In this document: piece by piece, positions 1-47,163 of the stretch
Layout of the letters: every line of letters starts with the position of its first letter
Position numbering within the stretch: position 1 is the first letter of the stretch
Assembly: GCA_017484085.1 (NCBI GenBank)
Contig: JAFUTW010000028.1
Coordinates: forward strand, 1 to 47,163
Length of the DNA stretch: 47,163 bases
Reading direction: 5' to 3'
DNA from: Clostridia bacterium
Lineage (GTDB): Bacteria; Bacillota; Clostridia; Christensenellales; Aristaeellaceae
Translations under genes and position numbers: made by a program
The notes under the pieces: model-generated
The model's database searches: none
Seen by the model: only the letters and a program-made list of their open reading frames with translations
Told to the model about the DNA's origin: nothing

Positions 1-1
1 C

Positions 2-685
2 GTCCGGCGAGAAGGCGCTTTAAAGATTGCAATTGAAGCGGCTGAGTTTATGAAATCCTGCGGTGCGGAGGTTGGAGCATCTTTGATGTTCAACCGTTTT
101 TTTGCTGAGGATGCCGACGAAATCGACGGGATGCTGCAACAGTTACAGTCCGCATATATCTATTTTGCAATCCCTAACTTTACACCGCATGCCCATATGA
201 CGGATTTTGAACCTTGCCGCGGTTCACTGAATACCCTTCACCGGATTCGTCCTTGGCTTGCTCGTTGGCAACAACAGGAAGACGAATTGACAAAGGTAAT
301 CTGTACGATCGGTATGCTCAAGGAACAACTTCAACAAGGATTTGATATAGTTCCATTATTCAAATGCCCGCAGGACGAGCTATATATGGTGGTTCACCAG
401 AACGGAGACCTTTTTGTCGGCAACACGGGCGTGGAAACAGAGCATCTCGGCAATCTACGGACACTGGATATTCAGGAGACAGCCAAACGCATTTCAGAAA
501 TGCCCGGGAACCGGGACTATGGTGCGTTCTACGAGGTGGATCTGCTGCCTCGCCGGGAAGTGCTGGTTCATGCGATTGATCAGCTGCCGCAAGACCTGAT
601 TTACAGCGATAGGGCGAGTGCGATTTACAGAGCATTGACCATGTTAGGAATACCAACAAAAATACTTGAAACTGTAGCCAGATGA
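2..685 (+). CDS. radical SAM-like protein, 3' part only
   Basis: The frame is open from the first bases of the window, so the start lies upstream and only about 227 residues are visible. The visible part looks like the last strands of a radical-SAM TIM barrel: a helix with KSCGAEVGASLMFNRF, then a Cys-containing stretch (LFKCPQDELYMVV) and a 'GNTGVETEHLGNLRTLD' segment resembling SPASM-type C-terminal regions. The CxxxCxxC iron-sulfur motif that would prove the family is not in view. An internal ATG at 50 exists but coding similarity continues upstream of it, so I treat the gene as partial. It ends just before a region resembling conjugative-element DNA and could be element cargo. The substrate cannot be deduced. 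Confidence 0.5.
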   Translation, partial: VRREGALKIAIEAAEFMKSCGAEVGASLMFNRFFAEDADEIDGMLQQLQSAYIYFAIPNFTPHAHMTDFEPCRGSLNTLHRIRPWLARWQQQEDELTKVICTIGMLKEQLQQGFDIVPLFKCPQDELYMVVHQNGDLFVGNTGVETEHLGNLRTLDIQETAKRISEMPGNRDYGAFYEVDLLPRREVLVHAIDQLPQDLIYSDRASAIYRALTMLGIPTKILETVAR

Positions 686-1155
686 TAGAACGGCAAAGCG
701 GAAGAGAATCGCACAAATTCAAGTTTGTCGGGTAAATAGCAAAGCCAGCCGAGCCAGCGGGCGGTCAAGATGAACGGGCTTCGCCCACCGTTGACAGCCC
801 CGCCCGGTTTCGCAGTTAGGCAGTCAAGGAGCGACAGCAAGGAGTGCTGCCGCCCCGCACTATTATTCAGAGAGGGGGAATTTCCATGACAGACCAGAAA
901 GCCTATCAAGAATATATCCAGCGCAGGTACAACGCCTCTTGCAAGGCTGTTATCCGCTGTGCCTGACAGCGTCCGTCCGTGCCGGAATTATGTAGAGCTC
1001 CACATAATTCTGTTGTATTTCCCAGCCTTTTGTGATACTATTTTGATACTAATAAACTTTACAGCCGAAAATAGCAGGTGGAATATTAACATATTTGCGA
1101 AAGTTTTTCCTGCGAAATCACCTCAAATACACCCTACTATATCTGAATTTGCCGA
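686..1155. other. gene-poor stretch with conjugative-element-like sequence
   Basis: No full gene is visible. About 740-870 is a GC-rich imperfectly palindromic stretch of a kind I associate with the region ahead of small sigma-like genes in Clostridia integrative conjugative elements (from memory, not verified). It is followed by the short remnant at 886-966. From about 1000 the DNA becomes AT-rich and stays so through the next gene, suggesting a junction between two acquired segments near 970-1000. Confidence 0.4.
886..966 (+). pseudogene. truncated sigma-70-like/HTH protein of a conjugative element
   Basis: A 26-codon frame starts with MTDQKAYQEYIQRRY and stops after 'AVIRCA', behind a good ribosome binding site (AGAGAGGGGG). 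The N-terminus resembles the start of the small sigma-70-like ORF found in Tn916/Tn1549-type elements, which is normally over 100 residues long. Only its first two dozen codons survive before the sequence switches to unrelated DNA, so this is read as a remnant marking the edge of a decayed conjugative element. The family assignment rests on a short match and is tentative. Confidence 0.35.
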
Positions 1156-2301
1156 GTGAAGGTATTACCAGTACATGCAAGTAATGCAGTATTCGGGGAA
1201 AACGAGAGCTTATACCAATGCGTGTTGGATGATTTTAGAAGTGCAAAATTCATAGGTATACTGACATACAATATTTCCTCGAGATTGGACAGCCATTTGT
1301 TAAAGTCTTTGAAGGATGCTTGCCTACGTGGAACAAACGCGGTCATAATAACAAACATCCCTAAGCGGTTTCCGACGTATTTCAAAGAGCAATACGCAAT
1401 AGCAGCTAAGGACATGATTGATTCGTATATTCGTCAGCTTAATCCGCAGAATTATGGTATGAGGCTTACTCCATATTTTGCGTTTCATAATCATGCGAAA
1501 ATCATCATGACCGAGAATATAGTGTACTGGGGTTCAAGCAATTATTCAGATGAAAGCAGCAGAAATTTCGAATGCGGAACCATTTCTACAGATAAAAACC
1601 TTATAACGTACTTGAAGGAAACCTTATTCATAGAAGAACAGCGCAGATCAGTTCCTTTCTATAAATATAATTTTGCAATAGCTTTAGCAAATCTGGAGAG
1701 TTTAATTCCTGCATGTAAGGCAGCAAGACAAAAACTATTCGATGCTGCATTTGAATCTTGGTCTGATTATGAAACAGGATTTAAGGATGCTTGGACATAT
1801 CGCACACATGATAGTGGAGTAACTGTTGGATTCTTACGAGGATTCCTTGATTTCTTTTCTCACTTTGATGATGCATTAGATGTGATTGATAGCATTATTG
1901 ATGACTATTGCGAACGCGATGAGTTGCCAGAAAAGGTCGAAATGCTTCAAGATTTATTTGAAGAGTATAGGAAGCTATTTGAGGATTTTCTCGAAGATAT
2001 TACAACATTGTTTGAAGAACTTGAGCAGATGGCAGGATATGATGTGTCGTATGAGGCTTGTAGAAAAGTAAGCGACGAATATGGTATGGAAGCTTATGAT
2101 GAAAACTTGGACTATTACTTAGAAAAAGCAATGGATGAAGCAAATGGCGAATATAGCAGTTTAATTGAAGAAGCGGAACCGACTATACGTGATGCATTAG
2201 AAAGCCTTGATTCCATGGTTGCTTCGTTTCAACAGTTATATGACAATTTGCTTCAACTACTTGTAATTAATCCGAGAATCGACAATACAGGGGTTAACTA
2301 A
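1156..2301 (+). CDS. phospholipase D-fold protein with acidic helical C-terminus
   Basis: 381 residues from a GTG start; an in-frame stop at 1144-1146 rules out a longer protein. Residues 110-140 carry one PLD (HKD) signature: H113-x-K115, then a 'WGSSNYS' turn with N129 and E139 in the usual acidic place. Residues 1-110 form the alpha/beta half expected ahead of the motif. After about residue 190 the protein is helical and very acidic, with no recognised domain. PLD-fold proteins with one HKD usually dimerise to make a nuclease or phosphodiesterase site. The gene is clearly more AT-rich than the GC-rich genes after 2.8 kb and sits beside restriction-modification genes, so horizontal acquisition and a defence role are plausible but unproven. 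No partner gene is obvious. Confidence 0.6.
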   Translation: MKVLPVHASNAVFGENESLYQCVLDDFRSAKFIGILTYNISSRLDSHLLKSLKDACLRGTNAVIITNIPKRFPTYFKEQYAIAAKDMIDSYIRQLNPQNYGMRLTPYFAFHNHAKIIMTENIVYWGSSNYSDESSRNFECGTISTDKNLITYLKETLFIEEQRRSVPFYKYNFAIALANLESLIPACKAARQKLFDAAFESWSDYETGFKDAWTYRTHDSGVTVGFLRGFLDFFSHFDDALDVIDSIIDDYCERDELPEKVEMLQDLFEEYRKLFEDFLEDITTLFEELEQMAGYDVSYEACRKVSDEYGMEAYDENLDYYLEKAMDEANGEYSSLIEEAEPTIRDALESLDSMVASFQQLYDNLLQLLVINPRIDNTGVN

Positions 2302-2327
2302 AATAAAAAAGATGGGAGTATAAGCTG

Positions 2328-2654
2328 ATGGTCGGCAAGTACAAAGTGATTACCCTCTGCGGCAGTACCCGCTTCAAGGATGCTTTCATGGAAGCACAGA
2401 AACAGCTGACACTGGAGGGAAACATTGTCATCAGCGTTGGACTTTTTGGCCACTCTGGCGATGATGAAGTCTGGACGGAAGGTACCAAGGAAATGCTGGA
2501 TGACATGCACAAGCGAAAAATCGACATGGCGGACGAGATCTTTGTCATCAATGTCGGTGGGTATATTGGTGCCAGCACTCGGTCGGAGATTGAGTATGCA
2601 AAGGCGACCGGAAAGCCGGTGAACTATCTGGAGGGTTTAGCACAGAATATCTGA
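2328..2654 (+). CDS. nucleoside 2-deoxyribosyltransferase-like protein (DUF4406-type)
   Basis: 108 residues, ATG start behind GATGGGAG. It begins with YKVITLCGSTRFKDAF, the glycine/serine nucleotide-binding start of the nucleoside 2-deoxyribosyltransferase fold, and has the typical C-terminal 'DEIFVINVGGYIG.STRSEIEYA' segment where S-T-R-S-E-I-E-Y-A matches the conserved acid-containing helix. Such proteins hydrolyse or exchange nucleoside or nucleotide glycosidic bonds, but the short DUF4406-like members are mostly uncharacterised and common in phages and mobile DNA. It lies 26 bases after the PLD-fold gene on the same strand and may be cotranscribed with it. Confidence 0.7.
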   Translation: MVGKYKVITLCGSTRFKDAFMEAQKQLTLEGNIVISVGLFGHSGDDEVWTEGTKEMLDDMHKRKIDMADEIFVINVGGYIGASTRSEIEYAKATGKPVNYLEGLAQNI

Positions 2655-2701
2655 TGCTGAAACCACTCTCCAACGAAGCTCCCAACTCACCAACGAAACT
2701 A

Positions 2702-2739
2702 CACTCCCCAACGAAACCCGTGAGTAACGTTGGGGAGTG
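2702..2739. repeat. 12-bp perfect inverted repeat upstream of truncated hsdM
   Basis: CACTCCCCAACG (2702-2713) is the exact reverse complement of CGTTGGGGAGTG (2728-2739), with a 14-base loop. Partial copies of 'CCAACGAA' occur just before it (about 2669-2697). There is no T-run, so it does not look like a standard terminator; it may be a mobile-element end or a protein-binding site. It lies just upstream of the junction where hsdM homology begins. Confidence 0.55.
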
Positions 2740-2801
2740 AAACGATCCGGAACCGGTGGTATGAAGCCGACTGTCAAACTAGCAGAAAGGAGATGACCAG
2801 G

Positions 2802-3773
2802 GTGCTGAAACCCCTTGATTTACAAGCATTGTACATAATCCTTTGTATCAAAGTTGCTCTGGTCACAGATTTTGCCTGCGGCACGGGTGGCTTCCTCACC
2901 AGCTGGCTGAAGGAGCTGGAGAAGGAAGTGAAGACCACGGACGACCGCGCCGCCTTCGGGAGGAGCGTTTACGGCATCGAGAAGAAGCAGTTCCCGTACA
3001 TGCTGTGCATCACCAACATGCTGCTGCACGACCTGGATGTGCCCCAGGTGTTCCACGACAACAGCCTGCTGCGGGACGTGCTGGACTACACCGAGGACGA
3101 CCGCTTCGACGTCATCCTGATGAATCCCCCGTACGGCGGCAGTGAAAAGGCGGATGTGAAAAACCACTTCCCCGCCGACCTTGCCAGCTCCGAGACGGCC
3201 GACCTGTTCATGTCCGTCATCATGTACCGGCTGAAGGAAAACGGCCGCGCCGCGGTGATTCTGCCCGACGGCTTCCTCTTCGGCACGGACAACGCGAAGA
3301 TCAGCATCAAGAAAAAGCTGCTGTCGGAGTTCAACCTCCATACCGTCATCCGCATGCCGGGCAGCGTGTTCTCCCCGTACACCTCCATCACCACCAACAT
3401 CCTGTTCTTCGACAGGACAGGCCCCACGGAAAAGACCTGGTTCTACCGGCTGGATATGCCGGAGGGCTACAAGCACTTTTCCAAGACGAAGCCCATGAAG
3501 GCGGAGCACTTCGCCCCCGTGGAGGCGTGGTGGAACGACCGGCAGCCGATCGCGGTGGACGGCTTTGACAAGGCGCGGTGCTTTGCCGTGGAGGAGCTGT
3601 GCGGCGAGCTGGGCTACAACCTGGATCAGTGCGGCTTCCCACACGAGGAAGAGGAGATCCTCTCGCCGATGGATCTCATCCAGCGCTACCAGGAGGAGCG
3701 CGCGAGCCTGAACGCGGAGATCGACCGGGTTTTGGCGGATATCACCGAAAAGCTGGGAGGGGCAGAGCTATGA
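2802..3773 (+). pseudogene. hsdM: type I restriction-modification methyltransferase subunit, N-terminally truncated
   Basis: From about 2860 the frame encodes an N6-adenine methyltransferase: motif I DFACGTGGF (SAM binding) and motif IV NPPYGG (catalysis), then the normal C-terminus including 'FAVEELCGELGYNLD'. A complete HsdM has well over 100 residues of N-terminal helical domain before motif I; here only about 20 unrelated residues precede it. A ribosome binding site (AAAGGAG) and starts at 2793 (ATG) or 2802 (GTG) allow a shortened protein, but without the N-terminal domain that contacts HsdS it is unlikely to work. The sequence before about 2860 does not look like hsdM, so a recombination or insertion junction lies there. 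The stop overlaps the hsdS start (ATGA). Confidence 0.75.
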
Positions 3774-5230
3774 CGCCCCAGGAACAGAAAAACAGCATCC
3801 TGCAGCTGGCCATACAGGGTAAGCTGGTGGAGCAGCGGCCGGAGGAAGGCACAGCGGAGAAACTGTACAAGCAGATTCAGGCCGAGAAGCAGGCGCTCAT
3901 CAAAGCCGGGAAGATCAAAAAAGAAAAGCCGCTGCCGGAGATCACGGAAGAGGAAATACCGTTTGAGATTCCGGAGAGCTGGAAGTGGGTATATATAGGG
4001 GATATCTTCCTCCACAATACCGGGAAGGCTCAAAACGCTTCTGGTTCATCCAGCGGAACCATAAGAAAGTTTATTACAACATCTAATCTTTATTGGAATT
4101 GCTTTGACTTTTCGAAAGTCAAGGAAATGCCGTTTACAGAACAAGAGATTGAACGGTGTTCTGCAAAAAAAGGTGATTTGCTGGTGTGTGAGGGCGGTGA
4201 TTGTGGCCGTACTGCTATTTGGACTTATGATGAAGAAGTCTGCATCCAAAACCATGTACATAGATTGCGACCATATGCTCTTCTTTCAATAGAATACTAT
4301 TACTACTTATTCTATCTCTACAAATTTACAGGCCGCCTCAGAGGGCGTGGTGTAGCAATTCAAGGCTTGTCCAGCGAAGCAATACATAAAGTAGTTTGTC
4401 CTCTTCCTCCCCTCGCCGAACAAAAGCGCATCGTCGCCAAGATCGAAGAGCTCCTGCCGCTGATCGAGCGCTACGAAAAGGCGTGGACGCGGCTGGAGGA
4501 CTTTAACCGGCGCTTCCCCGGGGACCTGCAGAAATCCATCCTGCAGCTGGCCATCCAGGGCAAGCTGGTGGAGCAGCGGCCGGAGGAGGGCACCGGGGAA
4601 GAACTGTACAAGCAGATTCAAGCTGAGAAGCAGACGCTCATCAAAGCCGGGAAGATCAAAAAAGAAAAACCCCTGCCGGAGATCGCAGAGGACGAAGTGC
4701 CGTTTGAGATTCCGGAGAGTTGGAAGTGGGTGCGCTGGGGAGATTTATCCGAATCCATCCAGTATGGTTATAACGCCCCTGCGCAAGAGTCAGGCCGTAT
4801 AAAAATGGTGAGGATCAGTGACATACAAGATGGACAAGTCTTGTGGGATTCTGTCCCGTATTGTGATATCTCCGAGCAGGATATACCAACATATTTACTC
4901 TCTGCCAATGATATTCTTTTCGCGAGAACGGGTGGGACTGTCGGGAAAACCTATCTTGTGAAGGATGTCCCAGAAGAGTCTATTTATGCAGGTTACCTTA
5001 TCCGAACAAGATATAGCGTAAAATTGTGCCCGGAGTACATGAAGCACTTCATGGAAAGCCAGCTATATTGGGATCAGCTTCACAATGGAACAATAGCGAC
5101 CGCACAGCCGAACTGCAATGGGAAAACACTTTCCAAAATGATTCTGCCCCTCCCACCCCTCGCTGAGCAGAAGCGCATTGTGGCCAAGCTGGAAGAACTA
5201 CTGCCCCTGTGCGAGAGACTGAAAGCATAA
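3770..5230 (+). CDS. hsdS: type I restriction-modification specificity subunit
   Basis: 486 residues, start ATG overlapping the hsdM stop. HsdS sets the target sequence of type I enzymes. Two target recognition domains are visible: TRD1 after the first 'ESWKWV' (about residues 73-205) and TRD2 after the second (about 320-460). Each is followed by the conserved 'PLPPLAEQKRIVAK.EELLPL' helix. The blocks ahead of the two TRDs are near-copies of each other. The TRDs are more AT-rich than the conserved blocks, as expected for exchanged recognition modules. The hsdM partner is truncated and no hsdR is in view, so the locus is probably a non-functional or donor cassette; intact genes upstream of the window cannot be excluded. 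Confidence 0.9.
   Translation: MTPQEQKNSILQLAIQGKLVEQRPEEGTAEKLYKQIQAEKQALIKAGKIKKEKPLPEITEEEIPFEIPESWKWVYIGDIFLHNTGKAQNASGSSSGTIRKFITTSNLYWNCFDFSKVKEMPFTEQEIERCSAKKGDLLVCEGGDCGRTAIWTYDEEVCIQNHVHRLRPYALLSIEYYYYLFYLYKFTGRLRGRGVAIQGLSSEAIHKVVCPLPPLAEQKRIVAKIEELLPLIERYEKAWTRLEDFNRRFPGDLQKSILQLAIQGKLVEQRPEEGTGEELYKQIQAEKQTLIKAGKIKKEKPLPEIAEDEVPFEIPESWKWVRWGDLSESIQYGYNAPAQESGRIKMVRISDIQDGQVLWDSVPYCDISEQDIPTYLLSANDILFARTGGTVGKTYLVKDVPEESIYAGYLIRTRYSVKLCPEYMKHFMESQLYWDQLHNGTIATAQPNCNGKTLSKMILPLPPLAEQKRIVAKLEELLPLCERLKA
3793..3990 (+). repeat. hsdS internal direct repeat, copy 1
   Basis: A segment of about 198 bp encoding 'ILQLAIQGKLVEQRPEEGT...PFEIPESWKWV'. It is repeated nearly exactly at 4534-4731. 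Such repeats flank TRD modules and are substrates for homologous exchange that changes specificity. Confidence 0.85.
4534..4731 (+). repeat. hsdS internal direct repeat, copy 2
   Basis: Second copy of the block at 3793-3990, placed between TRD1 and TRD2. Differences are mostly synonymous, with a few substitutions (TAEKL versus TGEEL, ITEEEI versus IAEDEV). Confidence 0.85.
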
Positions 5231-5322
5231 GCATACAACACAGGGCTTTCCAACCCGCACGCGGGAAGCAATGCCCGCCTCTGGCCACCCGGGCACCCCT
5301 ATAATACATAAACAAGATAATA

Positions 5323-5364
5323 AATCCGCAAAGGGTTTTTGTCCTTTGCGGATTATGCTATGAT
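5323..5364 (+). promoter_or_regulatory. toxin module 1 promoter inside a 12-bp palindrome
   Basis: AATCCGCAAAGG (5323-5334) and its exact complement CCTTTGCGGATT (5343-5354) flank the loop GTTTTTGT. A -35-like TTTTTG (5336-5341) lies in the loop and TATGAT (5359-5364) follows after 17 bases. The whole arrangement is repeated identically in module 2, so it is probably functional, either as an operator over the promoter or as an upstream terminator. Confidence 0.55.
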
Positions 5365-5434
5365 GGGTGGGCAGACAGGCAGATGTGTCGGCGGCCTCCT
5401 TTCAACCTCGTACAGAAGAAGGGAGGATGATCAC

Positions 5435-5524
5435 ATGAACGATTACGAGATCATTATGATCGTCCTTCAGGTACTCCTGGTGGTTTTTACCGCCATCGGG
5501 GTATTCTGCAAGCGTAACTCATAA
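5435..5524 (+). CDS. putative holin-like/type I toxin, copy 1
   Basis: 29 residues: a short polar start with NDYEIIM, one hydrophobic helix (about residues 5-24) and a basic tail CKRNS. The 'YE-x-x-M' start and overall form fit the putative holin-like toxin family (Hol-Tox) of Bacillota, small membrane peptides usually controlled by antisense RNA. ATG is placed 8 bases after GGGAGG. The gene sits between a palindromic promoter and a hairpin, with a consensus promoter facing it from the other side. A nearly identical module follows about 500 bases downstream. Confidence 0.7.
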   Translation: MNDYEIIMIVLQVLLVVFTAIGVFCKRNS

Positions 5525-5612
5525 GATGTGAGCCGTCGGCAGTTGGCGCTACTGACGGCTCGTTTGTCATAGTGTTCCCTTAGGGGAGGCCGATGCAAAC
5601 GGCCCTCTGCCT
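5525..5612 (-). ncRNA. predicted antisense RNA of toxin module 1
   Basis: Predicted from the consensus minus-strand promoter at 5619-5647, about 7 bases past its -10, to the shared hairpin. It would be about 90 nt long and overlap the 3' end of the toxin mRNA. Its first bases (GCAGACAGGCAGA) are the same as those of the toxin mRNA leader. Transcription itself is inferred. Confidence 0.5.
5530..5561. terminator. shared hairpin terminator of toxin module 1
   Basis: GAGCCGTC (5530-5537) pairs with GACGGCTC (5554-5561), with further pairing inside. It lies just after the toxin stop and can end both the toxin mRNA and the opposing RNA, as in TxpA/RatA-type modules. Confidence 0.6.
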
Positions 5613-5618
5613 GTCTGC

Positions 5619-5647
5619 ATTGTACGATGAATGAGAGTGATTGTCAA
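5619..5647 (-). promoter_or_regulatory. consensus promoter for antisense RNA 1
   Basis: Read on the minus strand: TTGACA, 17 bases, TACAAT. The spacer differs in sequence from the copy at 6129-6157 while both hexamers and the spacer length are conserved, which argues for selection on the promoter. Confidence 0.75.
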
Positions 5648-5692
5648 GCCAAGCGGGCAGAGAAAAGCGCGGTCATCCGAAACGGAATAGAA

Positions 5693-5722
5693 TGAAGCAG
5701 CCTCAGCCGGGCTGCTTTCTGT
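5693..5722 (+). terminator. hairpin at the end of toxin module 1
   Basis: GCAGCC and GGGCTGC arms followed by TTTCTGTCC. It is the counterpart of the better T-tailed hairpin ending module 2. Confidence 0.5.
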
Positions 5723-5759
5723 CCATCTCCGCACCCAATAATACATAAAGAAGATAATG

Positions 5760-5801
5760 AATCCGCAAAGGGTTTTTGTCCTTTGCGGATTATGCTATGA
5801 T
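5760..5801 (+). promoter_or_regulatory. toxin module 2 promoter inside a 12-bp palindrome
   Basis: Same elements as module 1: AATCCGCAAAGG (5760-5771), loop with TTTTTG (5773-5778), CCTTTGCGGATT (5780-5791) and TATGAT (5796-5801). Confidence 0.55.
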
Positions 5802-5843
5802 GGGTGGGCAGACAGGCAGATGTGTCGGCGGCCTCCTCTCAAC

Positions 5844-5919
5844 TATGGCGCCGAACGCCAAAGGCGTTCGAGCGTCCCGCCTGCGGCGGGATCAAGGGCT
5901 TTCAGCCCTTGACGAAGCG
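5844..5919. repeat. insertion with three consecutive hairpins in the module 2 leader
   Basis: About 75 bases absent from module 1. It holds CGAACGCC/GGCGTTCG (5852-5870), CCCGCC/GGCGGG (5876-5890) and AAGGGCT/AGCCCTT (5894-5910), each with a 3-base loop. It resembles a small palindromic repeat element and adds strong structure to the leader just ahead of the toxin ribosome binding site. Confidence 0.65.
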
Positions 5920-5944
5920 TACAGAAGAGAGGAGGATGATCATA

Positions 5945-6034
5945 TTGAGTGATTATGAGATCATCATGATCTTCCTCACGATTATCACATTGCTGTTTTT
6001 GGCAATGAGTTTCGTGTCGAATCATAAATCATAA
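5945..6034 (+). CDS. putative holin-like/type I toxin, copy 2
   Basis: 29 residues, LSDYEIIMIFLTIIT onward with a single membrane helix and a short NHKS tail, homologous to the peptide at 5435. By alignment with that copy the start is the TTG at 5945, 9 bases after GGAGG; an in-frame ATG at 5936 overlaps the ribosome binding site and is less likely. The two peptides share their first eight residues after the start but differ in the hydrophobic part, so they are diverged paralogues rather than a fresh duplication. The hairpin insertion in the leader may lower its translation. Confidence 0.65.
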   Translation: MSDYEIIMIFLTIITLLFLAMSFVSNHKS

Positions 6035-6122
6035 AATGTGAGCCGTCGGCAGTTAGCACCTGCTGACGGCTCGTTTATAGGCTATACTCTTTGAGGAGGC
6101 CGGAACAAACGGCCCTCTGCCT
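6035..6122 (-). ncRNA. predicted antisense RNA of toxin module 2
   Basis: Runs from about 7 bases past the minus-strand -10 at 6129-6134 to the shared hairpin. Predicted only from promoter and terminator. Confidence 0.5.
6040..6072. terminator. shared hairpin terminator of toxin module 2
   Basis: GAGCCGTC (6040-6047) pairs with GACGGCTC (6065-6072), immediately after the toxin stop, as in module 1. Confidence 0.6.
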
Positions 6123-6128
6123 GTCTGC

Positions 6129-6157
6129 ATTGTACGATGGATGACGGCGAATGTCAA
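6129..6157 (-). promoter_or_regulatory. consensus promoter for antisense RNA 2
   Basis: Minus strand: TTGACA, 17 bases, TACAAT, identical hexamers to module 1 with a different spacer. Confidence 0.75.
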
Positions 6158-6208
6158 GCAAAAACCGGACTTCCGGAAAGCACAGAACACACGAAATGGA
6201 CTAGAACG

Positions 6209-6236
6209 AAGCAGCCCCGGCCGGGCTGCTTTTTTC
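6209..6236 (+). terminator. rho-independent terminator after toxin module 2
   Basis: GCAGCCC (6211-6217) pairs with GGGCTGC (6223-6229), followed by six Ts. Confidence 0.8.
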
Positions 6237-6284
6237 TGTCCGCCGCTGTCCATCCCCATCCCCTACAATGCGCATAACGAAACG

Positions 6285-6310
6285 GGACGACCGCTCGGGC
6301 CGTCCTTTTT
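6285..6310 (+). terminator. hairpin with T-run just before the phage cassette
   Basis: GGACGACC (6285-6292) pairs with GGGCCGTCC (6297-6305) around GCTC, followed by TTTTT. It separates the toxin modules from the terminase genes. Confidence 0.65.
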
Positions 6311-6330
6311 CATCGGAAAGGAGCGGATTC

Positions 6331-6579
6331 ATGGAGAAAAGCGGGGAGCGGAAGATGCCGCCGGTGGCGGACAGGGAGGAGATCCTGCACTTTTACACCG
6401 GGGTAATGCGCGGAAAGATCCACAGCGGAGGCAAGGCGGCGGCCATCGCGGACAGGCTGCGGGCCGCCGCCGCGCTGGAGCGCGCAGGGCAGGAGGACGG
6501 AGAGAAAAGCGGCGCGCTGGAGAAGCTGGACGCCGTGCTGGAGGAACTGCGCCATGCAGCTGACCGAAAAGCAGAGTGA
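6331..6579 (+). CDS. phage terminase small subunit-like protein
   Basis: 82 residues, ATG after GGAAAGGAG. The segment 'REEILHFYTGVMRGKI' followed by an Ala-rich stretch matches the helix found in small terminases of PBSX-like phages ('...L..vmRge...'). The usual N-terminal DNA-binding helix-turn-helix of larger TerS proteins is missing; the protein is about half the normal length. It overlaps the large subunit gene by 26 bases, the normal position for TerS. Function is inferred mainly from this context. Confidence 0.6.
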   Translation: MEKSGERKMPPVADREEILHFYTGVMRGKIHSGGKAAAIADRLRAAAALERAGQEDGEKSGALEKLDAVLEELRHAADRKAE

Positions 6580-7708
6580 GTACATCCTGAGGGCCGACCG
6601 CCGCTGGAACTTCAAGGGCGGGGCGACGCGCAGCGGGAAGACCTGGCTGGACGTGCACTACGTGATCCCCTCGCGCATACGGGGCCGCGCGGGGGAGCCG
6701 GGGCTGACCCTGCTGCTGGGCGTCTCCCGGGGGACGCTGGAGCGCAACGTGCTGGGCCCCATGCGCGCGCTGTACGGGGAGGAACTGGTGGGGTACGCCG
6801 CTTCGGGCGGGCGGCTGCGCCTCTTCGGCGAGGACTGTTTCGCGCTGGGCGCGGGCCGGGCGTGCGCCGTATCGGGGCTGCGCGGCGCTTCCGTCAAGTA
6901 CGCCTACGGGGACGAGGTGGCCGACTGGCAGCCGCAGGTGTTCGAACTGCTGAAGAGCAGGCTGGACGGGGCCTCCTCCTGCTTTGACGGGACCTATAAC
7001 CCGCAGGGGAAGACCCACTGGCTCTACCGGTTTTTGACGGGCGGCGCGGACGTGTATTCGCAGCAGTACGGCATCGCGGATAACCCGTTCCTGCCGCCCG
7101 CCTTCGTGGAGCAGCTGAAGCGGGAATACCGGGGCACGGTGTACTACGACCGCTATATCCTGGGCAGGTGGAAGAGCGCGGAAGGCACGCTCTTTGCCTC
7201 GGAGCCGCCCGTGACCGGGGACGCCTCGCTGCTGCGGGGCGGCGTGGCGCACGTGGACGCGGCATACGGGGGCGGGGATTCGACGGCGCTGACCCTGGGA
7301 CGTCGGACGGGTGACGGCATCGTGCTCTACGGCAGGCTGTGGGAAGGGCACGCGGATACGGCGCTTTCCGCCATCGCAGCCGAGTGCCTGCGCTTTGCCT
7401 GCGCGCCGGTGTACTGCGAGACCAACGCGGACAAGGGGTATCTCGCAAGGGAGCTGCGGCGGCTGGGGGTGCCCGTGCGGCCGTACGCGGAAAGGGAAAA
7501 CAAGTTCCTCAAGATCAGCACGTTCCTGCGCAAGTGGTGGCCTTGTATCCGCTTCCTTTCGGGGACGGACCGGGCGTACATCGACGAGATCCTGGATTAC
7601 ACGGACGCGGCGGCGCACGACGACGCGCCGGACAGCGCGGCCTGCGTCTGCCGCATCCTGGACGGGCGGGGGAACGAGGGATACCGCAGCCCCTTTGAGG
7701 CGCTGTGA
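6554..7708 (+). CDS. phage terminase large subunit
   Basis: 384 residues. ATPase domain with Walker A GGATRSGKT (residues 22-30) and a Walker-B-like 'YAYGDEVADW'; C-terminal RNase H-fold nuclease with 'HVDAAYGGGDSTAL' supplying the first metal-binding Asp, and later acidic residues in 'YCETNADKG' and near 'DAAAHDDAPDSAA'. This is the PBSX-type DNA packaging motor that drives DNA into proheads through the portal and cuts the concatemer. Length and motifs look complete, so the gene appears functional despite the reduced cassette. Confidence 0.9.
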   Translation: MQLTEKQSEYILRADRRWNFKGGATRSGKTWLDVHYVIPSRIRGRAGEPGLTLLLGVSRGTLERNVLGPMRALYGEELVGYAASGGRLRLFGEDCFALGAGRACAVSGLRGASVKYAYGDEVADWQPQVFELLKSRLDGASSCFDGTYNPQGKTHWLYRFLTGGADVYSQQYGIADNPFLPPAFVEQLKREYRGTVYYDRYILGRWKSAEGTLFASEPPVTGDASLLRGGVAHVDAAYGGGDSTALTLGRRTGDGIVLYGRLWEGHADTALSAIAAECLRFACAPVYCETNADKGYLARELRRLGVPVRPYAERENKFLKISTFLRKWWPCIRFLSGTDRAYIDEILDYTDAAAHDDAPDSAACVCRILDGRGNEGYRSPFEAL

Positions 7709-7776
7709 GGCGGAAGGCTGTCCGCGCGTGTCCGTTTGCGCGGGGTAAACTGTGGAGCGTCGGTGAGGGAAAGGGG

Positions 7777-9105
7777 GTGAAAACCATACTGACGTATCAG
7801 GATTTTCTGGAGGAACGGGACAGGGCCGGCTTTCTCCGGCGGCTGATCGCGGAGCACGAAGCGGACGCGATGGTGAAGACGGCGCGCACCGCGGATCTCT
7901 ACGACCGGCAGCGCAACCGCACCATCTGCGAGAGCGTGCGAAGGATCTACACGCTCGCCGGCATGCCGGTGAAGGACCCGACGGCGGGCAGCCAGCGCAT
8001 CGCCAGCAACTTCTTCAGCCGCCTCAACACGCAGCGGGCGGCGTACCTGCTGGGCAACGGTGCGGGGTTCACGGATCCGGAGACGAAGGCGCGCCTGGGC
8101 GCGGACTTCGATACGCGCCTCATGCAGGCCGGGCGGCTCGCGCTCATCCACGGCGTGTCCTTCCTCTTCTTCAACGTGGACAGGGTGCATGTCTTCCCGC
8201 TGACGGAATTCGCCCCGCTGTGGGACGAGGAGACGGGGCGGCTGCGCGCCGGCCTGCGGTACTGGCAGCTTGCGGCGGACAAGCCCCTGTGCGCGGTGCT
8301 CTACGAGGAGGAAGGGTACACGCACTGCCGATGGGAAAAGGGCGGGGCGCAGCTTGCATCAAGGCAGCCTTACCGGACGCGGGTGCTCACCGTGCCGGCG
8401 GAGGAGGGGAGCGAGGTCCTCGGCGGGGAGAACTACGGCGCGCTGCCCGTCGTGCCGCTGTGGGGCAGCCGGCTGCACCAGTCCACGCTGGTGGGGATGC
8501 GGCAGGCGATCGACAGCTACGATCTCATCCGCAGCGGGCTGGCGAACGACCTGAACGACTGCGCGGAGATCTACTGGCTGCTGGAGAACTACGGCGGCAT
8601 GACGGACGCGGAGCTCTCGCGCTTCCGCGACCGGCTGAAGCTCATGCACATCGCCGCGCTGGATACGGGCGGCGAAGGGCGCGTGACGCCCTACACGCAG
8701 GAGATCCCGCACGCGGCGCGGCAGGCGTACCTTGCGATGCTGCGCGCGGGGATCTACGAGGACTTCGGCGCGCTGGATGTGTCGGCGCTCTCTGCCGGGA
8801 CCAGGACGGCGACGGAGATCCAGGCGGCGTACCAGCCGCTGGACGAGCAGGCGGACGACTTCGAGTACCAGGTGATCGAGTGCGTGCAGCAGCTGCTTTC
8901 GCTGCTGGGCATTTGCGATACGCCGCTGTTTACGCGCAACCGCATCGCGAACCAGATGGAGCAGGTGCGCACGGTGATGCTGGAGGCGCCCGTGCTGGAC
9001 AGGCAGACGCTGCTTTGCAAGCTGCCGAACCTGACGCCCGAGGAGGTGCGGGCGGTGCTCGAGCGTACGGGCGAAGAGAAGAAAAAGGAGGAGCGACATG
9101 GATAA
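7777..9105 (+). CDS. phage portal protein (SPP1 gp6-like)
   Basis: About 442 residues from GTG at 7777. The N-terminal 'RQRNRTICESVRRIYTLAGMPVKDPTAGSQ' region, the 'NFFSRLNTQRAAYLLGNG' segment and the 'QAIDSYDLIRSGLANDLND' and 'DVSALSAGTRTATEIQAAY' helices are typical of SPP1-type portals, which form the dodecameric DNA channel at one capsid vertex. The start is uncertain: GTG 7777 overlaps the best ribosome binding sequence (AAAGGGGGTGA), which is better spaced for ATA at 7786. The frame also opens upstream to 7705, but without portal-like sequence. The C-terminus overlaps the scaffold start by 8 bases. Confidence 0.85.
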   Translation: MKTILTYQDFLEERDRAGFLRRLIAEHEADAMVKTARTADLYDRQRNRTICESVRRIYTLAGMPVKDPTAGSQRIASNFFSRLNTQRAAYLLGNGAGFTDPETKARLGADFDTRLMQAGRLALIHGVSFLFFNVDRVHVFPLTEFAPLWDEETGRLRAGLRYWQLAADKPLCAVLYEEEGYTHCRWEKGGAQLASRQPYRTRVLTVPAEEGSEVLGGENYGALPVVPLWGSRLHQSTLVGMRQAIDSYDLIRSGLANDLNDCAEIYWLLENYGGMTDAELSRFRDRLKLMHIAALDTGGEGRVTPYTQEIPHAARQAYLAMLRAGIYEDFGALDVSALSAGTRTATEIQAAYQPLDEQADDFEYQVIECVQQLLSLLGICDTPLFTRNRIANQMEQVRTVMLEAPVLDRQTLLCKLPNLTPEEVRAVLERTGEEKKKEERHG

Positions 9106-9547
9106 GACAAACGGTGCGGCGGAAGCCGCAGAGATGAGGGACGGACAGGCGGAGATCCGCCGCCTGCGCGAGGAAGCGGAAGCAGCCAGGCGGGAAGCCG
9201 CGGCGGACCGCAGGCGGCTGAAGGAGAGGCTGTACCGGGAGCTGCTGCGGGAAACCGGCGTCGCGGAGAAGCGGATGGACGCCATCCTGCGGGTGACCGA
9301 CCTGGACGCATTCGGCCTTGAGGACGGCACGCTGACAGAGCGCGCAGGGCTGGCTGAGGCGATCCGCCGGGAATGGGCGGATTTCATCGCGGTGAAGGAG
9401 ACGCGCGGCGCGAAGGTGGAGACGCCCCCGCAGGCACAGGGCCCTGTATTGACGCGCGCCCAGATCGCGGCGATCCGCGACGGGGGCGAGCGCCGCAAGG
9501 CGATCGCGGAGAACGCGGCGCTGTTCGGACTGGAAACAATGAATTGA
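9098..9547 (+). CDS. phage scaffolding protein (GP20-like)
   Basis: 149 residues, ATG after AAAAAGGAGG. Residues about 10-60 form a charged Ala/Arg/Glu coiled coil, followed by a globular-looking part and 'TRAQIAAIRDGGERRKAIAENAALF', which matches the C-terminal helix-turn-helix-like segment of phage scaffolds that binds the capsid protein. It lies directly before the capsid gene, as in most tailed phages. Scaffolds guide procapsid assembly and then leave. Confidence 0.75.
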   Translation: MDKTNGAAEAAEMRDGQAEIRRLREEAEAARREAAADRRRLKERLYRELLRETGVAEKRMDAILRVTDLDAFGLEDGTLTERAGLAEAIRREWADFIAVKETRGAKVETPPQAQGPVLTRAQIAAIRDGGERRKAIAENAALFGLETMN

Positions 9548-9560
9548 GAGGAGACAGATT

Positions 9561-10424
9561 ATGGCAGAAAACAATCTCATTCACAAGAGCGACCTGGCGC
9601 GGGTGCGCGAGGTGGACTTTACCCTGCAGTTTACCGAGAGCCTGAAGAAGCTCTGTGAGGCGCTGGGCGTGACGCGCAAAATCCCAAAGCAGGCGGGCGC
9701 GGCGCTGAGAACCTACCGGGCGACGGGCAGCCTTTCCCAGGGCGATGTGGGGGAGGGGGAGACCATCCCGCTGTCCAAATACGCGGTGGAGGCCGAGACC
9801 TACGGCGAGATCGCGCTGGGCAAGTGGCGCAAGGCGACCAGCGCGGAGGCGATCATCGACAGGGGTTTTGACCAGGCGGTGGGGATGACGACCGACCGGA
9901 TGCTGCGCGACGTGCAGCGGAAGGTGCGCGGCGACTTCTTCACCTTCCTCGCCACGGGGACGGCGAAGGCCTCCGGCGCGGGGCTTCAGGCGGCGCTGGC
10001 CAACGGCTGGGGCACGCTGCAGACCCTGTTTGAAGACGACGAGATCGAGACGGTGTACTTTCTGAACCCGATGGATGCAGCGGCGTACATGGGCACGGCG
10101 CAGATCAGCACGCAGACGGCGTTCGGCATGACGTACATCGAGAGCTTCCTCGGGCTGGGCACGGTGTTCCTCTCGACCGCGGTGCCTATGGGGACGTATT
10201 ACGCGACGGCGAAAGACAACATCGTGCTCTACTACGTCCCCGTGGGCGGTGCGGACCTGGGAGAGGCCTTCCGCTTTACATCGGACGAGACCGGCCTCAT
10301 CGGCGTGCATGAAGAGCCCAATTACGAGAACATGACGGCGAGCGACACGGTGGTCTGCGGGCTCACGCTGCTGGCCGAGCGGCCGGACGGCATCGTCGTG
10401 GGCACGATCGGGGCGGAAGGATGA
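9561..10424 (+). CDS. phage major capsid protein
   Basis: 287 residues, ATG after GAGGAGA. The pattern (N-terminal 'LARVREVDFTLQFTESLKKLCEALGV', a 'GEGETIPLSKY' loop, a long helix with 'MTTDRMLRDVQRKVRGDFFTFLATGT', then 'YFLNPMDAAAYMG' and 'LGLGTVFLSTAVPMGTYYATAKDNI') corresponds to the HK97-fold capsid family seen in Clostridia phages with GP20-type scaffolds. Position after scaffold and portal supports it. Its stop overlaps the next start (ATGA), and the next gene is a tail-tip gene instead of the connector and tail-tube genes normally found here. Confidence 0.8.
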   Translation: MAENNLIHKSDLARVREVDFTLQFTESLKKLCEALGVTRKIPKQAGAALRTYRATGSLSQGDVGEGETIPLSKYAVEAETYGEIALGKWRKATSAEAIIDRGFDQAVGMTTDRMLRDVQRKVRGDFFTFLATGTAKASGAGLQAALANGWGTLQTLFEDDEIETVYFLNPMDAAAYMGTAQISTQTAFGMTYIESFLGLGTVFLSTAVPMGTYYATAKDNIVLYYVPVGGADLGEAFRFTSDETGLIGVHEEPNYENMTASDTVVCGLTLLAERPDGIVVGTIGAEG

Positions 10425-11191
10425 AGAGCCTCTGCGGCGCGTGGCTGAACGGCCTGGGCCTGCAGGACATCGATTCTGCGCTGCTTTTGACGGAGATCAT
10501 CCATCTTCCGGCGGCGATCCGCTGCCGGGAGGTGTCCCTGCCCGGCGGGCCTCTGCTTACGCTGCAGCGGGAGACGCGCCCTGCGCGCGTCCTCCTCCGC
10601 TTCGCGGCGCACGAGGAGGAACCAGTCCGGCGCGGGCAGCTGCTGGAACGCGCGGCGGCCTGGGCGCTTCAGGGCGGCAGGCTGACCGTCTCGGACAGAC
10701 CGGGGCAGGCGCTGCGGGTCCGCTGCACGGAGCTGCCGGAGCACTCCACCCTGCACTGGACGAAGGAAATGACCCTTGCCTTTGAAGGGCGGCCGTATCC
10801 GCTGTGGCGGGATGTACGGCCGCAGGCGGCGGAGATGACAGGGAGAAGCGGCAGCGCGGAGGTTTGGGTGCCGGGCTGCGGCGTATCTCCGGTGTCGGTG
10901 ACGCTGCAGGCGAAGGAGCGACTGACGGCGGTGAGGCTTGCGGCCGGAGACAGCTTTATTGAGCTTTCGGGGCTTGCGCTGGCCAAAGGGGAGCGGCTGT
11001 GGCTGGGCGAGGCGGAGGAGACGGGCCTCTTTGAGATCCGCAGGGGGCAGACGGGAGGATCACTGCTGACAAAGCGGACGCCGCCGAGCAGTGATGCGCT
11101 GTGCCTGCCGGCGGGGCGCCGGGGGAGCCTGTCGTATTCGGCGGATGCGGCTGCAGACGTGCTCTTTGAGGTTTGGGGGGTGCATCCGTGA
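10421..11191 (+). CDS. distal tail (Dit)-like protein
   Basis: 256 residues, start overlapping the capsid stop. The order 'LNGLGLQDIDSALLLTEIIHLPAA.RCREVSLPGG' followed by alternating beta-rich segments and 'EMTLAFEGRPYPLWRDV' resembles the N-terminal ring domain of distal tail proteins, and the second half is beta-rich ('ISPVSVTLQAKERL'-type repeats), fitting a galectin-like domain. Dit forms the hub joining tail tube and receptor-binding proteins. The assignment is by pattern and by its place ahead of the Tal-like gene; direct translational coupling to the capsid gene is unusual. Confidence 0.55.
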   Translation: MKSLCGAWLNGLGLQDIDSALLLTEIIHLPAAIRCREVSLPGGPLLTLQRETRPARVLLRFAAHEEEPVRRGQLLERAAAWALQGGRLTVSDRPGQALRVRCTELPEHSTLHWTKEMTLAFEGRPYPLWRDVRPQAAEMTGRSGSAEVWVPGCGVSPVSVTLQAKERLTAVRLAAGDSFIELSGLALAKGERLWLGEAEETGLFEIRRGQTGGSLLTKRTPPSSDALCLPAGRRGSLSYSADAAADVLFEVWGVHP

Positions 11192-12831
11192 CAGAGAGAA
11201 GAACGGCGGTTGTAATAAGAACCGAAACAGGCGAGCGCCTTCCGGTCCTCTCGCTGGAGCTTTCCCTGTCCCTTTCGGGGCCGGCCGAGGCTGTTCTCGT
11301 GCTCGCCCCGGGCTGTGCGGCGGAAACGGGGGAATGGCTGCGCCTGGAGGGCAAAGGCGCAGGCACGTACCGCGTGGAGCGCACGCAGCTGGACAGCGAT
11401 ACGGGCATCCGCACCGCGTGGCTGCGGCACGGGCTTTCCATACTGGCGGACACCGTCCTGCCTGCGGAGGAGGAAACGCTGGAAGGACCTTTTGAAGATG
11501 TGCTGCGCCGCCTGCTGTCCTTCCAGACGCCGGCGGAAGGCGCGCCGCGCTGGCAGGCGGGCGAGATCCGGGTGGCGGAGACGGTGGCCCTGCAGCCGGC
11601 GGGGCGCAGCATCCTGGAGCTGCTGTTTGCGCTTCTTCGGGAGTTCCCCGGCTTTCTGCCGGAATGCGACCAGCAGACGGCGCCGTGGACGCTGCACATC
11701 CGGGAGCCTGAAGCGGAGAGCTTAACGGAGGCCAGACTGTCGCGGAACCTTCTCGGCGCGAAAATCACCTATGACGCATCGGATGTCTGCACGCGCGTGC
11801 TGTCGGACCTGCTGCCGGACGGGCATCTGGACGGGAAAGGAGCGGCGCGCCTGGGCATCATCAGCAGGGAGATCTCCCTTCCGCAGGACGCATCCGAAGC
11901 GGCGGCACGGGCTGCGGCGCAGCGCTGCCTCGACAGCCATGCGGGGCCGGCGCTGACCGTGATGATGGACGCGCTGGCGCTGGAAGAGGTGACCGGCGAA
12001 CCCGCGGACCGCTTCCGCCTGGGCGGGCGGGTGCGCCTGGCCCTGCCGCAGCTGGGGCTGTCGGTGGAGGAACGTGTCACGGCGCTGCGCTTTCCGGACG
12101 TTATATCTGAACCGGAGCAGGCGGAGGTCACGCTGTCGAACAGGCCGGGAGACGATGAAGGCGGCCTGCAGCGGCTGCGGCGGGAGAGCTTTGAGGCCCT
12201 TTTACAGGGGAGGCAGGCAGAGCGGCGCGCCAGAGCGAATGCAAAGCGCATCAGCCGGAATGAGGAGGTTATCCGCCTGAAGGCCGAAAAGGCGGAGATG
12301 GACGACACGCGCCGGCGCATGAGCGCGGCAGGCATCAGCGTGGACGGCGCGATCGCGCAGGTCAGGCTGATGGCGTCGCAGCAGACGGTGGACGCGCTGA
12401 CGGAGCGCGTGGAAACGGCAGAGGCCGCGATCGAGGTGAACGCGGGGGAGATCGAGTTGCGGGTGGAAAGAGACGGCATCATCTCCGCCATCAACCAAAC
12501 GGCGGAATCCATCCGGATCGCCGCGCGGCGCATCGAGCTTTCCGGCTATACGACGCTGGACCAGCTGAACGCGGCTTTTTCCGGCGGGCGCAGCATGGTG
12601 GCAGAGGACCTGGAGGTGACGGATCACCTCTACGTTCAGGATTCGGGCATCACTCTCGGCGCCTCCTGGCAGAGCGTGCAGGTGGTGACGGGCATCAGCC
12701 CCAGCTATACCGCGGCGCAGACCTGGGCGCTGACAGACGCTTCGGAGAGCGGGATCACCGGCCACTTCCGCGGCAGGTTCGTAAACGGCGTGACGCCGGA
12801 AACGACGACGATCTATTACCTGGGGAGGTAG
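11188..12831 (+). CDS. tail-tip/tail-associated protein (Tal-like)
   Basis: 547 residues from GTG at 11188, overlapping the previous stop; GGGGGGTG upstream serves as ribosome binding site. The N-terminal 350 residues are beta-rich and resemble the gp27-like hub of siphophage tail-tip proteins ('TRVLSDLLPDGHLDGKGAARLG', 'RVRLALPQLGLSVEERVTAL'). Then follows a charged coiled coil (about 355-460) with 'TVDALTERVETAEAAIEVNAGEI', and a C-terminal segment 'LNAAFSGG.SM..EDLEVTDHLYV' of the kind found before receptor-binding parts. It would sit at the end of the tail below Dit. Confidence 0.65.
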   Translation: MTERRTAVVIRTETGERLPVLSLELSLSLSGPAEAVLVLAPGCAAETGEWLRLEGKGAGTYRVERTQLDSDTGIRTAWLRHGLSILADTVLPAEEETLEGPFEDVLRRLLSFQTPAEGAPRWQAGEIRVAETVALQPAGRSILELLFALLREFPGFLPECDQQTAPWTLHIREPEAESLTEARLSRNLLGAKITYDASDVCTRVLSDLLPDGHLDGKGAARLGIISREISLPQDASEAAARAAAQRCLDSHAGPALTVMMDALALEEVTGEPADRFRLGGRVRLALPQLGLSVEERVTALRFPDVISEPEQAEVTLSNRPGDDEGGLQRLRRESFEALLQGRQAERRARANAKRISRNEEVIRLKAEKAEMDDTRRRMSAAGISVDGAIAQVRLMASQQTVDALTERVETAEAAIEVNAGEIELRVERDGIISAINQTAESIRIAARRIELSGYTTLDQLNAAFSGGRSMVAEDLEVTDHLYVQDSGITLGASWQSVQVVTGISPSYTAAQTWALTDASESGITGHFRGRFVNGVTPETTTIYYLGR

Positions 12832-12835
12832 GTGC

Positions 12836-13039
12836 ATGACGCGGATGAAGGACGGCCTGTTTGACGCCTGCGGGCTGATCGAAAACCTAAAGGCGATCCT
12901 CGGCGACATCCAGGTGAAGGGCCTGCCCAACCTGCAGAAGATGCTGCTGGTGGCGCAGGGGCTGGATGCGCTGCGGGAAGGACTGAGAAAGGAGGAGGGA
13001 CATGACGAGGATCATCCTGCCGGGCGGCAGGACCTTTAA
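12836..13039 (+). CDS. small phage protein of unknown function
   Basis: 67 residues, ATG after GGGGAGGTAGG. Helical, with 'LIENLKAILGDIQVKGLPNLQKMLLVAQGLDALREGL'. No family recognised. It overlaps the next gene by 38 bases and lies in the tail-tip region, so a small structural or assembly role is possible. Confidence 0.6.
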   Translation: MTRMKDGLFDACGLIENLKAILGDIQVKGLPNLQKMLLVAQGLDALREGLRKEEGHDEDHPAGRQDL

Positions 13040-13286
13040 GGCCCTGTGGGCGGCGGATCTGCCGGGGACGGAGCGCTGGTGCGCCGCCCTTACGGCGGAC
13101 TGCGGCTTTGCCGAGGCGGCAGCCGGTTTTGAAGGCGCGGACGTGATCGTGACGGAGAATGCGGAGACCGGGCGCTGCGTCCATGAGGGGTATACGAGGC
13201 TGCTGAGCCTGCGGCGGACAAAAGAAGGGCTCGTCATCATGCTGGGCAGACAAAAGGAGGGAGAAGCATCGGCATTTCACAGCTGA
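13002..13286 (+). CDS. small phage protein of unknown function
   Basis: 94 residues, ATG after AAAGGAGGAGGGAC. Mixed alpha/beta, beginning 'TRIILPGGRTFKALWAADL' and containing 'DVIVTENAETGRC'. No family recognised. Its end overlaps the start region of the following BppU-like gene, whose ribosome binding site lies within its last codons. Confidence 0.6.
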   Translation: MTRIILPGGRTFKALWAADLPGTERWCAALTADCGFAEAAAGFEGADVIVTENAETGRCVHEGYTRLLSLRRTKEGLVIMLGRQKEGEASAFHS

Positions 13287-14494
13287 TCCGCAGCACGTGC
13301 GACCTTGCTGAGGGCGTCCGGCGCACGCATCTGGGCAGCCTGTTTGCGGAAAGCGACGCCGGCGCGCACACCTTTGAGGTCACCGTCAGCCGGGACGGGG
13401 AAAAGGTGAGCCTGGACAAGGCGTCCGTTACGGCCTGGATGATCCGCTCGGACGAGAGCACCGTCACCCTGCAGGGGACGGCGGAAGGCTCCGTGGCGCG
13501 CATCCGTCTGGCGGCGGCCTGTTACCGCTGTGAGGGCCGCTTTTCGCTGATCATCAAGGCGGTAACGCCAGAGGAGACGGCCGCGCTCTTCTGGGGCGAA
13601 GGGACGGTGACGCGCACTTCGACGCAGACGATGGTCGATCCCGAGCACATCGTGCCGGATCTCCCGCAGCTGCTGCGGCAGATCGCCGTTATGGAAGCGG
13701 CCACGGCGGCCGGCAGCGCAGCGGCGGAAGCGGCGGAGACCGCCGCGGAGGGAGCGCAGAGAGCGGCTGCAGATGCAAACGGGGCGGCAGACCGGGCAAA
13801 GAGCGGCGCACAGGCCGCCGAGCGGGCGGCGCAGCAGGTGACGGACGCACTGATCCCGGAAATAGCCATCGGCACGGTGGAGACGCTGGAGGCGGGCGAA
13901 GCGGCAAGCGCCGCGATCACGGGGACGCTGAAGCGCCCGCTGCTGAACCTCGGCATCCCGAAGGGAAGGGACGGCGCCGACGGCGGCGCATCCACCGCAC
14001 TGCCGACGGCCAGCCGGGAGGAAAAGGGCTGTGTCAGGGTCGGCGACGGGCTGACGATCCACGACGCGGTGCTCTCCGTACCCGTAATGCGCGCGCCCGG
14101 GGTGGACGACGAGTTCGGCGCATATAACGGTTACCGCGGCCTGGTGCCAGACCCCGCCTATGCGGACAGGGAGAAGTTCCTGCGGGGTGACGGCACCTGG
14201 CAGACACCGGCCGCGCCGGGGGACCTGTGGCAGCTGCGCACCAAGAGCGCGGTGACAGACACAGGGATCGCCGCAGGATCGGAAGGAACGCTGACGGCCG
14301 CTGCAGACGTTCTGGAAGGCTATACGCCGGCGGGCGTCGTGAGCTATCAGCTGATGGGGACGGGCGCAAGCTGGTGCACGGTATACCGTGTGAGCTTCGG
14401 CAGCGGCACGGTCAGCGTCGGCATCCGCAACCAGCACGGGAGCAAGACGTTTTCACCCTCGTGCAGCGTGGGGATTCTGTATTTGAGGGAATGA
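13268..14494 (+). CDS. BppU-like baseplate/receptor-binding protein with apparent ATC start
   Basis: About 408 residues if read from ATC at 13268. The first standard start in this frame is GTG at 13406, 46 codons later, inside the conserved domain. AAAGGAGG lies 7 bases before the ATC, and the residues from there ('ISQLIRSTCDLAEGVRRTHLGSLF') read as the normal beginning of the family. Residues about 1-115 form the BppU N-terminal-like beta domain that attaches to the tail tip ('TFEVTVSRDGEKVSLDKASVTAWMI', 'GRFSLIIKAV'); about 145-200 is an Ala-rich coiled coil; then a short 'GIPKGRDGADG' collagen-like turn and a C-terminal beta region that probably contacts the host surface. Confidence 0.65.
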   Translation: MGISQLIRSTCDLAEGVRRTHLGSLFAESDAGAHTFEVTVSRDGEKVSLDKASVTAWMIRSDESTVTLQGTAEGSVARIRLAAACYRCEGRFSLIIKAVTPEETAALFWGEGTVTRTSTQTMVDPEHIVPDLPQLLRQIAVMEAATAAGSAAAEAAETAAEGAQRAAADANGAADRAKSGAQAAERAAQQVTDALIPEIAIGTVETLEAGEAASAAITGTLKRPLLNLGIPKGRDGADGGASTALPTASREEKGCVRVGDGLTIHDAVLSVPVMRAPGVDDEFGAYNGYRGLVPDPAYADREKFLRGDGTWQTPAAPGDLWQLRTKSAVTDTGIAAGSEGTLTAAADVLEGYTPAGVVSYQLMGTGASWCTVYRVSFGSGTVSVGIRNQHGSKTFSPSCSVGILYLRE

Positions 14495-14496
14495 AA

Positions 14497-14549
14497 CCCT
14501 ACCACCGTTGGCTGCGTCAACGGTCCCCCTCCCCTTTCAGGGGAGGCAA
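14497..14549 (+). repeat. palindromic repeat element, copy 1
   Basis: 53 bases starting CCCTACCACCGTTGG, with two hairpins (CCGTTG..CAACGG and CTCCCCTTTCAGGGGAG). An inverted copy with four or so differences lies at 15400-15452. It starts 2 bases after the BppU-like stop. Confidence 0.8.
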
Positions 14550-14722
14550 GGGATGCACAAAGAAGCTTCTTGCGCTCCTCTTGCCTTCTCCTTTAGGACT
14601 GATCCCGTTCTGTAAGAACGAGGATGCTTTCCCGGCGAGGGAGAAGGCGGCACGGCGACAGCCGTGACGGATGAGGTAATCAGAGAGCAAAAAGATTTGA
14701 ACCATCAAAGGAGGCAAACACG
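14550..14722. other. palindrome-rich spacer before the NlpC/P60 gene
   Basis: No gene. Contains GCCTTCTCC (about 14583) paired with GGAGAAGGC (about 14640) and the small hairpin CACGGC-GACA-GCCGTG (about 14651-14666), then AAAGGAGG (14707-14714) for the next gene. It looks like several short palindromic modules inserted side by side. Confidence 0.6.
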
Positions 14723-15172
14723 ATCGCAATACGCACGAGGGACGCTGTTGCCGCGGCCCGCAGGCTGACCGGAACGCCGTACGGCAGCGGCAGGGGCGAG
14801 CTGGACTGCATCAACCTGATCAAGAGGATCATCCGGCGGGCGCTGGGCGGCAAAAAGAACTATACGACGGCCGGTACGGCGGCGCTTTGGGCATCCGCCG
14901 AAGCCTGCGGCAAATACAGGGACCTGACCTGGACGCAGATCGGCCTTGAGGGCGCGGCACCGGGGATGCTGGTCTTCAAGGGCGCGCCGAAGGGCTATGC
15001 CGGAGAGCCGCACCACGTCGGGCTTGTCGCAGAGAAAAACGGAAAGACGACCGTGATCCACGCATCAAGCCGGCAGGGCATCGTGACGGAGGATGAGCTG
15101 CGGGCAAAAGACGGTTGGACGCTGCTGGCCATCCACCGGATGATCCGGGCGCAGCGGAAGGGGGCGGAGTGA
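14723..15172 (+). CDS. NlpC/P60-family cell-wall hydrolase with apparent ATC (or ACG) start
   Basis: 149 residues from ATC at 14723. The catalytic Cys is in 'GELDCINLIKRI' and the His in 'GEPHHVGLVAEK', with a third polar residue in 'VIHASSRQG'; together these are the Cys-His-His/Asn triad of NlpC/P60 peptidases that cut peptidoglycan cross-links. The first standard start in the frame is ATG at 14966, after the catalytic Cys, so it cannot be the real one. AAAGGAGG lies 8 bases before the ATC; ACG at 14720 is also in frame. The gene precedes the XhlA-like and holin genes and is probably the cassette endolysin, or a tail-tip hydrolase. Confidence 0.7.
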   Translation: MAIRTRDAVAAARRLTGTPYGSGRGELDCINLIKRIIRRALGGKKNYTTAGTAALWASAEACGKYRDLTWTQIGLEGAAPGMLVFKGAPKGYAGEPHHVGLVAEKNGKTTVIHASSRQGIVTEDELRAKDGWTLLAIHRMIRAQRKGAE

Positions 15173-15173
15173 T

Positions 15174-15389
15174 ACGGACAGGGAACTCCTTATCGCAGTG
15201 CTGTCGCTGTGCGGTACGGTGACGGGCAGCGTCGCCGGCATCGTCGCCGGCAGCAGGATCGTCTCTTACCGGCTGCAGCAGCTGGAGAAGAAGGTGGAAC
15301 GGCACAACAGCGTGATTGAACGAACGTATGCGCTGGAAGGGCGCATGCTGGAGGCAGAGCATGACATCCGGGAACTGAAGGGAAGGTGA
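15174..15389 (+). CDS. XhlA-like small membrane protein with apparent ACG start
   Basis: 71 residues if read from ACG at 15174 (then D-R-E-L-L-I-A-V-L-S-L), 63 from GTG at 15198. The longer form restores the usual beginning of this family. AAGGGGG lies 9 bases before the ACG, and the ACG starts 1 base after the NlpC stop. Residues about 4-28 form a membrane helix with 'GTVTGSVAGIVAG'; the remainder is a basic/acidic coiled coil 'LQQLEKKVERHNSVIERTYALE'. XhlA-type proteins assist holins in phage lysis. The nearby holin gene supports this. Confidence 0.6.
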   Translation, partial: TDRELLIAVLSLCGTVTGSVAGIVAGSRIVSYRLQQLEKKVERHNSVIERTYALEGRMLEAEHDIRELKGR

Positions 15390-15399
15390 CGAGCAGCAG

Positions 15400-15452
15400 T
15401 TGCCTCCCCTGAAAGGGGAGGGGGACCGTTGGCTCTGCCAACGGTGGTAGGG
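15400..15452 (-). repeat. palindromic repeat element, copy 2 (inverted)
   Basis: Reverse complement matches the element at 14497-14549 over 53 bases except around the central 6 bases of the first hairpin. The two copies flank the NlpC and XhlA-like genes in opposite orientation. Confidence 0.8.
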
Positions 15453-15647
15453 TCGATCTCCGAGCACGAGGGCCCTCTCTGTCGGCTTTGCCGACAGCTC
15501 CCCCCAAAGGGGGAGCCAGGAACGGGTTTAAAGAAAGACAGCATTAGGACACACCCCCGAAGCTTCACCCCATGGGAGCGGAAGCAGCCGCTGCGGAAGA
15601 GACGGCTGTGTGATACAGAAAACATGGAGAGAAAGGAGATCTTTGAT
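15453..15647. other. further palindromic modules ahead of the holin gene
   Basis: Contains CTGTCGG/CCGACAG (about 15479-15496) and CTCCCCC/GGGGGAG (about 15498-15515), then about 120 bases without clear features and the holin ribosome binding site AAAGGAGAT. No gene seen. Confidence 0.6.
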
Positions 15648-15866
15648 ATGGAAAGAAACTGGATCAGCTGGATGCGTGCGGCGGCAAGGCGCGCTGTGCG
15701 CACCATGGCGCAGAGCGCAGCGGCCATCCTGGGCACGTGCGCCGTGCTTTCGGAAGTGAACTGGAGGATGACGGCGAGCGCTGCCCTGCTCTCCGGGCTG
15801 CTCAGCCTGCTGATGAGCCTATCCGGCCTGCCGGAGGAAGAAATCGCAGCGCCGCCGCAGGACTGA
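15648..15866 (+). CDS. phage holin (r1t-like)
   Basis: 72 residues from ATG at 15648, 7 bases after AGAAAGGAGAT; an in-frame ATG at 15624 is possible. The layout 'WISWMRAAARRAVRTMAQSAAAILGT' then 'EVNWRMTASAALLSGLLSLLMSLSGLPE' corresponds to r1t-type holins: an amphipathic start, a membrane helix, an acidic/Trp turn near 'VNW', a second membrane helix and a Pro-Glu tail. Holins make membrane lesions that let the endolysin reach the wall. It is the last gene of the cassette and is followed by a bidirectional terminator. Confidence 0.75.
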   Translation: MERNWISWMRAAARRAVRTMAQSAAAILGTCAVLSEVNWRMTASAALLSGLLSLLMSLSGLPEEEIAAPPQD

Positions 15867-15901
15867 AGCGGTGACGGCGGAAGCCCGCGGCAAAGAAAAA
15901 T

Positions 15902-15925
15902 CCCCTTCTCCGTGCGGAGAAGGGG
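15902..15925. terminator. bidirectional terminator between holin and SH3 protein genes
   Basis: CCCCTTCTCC (15902-15911) pairs perfectly with GGAGAAGGGG (15916-15925) around GTGC. A-rich sequence lies to the left, giving a weak T-tail on the minus strand. Confidence 0.7.
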
Positions 15926-15943
15926 AAATGCGGCTGATGAAGT

Positions 15944-17302
15944 TCAGCGGATGTAGCGGCGGTTCACATAGCCGATCGCACCGTTTTTGAGGCGGATCTG
16001 CACCCATTCGGGATTCTCTTCGTTCACCACGTAGTAGCTGCGCCCGCCGGCCGCCGTGCCGGGCTCATAGCTGTTGTAGGTCGGGCTTTCGTGGATGGTG
16101 ATATCCTTGGTAACGACGACGCGCTTGCCGTTTTCTTCACCCGGCAGCTTGCCGGCCATCTTGGGGCTGATGTATCCGGTCAGGTCGCTGCTGTACTGGA
16201 TACAGAGATAGCTGTTCTCCGTAACGGCGATGAGCGGATAGGTTTCGCCGGATTTGGCGACGCCGATATACTTGCCGCTGTCGGAAGGCTCGGCGCGGAC
16301 ATTGGCGCCCTTTTTGCTTACGATCTCGACGCGCGGCTGCGGGGTGGCCGTAGGTGCCGGGGCGTAACCGCCCATTCCCTGCTGCGCGGCGAAAGCGTTG
16401 AATTCAGAGCGGGAGTCATAGGGATCGTAGGCATAGACGCCGGTATCCACGGCGGGCACAGGCGTTTGGGCAGGAGCGGGGGTGAAGGACATTCCGTTGC
16501 CGGCCCAGTCAGGCGCCGTACCGGGCTCTGCAGTGGCGGAAAGGGCGAGACCCGCGCCGTCCCTGCCGCGGATCTGGTTGATCTGGGCGAGCAGCTGAAG
16601 GGTCTGCATATCAGCGGAAAGCCACAGGGTAACGCGGCCGTCGGTGCCGAAGAAGCGGGCAAAGACGTAAGCGGGGCTTTCCAGAGCCTTGCCTGCGGCA
16701 TCTGTCAGCGAGAGCATGACGGCATCCGCGCTGATGCGGCCGTTTGCCACCGCGCTCTGCAGGAGGGAGGTGACGAACTGCTCCGGCACGAAGCCGCCGC
16801 GGAAAGGCTGGCCGGCTGTTCCCGGATTCTGGCTGTAGGCGGCGAGCCGGCCGAAAAGGAGAGAAGCCGCTTTCTGGATGCCGGCGTACTGGCCGGGCGT
16901 TTCCTGATACTGCGTGTCACCCGTGACGGTGGCAAAGGAGCCCACCAGGGTGGCGGAAGGAGCGTCGGCAGGCATGGCGACGGTTTCGCCGTCCACTTCG
17001 TCCACAGCCATATCGCCGGTCAGAAACGCGTTATAGGCCGAGGCGAAGGCGGTTTCCATCAGGTCGTCTCCCGCCGGAACGAGCAGATCCAGAACGGCCC
17101 CCGCGCTGCCCTCAGCAGACGCCGGATCCGTCTCACCGGCTGTGTCAGGCGCGTAGACGGGAAGATCCGTCTCCGGCCGGGGATTGTCATAGCCGATGGC
17201 ATCCATCCTGTCGTCGGCAGAGAGGCTGTCGCCCATTTCCTCCGCAGCGGCGGCGGTAAACAGCAGAAGCAGTGAGATCAGCAGCGCAACCCATCTTTTC
17301 AT
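15944..17302 (-). CDS. exported protein with tandem C-terminal bacterial SH3 domains
   Basis: 452 residues. The start at 17302 gives a signal peptide (MKRWVALLISLLLLFTAAAA) directly behind GGGGGTAACCG; the frame is open further upstream but that part covers the promoter. The middle (about 25-330) is a low-complexity and alpha/beta region without recognised family, with a Pro/Thr-rich linker ('SFTPAPAQTPVPAVDTG'). Two SH3b-like domains end the protein: 'IVSKKGANVRAEPSDSGKYIGVAKSGETYPLI' and 'DITIHESPTYNSYEPGTAAGGRSYYVV...WVQIRLKNGAIGYVNRRYI'. SH3b domains usually bind cell-wall peptides. Transcribed alone from its own promoter. Confidence 0.75.
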   Translation of the reverse strand: MKRWVALLISLLLLFTAAAAEEMGDSLSADDRMDAIGYDNPRPETDLPVYAPDTAGETDPASAEGSAGAVLDLLVPAGDDLMETAFASAYNAFLTGDMAVDEVDGETVAMPADAPSATLVGSFATVTGDTQYQETPGQYAGIQKAASLLFGRLAAYSQNPGTAGQPFRGGFVPEQFVTSLLQSAVANGRISADAVMLSLTDAAGKALESPAYVFARFFGTDGRVTLWLSADMQTLQLLAQINQIRGRDGAGLALSATAEPGTAPDWAGNGMSFTPAPAQTPVPAVDTGVYAYDPYDSRSEFNAFAAQQGMGGYAPAPTATPQPRVEIVSKKGANVRAEPSDSGKYIGVAKSGETYPLIAVTENSYLCIQYSSDLTGYISPKMAGKLPGEENGKRVVVTKDITIHESPTYNSYEPGTAAGGRSYYVVNEENPEWVQIRLKNGAIGYVNRRYIR

Positions 17303-17363
17303 TCGGTTACCCCCATCAAATGGCAAATCTGTTCTTATAAGAGATGCTTTTATATACGGATAC

Positions 17364-17392
17364 AGTATAACAAAAACGCTTTTACGATGCAA
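17364..17392 (-). promoter_or_regulatory. promoter of the SH3 protein gene
   Basis: Minus strand: TTGCAT (17392-17387), 17 bases, TATACT (17369-17364), about 60 bases before the start codon. Divergent from the promoter at 17427-17455. Confidence 0.65.
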
Positions 17393-17426
17393 CTTTTTCG
17401 CGCAGGGCATCCGCCGGGGCGGCAAC

Positions 17427-17455
17427 TTGCATTCAGTGCCGGATTTGGCTATAAT
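17427..17455 (+). promoter_or_regulatory. promoter of the HPr-like/DUF4364 operon
   Basis: TTGCAT (17427-17432), 17 bases, TATAAT (17450-17455), about 26 bases before the ribosome binding site of the HPr-like gene. Confidence 0.7.
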
Positions 17456-17487
17456 GGGGCGAAACTCCGAGGGAAAGGAAACTGTTT

Positions 17488-17736
17488 ATGACGACGATTC
17501 AGATCAGGCTTACCATGATGACGGACGATGTCAAGCGCTTTGCGGCCATCGTGGGCGAGTATCCGTACGATATCGACCTGTGCTCCGGACGCTATGTGGT
17601 GGACGCCAAGAGCCTGCTGGGCATTTTTTCCGTGGATCTCTCCAAACCCATTGAGATGCGGATCTACAGCGACGACTGCCAGGATCTGCTGGAGCGGATC
17701 AAGCCCTACATCATCGAAGACGGGGCGGGAGAATAA
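17488..17736 (+). CDS. HPr-like protein without the active-site histidine
   Basis: 82 residues, ATG after GGGAAAGG. The fold signature 'YDIDLCSGRYVVDAKSLLGIFSVDLSKPIEMRIY' matches the second half of HPr (strand, VDAKS-x-L-x-I, Ser46 region), but the N-terminal loop that carries His15 in HPr ('hARPA') is replaced by 'TDDVKRFAAIVGEY' and has no His. It therefore cannot be a normal phosphocarrier; a regulatory or binding role is more likely. It precedes a DUF4364 gene by 19 bases, a pairing I recall from other Clostridia. Function not known. Confidence 0.7.
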   Translation: MTTIQIRLTMMTDDVKRFAAIVGEYPYDIDLCSGRYVVDAKSLLGIFSVDLSKPIEMRIYSDDCQDLLERIKPYIIEDGAGE

Positions 17737-17755
17737 AGACGGAGGAGGCAGTGCC

Positions 17756-18295
17756 ATGCCGGACAGCCGAAGCACGGAAACGGAGGACAAGCTGATCCTC
17801 CTTCGCATGATAGACGGCCTCGGCGGCTGTACCCGGGAGCAGCTGATGCGCTTTGCGCTGGAGGCTGACCTGATGGCGCAGTTCCGCTTTTTGCTGGCGC
17901 TCGGCGATCTGCTGGAGGACGGCCTTGTGCGCGAAGCGGAGACGGAAGAGCGCGTGATGGTGCTGACGCCGGAAGGGCGTGAAACGCTGCGCCTCTTCGG
18001 GGAGAAGATCCGCCCTTCTGCGGCGCAGCGGATCAGCGAAAACGTTCCGCGCTGGCGGACAAGATTCCGCGACGAGCGCCAGCTGCCCGCCGAGTGGCAC
18101 GAGACCGAAGGCGGCTTTGCCGTGACGCTGCGCGCGCTGGAGGGCGGCGAGGAGCTGCTGCGCATCGGCCTGCGGGCGGAGACGCGGCGGCAGGCGCAGC
18201 GCTTCTGCGAGCGGTGGCCGCAGGAGGCCGCGGAGATCTACGGCACGCTGATCAGGCGGCTCAGCGACAGCGGAAAAGAGGAAGAAGAAACGTAA
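17756..18295 (+). CDS. DUF4364-family protein (winged-helix-like)
   Basis: 179 residues, ATG after GGAGGAGG. The N-terminal 85 residues look like a winged helix: 'LILLRMIDGLGGCTREQLMRFAL', 'FLLALGDLLEDGLVREAE', 'VMVLTPEGRETLRLF'. The C-terminal half ('GGFAVTLRALEGGEELLRIGLRAETRRQAQRFCERWPQEAAEIYGTLIRRL') matches the DUF4364 pattern of a strand-rich section followed by a helix. Members are small, widespread in Clostridia and uncharacterised; the fold suggests a DNA-binding or protein-binding regulator. Cotranscribed with the HPr-like gene. Confidence 0.7.
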   Translation: MPDSRSTETEDKLILLRMIDGLGGCTREQLMRFALEADLMAQFRFLLALGDLLEDGLVREAETEERVMVLTPEGRETLRLFGEKIRPSAAQRISENVPRWRTRFRDERQLPAEWHETEGGFAVTLRALEGGEELLRIGLRAETRRQAQRFCERWPQEAAEIYGTLIRRLSDSGKEEEET

Positions 18296-18315
18296 GCAGC
18301 CGGGAGGTGGAAGAC

Positions 18316-19842
18316 GTGCGCAGGCTGAAAAAGGTGCCGGCGGCCGCATGGCTGGGCGGCGGCATCTATGCGCTGCTTTCCGCCTTCGGCTGGCAGGCGG
18401 AGCATTGGGGAAAAAGCGATCCGGCGCCGGCGCTGGCCGCGTCCCTGGCGCTTTTCATCCCGTTTGCTCTGCTGCTTTCGCTGCTGTTCTCCGTAACGGA
18501 CGGGGAGAGGCGGCAGGCAAAAGCCTTCCGTTCGGGCCTTGCCTTCGCGCTGATGCTGCTTTGCTGGCTGCCCTCGTTTATCGTGCACTTTCCGGGCTCG
18601 TTTGCCTATGACGTCCCCTTTCAGCTGGAGCAGATTGCAAGCGGGGCGTATTCCACGCACCATCCGCTGCTGCATACGCTGCTGCTGGGCGGGTGCGTGC
18701 GCCTCGGCCGCCTCTTCGGCAGCATGAACGCGGGCGCCGCGCTGTACACGGCGCTGCAGATGCTGCTGCTGGCCGCTTGCTTCACGCTGACCTGCGCCTC
18801 GCTGGACAGGCAGGCGGGAAGCCGGGCGGCGCGGGGCGCTGCCGTTTTCTTCGCGCTGTATCCGCTGAATATGCTGATGGCGGTGAACGCGACGAAGGAT
18901 GTGCTGTTTACCGGGTGCTTTGTGCTGACCTTTGCGCTGGTGCGCGAGACGCTCTGCCTTGGACAGGTACGCGCCGTGAGGCTGCTGATCCCGGCCGCGC
19001 TCAGCGTCCTGCTGCGCAACAACATGGCGTATGCGCTCGCTGCGTTCATCCTTCTGCTTCTACTCTTCAGGCAGATCGGGCCTGCCGGGCTGCTGGCGCT
19101 TGCGCTGGCGGTTTCCCTGCTCTGCGGCAGCCTGCTGGCACGGTCGCTGGGCGCCGTTTCCGGCGATGTGCGGGAGGCGCTTTCCGTGCCGATCCAGCAG
19201 GTGGCGCGGGTCTCCTGCCTTGAGCGGGAGAAGCTGACCGACGGGGAAAAGGCGGCGATCGGCGACGTGATGCCGGAGATGATCTGGCGCGCGTATGATC
19301 CGGCGGTTTCGGACCCGGTGAAGTTCGGCTTTGACAGCGCCCCGCTGCGGCGGGATCCGGCAAAATACCTCTCCTGCTATCTGCGCGTGCTGCGGCGGTG
19401 CCCCGGGTGCTGCTTTGACGCGGTGCTGATGCTGGACCACGCGTTCCTCTATCCCTACGGGCGCTACGGCGTTTCCGGATATTATCTGCAGACGGGCATC
19501 ACGGATGCGGTATACACCTCCTGGGGGGAAGACCGGATCACGGACGCGAGCCCGACGCCGCGCCTTCGGGCAGCCCTTTCCTGGCGTTTCGGTGCAAAGG
19601 GCGCCATGCAGATCCCGCTTGTCGGCTGGCTCTTCAACATGGGGCTGATCAACTGGACGCTGCTGTTCTTTTCGCTGCGCAGCCTGGCGATGCGGCGGGG
19701 CAATGAGGCGCTGGCTTCGGCGCTGCCGCTGCTGCTGCTCGGTACGTTTTTGCTGGGGCCCGTGATGGCGGGACGCTACATTTACCCCTTTGTCTGCAGC
19801 CTGCCGGTGGCAGCCGCGCGGGCGGAGAAGAAAGAAGGATGA
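18316..19842 (+). CDS. polytopic membrane protein, DUF6020-like (GT-C glycosyltransferase-type)
   Basis: 508 residues from GTG at 18316, behind GGGAGGTGG. About ten hydrophobic helices; an extracytoplasmic loop after the second group carries 'PGSFAYDVPFQLEQIASGAYSTHHPLLHTLLLGG', the aspartate-containing first loop typical of GT-C enzymes, and 'MAVNATKDVLFTG' follows. A large soluble loop (about 290-430) precedes the last helices. The family is thought to act on lipid-linked sugars, but no member's substrate is known to me. Tight spacing with the flanking genes suggests one transcript from DUF4364 to the nuclease gene. Confidence 0.65.
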   Translation: MRRLKKVPAAAWLGGGIYALLSAFGWQAEHWGKSDPAPALAASLALFIPFALLLSLLFSVTDGERRQAKAFRSGLAFALMLLCWLPSFIVHFPGSFAYDVPFQLEQIASGAYSTHHPLLHTLLLGGCVRLGRLFGSMNAGAALYTALQMLLLAACFTLTCASLDRQAGSRAARGAAVFFALYPLNMLMAVNATKDVLFTGCFVLTFALVRETLCLGQVRAVRLLIPAALSVLLRNNMAYALAAFILLLLLFRQIGPAGLLALALAVSLLCGSLLARSLGAVSGDVREALSVPIQQVARVSCLEREKLTDGEKAAIGDVMPEMIWRAYDPAVSDPVKFGFDSAPLRRDPAKYLSCYLRVLRRCPGCCFDAVLMLDHAFLYPYGRYGVSGYYLQTGITDAVYTSWGEDRITDASPTPRLRAALSWRFGAKGAMQIPLVGWLFNMGLINWTLLFFSLRSLAMRRGNEALASALPLLLLGTFLLGPVMAGRYIYPFVCSLPVAAARAEKKEG

Positions 19843-19845
19843 ACC

Positions 19846-20100
19846 ATGCGGCTGGATAAGTACCTTAAGGTTTCCCGGATCATCAAGCGGCGCACCGTGG
19901 CCAAGGAAGCCGGTGCGGGCGGGCGCGTCACGATCAACGGAAAGGTGGCCAAGCCCGCCTCGGAGGTGAAGCCGGGGGACGAGCTGGAGATCCGCTTCGG
20001 CGAGCACACCTCGCGCTACCGCGTCCTGTCGGTTGCGGAAACGGTGCGCAAGAATGAAGCGAGCGCCATGTACGAGCTCCTTTCGGGAGAAGAACTGTGA
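19846..20100 (+). CDS. rqcP: RNA-binding S4 protein of ribosome quality control
   Basis: 84 residues, ATG 3 bases after the previous stop. It opens with [17 protein letters not shown] and continues '[25 protein letters not shown]', a full-length match in pattern to B. subtilis YabO/RqcP. RqcP binds the 50S subunit near helix 69 and works with RqcH to add C-terminal Ala tails to stalled nascent chains. It overlaps the ispDF start by 4 bases (GTGA). Confidence 0.85.
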
Positions 20101-21281
20101 ATGCGGCGGTCATCGTCGCTGCGGGTCGCGGGACGCGCATGGGCGCAGCCGTCAATAAAGTGCTGCTGGACCTTGCGGGGATCCCCGTGATCGTCCGGTC
20201 GGTCCGGGCGGTATCGGAGAGCGGCCTTTTTGATGCTGTCGTCGTCGTGACGGGCGAAGAGGACATCGCAGGCGTCCGGAAGCTGCTGAAGGAGGCGGGT
20301 CTTGAGGCCGCCGTGTGCGCAGGCGGCGCGGACAGGCAGGAGAGCGTGCGGCGCGGCCTTCTGGCGCTGCCGCAGGATACCGGGCTCGTCGCCATCCATG
20401 ACGGCGCGCGCCCGCTGGTGACCCGCGAGATCCTTGCGGCTTCCCTTGAGAGCGCAAAAGACCGGGGGAGCGGCGTGGCGGCGATCCCCCTCAAGGATAC
20501 GGTGAAGCGCGTGGCGGCGAACGGCCGGGTGGCGGAGACGCCGGAGCGCGCGAGCCTGCGCGCGGTGCAGACGCCGCAGAGCTTCCGCTACCGCGAGATC
20601 CTGGAGGCGCACGAGCGCTTTGCGGAAAGCTGCGACCGCGCGACGGATGATGCCGCGCTGCTGGAGAGGAGCGGTGCGGCTGTGTATCTTTCCCCCGGCA
20701 GCGAGGAGAACCTGAAGCTGACCACACCGCAGGATATCGCGGTCGCGGAGCGGATCCTTGAAACGCGGCAAGGTATAAAAAAACAGGAGAAGACGATGGT
20801 GCGCGTTGGACACGGCTATGATGTTCACCGCCTGGCGGAGGGGCGGAAGCTCATCCTCTGCGGGGTGGAAGTGCCCTATGAAAAAGGGCTGCTGGGGCAC
20901 AGCGACGCGGACGTCGCGGCGCATGCCCTGATGGATGCGCTGCTGGGCGCAGCCGCGCTGGGCGACATCGGCAGGCACTTCCCGGACACGGATGAAGCCT
21001 ACGAAGGGGCGGATTCCATGCGCCTGCTGGATGAAGTCCGCGGGATGCTGGAAGCGAAGGGCTTTGCCGTATGCAACGCGGATATCACGATCATCTGCCA
21101 GCGGCCGAAGCTCTCGCCGTACATCGAGGCGATGCGCGCGTGTGTGGCCGGGCACTTGGGCCTCCCCTGCGGCTGCGTGAACGTGAAGGCGACCACGACT
21201 GAGCATCTGGGCTTTGAAGGCGAAGGGCTCGGCATATCCGCGCATGCCGTCTGCTGTATCGAAGAGAGGGCGCATGCCTGA
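20097..21281 (+). CDS. ispDF: bifunctional 2-C-methyl-D-erythritol 4-phosphate cytidylyltransferase / MEcPP synthase
   Basis: 394 residues from GTG at 20097. Residues 1-228 are IspD: '[12 protein letters not shown]' binds CTP, 'HDGARPLVT' and 'AVQTPQSFR' are conserved active-site segments. Residues about 235-394 are IspF: 'GYDVHRL' and 'LLGHSDADV' supply the metal ligands, '[11 protein letters not shown]' and '[12 protein letters not shown]' complete the trimeric active site. IspD makes CDP-methylerythritol and IspF makes the cyclodiphosphate in the MEP isoprenoid pathway; the intermediate IspE is not here. The linker ('[11 protein letters not shown]') contains an AGGAG and an ATG at 20796, so a separate IspF product is conceivable. 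Confidence 0.92.
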
Positions 21282-21897
21282 CAGACGGAGAAGACAGCCG
21301 GAGCACGGCTTGCTCTGGCACGCGGCGGACGGGCTTTTGACCCTGGTGGACTGGATCTGCCGGGGGCTGGCCGATGCGGGCATGCTGGTGCTGAAAGGCG
21401 CCGCAGGGGCGCTGCGGCTTTTGTTCCGAGCGGCTGCAAAACTGTCGGCGCTGCTTTTGAGGCTCATCGCGCTGCCCTTTGTGCTGCTTGGGCGAGCGCT
21501 CGGCGCGGGACAGGACCGCGCTTCGCAGTGCCTTCGCCTGACGGGGGAGGAATTTGAAGAATACTGCGCCCTCATCCTGAAGGACAACGGCTTCCGGCAT
21601 GTGGAGCTGACGCCGATGGGCGGCGACCAGGGCGTGGACATCCTGGCAGTTAAGGACGGCGAATGTTGGGCGATCCAGTGCAAGAATTACAGCGGGGCCG
21701 TCGGCAACTTCGCCGTGCAGGAGGCCTACGCCGGGCGGGAGTACTACGGCTGCGACCGCGCTGCGGTGATCTGCCCCGGTGAGTATACGGGCGCTGCGCG
21801 CGAACTGGCGGAGTCCACGGGCGTGGAGCTTTGGGCCGGGGATACGCTCTCCCGGATGATGAAACGCAGCGGCAGGCGGCCGCGGCACAGGGCCTGA
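21274..21897 (+). CDS. membrane-anchored Mrr-type restriction endonuclease-like protein
   Basis: 207 residues, ATG overlapping the ispDF stop by 8 bases. Residues about 12-80 are hydrophobic, probably two membrane helices. Residues about 88-200 form a PD-(D/E)XK nuclease of the Mrr_cat family: '[19 protein letters not shown]', then '[11 protein letters not shown]' with the catalytic Asp and 'WAIQCKNYS' with Gln-x-Lys, and '[16 protein letters not shown]'. Mrr proteins cut modified or foreign DNA; membrane-tethered forms in Clostridia are uncharacterised. Its place at the end of a housekeeping operon argues for a stable, vertically kept function. GAGAGGG at 21264 is the likely ribosome binding site. 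Confidence 0.8.
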
Positions 21898-21940
21898 AGG
21901 ACAGATTTAAAAGGCAGATTAAATTTTGCAGCGGAAAGGG

Positions 21941-21969
21941 TTGATTTTTCCCTTCCGCTGCGGTATACT
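21941..21969 (+). promoter_or_regulatory. promoter of tRNA-Val
   Basis: TTGATT (21941-21946), 17 bases, TATACT (21964-21969), 14 bases before the tRNA. A hairpin GCGGAAAGGG/CCCTTCCGC (21931-21959) overlaps it and may terminate the upstream operon. Confidence 0.7.
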
Positions 21970-21982
21970 ATCTCTCGTGCTT

Positions 21983-22059
21983 GGGGTCTTAGCTCAGCTG
22001 GCTAGAGCGCCACGTTGACATCGTGGAGGTCGTAGGTTCGAGCCCTATAGACCCCACCA
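21983..22059 (+). tRNA. tRNA-Val(GAC)
   Basis: 77 nt with encoded CCA. Acceptor GGGGTCT/AGACCCC, D-arm GCTC/GAGC, anticodon stem CCACG/CGTGG with loop TTGACAT (anticodon GAC), variable AGGTC, T-arm GTAGG/CCTAT with TTCGAGC loop. Reads GUC/GUU valine codons. Confidence 0.95.
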
Positions 22060-22087
22060 CAAGCCGGGGTTAGTCGCCCGACAGATG

Positions 22088-22112
22088 CCGCTTCCAACAG
22101 GAAGCGGTTTTT
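22088..22112 (+). terminator. terminator after tRNA-Val
   Basis: CCGCTTCC (22088-22095) pairs perfectly with GGAAGCGG (22100-22107), loop AACA, followed by TTTTTCTTT. Confidence 0.85.
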
Positions 22113-22193
22113 CTTTATATTGCTGTAATTTGAACTGTAAAAGCATCCCAGCATTCCCAGATGACACATTCGGGTATCCGCATAGATTTTTTT

Positions 22194-22292
22194 CGAGTAT
22201 AGAAGGACAAAATTTCCATAAGCTGTCGAGTATAAAAGGATAACATTTGGATTATTTATCGAACATAAAGGTCAGATGATATAAATAGCGGA
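22194..22292 (+). repeat. three degenerate 33-base tandem units
   Basis: Units begin at 22194, 22227 and 22260 with CGAGTATAGAAGGA, CGAGTATAAAAGGA and CGAACATAAAGG. They resemble the spaced internal repeats at IS21-type insertion sequence ends, but no transposase is present. Could be a solitary end or a binding-site array. Confidence 0.5.
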
Positions 22293-22348
22293 CACATAAA
22301 TAGAATTGACGATAAAGACGCATACAGTTTAACTTGAATAAGATTAAA

Positions 22349-22382
22349 GGAGACCTCTTTACGGGTCTCCTCGTTTTATTTT
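22349..22382 (+). terminator. hairpin with T-rich tail
   Basis: GGAGACC (22349-22355) and GGTCTCC (22364-22370), then TCGTTTTATTTT. On this strand no gene precedes it closely after the tRNA terminator; it could end a small transcript from the repeat region. Confidence 0.55.
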
Positions 22383-22489
22383 CTAAGTGCTGCTTGATAT
22401 ATGTCAAGTTTTTCAAATACTAAAGCTATTTGCATTCTATCGCCAGGAACGATGGACCCGCTGTTGTGCTTAATGGGCAGCACCGGCTC

Positions 22490-24268
22490 TTATGAAGGCT
22501 CTTTGTCTCCGCGGCCCGGCCCCCGGTACTGAAGGCAGAGCATGGTCAGGTCGTCGGACGGTTCGGCGCCGTTTGCAAAGGCATCCACATCCGCGCGCAC
22601 ATGCTGCAGGATCTCCTTCGGCGTCTGAGAGGATACGCGGCTCAGTGCCTTCTCCAGCCGGTCCATGCCGTACATTTCCCCGGCGGTATTGTTGGCCTCC
22701 GTTACGCCGTCCGTGTAGACGAAGAGAGCGTCGCCGGGCGAAAGTACCAAGGTGTAGTCCGTGTACTTTGCCTGCGGCATCGCGCCGGCCACCAGCCCGT
22801 GCTTGTCCCGCAGCAGGCGGAACGCGCCGCCCCCGGAACGGACGAACGGGTACTCGTGCCCGGCGTTGGCACAGGCGAGCCGGCCCGTGCTGATTTCCAG
22901 GATGCCGAGCCACACCGTGACGAACATCTTCAGCCGGTTGTCTTCGCAAAGCTGGACGTTTACGGCCTCCAGGATCTCACGGGGGCTCCCGCCCATCTGC
23001 GCGCGGTAGCTGATGAGGTTTTTGGCCGACATCATAAACAGCGCGGCGGGCACGCCCTTGTCGGATACGTCCGCGATCACCAGGGCCAGATGGTCATCGT
23101 CCACCAGGAAGAAATCGTAAAAGTCGCCGCCGACCTCCTTGGCGGGGGCCATGCAGGCATAAAGGTCGAACTCCGGGCGGCCCGGGAAGGCCGGGAATTG
23201 CTTGGGCAGCGCAGAGCTCTGGATTTTCGCGGCCATGTGCAGCTCGGTGTTGACCCGCTCCCGCTCGGCGGTAATGCTCGTCAGCTGGTCGGCATTGTCC
23301 ACGATACGCTCCTGCATGGACCGTATTTCACGGTACAGATCGCCGATCTCGTCGTTCGAGCGGATCGGGAGGCTGATCACGTCCTCCCTCGAGAAGCCGC
23401 CGTCTCCCCGGCCAAAGCCCGTAGCCCCTTCGGCCAGATGTGAGAGCGGTTCGGTCGCCAGCTTCCGCGTAAGCAGCATGCTGGCCGCGATCGCCGCCAG
23501 GGTGAGCGCTGCGATGAACAGTATGCTGTTCACAAGGAACCAGTGGCGCTCCCTGATCACGTCGTTCATGTCGATATCCACGCATGCCTGCCCGACGGCT
23601 ACCTTTTCGCCGTTCACTTCTTCCATAATGGGCTCGCAGGCGGTGCAGAGCCAGTCGTCTCCGAACCGGTAGACGGTAGGCGGTATGCGGTCGTTACCGG
23701 TGTACTCGGCTAAGGCTTCGATGGGCGCCTCCGCCGTGCCGATCACCAGCAGGCTTTCATCCGGATCCAGCAGATTGTAGGTCACGCCGTCTGCGACATA
23801 CTGTATGTACGCGCACTTGATCATGAAATCGGTCTTGGCGGCAGCTACAGAGTCGCACAGCATCCTGTAATCTGCGTACAAGTTGTAGGAAGCCTTCTGC
23901 TCCTCGCCCAGCTTATCCCCGTAGTCTTCAAGGAGGGTCTGATAGACGGGGCTCGGCGGCTGACGCTGCATCCACTCCTTCAGGATCTCTTCGTCGTTTG
24001 CGGCCGCGGCGCGCTCACGCACCTCGCGGAAGGCGTCGTTGTCGATGCTCCGCCGCAGATAGGATACGTAATCATCGAAAATATAATAGCGTGCCACTGC
24101 GCGGGAAGCGCGCCCGGCCTGTTCCAGATAGAAGCTGTCCACCTTCCGGGAATAGACTGTATAGGTGGTGCGCACAAGGCCCAGCGAAACCAGCAGGATG
24201 CAGACGGTCAGAACGATGTTCAGCTTTGTGCGCAGCCCGAAGCGGTGCCTTTTTCGCATCCCGTTCAT
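22490..24268 (-). CDS. SpoIIE-type PP2C phosphatase with sensor and HAMP domains, paralogue 1
   Basis: 592 residues. Membrane helix 1 (about 15-33), an extracytoplasmic sensor of some 200 residues, membrane helix 2 (about 247-268), a HAMP-like linker ('RKLATEPLSHLAEGATGFGRGD'), a coiled coil, then the SpoIIE/PP2C domain: 'EVGGDFYDFFLVDDDHLALVIADVSDKG', 'NAGHEYPFV', 'LFVYTDGVTEANN' and 'SDDLTMLCLQY' provide the Asp residues that bind Mn2+/Mg2+. Such proteins dephosphorylate phospho-STAS anti-anti-sigma factors in response to an outside signal. The ATG at 24268 overlaps the stop of the second paralogue (ATGA), so the two are translationally coupled. The STAS targets are likely those encoded divergently. 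Confidence 0.88.
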   Translation of the reverse strand: MNGMRKRHRFGLRTKLNIVLTVCILLVSLGLVRTTYTVYSRKVDSFYLEQAGRASRAVARYYIFDDYVSYLRRSIDNDAFREVRERAAAANDEEILKEWMQRQPPSPVYQTLLEDYGDKLGEEQKASYNLYADYRMLCDSVAAAKTDFMIKCAYIQYVADGVTYNLLDPDESLLVIGTAEAPIEALAEYTGNDRIPPTVYRFGDDWLCTACEPIMEEVNGEKVAVGQACVDIDMNDVIRERHWFLVNSILFIAALTLAAIAASMLLTRKLATEPLSHLAEGATGFGRGDGGFSREDVISLPIRSNDEIGDLYREIRSMQERIVDNADQLTSITAERERVNTELHMAAKIQSSALPKQFPAFPGRPEFDLYACMAPAKEVGGDFYDFFLVDDDHLALVIADVSDKGVPAALFMMSAKNLISYRAQMGGSPREILEAVNVQLCEDNRLKMFVTVWLGILEISTGRLACANAGHEYPFVRSGGGAFRLLRDKHGLVAGAMPQAKYTDYTLVLSPGDALFVYTDGVTEANNTAGEMYGMDRLEKALSRVSSQTPKEILQHVRADVDAFANGAEPSDDLTMLCLQYRGPGRGDKEPS

Positions 24269-26040
24269 GCCGTCACCCCCTCTGCGGAGCGCCGGCCCCT
24301 GTATTCCAGGCAGAGCAGGGTCAGATCGTCGAACGGATCCGCGCCCGCCGTAAAGGCGTCCACGTCCGCGCGCACGGCGCGCACGATGCCCTCGGGATTT
24401 TCGGCGGCCGCCCGGTTCAGCGTGTCATTCAGCCGCTCCATGCCGTACATCCCGCCTGAAGCGTCGTTCGCCTCCGGCACGCCGTCGGTGTAGACGAACA
24501 GGGCGTCTCCCGGCTCCAGCTGCAGGGTATAATCCGTGAACTTCGCATTCTTCATTGCGCCGGCCATCATGCAGTGACGGTCCCGATAGACGCGGAATGT
24601 CCCGCGGGAGCGGATGAACGGGTATTCATGTCCGGCGTTGACGCAGCTGAGGCAGCCTGTGCTGATCTCCAGGATGCCCAGCCACACCGTGACGAACATC
24701 TTCATTTCGTTGTTCGCGCACAGCTGGGCGTTGACGGACGCCAGGATCTCGCCGGGCGTTCCGCCCATCCGCGCGCGGAAGCGGAGGATCGTCTTTGCGG
24801 ACATCATAAACAGCGCGGCAGGCACGCCTTTGTCGGATACGTCCGCGATCACCAGGGCCAGGTGGTCGTCGTCCATCATAAAGAAGTCATAGAAATCGCC
24901 GCCCACCTCCTTGGCGGGGGCCATGCCGGCATAAAGGTCGAATTCCGGGCGGTCCGGGAAGGCGGGGAAGTTCGTGGGCAGCATGGCGCTTTGGATCCTG
25001 GCCGCCATGTTCAGCTCGGTGCTGACGCGCTCCCGCTCCGCGGTGACGCGGGTCAGCGTGTCGGCGTTATCCACGATGCGCTCCTGCATGGACTGTATCT
25101 CACGGTACAGATCGCCGATCTCATCGCCCTGGCGGATGGGCAGCCGGAGGATGTCGTCCCTTGAAAAGCCCTCGTCTCCCTTGGCAAAAGCGGTAGCGCC
25201 GCCGGCCAGAAGCTTCAGCGGTTTCGTGACCAGCTGACGGGTCAGCAGCAGGCTGACGGCAATCGCTGCCAGGGTGAACAGCGTGACGATCAGGGCGCTG
25301 TTCATGAGAAACCAGTGCCGCTCCCTATAGACATCGGTCAGGTCGACGTCCGCGCACACCTGCGCGATCGCGATCTCCCCGCCGTTCACCTCTTCCATGA
25401 CCGGCTCACAGGCGGTGCAGAGCCAGCTGTCCCCGTACGGATAGACGATGGGCGGTACGCGGTCGTTGCCGGTGTACGCGGCAAAGGCCTCGATGGGCGC
25501 CTCCGCCGTGCCGATCACCAGCAGGTTTTCATCCGGATCCATCAGGTTATAGGTCACGCCGTCTTCGACGTACTGTATGTAAAGGCTCCTCACGCTGTAA
25601 ACGGATTTGGCGTCGGTAAACCACTTGACCAGCGTCCTGTACACGCCATAGAGGGTGTATTCCTGCTTTTCCTCCTCGGTCATCTCCGCTTCATGTCTTT
25701 CAAAAAACTCCTGTTCGTAGTCGACCGTCGGCTGTGCGAGCATCCATTCCCTGATGATCCCTTCATCGCCCTGGGCAGCAGCCCGGGCATACACCTCACG
25801 GAACGCGTCGGTACGGGTCATTTCCTTGAGATACATCACATAGCCATAAGGCAGGTATTGATTCACAGCTGCGCGCGCGGCATACTCAGTCTGGTCGAAA
25901 TAAAGGGCATCCATCTTGCGGCAGTAAACCGTGTAGGTGATGCGGAGCAGCCCCAGTGAGACCAGGAGGATGCTGACGATAAGCGTAAGGTTCAGCTTTG
26001 ACCCAAGGCCGATGCCGCGCCGTTCTTTTCCCTTGCCCGT
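24265..26040 (-). CDS. SpoIIE-type PP2C phosphatase with sensor and HAMP domains, paralogue 2, apparent ACG start
   Basis: About 591 residues if started at ACG 26040, the position matching the ATG of paralogue 1 (592 residues); both are preceded by GGGGGTGACGG. An in-frame ATG at 26172 overlaps the -35 of the visible promoter and would add residues unlike the paralogue. No ATG, GTG or TTG occurs in frame between the predicted transcript start and a Met after the first membrane helix. Domain order is the same: membrane helix, sensor, membrane helix, HAMP ('RQLVTKPLKLLAGGATAFAKGD'), PP2C ('DVSDKG', 'VYTDGVPEANDA', 'FDDLTLLCLEY'). Sensor parts share 'YIQYV.DGVTYNL.DPDE.LLVIGTAEAPIEA', so both probably see related signals. 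Confidence 0.82.
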   Translation of the reverse strand, partial: TGKGKERRGIGLGSKLNLTLIVSILLVSLGLLRITYTVYCRKMDALYFDQTEYAARAAVNQYLPYGYVMYLKEMTRTDAFREVYARAAAQGDEGIIREWMLAQPTVDYEQEFFERHEAEMTEEEKQEYTLYGVYRTLVKWFTDAKSVYSVRSLYIQYVEDGVTYNLMDPDENLLVIGTAEAPIEAFAAYTGNDRVPPIVYPYGDSWLCTACEPVMEEVNGGEIAIAQVCADVDLTDVYRERHWFLMNSALIVTLFTLAAIAVSLLLTRQLVTKPLKLLAGGATAFAKGDEGFSRDDILRLPIRQGDEIGDLYREIQSMQERIVDNADTLTRVTAERERVSTELNMAARIQSAMLPTNFPAFPDRPEFDLYAGMAPAKEVGGDFYDFFMMDDDHLALVIADVSDKGVPAALFMMSAKTILRFRARMGGTPGEILASVNAQLCANNEMKMFVTVWLGILEISTGCLSCVNAGHEYPFIRSRGTFRVYRDRHCMMAGAMKNAKFTDYTLQLEPGDALFVYTDGVPEANDASGGMYGMERLNDTLNRAAAENPEGIVRAVRADVDAFTAGADPFDDLTLLCLEYRGRRSAEGVTA

Positions 26041-26143
26041 ACCGTCACCCCCTGTGCCGTATCCTTTGCCGCAGCCCGGCTGTCTGCGGCCGGCTGCTGT
26101 TTCAAAACGGCCCCCGACCGGAAACCATAAAACACCAACTATC

Positions 26144-26172
26144 ATTATAGCATTCGTGAAATGCTTCCGCAA
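26144..26172 (-). promoter_or_regulatory. promoter of the SpoIIE-type phosphatase pair
   Basis: Minus strand: TTGCGG (26172-26167), 17 bases, TATAAT (26149-26144). Places the transcript start near 26137 and makes an ATG start at 26172 unlikely. Confidence 0.65.
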
Positions 26173-26199
26173 CGCGCATTAAAAAACGGCGTTATACCA

Positions 26200-26228
26200 T
26201 TGAATTTCCGGCGGGATTTCTATACAAT
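26200..26228 (+). promoter_or_regulatory. promoter of the partner-switching operon
   Basis: TTGAAT (26200-26205), 17 bases, TACAAT (26223-26228). Divergent from the phosphatase promoter, with the -35 hexamers about 28 bases apart, so a regulator bound between could control both. Confidence 0.65.
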
Positions 26229-26321
26229 TGATCATGCGGATTGATCCGGCTGAGACTCGGATGTCCTTTGCAGCCGGACTGCGTGCTTTTCACGGGAAGA
26301 CCACAGAGTCGGGAGAAAACC

Positions 26322-26732
26322 ATGCAAGAGATGACAGTCAGCGCTACCATGGATCAGATCGGACCGGTAACGGAATTCGTCAACACGCAGCTGGCACAGC
26401 TGGCATGCCCGGAGCGGATCCGGATCCAGGTGGATGTGGCGGTCGACGAGCTGTTCGGCAATATCGTCCGCTACGCTTACGGGTCAGGAACAGGGCCGGC
26501 CACGGTGCGCGTGGATGTGGAGGACGAACCGCTGCGCGTCATCATCAGCTTTGTCGACAATGGCGTGCCGTATGATCCGCTCTCAGCAGAGTTTGCGGAC
26601 ACGACGCATCTGCCGGCGAAGGAGCGCCCTATCGGCGGACTGGGCCTGTACATGGTGAAAAAGACCATGGACGACATCAGCTACTGCTACCGGGACGGGC
26701 AGAATATACTGACCATACGCAAGAGCATCTGA
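26322..26732 (+). CDS. RsbW/SpoIIAB-like serine kinase (GHKL ATPase)
   Basis: 136 residues, ATG after GGGAGAAAACC. N-box 'VDVAVDELFGNIVRYAYG', G1-like 'FVDNGVPYDPL' and G2-like 'PIGGLGLYMVKKTMDDISY' form a complete GHKL ATP site. RsbW-type kinases phosphorylate a Ser on a STAS partner and bind either that partner or a target protein. It is the first gene of an operon with two STAS proteins, opposite two PP2C phosphatases: the full set for a partner-switching cycle. No sigma factor gene is nearby, so the usual target is missing or encoded elsewhere. Confidence 0.85.
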   Translation: MQEMTVSATMDQIGPVTEFVNTQLAQLACPERIRIQVDVAVDELFGNIVRYAYGSGTGPATVRVDVEDEPLRVIISFVDNGVPYDPLSAEFADTTHLPAKERPIGGLGLYMVKKTMDDISYCYRDGQNILTIRKSI

Positions 26733-26764
26733 ATCAGAAACAGAATGAACGGGAGGAAAGCACC

Positions 26765-27085
26765 ATGTCTGCGACGGTATATGAAAAAACGAACGGCGTT
26801 CTGAGGGTATATCCCGAGGGGCGGCTGGATACGGCGACCTCGCCTGCGCTGGAGAGGGAACTGCACCAGCACCTGGAAGGCGTTACGGATATCGTCATGG
26901 ATTTCGCCAAAGTGGAATACATTTCATCCGGCGGCCTGCGCGTGCTGCTGGCGCTTGAGCAGCTGATGGAGGAGCGGGGCGGCGGTCTCAGCCTCACCCA
27001 CGTGAATGAGAACATCATCGAGATCTTCGAGCTGGTCGGCTTTATGGAAGTCGTCAAAGTCGAACGGGACTCTGAAAGGGAGTAA
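26765..27085 (+). CDS. STAS-domain anti-anti-sigma-like protein (RsbV/SpoIIAA-like)
   Basis: 106 residues, ATG after GGGAGGAAAG. STAS fold with 'GRLDTATSPALERELHQHL' and the switch segment 'VEYISSGGLRVLLAL'; Ser55 lies where SpoIIAA is phosphorylated, with Ile-Ser in place of the usual Asp-Ser. It is the expected substrate of the kinase encoded 32 bases upstream and of the SpoIIE-type phosphatases. It is 6 bases ahead of the STAS-phosphotransferase fusion gene. Confidence 0.88.
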   Translation: MSATVYEKTNGVLRVYPEGRLDTATSPALERELHQHLEGVTDIVMDFAKVEYISSGGLRVLLALEQLMEERGGGLSLTHVNENIIEIFELVGFMEVVKVERDSERE

Positions 27086-27091
27086 AGGGCC

Positions 27092-28270
27092 ATGCTTCAG
27101 GCAAAACAGCAAGACGGGCGGCTTGTGATCGCCATTGACGGCAACATCAATTCATCCAACGCCGCAGCCTTTGAAACCGAACTGAGGGAGCTCTACGGTG
27201 CGCAGTCCTGCAGCAGCGTGGAGCTGGACTGCGATAAGATGGAGTACAGCAGCAGCGCTGGCCTGCGCGTGATCCTGCGCTTCAAGCAGGACGTGGACGA
27301 TACCGTGCTGACGAACGTCCACCAGGAGCTGTACAACATCTTCGACATGACGGGCTTCACCGAAATGATGGAGGTGCGCAAGGCCTACCGCGTGGTTTCG
27401 GTGGAGGGCTGCGAAGCGATCGGCCAGGGCGCCAACGGCAAGGTGTACCGGATCGACCCGGACACCATCGTCAAAGTCTACCTGAATCCCGATGCACTGC
27501 CGGAGATCCAGCGGGAGCGGGAGCTGGCACGGCTGGCGTTCGTCGCCGGTGTGCCGACGGCGATCCCTTATGACGTGGTGCGCATCGATGGGGGCGGATA
27601 CGGCTCTGTCTTCGAGCTGCTGAATGCGACCAGCTTTGCCAAACTGATCATCCGCGGCGAAAAGACGCCCGACGAGGTGGCGGAAATGAGCATCCGCCTG
27701 CTGAAGATCATCCACTCCAAGGAAGTGAATTCGGAGATCCTGCCGGACATGAAGGCGGTCGCGCTCAATTGGGCGGAGTTTCTGAAGGATTACCTGCCGC
27801 AGGAGCAGTACGACAAGCTGCATGCGCTGATCGAGGCGGTGCCGGAGGATGCGCACCTCATGCACGGCGACTACCATATCAAAAACGTCATGCTGCAAAA
27901 CGGCGAAAGCCTGCTCATCGACATGGACACCCTGTGCCATGGGTATCCGGTCTTTGAGCTGGCCAGCATGTACAACGCCTATGTCGGCTTCGGGCTGACA
28001 GACCCCGGGAAGCAGATGTCGTTTTTCGGCATCCCGCGCGACATCTGCGAGCGCTTCTGGCGCAGGAACCTGGCCCTCTACCTGGAAACGGAGGACGGGC
28101 GCAGGATGGATGAGGTGGAGGCCAAGGCGAAGATCGTCGGCCTTACCCGGCTGCTGCGCAGGGAGATCCGCCGGGACGGGCTTAACCGGGAGGACGGCCG
28201 GAAGATGATCGAGGCCTGCCGCCAAGGCCTGGCGGAACTGCTGCCCCGGGTGGATACGCTGGTGTTCTGA
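27092..28270 (+). CDS. STAS domain fused to an aminoglycoside-phosphotransferase-like kinase
   Basis: 392 residues. Residues 1-95 are a STAS domain with switch segment 'KMEYSSSAGLRVIL' (Ser54/Ser55). From about 105 a kinase-like fold follows: Gly-rich loop 'IGQGANGKVYR', Lys128 in 'TIVKVY', catalytic 'HGDYHIKNVM' (258-267) and metal-binding 'LLIDMDTL'. This resembles the TIGR02172-like phosphotransferase family. The fusion puts a small-molecule or protein kinase under control of a partner-switching domain: the RsbW-like protein could phosphorylate or bind the STAS part and so regulate the kinase. Substrate unknown. ATG follows AAAGGGAGTAAAGG. Confidence 0.82.
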   Translation: MLQAKQQDGRLVIAIDGNINSSNAAAFETELRELYGAQSCSSVELDCDKMEYSSSAGLRVILRFKQDVDDTVLTNVHQELYNIFDMTGFTEMMEVRKAYRVVSVEGCEAIGQGANGKVYRIDPDTIVKVYLNPDALPEIQRERELARLAFVAGVPTAIPYDVVRIDGGGYGSVFELLNATSFAKLIIRGEKTPDEVAEMSIRLLKIIHSKEVNSEILPDMKAVALNWAEFLKDYLPQEQYDKLHALIEAVPEDAHLMHGDYHIKNVMLQNGESLLIDMDTLCHGYPVFELASMYNAYVGFGLTDPGKQMSFFGIPRDICERFWRRNLALYLETEDGRRMDEVEAKAKIVGLTRLLRREIRRDGLNREDGRKMIEACRQGLAELLPRVDTLVF

Positions 28271-28271
28271 C

Positions 28272-29135
28272 ATGGCACACACGCTTAAAATCGACCTGCA
28301 TATGCACTCGACGGTGTCCGACGGCACGGACGCGCCGGAGACACTGCTGGAACGCGTCCGGGAAGCCGGCATCGAGCTGTTTGCGCTGACCGATCACGAC
28401 GCGGTGAAGGGCTGCGGCAGGGTGCGGCGCGCGCTGAGGGACGGCGATCCGCAGTTTCTGAACGGCGTGGAATTTTCCTGCCGCGACGGGGAGGGAAAAT
28501 ACCACATCCTCGGTTATGGATACGACGCGGAAAGCCCGTCCATCCAGAGCGTCGTGCAGAAGGGACATGATCTCCGCATGAAGAAGGTCGCCGCGCGGCT
28601 GGACTTTATCCGCAAGGCGTTCGGCTTCACCTTCCCGGAGGAGGAGACCCGGCACCTGCTGGCGCTCGACAACCCGGGCAAGCCGCACATCGGGAACCTG
28701 ATGGTGAAGTACGGCTATGCCAAGAGCAAGGAGCAGGCGATCGACGAATATCTCAATCAGGCCAAGATCCGCAGCGAATACATCCGTCCGGAGGAAGCCA
28801 TCGAAGGCATCCTGGGGGCGGGCGGCATCCCCGTGCTGGCACATCCGCCCTTTGGGAGCGGAGACGAGCTGATCCTCGGCGGGGAGATGGAAAGCCGCCT
28901 GCGGCGCCTTGTCGGCTTCGGCCTGCGCGGCATGGAGTGCTTCTATTCCGGCTTCACGCCGAAGCTGCAGGCGGATATGCTGTCCTTTGCGGAAGAGTAT
29001 GGCCTTTACGTCACGGCCGGCAGCGATTACCACGGAAAGAACAAGATCATAGCCATCGGCAATACCCATATCGCCAGCGTTCCGGAGATCCCGGACGGCA
29101 TGCGGCGCTTCCTGGAGGAGGTCGGCTTCCTGTGA
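28272..29135 (+). CDS. PHP-domain phosphoesterase (RNase AM/YciV-like)
   Basis: 287 residues, start 1 base after the previous stop. Metal ligands: 'DLHMHSTVSDG', 'ALTDHDAV', 'NGVEFSC', 'LAHPP' and 'AGSDYHGKNK' near the end, the complete PHP set. Members hydrolyse 3',5'-nucleoside bisphosphates or degrade short RNA 5' to 3'. Tight coupling to the STAS-kinase gene hints that it belongs to the same pathway, for example acting on a nucleotide product, but this is only context. Confidence 0.8.
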   Translation: MAHTLKIDLHMHSTVSDGTDAPETLLERVREAGIELFALTDHDAVKGCGRVRRALRDGDPQFLNGVEFSCRDGEGKYHILGYGYDAESPSIQSVVQKGHDLRMKKVAARLDFIRKAFGFTFPEEETRHLLALDNPGKPHIGNLMVKYGYAKSKEQAIDEYLNQAKIRSEYIRPEEAIEGILGAGGIPVLAHPPFGSGDELILGGEMESRLRRLVGFGLRGMECFYSGFTPKLQADMLSFAEEYGLYVTAGSDYHGKNKIIAIGNTHIASVPEIPDGMRRFLEEVGFL

Positions 29136-29201
29136 CAGACGGGGACAAAACGGCCTTCTGCCATTTCTGACAGGCTGCGCGGCAGCGAGGAGACACAGTC
29201 G

Positions 29202-30974
29202 ATGAAATCGTTTAATGAGGACGCGCGGGTCATATCAAAGCTGATGCTGCGGCTCCTGCCGATCCAGGTCTTGCTTGCTGCAGTAGGAGCGGTCAACGGC
29301 ATCGTTTCGAGTTATTTTGCCGGCAATTACGTCGGTGTCGACGCGATGGGCGCCATAGGGCTTTATGGCCCGATCAACCTGCTGGTGGGTGCGTGCTGCA
29401 CGATGCTCTCGGGCGGCGCCACCATCCTCTGCGGCCGGTACCTGGGCAGGAACGACCAGGACAGGGTCCAGAGCGTGTTTTCGCTGAATCTGCTGATCTC
29501 GCTGCTGTTTGCGGGGCTGTTTACCGTTTTGTTCCTTTTGATGGGGCTGCTGGACAGGACGGCGGTGTTCACGAGGGATGAGGCGGTGCGCCCCCTTTTC
29601 AACCGCTATCTGATCGGTCAGGTGATCGGCATCATCCCGTTCGTGCTGGGAAATCAGCTGCCGGCCTATCTCACCATGGAGAACATGGACCGGCGTTCCA
29701 TCACCGCAAGCCTCGTCTACATCGGGGTCAACGTTGTGCTGAACATCCTCTTTGTCCAGCTGCTTCACCTGCAGGTCTTCGGCCTTGCGCTGGCGTCCTC
29801 TCTGGGGCTTTGGGTCTTCTTCGGGGTGCAGGCGCAGGCCTTCCTCTCCGGAAAGACGAGCCTGCGCCTCAGGCTGAAGCGCCTGATGTGGCAGGACGGC
29901 AGGGAGATCCTCAGGATCGGCCTGCCGGGGGCTGCCAGCACCGGGTTTCAGTCCCTTCGGGGCATCATCGTAAACCACCTGCTGGAGGTGTTTGTCGGCA
30001 GCGTCGGTATCTCGGCCTTTGCCGCGTCGGACAATCTGCTGCGGTTTTTCTGGGCGGTCCCCGCCGGCATGCTGGCGGTTTCCCGCCTGATGATCAGCCT
30101 GAGCGTGGGGGAGGAGGACCGGGAGACGCTGACGGACGTGATGCGCATCATGTTCCGGCGCTTTGTACCGATGATGTGCCTGATCTCCGCGGGGATCATC
30201 CTTTGCGCAAAGCCGCTCACCGGGATCTTTTTCCGCGACCCGTCAGAGCCGGTCTACCGGATGACGGTATGGGGGTTCCGGATCCTTCCGCTGTGCATGC
30301 CGCTGAGCGTCATCTGCATGCATTTCGTGTGCTACGGGCAGACCTCCGGCAAACAGGGGCTCGTGCATCTGCTGTCCCTGCTGGACGGGATCTTGTGCGT
30401 CGCGGGCTTCTCGGCGCTGCTGATCCGGCGGCTCGGCATGAACAGCGTCTACATCGCGAACGTGCTGAACGGCATCGTGTGCGTGGCGGTCATCCTCGGC
30501 TATTCCTGCCTGAAGATGAAACACTTCCCGGCTGATATGGAACAGCTGATGGTGATCCCGGATGATTTCGGCGTACCGCCGGAGGCCAGGATCGACATCT
30601 CCGTACAGAACATGGACGAAGTGCTGACGGTGTCCCGGCGCGTTACCGAGTTCTGCCGCAGGCGCGGGATCGACGGGCGGCGGACTTACCTGGCGAGCCT
30701 TTGCATGGAGGAAATGGCAGGCAACATCGTGGAGCACGGCTTTACGAAGGATCGCAGGCGCCATTCGATCGACATCCGCGTCGTCCACAAGGACGAGGAC
30801 ATCATCCTGCGCATCCGGGATGACTGCAAACCCTTTAACCCGCAGGAGAGAAAGGCGCTGACCGACCCCAAGGACCGGCTGAAGAATGCCGGTATCCGCA
30901 TCGTCTATCAGATCGCGCGATCAGTCGAGTATCAGAACATCCTCGGCCTCAATATGCTGACGCTGAAGATCTGA
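29202..30974 (+). CDS. MATE-family transporter fused to an RsbW-like ATPase domain
   Basis: 590 residues. Residues about 10-440 form twelve membrane helices of the MATE type, with two homologous halves ('NGIVSSYFAGNYVGVDAMGAIGLYGPINLL' and 'GISAFAASDNLLRFFWAVPAGML'). After a short linker, residues about 455-590 form a GHKL domain: N-box 'CMEEMAGNIVEHGF', G1-like 'RIRDDCKPFNP' and a reduced G2 'NAGIRIVYQIA'. MATE proteins export drugs or metabolites using Na+ or H+. The cytoplasmic ATPase is of the serine-kinase/anti-sigma class and probably binds or phosphorylates the STAS proteins of this operon. Start ATG after GCGAGGAG, 66 bases behind the PHP gene. Confidence 0.82.
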   Translation: MKSFNEDARVISKLMLRLLPIQVLLAAVGAVNGIVSSYFAGNYVGVDAMGAIGLYGPINLLVGACCTMLSGGATILCGRYLGRNDQDRVQSVFSLNLLISLLFAGLFTVLFLLMGLLDRTAVFTRDEAVRPLFNRYLIGQVIGIIPFVLGNQLPAYLTMENMDRRSITASLVYIGVNVVLNILFVQLLHLQVFGLALASSLGLWVFFGVQAQAFLSGKTSLRLRLKRLMWQDGREILRIGLPGAASTGFQSLRGIIVNHLLEVFVGSVGISAFAASDNLLRFFWAVPAGMLAVSRLMISLSVGEEDRETLTDVMRIMFRRFVPMMCLISAGIILCAKPLTGIFFRDPSEPVYRMTVWGFRILPLCMPLSVICMHFVCYGQTSGKQGLVHLLSLLDGILCVAGFSALLIRRLGMNSVYIANVLNGIVCVAVILGYSCLKMKHFPADMEQLMVIPDDFGVPPEARIDISVQNMDEVLTVSRRVTEFCRRRGIDGRRTYLASLCMEEMAGNIVEHGFTKDRRRHSIDIRVVHKDEDIILRIRDDCKPFNPQERKALTDPKDRLKNAGIRIVYQIARSVEYQNILGLNMLTLKI

Positions 30975-30989
30975 AAACCCGGCAGGACA

Positions 30990-31035
30990 GCTTAAAAACA
31001 GACAGGGACTGCTTTTTCGGCAGACCCTGTTTAAG
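30990..31035 (+). terminator. possible terminator after the MATE-ATPase gene
   Basis: AAACAG..AGGG (about 30997-31008) pairs with CCCTGTTT (about 31026-31033). Long loop and weak T-tail, so only moderate support. Confidence 0.4.
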
Positions 31036-31079
31036 TATTCCGCACGGTATCGGTAAAAGCCTGTAAAAGGATCGGGGAC

Positions 31080-31505
31080 TCATGTGGCGTCCGGCGACCA
31101 GGACGGCTGGATTTCATCGATCTGAAGGACCCCGTCCACCTTTGCGGCAATCTGGTACTTGTCTTCGTATACGATTTCTCCGGGAGAGTTCGTGTATACG
31201 AGAAAGTAGGGGTGGTTATACCGCTCCAGCAGCCACAGGGCCGGCCGGATCATCCTGAGCATCTCGTCGGAATTATCCGTTTTAAACCAGCATACGACCG
31301 GCTCCTGCCTCTTGCAGGGCGGCGGCCACGGAAGGTTTTCCGCAAACCAGGAATCGATCTCGCGGAAGAGGTCAGCATCTTCCGCCTCCATGACATCATC
31401 CTGGATCAGCTGCCAGCACATGCTGAAGATGCCCTTTGCGTACATCGTATTCTTCGCCAGTTCCTTGCCCTGGATCCGGACGTATTTGAAATGCATGCTG
31501 CTCAT
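31080..31505 (-). CDS. conserved hypothetical protein
   Basis: 141 residues (133 if the second Met, 'MHFKYVRIQGKELAKNTMYAKG', is the start at 31481). Contains 'IFSMCWQLIQDDVMEAEDADLFREIDSWFAENLPWPPPCKRQEPVVCWFKT' and 'ALWLLERYNHPYFLVYTNSPGEIVYEDKYQIAA'. I have an impression of similar unnamed proteins in Clostridia but know no function. It is convergent with the MATE-ATPase gene and lies 54 bases after the GH4 gene on the same strand. Confidence 0.6.
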   Translation of the reverse strand: MSSMHFKYVRIQGKELAKNTMYAKGIFSMCWQLIQDDVMEAEDADLFREIDSWFAENLPWPPPCKRQEPVVCWFKTDNSDEMLRMIRPALWLLERYNHPYFLVYTNSPGEIVYEDKYQIAAKVDGVLQIDEIQPSWSPDAT

Positions 31506-31559
31506 TTTGATGCTTCCCTCATCTCTTGTTTTCCGGGGTGCCTTTTCGCAGGACCGCGG

Positions 31560-32957
31560 TCATTTGAACCACGCTTCGGGGAGGTATGCGCGCTGGTTTT
31601 CCAGCATGTCATCAAACAGCTTCTGCCCTTCCAAAGCCGGGACAGAGGCCATTTGCGGATCATTCATGAAGGTGGTGAAGCCGAGCTTCCGGTCGCAGGT
31701 CAGGGCGGCAGTCAGCGTGTTTTCCTGGTTGTAGACGTGCCGCGCCACCAGGGGAAGGATGTTGGAAGGCAGAGGGCCGGCGTATACGGGCTCGATCCGG
31801 TCCAGACCGAAGAGCGCGTTGGTTTCCACCACGGCGCCCAGGGGCAGGTTGGGGATCTGGCCGCGGTTGGGGATGTTGACGTTGGACACGAGATCGCCCA
31901 GCCCGAGGACGGCCTTGAGCAGCAGATGGCCTTCCTCGCCGGAGGGCTTCAGCACCAGCTCCTCTTTGCCGCTGATCAGATCGTCGGAGCGCTGCAGCCT
32001 GTCGCGCAGGTCTTTTTTGCGCCAGTCCACGGAGGTCAGGCTGAATTTCCACTCCCGCACCGTCTCCGGATTCAGGGTGTACCACGGGGCGGTGAACTCG
32101 GCCAGGTGGCGGTCGCCTGCGGCGGCGATGGCCCCGTATTTCAGGAACAGATCAAACTTCACGCGGTGCGCGCAGTTGAAATGGGAGTTCATCCAGTCCC
32201 TGTCCGGGCCTTCGTCGTAGCCGGTCTCATGATACTTGTCCGCAAAGCGCGCGTACAGGGGCATGAGGTCGATCCCCTTATAGCTTGCGCGGGTCAGCCA
32301 GGTGAAGTGGTTGATGCCGGTGACCGTCGTATACAGATCCTGCCGCGTTACCCCTTCGATACCCTCCTCGGATGCGAGCATTGCACACAGCAGGCGCTGC
32401 GTGCCGAATACCTCATGGCAGCAGCCGAAGGCCTTGACAGCTGGGAAAACCTCGTAGAGCGTCCGGACGCACAGGGACATGGGATTGGTATAGTTGATCA
32501 CCCACGCGTCCGGCGCATAATCGCGGATCGCTTCCGCAATGGTCACATACATGGGGATGGTGCGCATGGCCCGCATGAAGCCGCCGGCGCCGACGGTGTC
32601 GCCGACCGGCTGCCAGACGCCGACGCGCTCCGGCAGATGGACGTCAGAGTGCATTTCCTCAAAGGTGCCGGGCAGGATGGAGATCACCACAAAGTCGGCG
32701 CCGGTCAGCGCGTCCTTCAGAGAATCGCTGACGCGGTATTCCCAGCGGGAAACGGCGTCGGGATGCGCGCTGATCCTGCTGCCGATGATGCGGTTGCGCT
32801 CCGCGGCGCTGCGGTCGATGTCGTACAGGCGGACCGTGCCGCACATGGCGTCATCCATCGCCAGATCCATCATGAAGCCCCAGGCCCATCCGCGGGAACC
32901 GCCGCCGATGTAGGCGATCTCCAGTTCCTTTGCATGCGGGTTCTTTTTTGAAACCAT
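31560..32957 (-). CDS. glycoside hydrolase family 4 enzyme
   Basis: 465 residues, ATG at 32957 behind GGAGGAC; upstream codons in frame are not family-like. NAD+-binding start 'EIAYIGGGSRGW', 'INYTNPMSL' substrate loop, 'GCCHEVFG' with the metal-binding Cys and 'GINHFTW' with its His: the hallmark set of GH4. These enzymes cut alpha- or beta-glycosides by an NAD-dependent oxidation/elimination mechanism with Mn2+ and a reductant. The Cys-His-Glu metal motif and missing PTS phosphosugar cues fit alpha-galactosidase/alpha-glucosidase or alpha-galacturonidase members; I cannot tell which. No sugar transporter lies nearby. Confidence 0.88.
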   Translation of the reverse strand: MVSKKNPHAKELEIAYIGGGSRGWAWGFMMDLAMDDAMCGTVRLYDIDRSAAERNRIIGSRISAHPDAVSRWEYRVSDSLKDALTGADFVVISILPGTFEEMHSDVHLPERVGVWQPVGDTVGAGGFMRAMRTIPMYVTIAEAIRDYAPDAWVINYTNPMSLCVRTLYEVFPAVKAFGCCHEVFGTQRLLCAMLASEEGIEGVTRQDLYTTVTGINHFTWLTRASYKGIDLMPLYARFADKYHETGYDEGPDRDWMNSHFNCAHRVKFDLFLKYGAIAAAGDRHLAEFTAPWYTLNPETVREWKFSLTSVDWRKKDLRDRLQRSDDLISGKEELVLKPSGEEGHLLLKAVLGLGDLVSNVNIPNRGQIPNLPLGAVVETNALFGLDRIEPVYAGPLPSNILPLVARHVYNQENTLTAALTCDRKLGFTTFMNDPQMASVPALEGQKLFDDMLENQRAYLPEAWFK

Positions 32958-33103
32958 GATAAAGTCCTCCGTTTTTGTCAGCATGTCTGCAGAATGATAG
33001 TGAAATGTCGTTTCGCAGGCGACCTTTGCCTTCCGGCTATTGGGTATGATAAGCCTGCAAGGAAGAAATCGCCTTGAAATCATAAAACAGGAAGGTGAAC
33101 TGT

Positions 33104-33748
33104 ATGAAGAAGAATTTGACGGAAATGGTATTCATCCTGGACAGGAGCGGCTCCATGGCCGGCCTGGAGTCGGACACCATCGGCGGTTTCAACGGTATGA
33201 TCGAGCGGCAGAAGAAAGAACCCGGAGAGGCGCTGGTTTCCACCATCCTCTTTTCAAATGGCAGCGTTGTGATCCACGACCGCGTCAGCCTCGAAAAGGT
33301 CGAGCCCATGACGCCTCAGCAGTACCGCGTCGGCGGAGGCACCGCCCTCATCGATGCGATCGGCGGAGCCATCCATCACATCGGGAACATCCACAAGTAC
33401 GCCAGAGAAGAGGACCGGCCGGAGCACACGGTTTTCGTGATCACGACGGACGGGATGGAGAACGCCAGCCGGCACTATACCAGTGACGAGGTGAAGGCCA
33501 TGGTCGAGCGCCAGAAGGCGCGCTACGGCTGGGAGTTCCTGTTCCTGGGCGCAAACATCGACGCCGTCCAGACCGCTGCGCATTTCGGCATCTCGGAAGA
33601 CCGCGCGGTGAACTTCCGAAACGACGCCAAAGGACAGGCGCTGAACTACGCGGGCGTAGACGAGGCAGTGCGGGCCGTCCGCTCCAGCCGCCCGCTGGAG
33701 AAAAGCTGGAAGGCGCACATCGAAGCGGACTTCGAGCAGCGGAAGTAA
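33104..33748 (+). CDS. VWA-domain protein
   Basis: 214 residues, ATG after GGAAGGTG (GTG at 33095 is possible). MIDAS metal site: 'FILDRSGSM' (DxSxS), Thr in 'GGGTALID' and Asp in 'VITTDGMEN'. The rest follows the Rossmann-like von Willebrand A fold with 'WEFLFLGANIDAV'. Intracellular VWA proteins often bridge complexes or act with AAA ATPases, but no ATPase gene is adjacent. Divergent from GH4 and followed by a 350-base gap, so it is probably a single-gene unit. Confidence 0.85.
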   Translation: MKKNLTEMVFILDRSGSMAGLESDTIGGFNGMIERQKKEPGEALVSTILFSNGSVVIHDRVSLEKVEPMTPQQYRVGGGTALIDAIGGAIHHIGNIHKYAREEDRPEHTVFVITTDGMENASRHYTSDEVKAMVERQKARYGWEFLFLGANIDAVQTAAHFGISEDRAVNFRNDAKGQALNYAGVDEAVRAVRSSRPLEKSWKAHIEADFEQRK

Positions 33749-34097
33749 AGCGGTGTCATTTGTATCATACTTCATTTGAGACAAAAAGCCAATCCATTGG
33801 ACGGGGAGAAACTGACATTATCGCAGCAGCGGGCAGTGCAGGGGATTACGAAGTGGAGCGCCATGGTTATGACTGCGAAGATGACACCCCTGATGATTTC
33901 TTGGGCGGGCCTGACTGAACGGCATCTTATCCCAGAACAGATGCGGCAAGTGCTGGAAAGCGCTTGCCGTTTTCGCTGTCTGCAACTTCTCCTTGTAATT
34001 CATCCAAAAAAGAGTAGAATGAATCCGGTGTGTTTTAAATAACCGCAAATAATCAGAATCCCGGCGCCCTTTACGCGCCGTATACGGAGAAGAGAAA
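33749..34097. other. intergenic region without a convincing gene
   Basis: A plus-strand frame at 33776-34042 and a minus-strand frame at 33818-34048 are open but neither has a good ribosome binding site or recognisable sequence. Composition is more AT-rich than the flanks. It ends with the ribosome binding site AGAAGAGAA of the MBOAT gene. It may hold a decayed gene. Confidence 0.5.
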
Positions 34098-35660
34098 ATG
34101 TCACTGTTTCAGCTTGCTGCCTACGGCGCGGTATGCAGCGCGGTCTACTATCTTGTTCCCGGGCGCTTCCGGTGGATGCTGCTGCTGGCGGCCAGCTTGG
34201 GCTTTTATGCCTTCCGCGCCACAGCTGCTCTCCCGTTTATCCTGCTGACGGCGCTGAGCGTTTGGGCGGCGGCAGTGAAAATGGGACAGATCGCCGGACG
34301 GTGCGAAACGCAGATCCGTGAGGAGCGGGAGACGCTGACGGGTGCGGACAGAAAGCGCCTGCGCGGCGAGGCCAGGCGGCGCAAGCGGCGCTGGATGCTG
34401 GGCGCGCTCCTTCTCAATTTCGCGATCCTCGCGGTGCTCAAATACACGGACGACGTGCGCGGCTGGCTCGGCCTGTCTTCGCTTGGGCTGCTGCTGCCGC
34501 TGGGCATCTCGTTTTACACCTTCCAGTCGACGGGCTACCTGCTGGATGTGTATAACGGAAAGACGGAGCCGGAGCGCAATCCGGCGAAGTTCTGCCTGTT
34601 CGTCTCCTTCTTCCCGCAGCTGCTGCAGGGCCCGATCGGGCGGTACGACGACCTTGCCGGCCAGCTGACAAACCCTCATGATTTTGACCTGCAGGCGATA
34701 AAGCGCGGCGCGGTGCTCCTCTTCTGGGGGCTGCTGAAGAAACTGGTCATCGCGGACAGGGTGCTGCCGCTGGTGGATGCGGTCTTTTCAGCGGAGCGGG
34801 GGAGCATGGGCGGTGCGGCGGCGCTCGTCGGCGTGCTGGCCTATTCCCTGCAGCAGTACTGCGATTTTTCGGGCGGCATCGACCTGGTCACGGGCATCGC
34901 GGAGCTTTTCGGCATCCGTCTTGCGCCGAACTTCAGACGCCCGTATTTTGCCGTATCTCTTGCGGATTTCTGGCGCCGCTGGCACATCAGCCTGGGCGCA
35001 TGGATGCGGGACTACGTGTTTTATCCCTTCGCGCTGACCTCCTGGATGGGGAAGCTTTCCAAAGCCGTCAAAAAGCGCTTCGGCACGGAGATGGCCAGGG
35101 CGCTGCCGGCAGCGCTCGGCAACATCCTCGTGTTCCTGCTGGTGGGCATCTGGCACGGCGCGACGTCCAATTACATCCTCTGGGGCCTGTACAACGGCGT
35201 TCTGCTGGCCATCGCCGCGCTGCTGGAGCCGGCCTTCAAGCGCTTCGGTGAAAAGCATGCCGCGCTCGTATCCGGCCGCGGCTTCCACGTCTTCCGCGTT
35301 CTGAGGACGTTTGCGATCGTCAATATCGGCTGGTTCTTCGACCGCTGCGCCCATGCGGGGGATGCCCTGGCCATGATGCGCAGCGTTGTCTGCGACCTGC
35401 GCCCGGGGCAGATCTCCCTGGCCTGGCTGGAGCAGTGCGGCCTGCCTGCGGCGGACGCGGCGGTGCTCGCGGTCTTTACGCTACTGCTCTTTGGCGTATC
35501 CCTGGCCGGGGAGCACGGCATTCAGGTGCGCGACGGGCTGCTGCGCCTTGTGCTGCCCGTGCGCTGGGCCCTGCTCTACGCGCTGATCCTCTCGGTGCTG
35601 ATTCTCGGCGTGTGGGGCAGCGGGTTTAACGAGGCCAGCTTCATTTACTTCCAGTTCTGA
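34098..35660 (+). CDS. MBOAT-family O-acyltransferase (AlgI/DltB-like)
   Basis: 520 residues, about ten to eleven membrane helices. Signature 'ISFYTFQSTGYLLDVYNGKTEPERNPAKFCLFVSFFPQLLQGPIGRY' and 'DFWRRWHISLGAWMRDYVFYPF', with the catalytic His in 'GIWHGATSNYILWGLYNG'. MBOAT proteins move acyl groups (usually acetyl) across the membrane onto extracellular polymers. The gene directly following encodes an exported SGNH-type partner, the normal arrangement for polymer O-acetylation (as in AlgI/AlgJ or DltB/DltD). The polymer is unknown. Confidence 0.9.
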   Translation: MSLFQLAAYGAVCSAVYYLVPGRFRWMLLLAASLGFYAFRATAALPFILLTALSVWAAAVKMGQIAGRCETQIREERETLTGADRKRLRGEARRRKRRWMLGALLLNFAILAVLKYTDDVRGWLGLSSLGLLLPLGISFYTFQSTGYLLDVYNGKTEPERNPAKFCLFVSFFPQLLQGPIGRYDDLAGQLTNPHDFDLQAIKRGAVLLFWGLLKKLVIADRVLPLVDAVFSAERGSMGGAAALVGVLAYSLQQYCDFSGGIDLVTGIAELFGIRLAPNFRRPYFAVSLADFWRRWHISLGAWMRDYVFYPFALTSWMGKLSKAVKKRFGTEMARALPAALGNILVFLLVGIWHGATSNYILWGLYNGVLLAIAALLEPAFKRFGEKHAALVSGRGFHVFRVLRTFAIVNIGWFFDRCAHAGDALAMMRSVVCDLRPGQISLAWLEQCGLPAADAAVLAVFTLLLFGVSLAGEHGIQVRDGLLRLVLPVRWALLYALILSVLILGVWGSGFNEASFIYFQF

Positions 35661-35670
35661 GGCGCCCGCG

Positions 35671-37170
35671 ATGAGAAGAACGATCAGGGTCTTTCTGGGC
35701 TGCGCGGTGTTCCTGGCGGGGCTGGCCGCGCTGCTGGCCGGGTTTGGCCGCGTACTGGAATACAAGGGCAGTCGTGAGAAGGTCGTGCCGTTTCTGGAGC
35801 GCGCGGAGCAGCTGGACGTGCTGTTCCTGGGGGACAGCCACGCCTACAGCGATATCTATCCCATGGAGCTGTGGGAGAACTACGGCATCGCCTCCTACAA
35901 TCTGGCCAGTTACAACCTCCCCATCCCCGCATCCTACTGGGTGATGCGCAACGCGCTGCGCGTGTGCCGGCCGAAGGTCATCGTGCTGGACGTCAACCAG
36001 GTGTGGGAGCAGGCGAAGCTCTGCGACTCCAGCAGCGATGTGCATACAGGGCTGGACGGCTTCCCCCTGAACCGCACGAAGGTGGAGGCGGTCTTCGATC
36101 TCATGGACGATCCGCAGCTGACGGACAAGAACGGCCGGCTGTACCGGGATCTCAGGGCGGAGTACATCTTCCCCTTTCTCAAATATCACGACCGCTGGAG
36201 CGACCTTTCCATGGAGGATTTGAAACCCGAATACGGGAAGGAGCTCGGCGGCGAGCGCAACATCGGCGTGGCGCGGCCCGACGCGTATGAGCTGACCGCC
36301 GCCACGGCGGACGAGCAGGGCTTCGGCTTCGTCTACCTGCGCCGCATCCTTGAAGAGTGCCGGGACGCGGGCATTCGGGTGCTGCTCACCAATCTTCCCT
36401 ATCCCTGCAGGAACAACAACGACGAGCAGTTCTACACGAATGCTGTCGCGTATACGGCGGAGGAGTACGGGGTCGAGTACATCGACTTCGTGTATCTGGA
36501 TCAGTTTGTCGATTACAGCACGGACTGCTACGATCCGGGCTCGCACCTCAATCCCTCCGGCGCGTGGAAGGTGACGGACCTGCTGGGGCAGCATCTTTCG
36601 GAAGCGTACGGAGTGCCGGATCACCGCGGAGAGGCGGCGTATGCCTCCTGGGAGGACGACTATGCGGTCTACCGCGCCCTGAAGCTGAAGAGCCTGCGGG
36701 AGGAGACGGATCCGCGCAGCTTCCTTATGCTGCTCTCGGACCCCTCTTTCAGCGCGGTCGTCGTGCTGCCGGAGGATTCCGCGGTGTATCGGGACGATCT
36801 GGCGATGCAGCTGCTGCAGAACGCGGGCCGCAGACACCTCATGATGGCGGATGCGGGCGAGGCTGTCTGGTCCGACTACCTGATGCCGCTTGCGCACCTG
36901 GGAGAGCCGGGAAGAGGTCCGTATATGGCTGTCATCGACAGGGCCGCGGGAACGGTCGGGGAATGCCGGGGGCACGGCAGGGTCCGCACGTCCTTCGGCA
37001 GCGTTGCGCTGGGAGACAAACCGGGCGGCGTCCGCGTAAAGGGGAGACATGGCAGCTTCCGGTTTGACGCCCGTCCGGGCGAGGACGTGCACGCGGCGGT
37101 GCTGGACAGCGAAACCGGCGAGGTGCTTTATGAGCGCTCGGTCCGGCTGAAAAAGGGCGGACGGAAATAA
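35671..37170 (+). CDS. membrane-anchored SGNH-type acyltransferase partner (DltD/AlgX-like)
   Basis: 499 residues. N-terminal membrane helix (about 6-26). Catalytic Ser in 'VLFLGDSHAYSDIYP' (GDSH variant), and Asp/His in 'YDPGSHLNPSGAWKV' (DxxH): the SGNH triad of the AlgJ/AlgX/DltD group. The C-terminal 150 residues are beta-rich ('GPYMAVIDRAAGTVGECRGHGRVRTSFGSVALG') and may bind the polymer. It would take the acyl group from the MBOAT protein outside the membrane and pass it to a surface glycan. Ten bases separate it from the MBOAT gene. Confidence 0.82.
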   Translation: MRRTIRVFLGCAVFLAGLAALLAGFGRVLEYKGSREKVVPFLERAEQLDVLFLGDSHAYSDIYPMELWENYGIASYNLASYNLPIPASYWVMRNALRVCRPKVIVLDVNQVWEQAKLCDSSSDVHTGLDGFPLNRTKVEAVFDLMDDPQLTDKNGRLYRDLRAEYIFPFLKYHDRWSDLSMEDLKPEYGKELGGERNIGVARPDAYELTAATADEQGFGFVYLRRILEECRDAGIRVLLTNLPYPCRNNNDEQFYTNAVAYTAEEYGVEYIDFVYLDQFVDYSTDCYDPGSHLNPSGAWKVTDLLGQHLSEAYGVPDHRGEAAYASWEDDYAVYRALKLKSLREETDPRSFLMLLSDPSFSAVVVLPEDSAVYRDDLAMQLLQNAGRRHLMMADAGEAVWSDYLMPLAHLGEPGRGPYMAVIDRAAGTVGECRGHGRVRTSFGSVALGDKPGGVRVKGRHGSFRFDARPGEDVHAAVLDSETGEVLYERSVRLKKGGRK

Positions 37171-37217
37171 AAACGCCGGGCGGGCAAAGGGCAGGAACGG
37201 CCGCAAACGGACCCGGC

Positions 37218-37246
37218 TTGACAAGGGTGCTTTTACAGGATACAAT
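37218..37246 (+). promoter_or_regulatory. consensus promoter ahead of a structured leader
   Basis: TTGACA (37218-37223), 17 bases, TACAAT (37241-37246). The nearest start codon is 137 bases downstream, leaving room for a regulatory leader or a short RNA. Confidence 0.75.
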
Positions 37247-37252
37247 GCAGGG

Positions 37253-37330
37253 CGACAGAGGGCCGTTCACGTCGATCCTCTCGGGAGGAACTGCGAAAGA
37301 GCCGCCGACAGTAGCAGCTGTCGGCGGTTT
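37253..37330 (+). ncRNA. candidate leader or small RNA before the lipoprotein gene
   Basis: Between the consensus promoter and the hairpin at 37302-37327 lies about 80 nt with an internal hairpin (CCTCTCGGGAGG near 37277) and no ORF. Could be an independent small RNA or a transcription attenuator. No known riboswitch recognised. Confidence 0.4.
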
Positions 37331-37332
37331 GG
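37302..37332 (+). terminator. hairpin in the leader of the lipoprotein gene
   Basis: CCGCCGACAG (37302-37311) pairs perfectly with CTGTCGGCGG (37318-37327), then TTTGGTT. Lies upstream of the gene, so it would act as attenuator or as end of a small RNA. Confidence 0.6.
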
Positions 37333-37383
37333 TTATGGTGAACAGAAACGAAAGCCCTGCTGTTCAGGAAAGGAAATATCGAA

Positions 37384-37737
37384 ATGAAGAAAATATGGGT
37401 TTGGATCCTGCTTTCGGCGCTTTGCCTGTGCTTTGGCTGCGCTGCCGGGGCGGAGGAAGCAGCTGCGCCGGAAATCGCCGGCGACCGGTACCGCATCATC
37501 GTCTTTGACATGCAGGGAACCCCCGTGGAAGGCGCCTTCATCCAGTTCTGCGATGAAACCGCCTGCTCCTTTGCAGAGACCGATGCTGACGGGATTGCCG
37601 AGTTCAGGGATCAGGAGCAGAAGGTCTACGAGGTTCACGTGCTGCAGGTCCCGGAGGGCTATCAGCCGTATACGGAAGTGCTGAAGACGAAGGATACCTT
37701 CTGCGATGTGAACATCTGCCTCGAAAAGGCGCCCTGA
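37384..37737 (+). CDS. small exported protein with SpaA/prealbumin-like domain, possible lipoprotein
   Basis: 117 residues, ATG after AAAGGAAATATCGAA. Signal peptide 'KKIWVWILLSALCLCFGCAAGAEE'; the Cys in 'CFGC' could be lipidated, or cleavage may follow AGA. The mature part 'YRIIVFDMQGTPVEGAFIQFCDETACSFAETDADGIAEFRD...YEVHVLQVPEGY' is the pattern of a Cna-B/SpaA-like beta sandwich, with two close Cys that may pair. Such domains act as surface stalks or binders. Followed 14 bases later by the DUF4234-like gene. Confidence 0.7.
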   Translation: MKKIWVWILLSALCLCFGCAAGAEEAAAPEIAGDRYRIIVFDMQGTPVEGAFIQFCDETACSFAETDADGIAEFRDQEQKVYEVHVLQVPEGYQPYTEVLKTKDTFCDVNICLEKAP

Positions 37738-37751
37738 CGGCACCGGCGTGC

Positions 37752-38210
37752 ATGAGGGGCGGGGAGAAGACCGTGCGCTACCGGCACACGAACAGGCCGG
37801 GGTTCCTCATCGGCTTTGTCGATTTCTTCACCGCAGGCATCTTCCTGCTGTTTTACATGCCGCTGGGCGGCCTTCAGCAGGAGCTGGATGAGATCCTGGG
37901 GCACAGGACGCAGCGATATGCCGTCGCGTACCTGCTCGGCATCCCGACGCTGTTCCTCTACACGCTGGTGTGGATGGCCAGGATCGCGGAGGAGCTGAGG
38001 GAGAAGGCGCTGGAGCTCGGCATAGACGGGAAGCTGACATCCTTTTGGCATATGTTCGGCTGGAACGTCTTCGGGCTGCCGCTGATGGGGCCGGCAGTTG
38101 CGACACTGCGCTTCTTTGATACGCTGAACCGGGTGGAGGCGGAACTGAACCGGCGCGCGGATAAGCAGGTGCCCGGGACTGAGCGTTTTACGGACGAGAA
38201 CAGGAGATGA
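37752..38210 (+). CDS. DUF4234-like membrane protein
   Basis: 152 residues. Membrane helices at about 17-37, 58-76 and 95-115. The sequence 'RPGFLIGFVDFFTAGIFLLFYMPLGGLQQELDEILGHR' followed by 'FLYTLVWMARIAEELREKA' and 'FWHMFGWNVFGLPLMGP' matches the DUF4234 pattern of two helices around a charged segment. Function unknown. ATG lies 14 bases after the preceding stop, and the next gene starts 6 bases after this one ends, so three genes form an operon. Confidence 0.6.
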   Translation: MRGGEKTVRYRHTNRPGFLIGFVDFFTAGIFLLFYMPLGGLQQELDEILGHRTQRYAVAYLLGIPTLFLYTLVWMARIAEELREKALELGIDGKLTSFWHMFGWNVFGLPLMGPAVATLRFFDTLNRVEAELNRRADKQVPGTERFTDENRR

Positions 38211-38216
38211 GAAGCG

Positions 38217-39299
38217 ATGCCCTTTCAGATCATTCGCAACGACATCACAAAGGTGAAGGCGGACGCCATCGTCAACACGGCCAACCCGATGCCGTGTATC
38301 GGGAGCGGGACCGACAGCGCCGTTTACGCGGCTGCCGGTGAGGCGCAGCTGCTTGCGGAGCGGAAGAAGATCGGGGAGATCGCGCCGGGCGAGGTCGCCT
38401 GTACGCCGGCTTTCCGCCTGCAGGCACAGTACATCCTGCATACAGTCGGGCCGGTGTGGATGGGCGGAAACCGCGGCGAAAGGGAAATCCTGCGTTCGTG
38501 CTACGCAAAGTCGCTGGCGCTGGCTGCGCAGCTGAAGTGCGAGAGCATCGCCTTTCCGCTCATCGCGTCGGGCGTATACGGGTTCCCGAAGGATGAAGCC
38601 CTGAACATCGCGCTTTCCGAAATCGGGAAATTCCTGCTGACCGGAGAGATGAAGGTCCTGCTCGTGGTGCTCGACCGGCGGGCGCTGGAGCTGTCCGAGA
38701 GCCTGGTGGGCAGCATCGAGCAGTACATCGATGAGCACGAGGCCCGCAGCGTGCGGGAAGCGGAGTACAAAGGCGCAGGGCCGCAGGAGCGCCGGCGGCT
38801 GGAAGCCGCGAGGCGGTATAATGAGAGAAAGGCTCTCTCCATCGACGGCCCGGGGGCAGAGGAGACTGCAGAGGAGGACGTGCTGTTTGCCGCCCCGATG
38901 CTGAAGGAAGACAGCCTGCCGGTGTTTGCGGGGAAGAGCCTCGAGGATGTGCTGGACAAGGCGGGGGATTCCTTCCGCCAGAAGCTCTTCAAGCTGATCG
39001 ACGAGAGCGGGATGGACGACGTGACCGTGTATAAAAAGGCCAACATCGACCGCAAGGTCTTCTCCAGTATCCGCTGCAAAAAGAAGTACAAGCCGAAGAA
39101 GGAAACGGCGCTGGCCTTCGCCATTGCGCTGCGGCTGGATATGCCGGCCACGCTGGATCTGCTCTCCAGGGCAGGTTTCACCTTTTCGCCCAGCGACCGG
39201 TTTGACCTCATCGTGGCTTATTTCATCACGAACGGGAAGTATGACATTTTCGAGATCAATGCGGCGCTGTTCCGCTACGGAGAGCGCATTCTGGGGTAA
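38217..39299 (+). CDS. macro-domain protein with extra C-terminal helical domain
   Basis: 360 residues, ATG after AGGAGATGAGAAGCG. Residues 1-165 are a macro domain: 'IVNTANPMPCIGSGTDSAVYAAAG' and 'IAFPLIASGVYGFPKDEAL' line the ADP-ribose pocket. Linker 175-245 is charged. Residues about 270-360 form a helical domain ('FKLIDESGMDDVTVYKKANIDRKVFSSIRCKKKYKPKKETALAFAIAL...LDLLSRAGFTFSPSDRFDLIV') like the XRE-type helix-turn-helix found in other Clostridia proteins; it may bind DNA or a partner. Probable role is removal or sensing of ADP-ribose marks. An ADP-ribosylglycohydrolase gene follows. Confidence 0.85.
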   Translation: MPFQIIRNDITKVKADAIVNTANPMPCIGSGTDSAVYAAAGEAQLLAERKKIGEIAPGEVACTPAFRLQAQYILHTVGPVWMGGNRGEREILRSCYAKSLALAAQLKCESIAFPLIASGVYGFPKDEALNIALSEIGKFLLTGEMKVLLVVLDRRALELSESLVGSIEQYIDEHEARSVREAEYKGAGPQERRRLEAARRYNERKALSIDGPGAEETAEEDVLFAAPMLKEDSLPVFAGKSLEDVLDKAGDSFRQKLFKLIDESGMDDVTVYKKANIDRKVFSSIRCKKKYKPKKETALAFAIALRLDMPATLDLLSRAGFTFSPSDRFDLIVAYFITNGKYDIFEINAALFRYGERILG

Positions 39300-39306
39300 A
39301 ACCTCT

Positions 39307-39349
39307 GCGGATGGTCATTTGTCGCCTGACAAACGACCATCCGCTTTTT
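39307..39349 (+). terminator. strong terminator after the macro-domain gene
   Basis: GCGGATGGTC.TTTGTC pairs with GACAAA.GACCATCCGC (16 pairs, one mismatch, GCCT loop), followed by TTTTT. Confidence 0.9.
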
Positions 39350-39397
39350 GCTCTACGCTATACTGTAGCCACAAGAACAACAAAGGAGGACACAAAG

Positions 39398-40216
39398 ATG
39401 ATCGGAGCTATTTTGGGCGATATGATCGGTGCACCGTACGAGTTTGACAGGGGCGGAAAGACGAAGGATTTTCCGCTGTTTTCAAGGGAAAGCGAGTTTA
39501 CCGACGATTCGGTGATGACCATTGCCGTGGCTGAGGCGCTGATGCAGGTCGCTGCGGATACGCCGGAGGAGGATGTGTGCAGGGCGCTGGTCGCCTCCAT
39601 GCGCCGCTGGGGCCGGAAATACCCGTACGCAGGGTACGGCGGGCGCTTTGCCGTCTGGCTGAGGGAGGCGGACCCGCAGCCCTACGGAAGCTACGGAAAC
39701 GGATCTGCCATGCGGGTTTCCCCCGCCGGCTGGCTGTACGGCAGCCTGGCCGAAACGAGGCGGATGGCGAGGCTGAGCGCACAGGTGAGCCACAACCATC
39801 CGGAGGGCATCAAGGGCGCCGAGGCCGTGGCCGGCGCGATCTTCCTGGCCAGAAACGGGAGCAGCAAGGAGGAGATCCGCTCTTACATCTGCCGCGAATT
39901 CGGCTATGATCTGTCCAGGACCTGCGATGAGATCCGGCCTGCCTACCGGCATGTGGAGAGCTGCCAGGAGACGGTTCCGGAGGCCATTACCGCCTTCCTG
40001 GAGGGGACGGACTTTGAGGACGTCATCCGCACGGCGGTTTCCCTTGGCGGCGACTGCGATACGCTGACCTGCATCGCCGGGAGCATCGCGGAAGCGTTTT
40101 ACGGCGTGCCTGCCGCGCTTCAGGAGGAGTGCCGGGCCCGCCTGCCGCAGGAGATGCTCTCCGTCCTGGACCGCTTCGACCTCGCAAGAGGGCGTACGGG
40201 GGAAGAAAAAGCGTAA
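39398..40216 (+). CDS. ADP-ribosylglycohydrolase (DraG-like)
   Basis: 272 residues, ATG after AAAGGAGGACAC. Metal-binding sets 'ILGDMIGAPYEF', 'FTDDSVMTIAVAEALM', 'GNGSAMRVSPAGWL', 'SHNHPEGIKGAEAVAGAI' and 'SLGGDCDTLTCIAGSIAEAFYG' make a complete DraG/ARH fold with two Mg2+ sites. The enzyme removes ADP-ribose from proteins or small molecules. Next to a macro-domain gene it suggests a local ADP-ribosylation reversal function, although a strong terminator separates the two and no ADP-ribosyltransferase gene is in view. The last 14 codons lie in a 51-bp sequence repeated 2 kb downstream. Confidence 0.9.
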   Translation: MIGAILGDMIGAPYEFDRGGKTKDFPLFSRESEFTDDSVMTIAVAEALMQVAADTPEEDVCRALVASMRRWGRKYPYAGYGGRFAVWLREADPQPYGSYGNGSAMRVSPAGWLYGSLAETRRMARLSAQVSHNHPEGIKGAEAVAGAIFLARNGSSKEEIRSYICREFGYDLSRTCDEIRPAYRHVESCQETVPEAITAFLEGTDFEDVIRTAVSLGGDCDTLTCIAGSIAEAFYGVPAALQEECRARLPQEMLSVLDRFDLARGRTGEEKA

Positions 40217-40223
40217 GGCCGTC
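40173..40223 (+). repeat. 51-bp direct repeat, left copy
   Basis: Covers the end of the DraG-like gene and 7 bases beyond. It matches 42188-42238 at 49 of 51 positions. The two copies enclose the GT-C-like gene. Confidence 0.85.
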
Positions 40224-40349
40224 CAAATGGAACAACACATCAATAAGCACAGATTTTGAAATTGGTGCAGCACTGGTTTTTAGGATACCAAGCCAGTAGC
40301 TTGCAATACTGACTGCCGATAAGAAATGAAGTTATTCGAAAAGATGATC

Positions 40350-40390
40350 ATACAGCAAAAAGCGCGAGGATCACGCGCTTTTTGCTGTAT
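40350..40390. terminator. 17-bp perfect palindrome, bidirectional terminator
   Basis: ATACAGCAAAAAGCGCG (40350-40366) is exactly complementary to 40374-40390, loop AGGATCA. The stop codon of the minus-strand gene lies in the loop and its last six codons in one arm. A/T-runs in the arms give T-tails on both strands. Confidence 0.8.
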
Positions 40391-41879
40391 TCCTCTTGCG
40401 AGTGTGTCGGACCAGTAGTGTGAGACCGAGAGCGGCCCAAGGAAGCAGCAAGATCGTATAGACAAGCATGTAATGGGATTTAGCCTCGAAGATCATGTGA
40501 TAGAGCAGACCGCCCATCGATGTGAGGGGTAGCAACACCTGGTCGGGATTACTTTTGCCGTGCAAAGATACCAGTAGCCCCGTAGCTGCCATAAAAAGGA
40601 AGATGCACTGCCACCCTTTCATGAGTAGCAGAAGCAGGCGATGCAATGGACTCTGAGGATTGTATACTGCATGGTAAAGGGCAGGCAGTGGGCCTGCGTG
40701 TTCGCAGACCTGCCCGTAACGAATCGTGCCATAGGTTGGATCTAGCGTCTGTGTCAGCAGCTTTTCCTTGTAAAAGCGAAGAATGGAAGCTGGATCGGAC
40801 GCAAAAGCGTGGAGCTGCGTCTGCAGATCCTGTGAAACCTGTTCAGTCTGCTGTGCGGGCGTTACATCTGCCGGGAAATAACGCTCGATGTACAGGTTAT
40901 ACCATCCTGCTGCAGGACCTTGTTGCATGCCCATCACCAAGCGTGCTCTTGTGCTGACATTGGGCCGGAGCTGCACACCGGAACGCAGTTCATACTGACG
41001 AACAGTCCCCTGACTGAGGCCAAAGCCCACAATCAGGGCGAACAGCGGAAGTATCAGAAGCCATGGTGACCTCAAGACTGGTAAGGAAAGCAAGGAGCAG
41101 ATCGTAAGGGCAACGAGATAGATATAAGCATTGGGCTTAATGGCGCAGGCAGCGCCTGCCAGCAGCGCACAGAAGAAGCACTGCCGCAGGCTACTACGGA
41201 GAGCGTTTGAAAAGCATAGAGATGAGCCCAGAATGAGAAGAAGCATAGGCAACGTACTGTATACGAAGACAGAGTTCAGCATCAACGGAATGCATCCAGC
41301 CGTCAGCGTCATTGCAGCGGGGACGCAATCATCCTTTGGGAAGAACCTGCTGCAAAGTAACAGGAGCAGCGCTGTGATGCTGAGGGTGAAAAGCACGTTT
41401 GCGGCTTGCATAAGGAGATTCAGGGACAGACGCGGAAATAGACGGGCGAGAATCTCCATAGGCAGGATGATGCCCAATTGGTAGGAGACAGCGTTTAGGT
41501 AGTCGGCGTGCATCATCTTATAGTTGCCTAAGGCGAAAAGGCGAGAAGCTTCCGTCACCGCTTCATAGTCATAGCGTTGCTGAATACCGATGCCGAGCAC
41601 GAAAATGAGACAGGTGGTGCTCCATAGCAGCATACAGACCAGCGAAGCTTTGTGCCGATAACGCCCAAAGAAGCGGACGAGCCCAAGTTGAAGCAGCAGT
41701 GTGAGGACCGAGGCAAAGATCCCTGTATAGCCTGCAGAACCCAAACGGACGGTTTCGCTGGTGACGGAACTGTCAACAGCGCATGTGAGAAAGAGGGAAC
41801 AGACTGCGAGCCCCAAAAGCAGCGCCCCCATCACAGCTAATATGCATCTTGCGAGGACGCGGGTGATTCTCTCTGCCAT
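40371..41879 (-). CDS. polytopic membrane protein, GT-C glycosyltransferase-like
   Basis: 502 residues, ATG behind AGGAGGG. About eleven hydrophobic helices. The first outside loop holds 'YDYEAVTEASRLFALGNYKMMHADYLNAVSYQLG', with acidic residues where GT-C mannosyl/arabinosyl-type transferases have their catalytic Asp, and 'GAACAIKPNAYIYLVA' is the common Lys-Pro-Asn loop. A soluble part (about 300-400) precedes the last helices. It would transfer a sugar from a polyprenyl-phosphate donor outside the membrane. The gene is less GC-rich than its neighbours and is bounded by 51-bp repeats, so it looks acquired. Confidence 0.7.
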   Translation of the reverse strand: MAERITRVLARCILAVMGALLLGLAVCSLFLTCAVDSSVTSETVRLGSAGYTGIFASVLTLLLQLGLVRFFGRYRHKASLVCMLLWSTTCLIFVLGIGIQQRYDYEAVTEASRLFALGNYKMMHADYLNAVSYQLGIILPMEILARLFPRLSLNLLMQAANVLFTLSITALLLLLCSRFFPKDDCVPAAMTLTAGCIPLMLNSVFVYSTLPMLLLILGSSLCFSNALRSSLRQCFFCALLAGAACAIKPNAYIYLVALTICSLLSLPVLRSPWLLILPLFALIVGFGLSQGTVRQYELRSGVQLRPNVSTRARLVMGMQQGPAAGWYNLYIERYFPADVTPAQQTEQVSQDLQTQLHAFASDPASILRFYKEKLLTQTLDPTYGTIRYGQVCEHAGPLPALYHAVYNPQSPLHRLLLLLMKGWQCIFLFMAATGLLVSLHGKSNPDQVLLPLTSMGGLLYHMIFEAKSHYMLVYTILLLPWAALGLTLLVRHTRKRNTAKSA

Positions 41880-41905
41880 TGCCTTCCCTCCTAATGATAA
41901 GAGGC

Positions 41906-41934
41906 ATTATAACATGAGTGTCCGGCAGCTTCAA
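41906..41934 (-). promoter_or_regulatory. promoter of the GT-C-like gene
   Basis: Minus strand: TTGAAG (41934-41929), 17 bases, TATAAT (41911-41906), about 27 bases before the start codon. Confidence 0.65.
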
Positions 41935-42245
41935 GGAGAACGTCCAGCATTGAATACTTCCAGTGGAATGGCTATCTTTTATCCCATCGATAAAAGAAAT
42001 GAAGCATGATAAAATAAAGCCTTGTCATTTTAGTCATATATCATTTGGTTTTAGCGATCCAACATCGCCAAGTTACTATGAATCGGGATTCTGAACAGTA
42101 TGGGGATACATGCATGTATTGATCAGCAAAATGTTTGAACAGGGGTACAATTAGAGCATATAAAACCTAATTGAACGATAAAAAAGCGCTTCGTCTTCGC
42201 AAGAGGGCGTACGGGGGAAGAAAAAGCGTAAGGCCGTCAGCGGGC
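41935..42245. other. AT-rich intergenic region ending in the right 51-bp repeat
   Basis: No gene visible from 41935 to 42187. The sequence is AT-rich and unlike the neighbours. The right repeat copy (42188-42238) follows, preceded by AAAAAGCGCTTCG. Confidence 0.6.
42188..42238 (+). repeat. 51-bp direct repeat, right copy
   Basis: Matches 40173-40223 with two mismatches. Here it is not part of a gene, so the coding copy in the DraG-like gene is probably the original unless the sequence is a dispersed repeat that entered both places. Confidence 0.85.
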
Positions 42246-42275
42246 TTAACAGGGGAAAGAAATCTTTCCTACAAT
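42246..42275 (+). promoter_or_regulatory. promoter of the LysR-type regulator gene
   Basis: TTAACA (42246-42251), 18 bases, TACAAT (42270-42275), directly after the right repeat copy. Confidence 0.6.
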
Positions 42276-42315
42276 GCGGACAGGAGCGCCGCTGACAGAA
42301 TGTGAGGTGACAGGC

Positions 42316-43188
42316 GTGTACCGCCGGATGAAGACCTATATCGCCGTGGTGGAGACCGGGAGCTTTTTCGAGGCGGGAGAGTGCTGCCATATTTCCCAAT
42401 CCGCTGTTTCCCAGCAGATCCGCTCGCTGGAAGATGAACTTCAGGTGCAGCTGCTGGAGCGCCATGGCCGCACATTCACCGTCACGCCGGCGGGCGGGTA
42501 TTTTTACGGACAGGCAAAGAGACAGACGGAATCGCTGGACAGCCTGGTGAGGGAAGTCCGGCGCATCGGGAAGGGTGAATACCAGCGCCTGCGCGTGGGC
42601 GTGCTCTCGGGATTCGGCCGCCGGATCCTGCCGGAGGCAGTGAAAGCCTTTACGGCGGATCATCCGTTCGTGCATCTGTCCCTTGTGACCGGCACCCATG
42701 AGGCGCTGTTTCACACGGTAAACACCGGCTCGCTGGATCTGGTGGTCAACGATCAGTGGCGGGCGCTCAGCGACCGGTATGTAAATGCGTTTCTGGCGGA
42801 GCAGCCGCTCTTCGCCCTGATGCGGGGGGATGATCCCCTCTCCCGCCGGGACGGCGTATCGGCGGAAGAGCTGCAGGACAGGCTGTGTATCCTGGTCACC
42901 CCTGCCGAACAGCGGGAAAATGAAGCGGGGCACTGGCGTGACGTCATGGGGCTGCAGAGCAGCTTCCTCTTTGCGGAAAATGTGGATGAAGCGCGGATGA
43001 ATGCGGCGGCGGGGGCCGGTTACTACCCCTGTGACGGGGAGATGCCGGCCGACGGCGGCACCGTGCTGGTCCCGCTCCTGAGAGGCGGCGAGCCTCTCTC
43101 GCGAAAGATGTTCGCCTTTTGGCCGGAGAGCAGCGACACTTCGCTGCAATGGGAGTTTACGGAGCGGCTGAAAGAGCATTTCAAATAA
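42316..43188 (+). CDS. LysR-family transcription regulator
   Basis: 290 residues from GTG at 42316, 5 bases after GAGGTGA; the frame opens at 42274 but that ATG overlaps the promoter -10. Residues 1-60 are the winged helix: 'MKTYIAVVETGSFFEAGECCHISQSAVSQQIRSLEDELQVQLLERHGRTFTVTPAG'. The remaining 200 residues form the periplasmic-binding-like effector domain ('QRLRVGVLSGFGRRILPEAVKAF', 'TGSLDLVVNDQWRALSDRYV'). Effector unknown. The downstream flavodoxin gene, on the same strand, is a likely former target or partner. Confidence 0.88.
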   Translation: MYRRMKTYIAVVETGSFFEAGECCHISQSAVSQQIRSLEDELQVQLLERHGRTFTVTPAGGYFYGQAKRQTESLDSLVREVRRIGKGEYQRLRVGVLSGFGRRILPEAVKAFTADHPFVHLSLVTGTHEALFHTVNTGSLDLVVNDQWRALSDRYVNAFLAEQPLFALMRGDDPLSRRDGVSAEELQDRLCILVTPAEQRENEAGHWRDVMGLQSSFLFAENVDEARMNAAAGAGYYPCDGEMPADGGTVLVPLLRGGEPLSRKMFAFWPESSDTSLQWEFTERLKEHFK

Positions 43189-45080
43189 GATTTGCTTATC
43201 AACAAGCGCGAAAATCGGAATTGATATCGCGCTTGTTTTTTTATAAAATAAGGACACAGCAGAGAGGACGACGCTCCCAGAAAAGCAGAACAGGAAAGGA
43301 AGCATACATCATGGCAAATCTGATCGTATACTATTCCCGCAAGGGACAGAATTACTGGAACGGAAGCATAGTGGATCTGGCAAAAGGCAATACGGAGCGC
43401 GTGGCGGAATTCGTGCAGAAAGCGGTAGGCGGCGACCTGTTTGAGATCGAGACCGTACGGCAGTACAGCCGTGATTACATGGTCTGCATCGACGAGGCGA
43501 AGCAGGAGCTGCACGACGGCGCCAGGCCGGAGCTCGTGCGGTATCCCGAGTCGCTGGACGGCTACGATACGATCTTCGTCGGATATCCCAACTGGTGCAG
43601 TGCGTTCTGAATCCGACAACGTACCGCCTTTCTGTAGGCGGTACGTTTTTGTCGGTAGGGACGTAAGATTATAGGCAATCGTTATCTTGAAATAATCGTC
43701 TGGTTCATCCCATACCGTGACAGAGTTCACAAACAGGTCAATGACCATTCGCCTAAATTCTTCATCCTCAATATTTCCACCCTTGAACTGTTCCAACCAG
43801 TAGATGACTTGGGGTTTTTGCAGATATACAACCCCTTTTTCTTCTTTGTGTAGTTCAGTCTCAAGGGTCTTTTTGTCTTTCTCCAATTCCACCATGCGCT
43901 TGACCAGAGTTTCTGGGGCTTGCCCTCCCTCTATGGCTTTGGCAAGATTGTCAAGGGAAAGCTGTGTTTCATGGAGCCTGTCTTTGATGGATGGTATATT
44001 GGAGGTTGCTTCAATCTCATAGTCATTCTGACGGACGGCGGTATCTGCAATGAGGTCTATGTTTTCATCCGTGAGAAGTGCCATAGCGTCACGGGCAACC
44101 ACCATTTCAATAAACTCTTTCCGCAGGTTCCGCTTGGTACATTCCTTGTGCTTGTTCTTCTTACCGTAGCACTCATAGTAACTGTAGCCCCCGCTGCCGT
44201 TACTGTTTCCGTTCATACGGGAGCCACAATGCCCGCAGAATAGCTTTCCAGATAGAAGAAATACTCTTTTTGCTTTGTAAGTTCCAGACGGCTTCTGGGC
44301 TGACAGGCGGGCTTGTACTTGGTCGAACAATTTCCTGTCAATGATAGGTGGTATCACGTCCTCTGCCCGGTATTCATGGAACTGGTAGACTCCTATATAT
44401 CGTTCATTGCGGAATATCTTGCTGAATGAACTCTTGCCGAAGCGGGTTCCCTTTGAGGTTTTGTACCCTTTGGCATTAAAGGTTCTGCATATCTCCGCAA
44501 CGGTGTGACCTTCTGCGTACATTCTGAACGCTTCCCGGACAATGGGAGCCGTTTCTTCATCTATGACCAATTTCTTGTCCACGGTCTTATAGCCCAGGGG
44601 GATAGACCCGCCTATAGAGTTGTGCTTGTAGGCTGACTCCCGCAGTCCACGGTTTATCTTCTGGGACAGTTCCGCACTATAGAACTCTGCCATACCTTCA
44701 AGGACAGACTCAAGGATAATACCTTCCGGGTCAGTAGTGATATTCTCTGTGGCTGAAATAAGCTGCACACCGTTCTTCTTCAAGCGGTACTTATAGTTTG
44801 CCATATCATACCGGGAGCGGGAGAAGCGGTCTAACTTATAGACTACTACTGCGTCAAATAAATCCTTCTCACTGTCCTTTATCATCTTGAGGAAGTTCAC
44901 ACGCTTCTCTATATCCTTACTGGCAGACGTAGCCCTGTCTGCGTAGACCTCCACAATTTTGATATTATGCCGTTTGCAAAACTCCTGGCATACTCTTGTC
45001 TGTCCTTCAATGGATTGTTCCGTCTGGTTGTTACTGGAATATCTCACGTAAAGGCAGGCTGTTTTTATATCCTCATACAT
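43023..45080 (-). CDS. large serine recombinase, reading frame running out into host DNA
   Basis: The open frame is 685 residues; roughly the first 490 belong to the element. Catalytic domain with nucleophile Ser15 in 'ACLYVRYSSNNQTEQS' and 'VVYKLDRFSRSRYD'; recombinase domain with 'GSIPLGYK'; zinc ribbon 'LFCGHCGSRMNGN...YECYGKKNKHKEC'; long coiled coil; C-terminal 'DDYFKITIAYNLTSLPTKTYRL', typical of recombinases in Clostridia elements. There is no stop at the element end: the frame continues through the junction on the antisense strand of the flavodoxin gene to 43023. In the excised circle it would end differently. Start ATG at 45080 behind GGAGGAAGAACC. Confidence 0.88.
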   Translation of the reverse strand: MYEDIKTACLYVRYSSNNQTEQSIEGQTRVCQEFCKRHNIKIVEVYADRATSASKDIEKRVNFLKMIKDSEKDLFDAVVVYKLDRFSRSRYDMANYKYRLKKNGVQLISATENITTDPEGIILESVLEGMAEFYSAELSQKINRGLRESAYKHNSIGGSIPLGYKTVDKKLVIDEETAPIVREAFRMYAEGHTVAEICRTFNAKGYKTSKGTRFGKSSFSKIFRNERYIGVYQFHEYRAEDVIPPIIDRKLFDQVQARLSAQKPSGTYKAKRVFLLSGKLFCGHCGSRMNGNSNGSGGYSYYECYGKKNKHKECTKRNLRKEFIEMVVARDAMALLTDENIDLIADTAVRQNDYEIEATSNIPSIKDRLHETQLSLDNLAKAIEGGQAPETLVKRMVELEKDKKTLETELHKEEKGVVYLQKPQVIYWLEQFKGGNIEDEEFRRMVIDLFVNSVTVWDEPDDYFKITIAYNLTSLPTKTYRLQKGGTLSDSERTAPVGISDEDRIVAVQRLGIPHELRPGAVVQLLLRLVDADHVITAVLPYGLDLKQVAAYRFLHEFRHALRIAFCQIHYASVPVILSLAGIVYDQICHDVCFLSCSAFLGASSSLLCPYFIKKQARYQFRFSRLLISKSYLKCSFSRSVNSHCSEVSLLSGQKANIFRERGSPPLRSGTSTVPPSAGISPSQG
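43201..43243 (+). terminator. terminator after the LysR-type gene
   Basis: AACAAGCGCG (43201-43210) pairs with CGCGCTTGTT (43228-43237), followed by a T-run. Confidence 0.85.
43311..43610 (+). pseudogene. flavodoxin, truncated by prophage insertion
   Basis: Only the first 99 codons remain. The start 'ANLIVYYSRKGQNYWNGSIVDLAKGNTERVAEFVQ' is the FMN phosphate loop region of flavodoxins and 'YDTIFVGYPNWC' is the beginning of the flavin-stacking Trp loop, normally 'GYPNWWGT'. The frame then runs 'SAF' and stops, where element DNA begins. The protein would lack the second half of the FMN site and be non-functional. The second half should lie beyond the right end of the window. ATG after GGAAAGG. 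Confidence 0.85.
43590..43616. other. attachment-site junction in the flavodoxin gene
   Basis: Host sequence is recognisable up to the codons for GYPNW (ending about 43603); sequence beyond about 43606 belongs to the element. The crossover is probably within ACTGGTG at 43600-43606. The exact core cannot be fixed without the other end. Confidence 0.6.
43613..43655 (+). terminator. long hairpin terminator at the element edge
   Basis: AACGTACCGCC (43618-43628) pairs with GGCGGTACGTT (43637-43647), and outer CCGACA/TGTCGG extends the stem; TTTTT follows the inner stem. It would stop host flavodoxin transcription at the element edge. It lies within the 3' coding part of the recombinase gene. Confidence 0.75.
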
Positions 45081-45107
45081 GGTTCTTCCTCCACTCCGCT
45101 ATGCTGA

Positions 45108-45716
45108 TTATCCTGCATTTATGCTTTCCCCTTTTACTGCCACTGCTGCGTCACGTTCATTCATACACACTTGAATGATGTGCAGTTTCCCTTGCGCAGT
45201 AGCTTCCCTGTAGGCATTGACAAGTAAAAGTTCTTTTTCAGATAGGGTTACTTCTTCTTTTCCAAAGAGTGAGGTAGCCCATTCTTTTATGACAAGATGT
45301 TCAGCACTCTTTGACTGCTTGTAAAGCCTTACACAAAGTGCCTTGAACTCATGGTCTTGGTAGTTGATAGATTTTCCGTTGTATGACAAGACCCATTCTT
45401 GACCTACACCATTGTCATCATCATACCCGTCCAGTTCAATACCGTAGTCCTCAAGCCATTCTGTTACATTCTCTATGGCAAGTTCTTCCTGGTATATAAG
45501 TTCATCCCTGTTTCGGGAGTCACTTTCTCCCGTGAGATATGCTATGTCAACGTCAAGGTAGTTGGCAATGAGTGTGAGAGTGGATTGTGTAGGGGTTTTT
45601 CCGCTTTCCCAGAAGCTAAATTGGTTCTTTCCTAATTTTGTGGCTTGCAAAAACTTTGTTTTATTCAGCCCTCTTTCCTGCATGAGTTCGTACAATCTAT
45701 CAAGTCTGAAACTCAC
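45108..45716 (-). CDS. XRE-family phage repressor
   Basis: 202 residues, start behind AAAGGAGGTC. Residues 1-65 are a helix-turn-helix domain ('LYELMQERGLNKTKFLQATKLGKNQFSFWESGKTPTQSTLTLIANYLDVDIAYLTGE'). The C-terminal part ('NGVGQEWVLSYNGKSINYQDHEFKALCVRLYKQSKSAEHL') has no LexA-type peptidase Ser-Lys pair that I can see, so induction may not be by self-cleavage. Transcribed towards the recombinase and away from the early genes. Palindromic sites upstream fit autoregulation and control of the early promoter. Confidence 0.82.
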   Translation of the reverse strand: MSFRLDRLYELMQERGLNKTKFLQATKLGKNQFSFWESGKTPTQSTLTLIANYLDVDIAYLTGESDSRNRDELIYQEELAIENVTEWLEDYGIELDGYDDDNGVGQEWVLSYNGKSINYQDHEFKALCVRLYKQSKSAEHLVIKEWATSLFGKEEVTLSEKELLLVNAYREATAQGKLHIIQVCMNERDAAVAVKGESINAG

Positions 45717-45729
45717 CTAAAAGACCTCC

Positions 45730-45747
45730 TTTCCCTAAATAGAGAAA
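45730..45747. promoter_or_regulatory. operator copy near the repressor start
   Basis: TTTCCCTAAATAGAGAAA, a near-palindrome sharing the core CCCTAAATAG with the second site at 45772-45787. Lies between the repressor ribosome binding site and its promoter region, fitting autorepression. Confidence 0.65.
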
Positions 45748-45764
45748 AAATTTTTGAAAACCCC

Positions 45765-45793
45765 TTGACAACTCCCTAAATAGGGAGTATCAT
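45765..45793 (+). promoter_or_regulatory. early promoter with embedded operator
   Basis: TTGACA (45765-45770), 17 bases, TATCAT (45788-45793). The spacer is almost entirely the perfect palindrome CTCCCTAAATAGGGAG (45772-45787), so repressor binding would block polymerase directly. Confidence 0.8.
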
Positions 45794-45836
45794 TAAAACA
45801 ACAAAAGTCCAGTGCAGAGCGCACAAGGGACACCCT

Positions 45837-45860
45837 CACGAAAATACCCCCTTTTCGTGA
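45837..45860. other. hairpin in the early leader
   Basis: TCACGAAAA and TTTTCGTGA arms around TACCCCC in the 165-base untranslated leader between the early promoter and the first gene. No T-run; possible RNA structure or binding site. Confidence 0.45.
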
Positions 45861-45961
45861 AGTTCTCAATGGTTGTTATGGAGCGCAATTACATTATAAC
45901 CATTGAAGTGCGATTTGTCAAACTTTTGTTGTAAATATTTGAAGAAAGGAGGGCTGACAAA

Positions 45962-46513
45962 ATGGACGTGAACAAGAGACTCAAGGGCATTTACGCAGGT
46001 ATGAAAGACCGCTGTTATAACTCCCGTGCTCCACAGTACGTGAACTACGGTGGGAGAGGTATTCGTATCTGTAAGGAATGGCTTGACTCCTACACTGCGT
46101 TTGAAACTTGGGCTTTGGAGAACGGTTACAGTGATGACCTTTCGATTGACCGTATCAACGTAAACGGGAATTACGAACCCGGCAACTGCCGATGGGTAGA
46201 CCAGAAGGTACAGGCAAACAATAAGCGTCATTACTGGCTTCCCCAGGACAAGGAAGATTTTGTCTATGAGGGAACCCCGGACAAGGGAGAACAGGAAAGA
46301 AAGCGCAATGAGATTAAGGACAGGCTGAAACTGTACCAACTCTCTCAAGTGTGGCTTATCAATCAGTTGGGTAGTAGAAACCTTGAAACGGATAAGTCAG
46401 AAATGAGTTCCCTACTGTCTGGAACCCGTGTAGGGGCAAAGAGTGAGTACATTCTTGATATGTCTCTTGAGATTTTGGACGAGTACCAGACAAGTTTTGT
46501 CAACAAGGTATGA
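45962..46513 (+). CDS. HNH/AP2-type phage DNA-binding protein
   Basis: 183 residues, ATG after AAAGGAGGGCTG. The first 80 residues, 'IYAGMKDRCYNSRAPQYVNYGGRGIRICKEWLDSYTAFETWALENGYSDDLSIDRINVNGNYEPGNCRWV', match proteins annotated as HNH endonuclease or AP2-domain homing-type in phages: the 'IDRIN..GNY.P.NCRW' end is characteristic. The C-terminal 80 residues ('KLYQLSQVWLINQLGSRNLETDKSEMSSLLSGTRVGAKSEYILDMSLEILDEY') resemble a helix-turn-helix domain of the small 'tail-end' type found in other phage early proteins. First early gene after the regulated promoter. Probable role is DNA binding or replication control. Confidence 0.72.
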   Translation: MDVNKRLKGIYAGMKDRCYNSRAPQYVNYGGRGIRICKEWLDSYTAFETWALENGYSDDLSIDRINVNGNYEPGNCRWVDQKVQANNKRHYWLPQDKEDFVYEGTPDKGEQERKRNEIKDRLKLYQLSQVWLINQLGSRNLETDKSEMSSLLSGTRVGAKSEYILDMSLEILDEYQTSFVNKV

Positions 46514-46662
46514 ACTCCCTTCCTGTGCTGCTTGAGGACAAGCCGTCATTCTGTACCATTCTGATGAAGAAAGTGGAAGATTATTTCCAGGATGAAGAAC
46601 ATAGAAAGCAGTTTGAAGAATGGTACAGAAAGAAGTACGGCAAGGATTATGAATGGAGGTAG
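46510..46662 (+). CDS. small phage early protein of unknown function
   Basis: 50 residues, start overlapping the preceding stop (ATGA). 'LPVLLEDKPSFCTILMKKVEDYFQDEEHRKQFEEWYRKKYG' is helical and acidic-basic mixed, of a type often seen in Bacillota phage early regions before nuclease and helicase genes. No known activity. Confidence 0.6.
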   Translation: MNSLPVLLEDKPSFCTILMKKVEDYFQDEEHRKQFEEWYRKKYGKDYEWR

Positions 46663-46672
46663 GTGTTATGAC

Positions 46673-47092
46673 ATGAAGCCATTAGACAATCGGACAATGG
46701 GTGTTCGATTTGAAGCGGAACTGTGTGACCTGTTTGCACAGCACGGGTGGTGGGCGCATGATATGGCGCAAAACCAGACCGGGCAACCCGCAGACGTGAT
46801 AGCGGTAAGGAATAACGTAGCGGTTCTTATTGACTGCAAGGTATGTTCTAATAACCGTTTTCCTCTTTCCCGTATCGAAGGGAACCAGGAAGGGGCTATG
46901 ACGATGTGGGAAACCAGAGGAAACGCTTATTGCTATTTTGCAATGAAGCTGACTGACGGTTCAATCTACATGGTGCATTACGATGACCTGTGTATGCGGC
47001 AGTTGCACAACGAAGGGACTATCACCGAAAAAGAGTTCCCCGCCTATCCTACCTTTGAGCAGTGGATTGAGAACATGGAGGATATGTTGTGA
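46673..47092 (+). CDS. Holliday-junction-resolvase-like PD-(D/E)XK nuclease
   Basis: 139 residues from ATG at 46673, behind GGAGGTAGGTG. 'NRTMGVRFEAELCDLFAQHGWWAHDMAQNQTGQPADVIAVRNNVAVLIDCKVCSNNRFPLSRIEGNQ' shows the Hjc/RecU-like pattern: Glu in the first helix, the catalytic Asp in 'QPADVIAV' and Asp-x-Lys in 'LIDCKV'. Phages use such enzymes for processing replication or recombination intermediates. Overlaps the following start by 1 base. Confidence 0.8.
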   Translation: MKPLDNRTMGVRFEAELCDLFAQHGWWAHDMAQNQTGQPADVIAVRNNVAVLIDCKVCSNNRFPLSRIEGNQEGAMTMWETRGNAYCYFAMKLTDGSIYMVHYDDLCMRQLHNEGTITEKEFPAYPTFEQWIENMEDML

Positions 47093-47163
47093 TGTTCATA
47101 GAGATAGGAAGTCAACTGAAAATCACCAATCCGTCCCCTGCGCTTATGGTGTGGTGCAAAGAG
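47092..47163 (+). CDS. phage helicase, 5' end only
   Basis: 24 codons before the window ends. 'MFIEIGSQLKITNPSPALMVWCKE' resembles the start of the DEAD/SNF2-type helicases that follow resolvase-like genes in Bacillota phages ('...NPSP.L..WC..'). ATG overlaps the previous stop. Only the start is visible, so the assignment is tentative. Confidence 0.45.
   Translation, partial: MFIEIGSQLKITNPSPALMVWCKE

Follow-up and report, generated by a model that had tools for sequence, protein, structure and literature searches.

Partner switching is best known for regulating gene expression through sigma factors. The SigB and SigF switches (RsbU-RsbV-RsbW and SpoIIE-SpoIIAA-SpoIIAB, respectively) consist of a PP2C phosphatase, a STAS protein with a motif serine, the residue phosphorylated in RsbV and SpoIIAA, and a GHKL kinase with an N-box Glu and Asn. 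In the SiaABCD system of Pseudomonas aeruginosa, as far as the cited passages describe it, a PP2C phosphatase, a kinase, and a STAS-like protein act on the diguanylate cyclase SiaD (PMC7647112, PMC8457831). Passages on the SypE-SypA system of Vibrio fischeri describe a STAS protein that is active when unphosphorylated (PMC8256260).

All three components of the SigB and SigF switches are encoded in a seven-gene locus (22490-30974) in the window analysed here, a 47,163-nucleotide stretch from a Clostridia bacterium (contig JAFUTW010000028.1). Unlike those switches, no such sigma factor was detected in the locus or the genome (80.75% complete), a STAS domain is fused to an APH-type kinase, a second GHKL domain is carried by a transporter, and a phosphohydrolase gene is present. 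As in SiaABCD, the switch components are predicted to act on an enzyme, and the two phosphatases weakly match the SiaA model NF038263 (70 bits against 700). Here, however, the putative output enzyme is a STAS-fused APH-type kinase paired with a phosphohydrolase and accompanied by a MATE-GHKL protein, and none of the seven proteins contains a diguanylate cyclase domain. APH, PHP, and MATE proteins are not described for SypE-SypA in the cited passages (PMC8256260).

The first-pass annotation suggested that a signalling-to-export system of this kind would be undescribed. Its sigma-free category is not new, because enzyme-directed partner switching is known from the cited accounts of SiaABCD (PMC7647112, PMC8457831), but the variant with APH and a phosphohydrolase appears to be. 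Searches of the open-licence literature for partner switches in combination with alarmone hydrolases or with APH, HD, or MATE proteins listed no title or abstract describing the module, which is no proof of novelty.

Organisation of the locus

Open reading frames and Pfam profiles place two minus-strand phosphatase genes opposite a five-gene plus-strand operon, bearing out the domains and gene order of the first-pass annotation. Sensor phosphatase A (22490-24268, minus strand) has hydrophobic N-terminal stretches, recognised by eye, a HAMP match under the cut-off (7.7e-4), and a SpoIIE (PP2C) domain (PF07228, E=1.3e-50). Sensor phosphatase B (24265-26172, minus strand) matches the same SpoIIE profile (E=4.1e-49) and HAMP (3.3e-6). 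The two are tandem paralogues with 65% identity over 578 aa, and their genes overlap by 4 bases. The start codon of phosphatase B is uncertain, being either TTG at 26172 or a later ATG. The plus-strand genes encode, in order, an RsbW-like GHKL serine kinase (26322-26732; PF13581, 8.3e-21), a stand-alone STAS protein (26765-27085; 1.2e-16), a STAS-APH fusion (27092-28270; STAS 1.7e-13, APH 8.2e-17), a PHP-family phosphoesterase (28272-29135; 1.3e-9), and a MATE transporter with a C-terminal GHKL domain (29202-30974; MatE 2.8e-16, HATPase_c_2 8.8e-13).

A likely terminator, a hairpin with T-runs on both strands, lies just past the ends of the phosphatase genes (22347-22372; the terminator-like scan gave 10 sites versus 6.5 expected). 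Back-to-back promoters had also been proposed. A weak sigma-70-like match (9/12 positions) is present on the plus strand upstream of the kinase operon (26200-26228), from a scan that gave 6 sites versus 2.5 expected, while no promoter-like match was found on the minus strand in the gap between the divergent gene sets, and the strong form of the claim was dropped. Identification as a known anti-phage defence system was ruled out, as none of the seven proteins matches a PADLOC model.

Components of the proposed switch

The locus contains each part of an RsbU/V/W-type switch. Besides the two SpoIIE phosphatases, the RsbW-like kinase keeps N-box residues E43 (codon 26448-26450) and N47 and the G2 box GGLGLY, all of which align to those of RsbW (6m36), its sole solved match; in an alignment of 89 sequences, at least 90% have the N-box Glu and Asn. 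Alignment identifies a candidate phosphoserine, S55, in both the stand-alone STAS protein (codon 26927-26929) and the STAS domain of STAS-APH (codon 27254-27256), where it is invariant in 32 sequences. S55 was aligned to RsbV and SpoIIAA and to TM1442; that of the stand-alone protein falls on the serine following Asp in the motif of the first two.

No sigma factor is encoded among the seven genes. The proposal of a complete kinase, phosphatase, and STAS set without one is supported, and the set is conserved in relatives. That a sigma factor in the locus had been missed was ruled out: the genome has five Sigma70_r2 matches, typed as an RpoD, a SigH, and three ECF-like factors, none of them nearby. 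At E<=1e-45 the SigB/F/G model has no match in this genome.

Distribution and fusions

STAS-APH was found in 31 of 396 genomes of the order, a sample drawn from a larger group, and in at least 514 GTDB stretches. We compared 111 neighbourhoods, 31 from the order genomes and the best 80 of the at least 514 stretches; L135 and L211 are identical, other loci resemble one another closely, and some may be in both sets. As neighbours we took stop-to-stop frames within 7 kb scored by HMM thresholds (PHP 200 bits, HD 150, MATE 100, SpoIIE, GHKL, STAS, and GHKLg 60, sigma 30). Because of these thresholds, a weaker HD in L164, a PHP in L191, and a divergent fused HD in L143 were left out. Whole-genome searches scored the best few candidates per genome: 3, 4, 6, or up to 8, depending on the search.

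GHKL kinases occur in 87 of the 111 neighbourhoods, SpoIIE in 56, and a lone STAS in 53. In 40 loci STAS, APH, and GHKL lie on one chain (in L183 at 759-2336), natural fusions that back the link between STAS and GHKL domains suggested for the locus, and in 30 the nearest GHKL is fused to SpoIIE. Further fusions join SpoIIE to HD in three Spirochaetota loci (confirmed by Pfam for L205) and HD to STAS-APH in G120. A Pfam scan of a recurrent neighbour in L165 and a CehA-like neighbour in L153 gave no match.

Sigma factors are rarely nearby, being found within 7 kb in five of the 111 neighbourhoods. They comprise two SigK-like factors, an RpoD-like and a SigH/ECF-like factor, and a SigG on the other strand. 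Genome-wide, a SigB/F/G match is present in 21/31 STAS-APH genomes at E<=1e-45 (18/31 over the cut-off) and lacking in 10, seven of which are at least 90% complete. Homologous loci that regularly adjoin a sigma factor would have argued against a sigma-free switch, a pattern that the counts do not show.

The STAS-APH kinase and its phosphohydrolase partner

The APH part of STAS-APH matches PF01636 over the cut-off and carries the residues of an APH-type kinase, namely the ATP lysine K128, E142, the HxD motif and its Asn (H258, D260, N265), and the metal-binding D277, all invariant in 32 sequences. It resembles the APH-like paralogues of TIGR02172 over 189 residues (6.2e-23), but it scores 81.8 bits against a curated cut-off of 228.2 and is STAS-fused; a search of the open-licence literature on TIGR02172 found nothing. 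The APH part also matches other profiles, but weakly (4.1e-5 for hygromycin-B 4-O-kinase, 0.07 for choline kinase), and none of the seven proteins exceeds the cut-off of an NCBIfam resistance model.

The PHP protein resembles the nucleoside 3',5'-bisphosphate phosphatase model NF041577 (2.7e-37), although at 128.4 bits it falls below the curated cut-off of 400. It also resembles structure 2yb1, listed as an amidohydrolase, which has a nucleotide role. In relatives the PHP gene is replaced by one for an HD protein, which is absent from this window. The HD protein aligns with the small alarmone hydrolase Lmo0812 over residues 3-185 (E=2.7e-25) and also resembles a second one, 7qoe, as well as RelA/SpoT, covering the RelA/SpoT model only in part. 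Tde-SAH, another relative among the small alarmone hydrolases, takes the 3'-diphosphate off (pp)pGpp and (p)ppApp according to the cited passages (PMC10434055).

A PHP gene adjoins STAS-APH in 27 of the 111 loci and an alarmone-hydrolase-like HD gene in 41, and no locus has both; 43 have neither, a class that includes L143 and some short contigs. In L214, from Butyrivibrio sp. XPD2002, the stretch covered has GHKL, SpoIIE, and STAS and lacks PHP and HD. Close PHP and HD relatives (E<=1e-60 and 1e-22, respectively) share none of the 396 genomes and co-occur with STAS-APH in 11/11 and 14/16 genomes, respectively, and they accompany it even when unlinked (G044, G399, and G158). On a rapidly built tree, some of whose branches are long and from which L160, L215, and L221 (short) and L209 (no STAS) were left out, PHP and HD were swapped at least three times. 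The labels are strongly clustered (3 changes versus 21.6 in shuffles), so the mutual exclusion and the P values, which take no account of ancestry, make the cases look more independent than they are. Since the two enzymes never occur together and each co-occurs with STAS-APH, the conserved core looks like a STAS-APH kinase and an interchangeable phosphohydrolase under partner-switch control.

The MATE-GHKL transporter

The transporter has two MatE stretches (PF01554, 60.1 bits against a cut-off of 24.9) and scores below the cut-off of TIGR00797 (77.9 versus 147.4 bits). Its GHKL domain (approximately 30567-30971) contains E504 (codon 30711-30713) and N508, present in 8/8 sequences, with D-x-C (G1) and G-x-R (G2) replacing the usual boxes in the same 8/8; in a set of 30 sequences the N-box Asn is merely in the majority. 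A sequence search for solved relatives of this domain gave none below E=0.5, and thus no RsbW-like structure. In some relatives an SDF symporter carries the GHKL tag.

MATE-GHKL is an optional part of the module, occurring in 9 of the 111 STAS-APH loci. Its close relatives (E<=1e-100) share the genome with STAS-APH in 6/7 cases versus 0.55 expected (5/6 without the genome studied here), three of the six being unlinked. At E<=1e-40 the figure is just 7/17, the ten weaker genomes contributing 1/10, which is chance level, and 15 of 23 MATE-GHKL loci have no module part within 7 kb.

Proposed mechanism and alternatives

The locus is probably a sigma-independent partner-switching module that links the switch to a kinase, a phosphohydrolase, and sometimes a transporter. 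We propose that the two phosphatases would detect a signal in the envelope or from outside and take the phosphate off Ser55 in both STAS domains, and that the RsbW-like kinase would restore the phosphates. Unphosphorylated STAS domains may bind the GHKL domains. How active the attached APH kinase is would depend on the STAS state; this kinase is predicted to phosphorylate a small molecule, which the PHP enzyme (or HD in relatives) would dephosphorylate again. Where MATE-GHKL is present, as here and in some other genomes, its GHKL domain could provide a second docking site through which the switch may also gate transport. On this reading, the switch most likely sets how much of a phosphorylated small molecule is present, and in some cases its movement, instead of controlling transcription; signalling to export would be one possible output.

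A conventional switch, with its sigma or transcription partner elsewhere (RpoD, an ECF factor, SigH, or a SigB/F missing from the incomplete genome) and STAS-APH and MATE as passengers, seems unlikely. The limited completeness of the genome, the SigB/F/G matches in most STAS-APH genomes, and a partner switch on a primary sigma factor reported in Chlamydia (PMC4552016) would suit it, but not the ten STAS-APH genomes without a match, seven of them largely complete, the scarcity of linked sigma genes, or the 40 chains that combine STAS, APH, and GHKL. Separate genes adjacent by accident are highly improbable: the parts are not always together, SpoIIE and a lone STAS each being present in only about half of the loci, but the repeated fusions and the genome-wide co-occurrence of PHP and HD with STAS-APH contradict chance adjacency.

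The remaining alternatives concern the molecule. It is quite unlikely to be a drug-like or envelope-related compound that APH phosphorylates, MATE transports, and PHP or HD dephosphorylates. The similarity of APH to an antibiotic kinase is weak, and a lone APH gene directly adjoins the MATE gene in L054, L055, and, weakly (34 bits), L056 among 25 MATE loci, while 102 of the 111 STAS-APH loci lack MATE-GHKL and no resistance model is matched over its cut-off. A narrower form of the preferred module, compatible with it, is possible if doubtful: a second-messenger cycle in which APH writes and PHP or HD erases a 3'-phosphorylated nucleotide under the partner switch. The resemblances of PHP and HD to nucleotide enzymes favour it, as does the filling of one slot by two unrelated folds of related chemistry. 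Against it stand the PHP score far below its cut-off, the partial RelA/SpoT coverage, the weak APH matches, and a frame of at least 710 aa, presumably long Rel, that also matches the HD search in 13/14 STAS-APH genomes with a close HD.

Implications

More speculatively, the module could be an undescribed second-messenger-like circuit of gut bacteria, in which a STAS-gated APH writes and PHP or HD erases a phosphorylated signal, probably a 3'-phosphorylated nucleotide, the balance is set by a partner switch with sensor phosphatases, and the same STAS proteins gate transporters that carry a GHKL tag (MATE, or the SDF symporter). If the preferred sigma-independent module is correct, the switch best known from sigma factors would also be able to act directly on the chemistry of metabolites, and perhaps on transporters, in Treponema and in Clostridia of the rumen and gut. 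The conserved gene set is widespread, being carried by many gut bacteria, and is often fused; it has its own kinase and two phosphohydrolases that stand in for each other, while no sigma factor is conserved with it. It would give a common context to STAS-APH, MATE-GHKL, and these PHP and HD proteins, whose role was previously unassigned, and the substrate would become findable as the product of APH that both PHP and HD would hydrolyse.

Domain composition of the locus

The domains and gene order claimed for the seven genes in the first-pass annotation were confirmed with Pfam and NCBIfam. Two HAMP-SpoIIE phosphatases lie on the reverse strand; the forward strand encodes an RsbW-like kinase (HATPase_c_2), a STAS protein, a STAS domain fused to an APH-type kinase (STAS-APH), a PHP protein and a MatE-HATPase_c_2 fusion (MATE-GHKL). 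The phosphatases are tandem paralogues (65% identity), and identity is 29% between the two STAS domains of the locus and 18% between its two GHKL domains. The RsbW-like kinase retains the RsbW GGLGLY box as well as E43 and N47, the Glu and Asn of the N-box. Ser55 of both STAS domains aligns with the post-Asp serine of the RsbV, SpoIIAA or TM1442 motif, the residue phosphorylated in RsbV and SpoIIAA, and is invariant in 32 aligned STAS-APH proteins. K128, E142, H258, D260, N265 and D277 are invariant in the same alignment, which suggests that the APH domain is a functional kinase. The GHKL domain of the MATE protein has E504 and N508; D-x-C and G-x-R replace the usual D-x-G and GxGxx, departures common to 8/8 aligned relatives and to the majority of a wider 30-sequence set.

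The genome itself (80.75% complete, 0.35% contamination) contains eight SpoIIE matches, six HATPase_c_2 matches (five over cut-off) and three STAS domains, two of them in this locus. At C11 (L067:8582-12471) there is another partner-switch pair that has no STAS-APH: a 993-aa frame joining SpoIIE and GHKL, and a stand-alone STAS. A second MATE-GHKL lies at C38. Upstream of tRNA-Val (21983-22059), the window also encodes an Mrr_cat restriction-endonuclease-like protein (21214-21897, E=6.5e-27), part of whose N-terminus looks hydrophobic by eye.

Conservation and domain fusions

STAS-APH (E<=1e-20) occurs in 31/396 genomes of the order sample, in 21/142 genera. Scanning GTDB contigs with a STAS-APH alignment gave at least 597 candidate stretches, at least 514 of them encoding relatives. 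The best 80 were kept; going by record title, most are Bacillota MAGs from rumen, gut or faeces and some are Spirochaetota, and among these best 80 of at least 514 only Butyrivibrio sp. XPD2002 has a title that points to a cultured strain. Within 7 kb of STAS-APH in the 31 order and 80 GTDB neighbourhoods, respectively, we counted GHKL in 26 and 61, SpoIIE in 16 and 40, lone STAS in 15 and 38, PHP in 8 and 19, HD (an alarmone-hydrolase-like protein) in 13 and 28, and MATE-GHKL in 2 and 7. A neighbour of ~210 aa recurs in nine loci (e.g. L136:10414-11172, L165:5063-5695) and is divergent GHKL-like by eye, the L165 member having no Pfam match. A membrane protein, YdcF/DUF218-like by eye, is often nearby (15 loci, e.g. 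L132:3579-4802, L149:2620-3993).

Four kinds of fusion tie SpoIIE, GHKL, HD and STAS-APH together. STAS-APH and GHKL form a single chain in 13 order and 27 GTDB loci (of 31 and 80), and in 11 and 19 loci, respectively, the closest GHKL is part of a fusion with SpoIIE. SpoIIE-HD fusions occur in three Spirochaetota loci (L203, L205 and L216; Pfam-checked for L205), and one order genome, G120, has HD, STAS and APH in one 582-aa open frame. No PHP fusion was seen in the neighbourhoods examined. These fusions are the strongest evidence here that the GHKL and STAS parts of the module would work together.

PHP and HD as alternative hydrolases

The gene adjoining STAS-APH encodes PHP in 27/111 loci, HD in 41/111 and neither in 43/111, never both, with gaps of 0-81 bases in the order set and 0-375 in the GTDB set. 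In L153 the slot is filled by an apparently different, CehA-like PHP protein (5972-6976; by eye, without a Pfam match). Mapped onto a tree built from 108 STAS-APH domains, the PHP and HD labels require three changes, each of them forced by supported branches, versus 21.6 in shuffles; the two have been swapped several times, yet the labels cluster strongly by ancestry.

Among the 396 order genomes, close PHP (E<=1e-100) occurs in 11, all with STAS-APH, and close HD (E<=1e-45) in 16, 14 with STAS-APH. Looser thresholds give 11/14 for PHP (1e-60) and 16/32 for HD (1e-22), and even then no genome has both. The majority of the 31 genomes with STAS-APH, that of the window among them, also have more distant PHP proteins (30-37% identity), so the co-occurrence is confined to the close PHP subfamily. 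Exactly one close hydrolase is found in 25/31 STAS-APH genomes, on a different contig from STAS-APH in G044, G399 and G158. The hydrolase of G120 is its divergent, fused HD; five genomes have at most a weak one (G190, G213, G303, G327, G336).

Transporters with GHKL or GHKL-like domains

MATE-GHKL at E<=1e-100 is present in 7/396 order genomes, 6/7 with STAS-APH (expected 0.55; 5/6 excluding the window's genome); it is linked to STAS-APH in the window's genome, G091 and G174, and unlinked in G044, G213 and G134. At E<=1e-40 the figure is 7/17, and the ten weaker matches (1/10) do no better than chance, so the link concerns one MATE-GHKL subfamily. The MATE and GHKL profile call held in 23 of 25 MATE loci chosen from an earlier set of matches: six have STAS, GHKL, STAS-APH or SpoIIE within 7 kb (L039, L041, L044, L046, L058, L062), two a lone APH gene (L054, L056, the latter weak) and 15 none of the module parts within that distance. 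In L054, L055 and (weakly) L056 the MATE gene directly adjoins a stand-alone APH-type kinase gene without STAS; GHKL is called on the MATE protein in L054 and L056 and not in L055.

SDF (dicarboxylate symporter)-like proteins with a degenerate GHKL-like N-terminal domain lie near STAS-APH in four loci (L150:2782-4449, L166:5319-6971, L171:5175-6920, L181:2885-4504; PF00375 checked for L171 and L181). Pfam finds no GHKL match in this domain; profile comparison matches it to the module GHKL with 93.7% probability (MATE GHKL 15.8%, STAS 0.1%). Two transporter families near the module may therefore bear GHKL tags, SDF-like symporters possibly being a second family tied to the switch.

Proposed output of the partner switch

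In SiaABCD, as described in PMC7647112 and PMC8457831, a PP2C phosphatase, a kinase and a STAS-like protein control an enzyme; SypA is described in PMC8256260 as active when unphosphorylated, on a target left unknown there. The partner-switch principle is therefore already known. The combination of parts behind the proposed 'undescribed signalling-to-export system' matched no title or abstract found in searches of open-licence literature on partner switching and the module parts; its export element would be optional, MATE-GHKL being present in 9/111 loci.

The main rival is a hidden sigma factor as target. SigB/F/G matches (E<=1e-45) do occur in 21/31 STAS-APH genomes of the order sample (18 over cut-off), and none was found at that threshold in the other ten (G000, the window's own, G044, G091, G213, G254, G272, G351, G369, G387, G425), seven of them at least 90% complete. 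Only in G303 do SigB/F/G and STAS-APH share a contig, ~90 kb apart. As first annotated, none of the seven genes encodes a sigma factor, and the five Sigma70_r2 matches of this genome are RpoD, SigH and three ECF-like proteins. Nor do sigma factors regularly adjoin homologous loci: 5/111 have one within 7 kb (three order, two GTDB), namely SigK-like (L131, L138), RpoD-like (L141), SigH/ECF-like (L200) and, on the opposite strand, SigG (L201). We consider a hidden sigma target unlikely.

A more plausible, though still doubtful, proposal is that APH writes and PHP or HD erases a 3'-phosphorylated nucleotide under partner-switch control. PHP resembles 3e0f, 2yb1 and 7ug9, a 5'-3' exoribonuclease, and scores under the cut-off of NF041577, the nucleoside 3',5'-bisphosphate phosphatase model. 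HD resembles Lmo0812, 7qoe and RelA/SpoT; a related alarmone hydrolase, Tde-SAH, is described in PMC10434055 as stripping the 3'-diphosphate from alarmones. Judging from relatives, both families would act on 3'-phosphorylated nucleotides, the basis of this second-messenger-type proposal. It overlaps with the reading that we favour as probable: sigma-free partner switching in which an APH kinase gated by STAS, together with the phosphohydrolase paired with it, would be the main output, and the MATE transporter an optional one.
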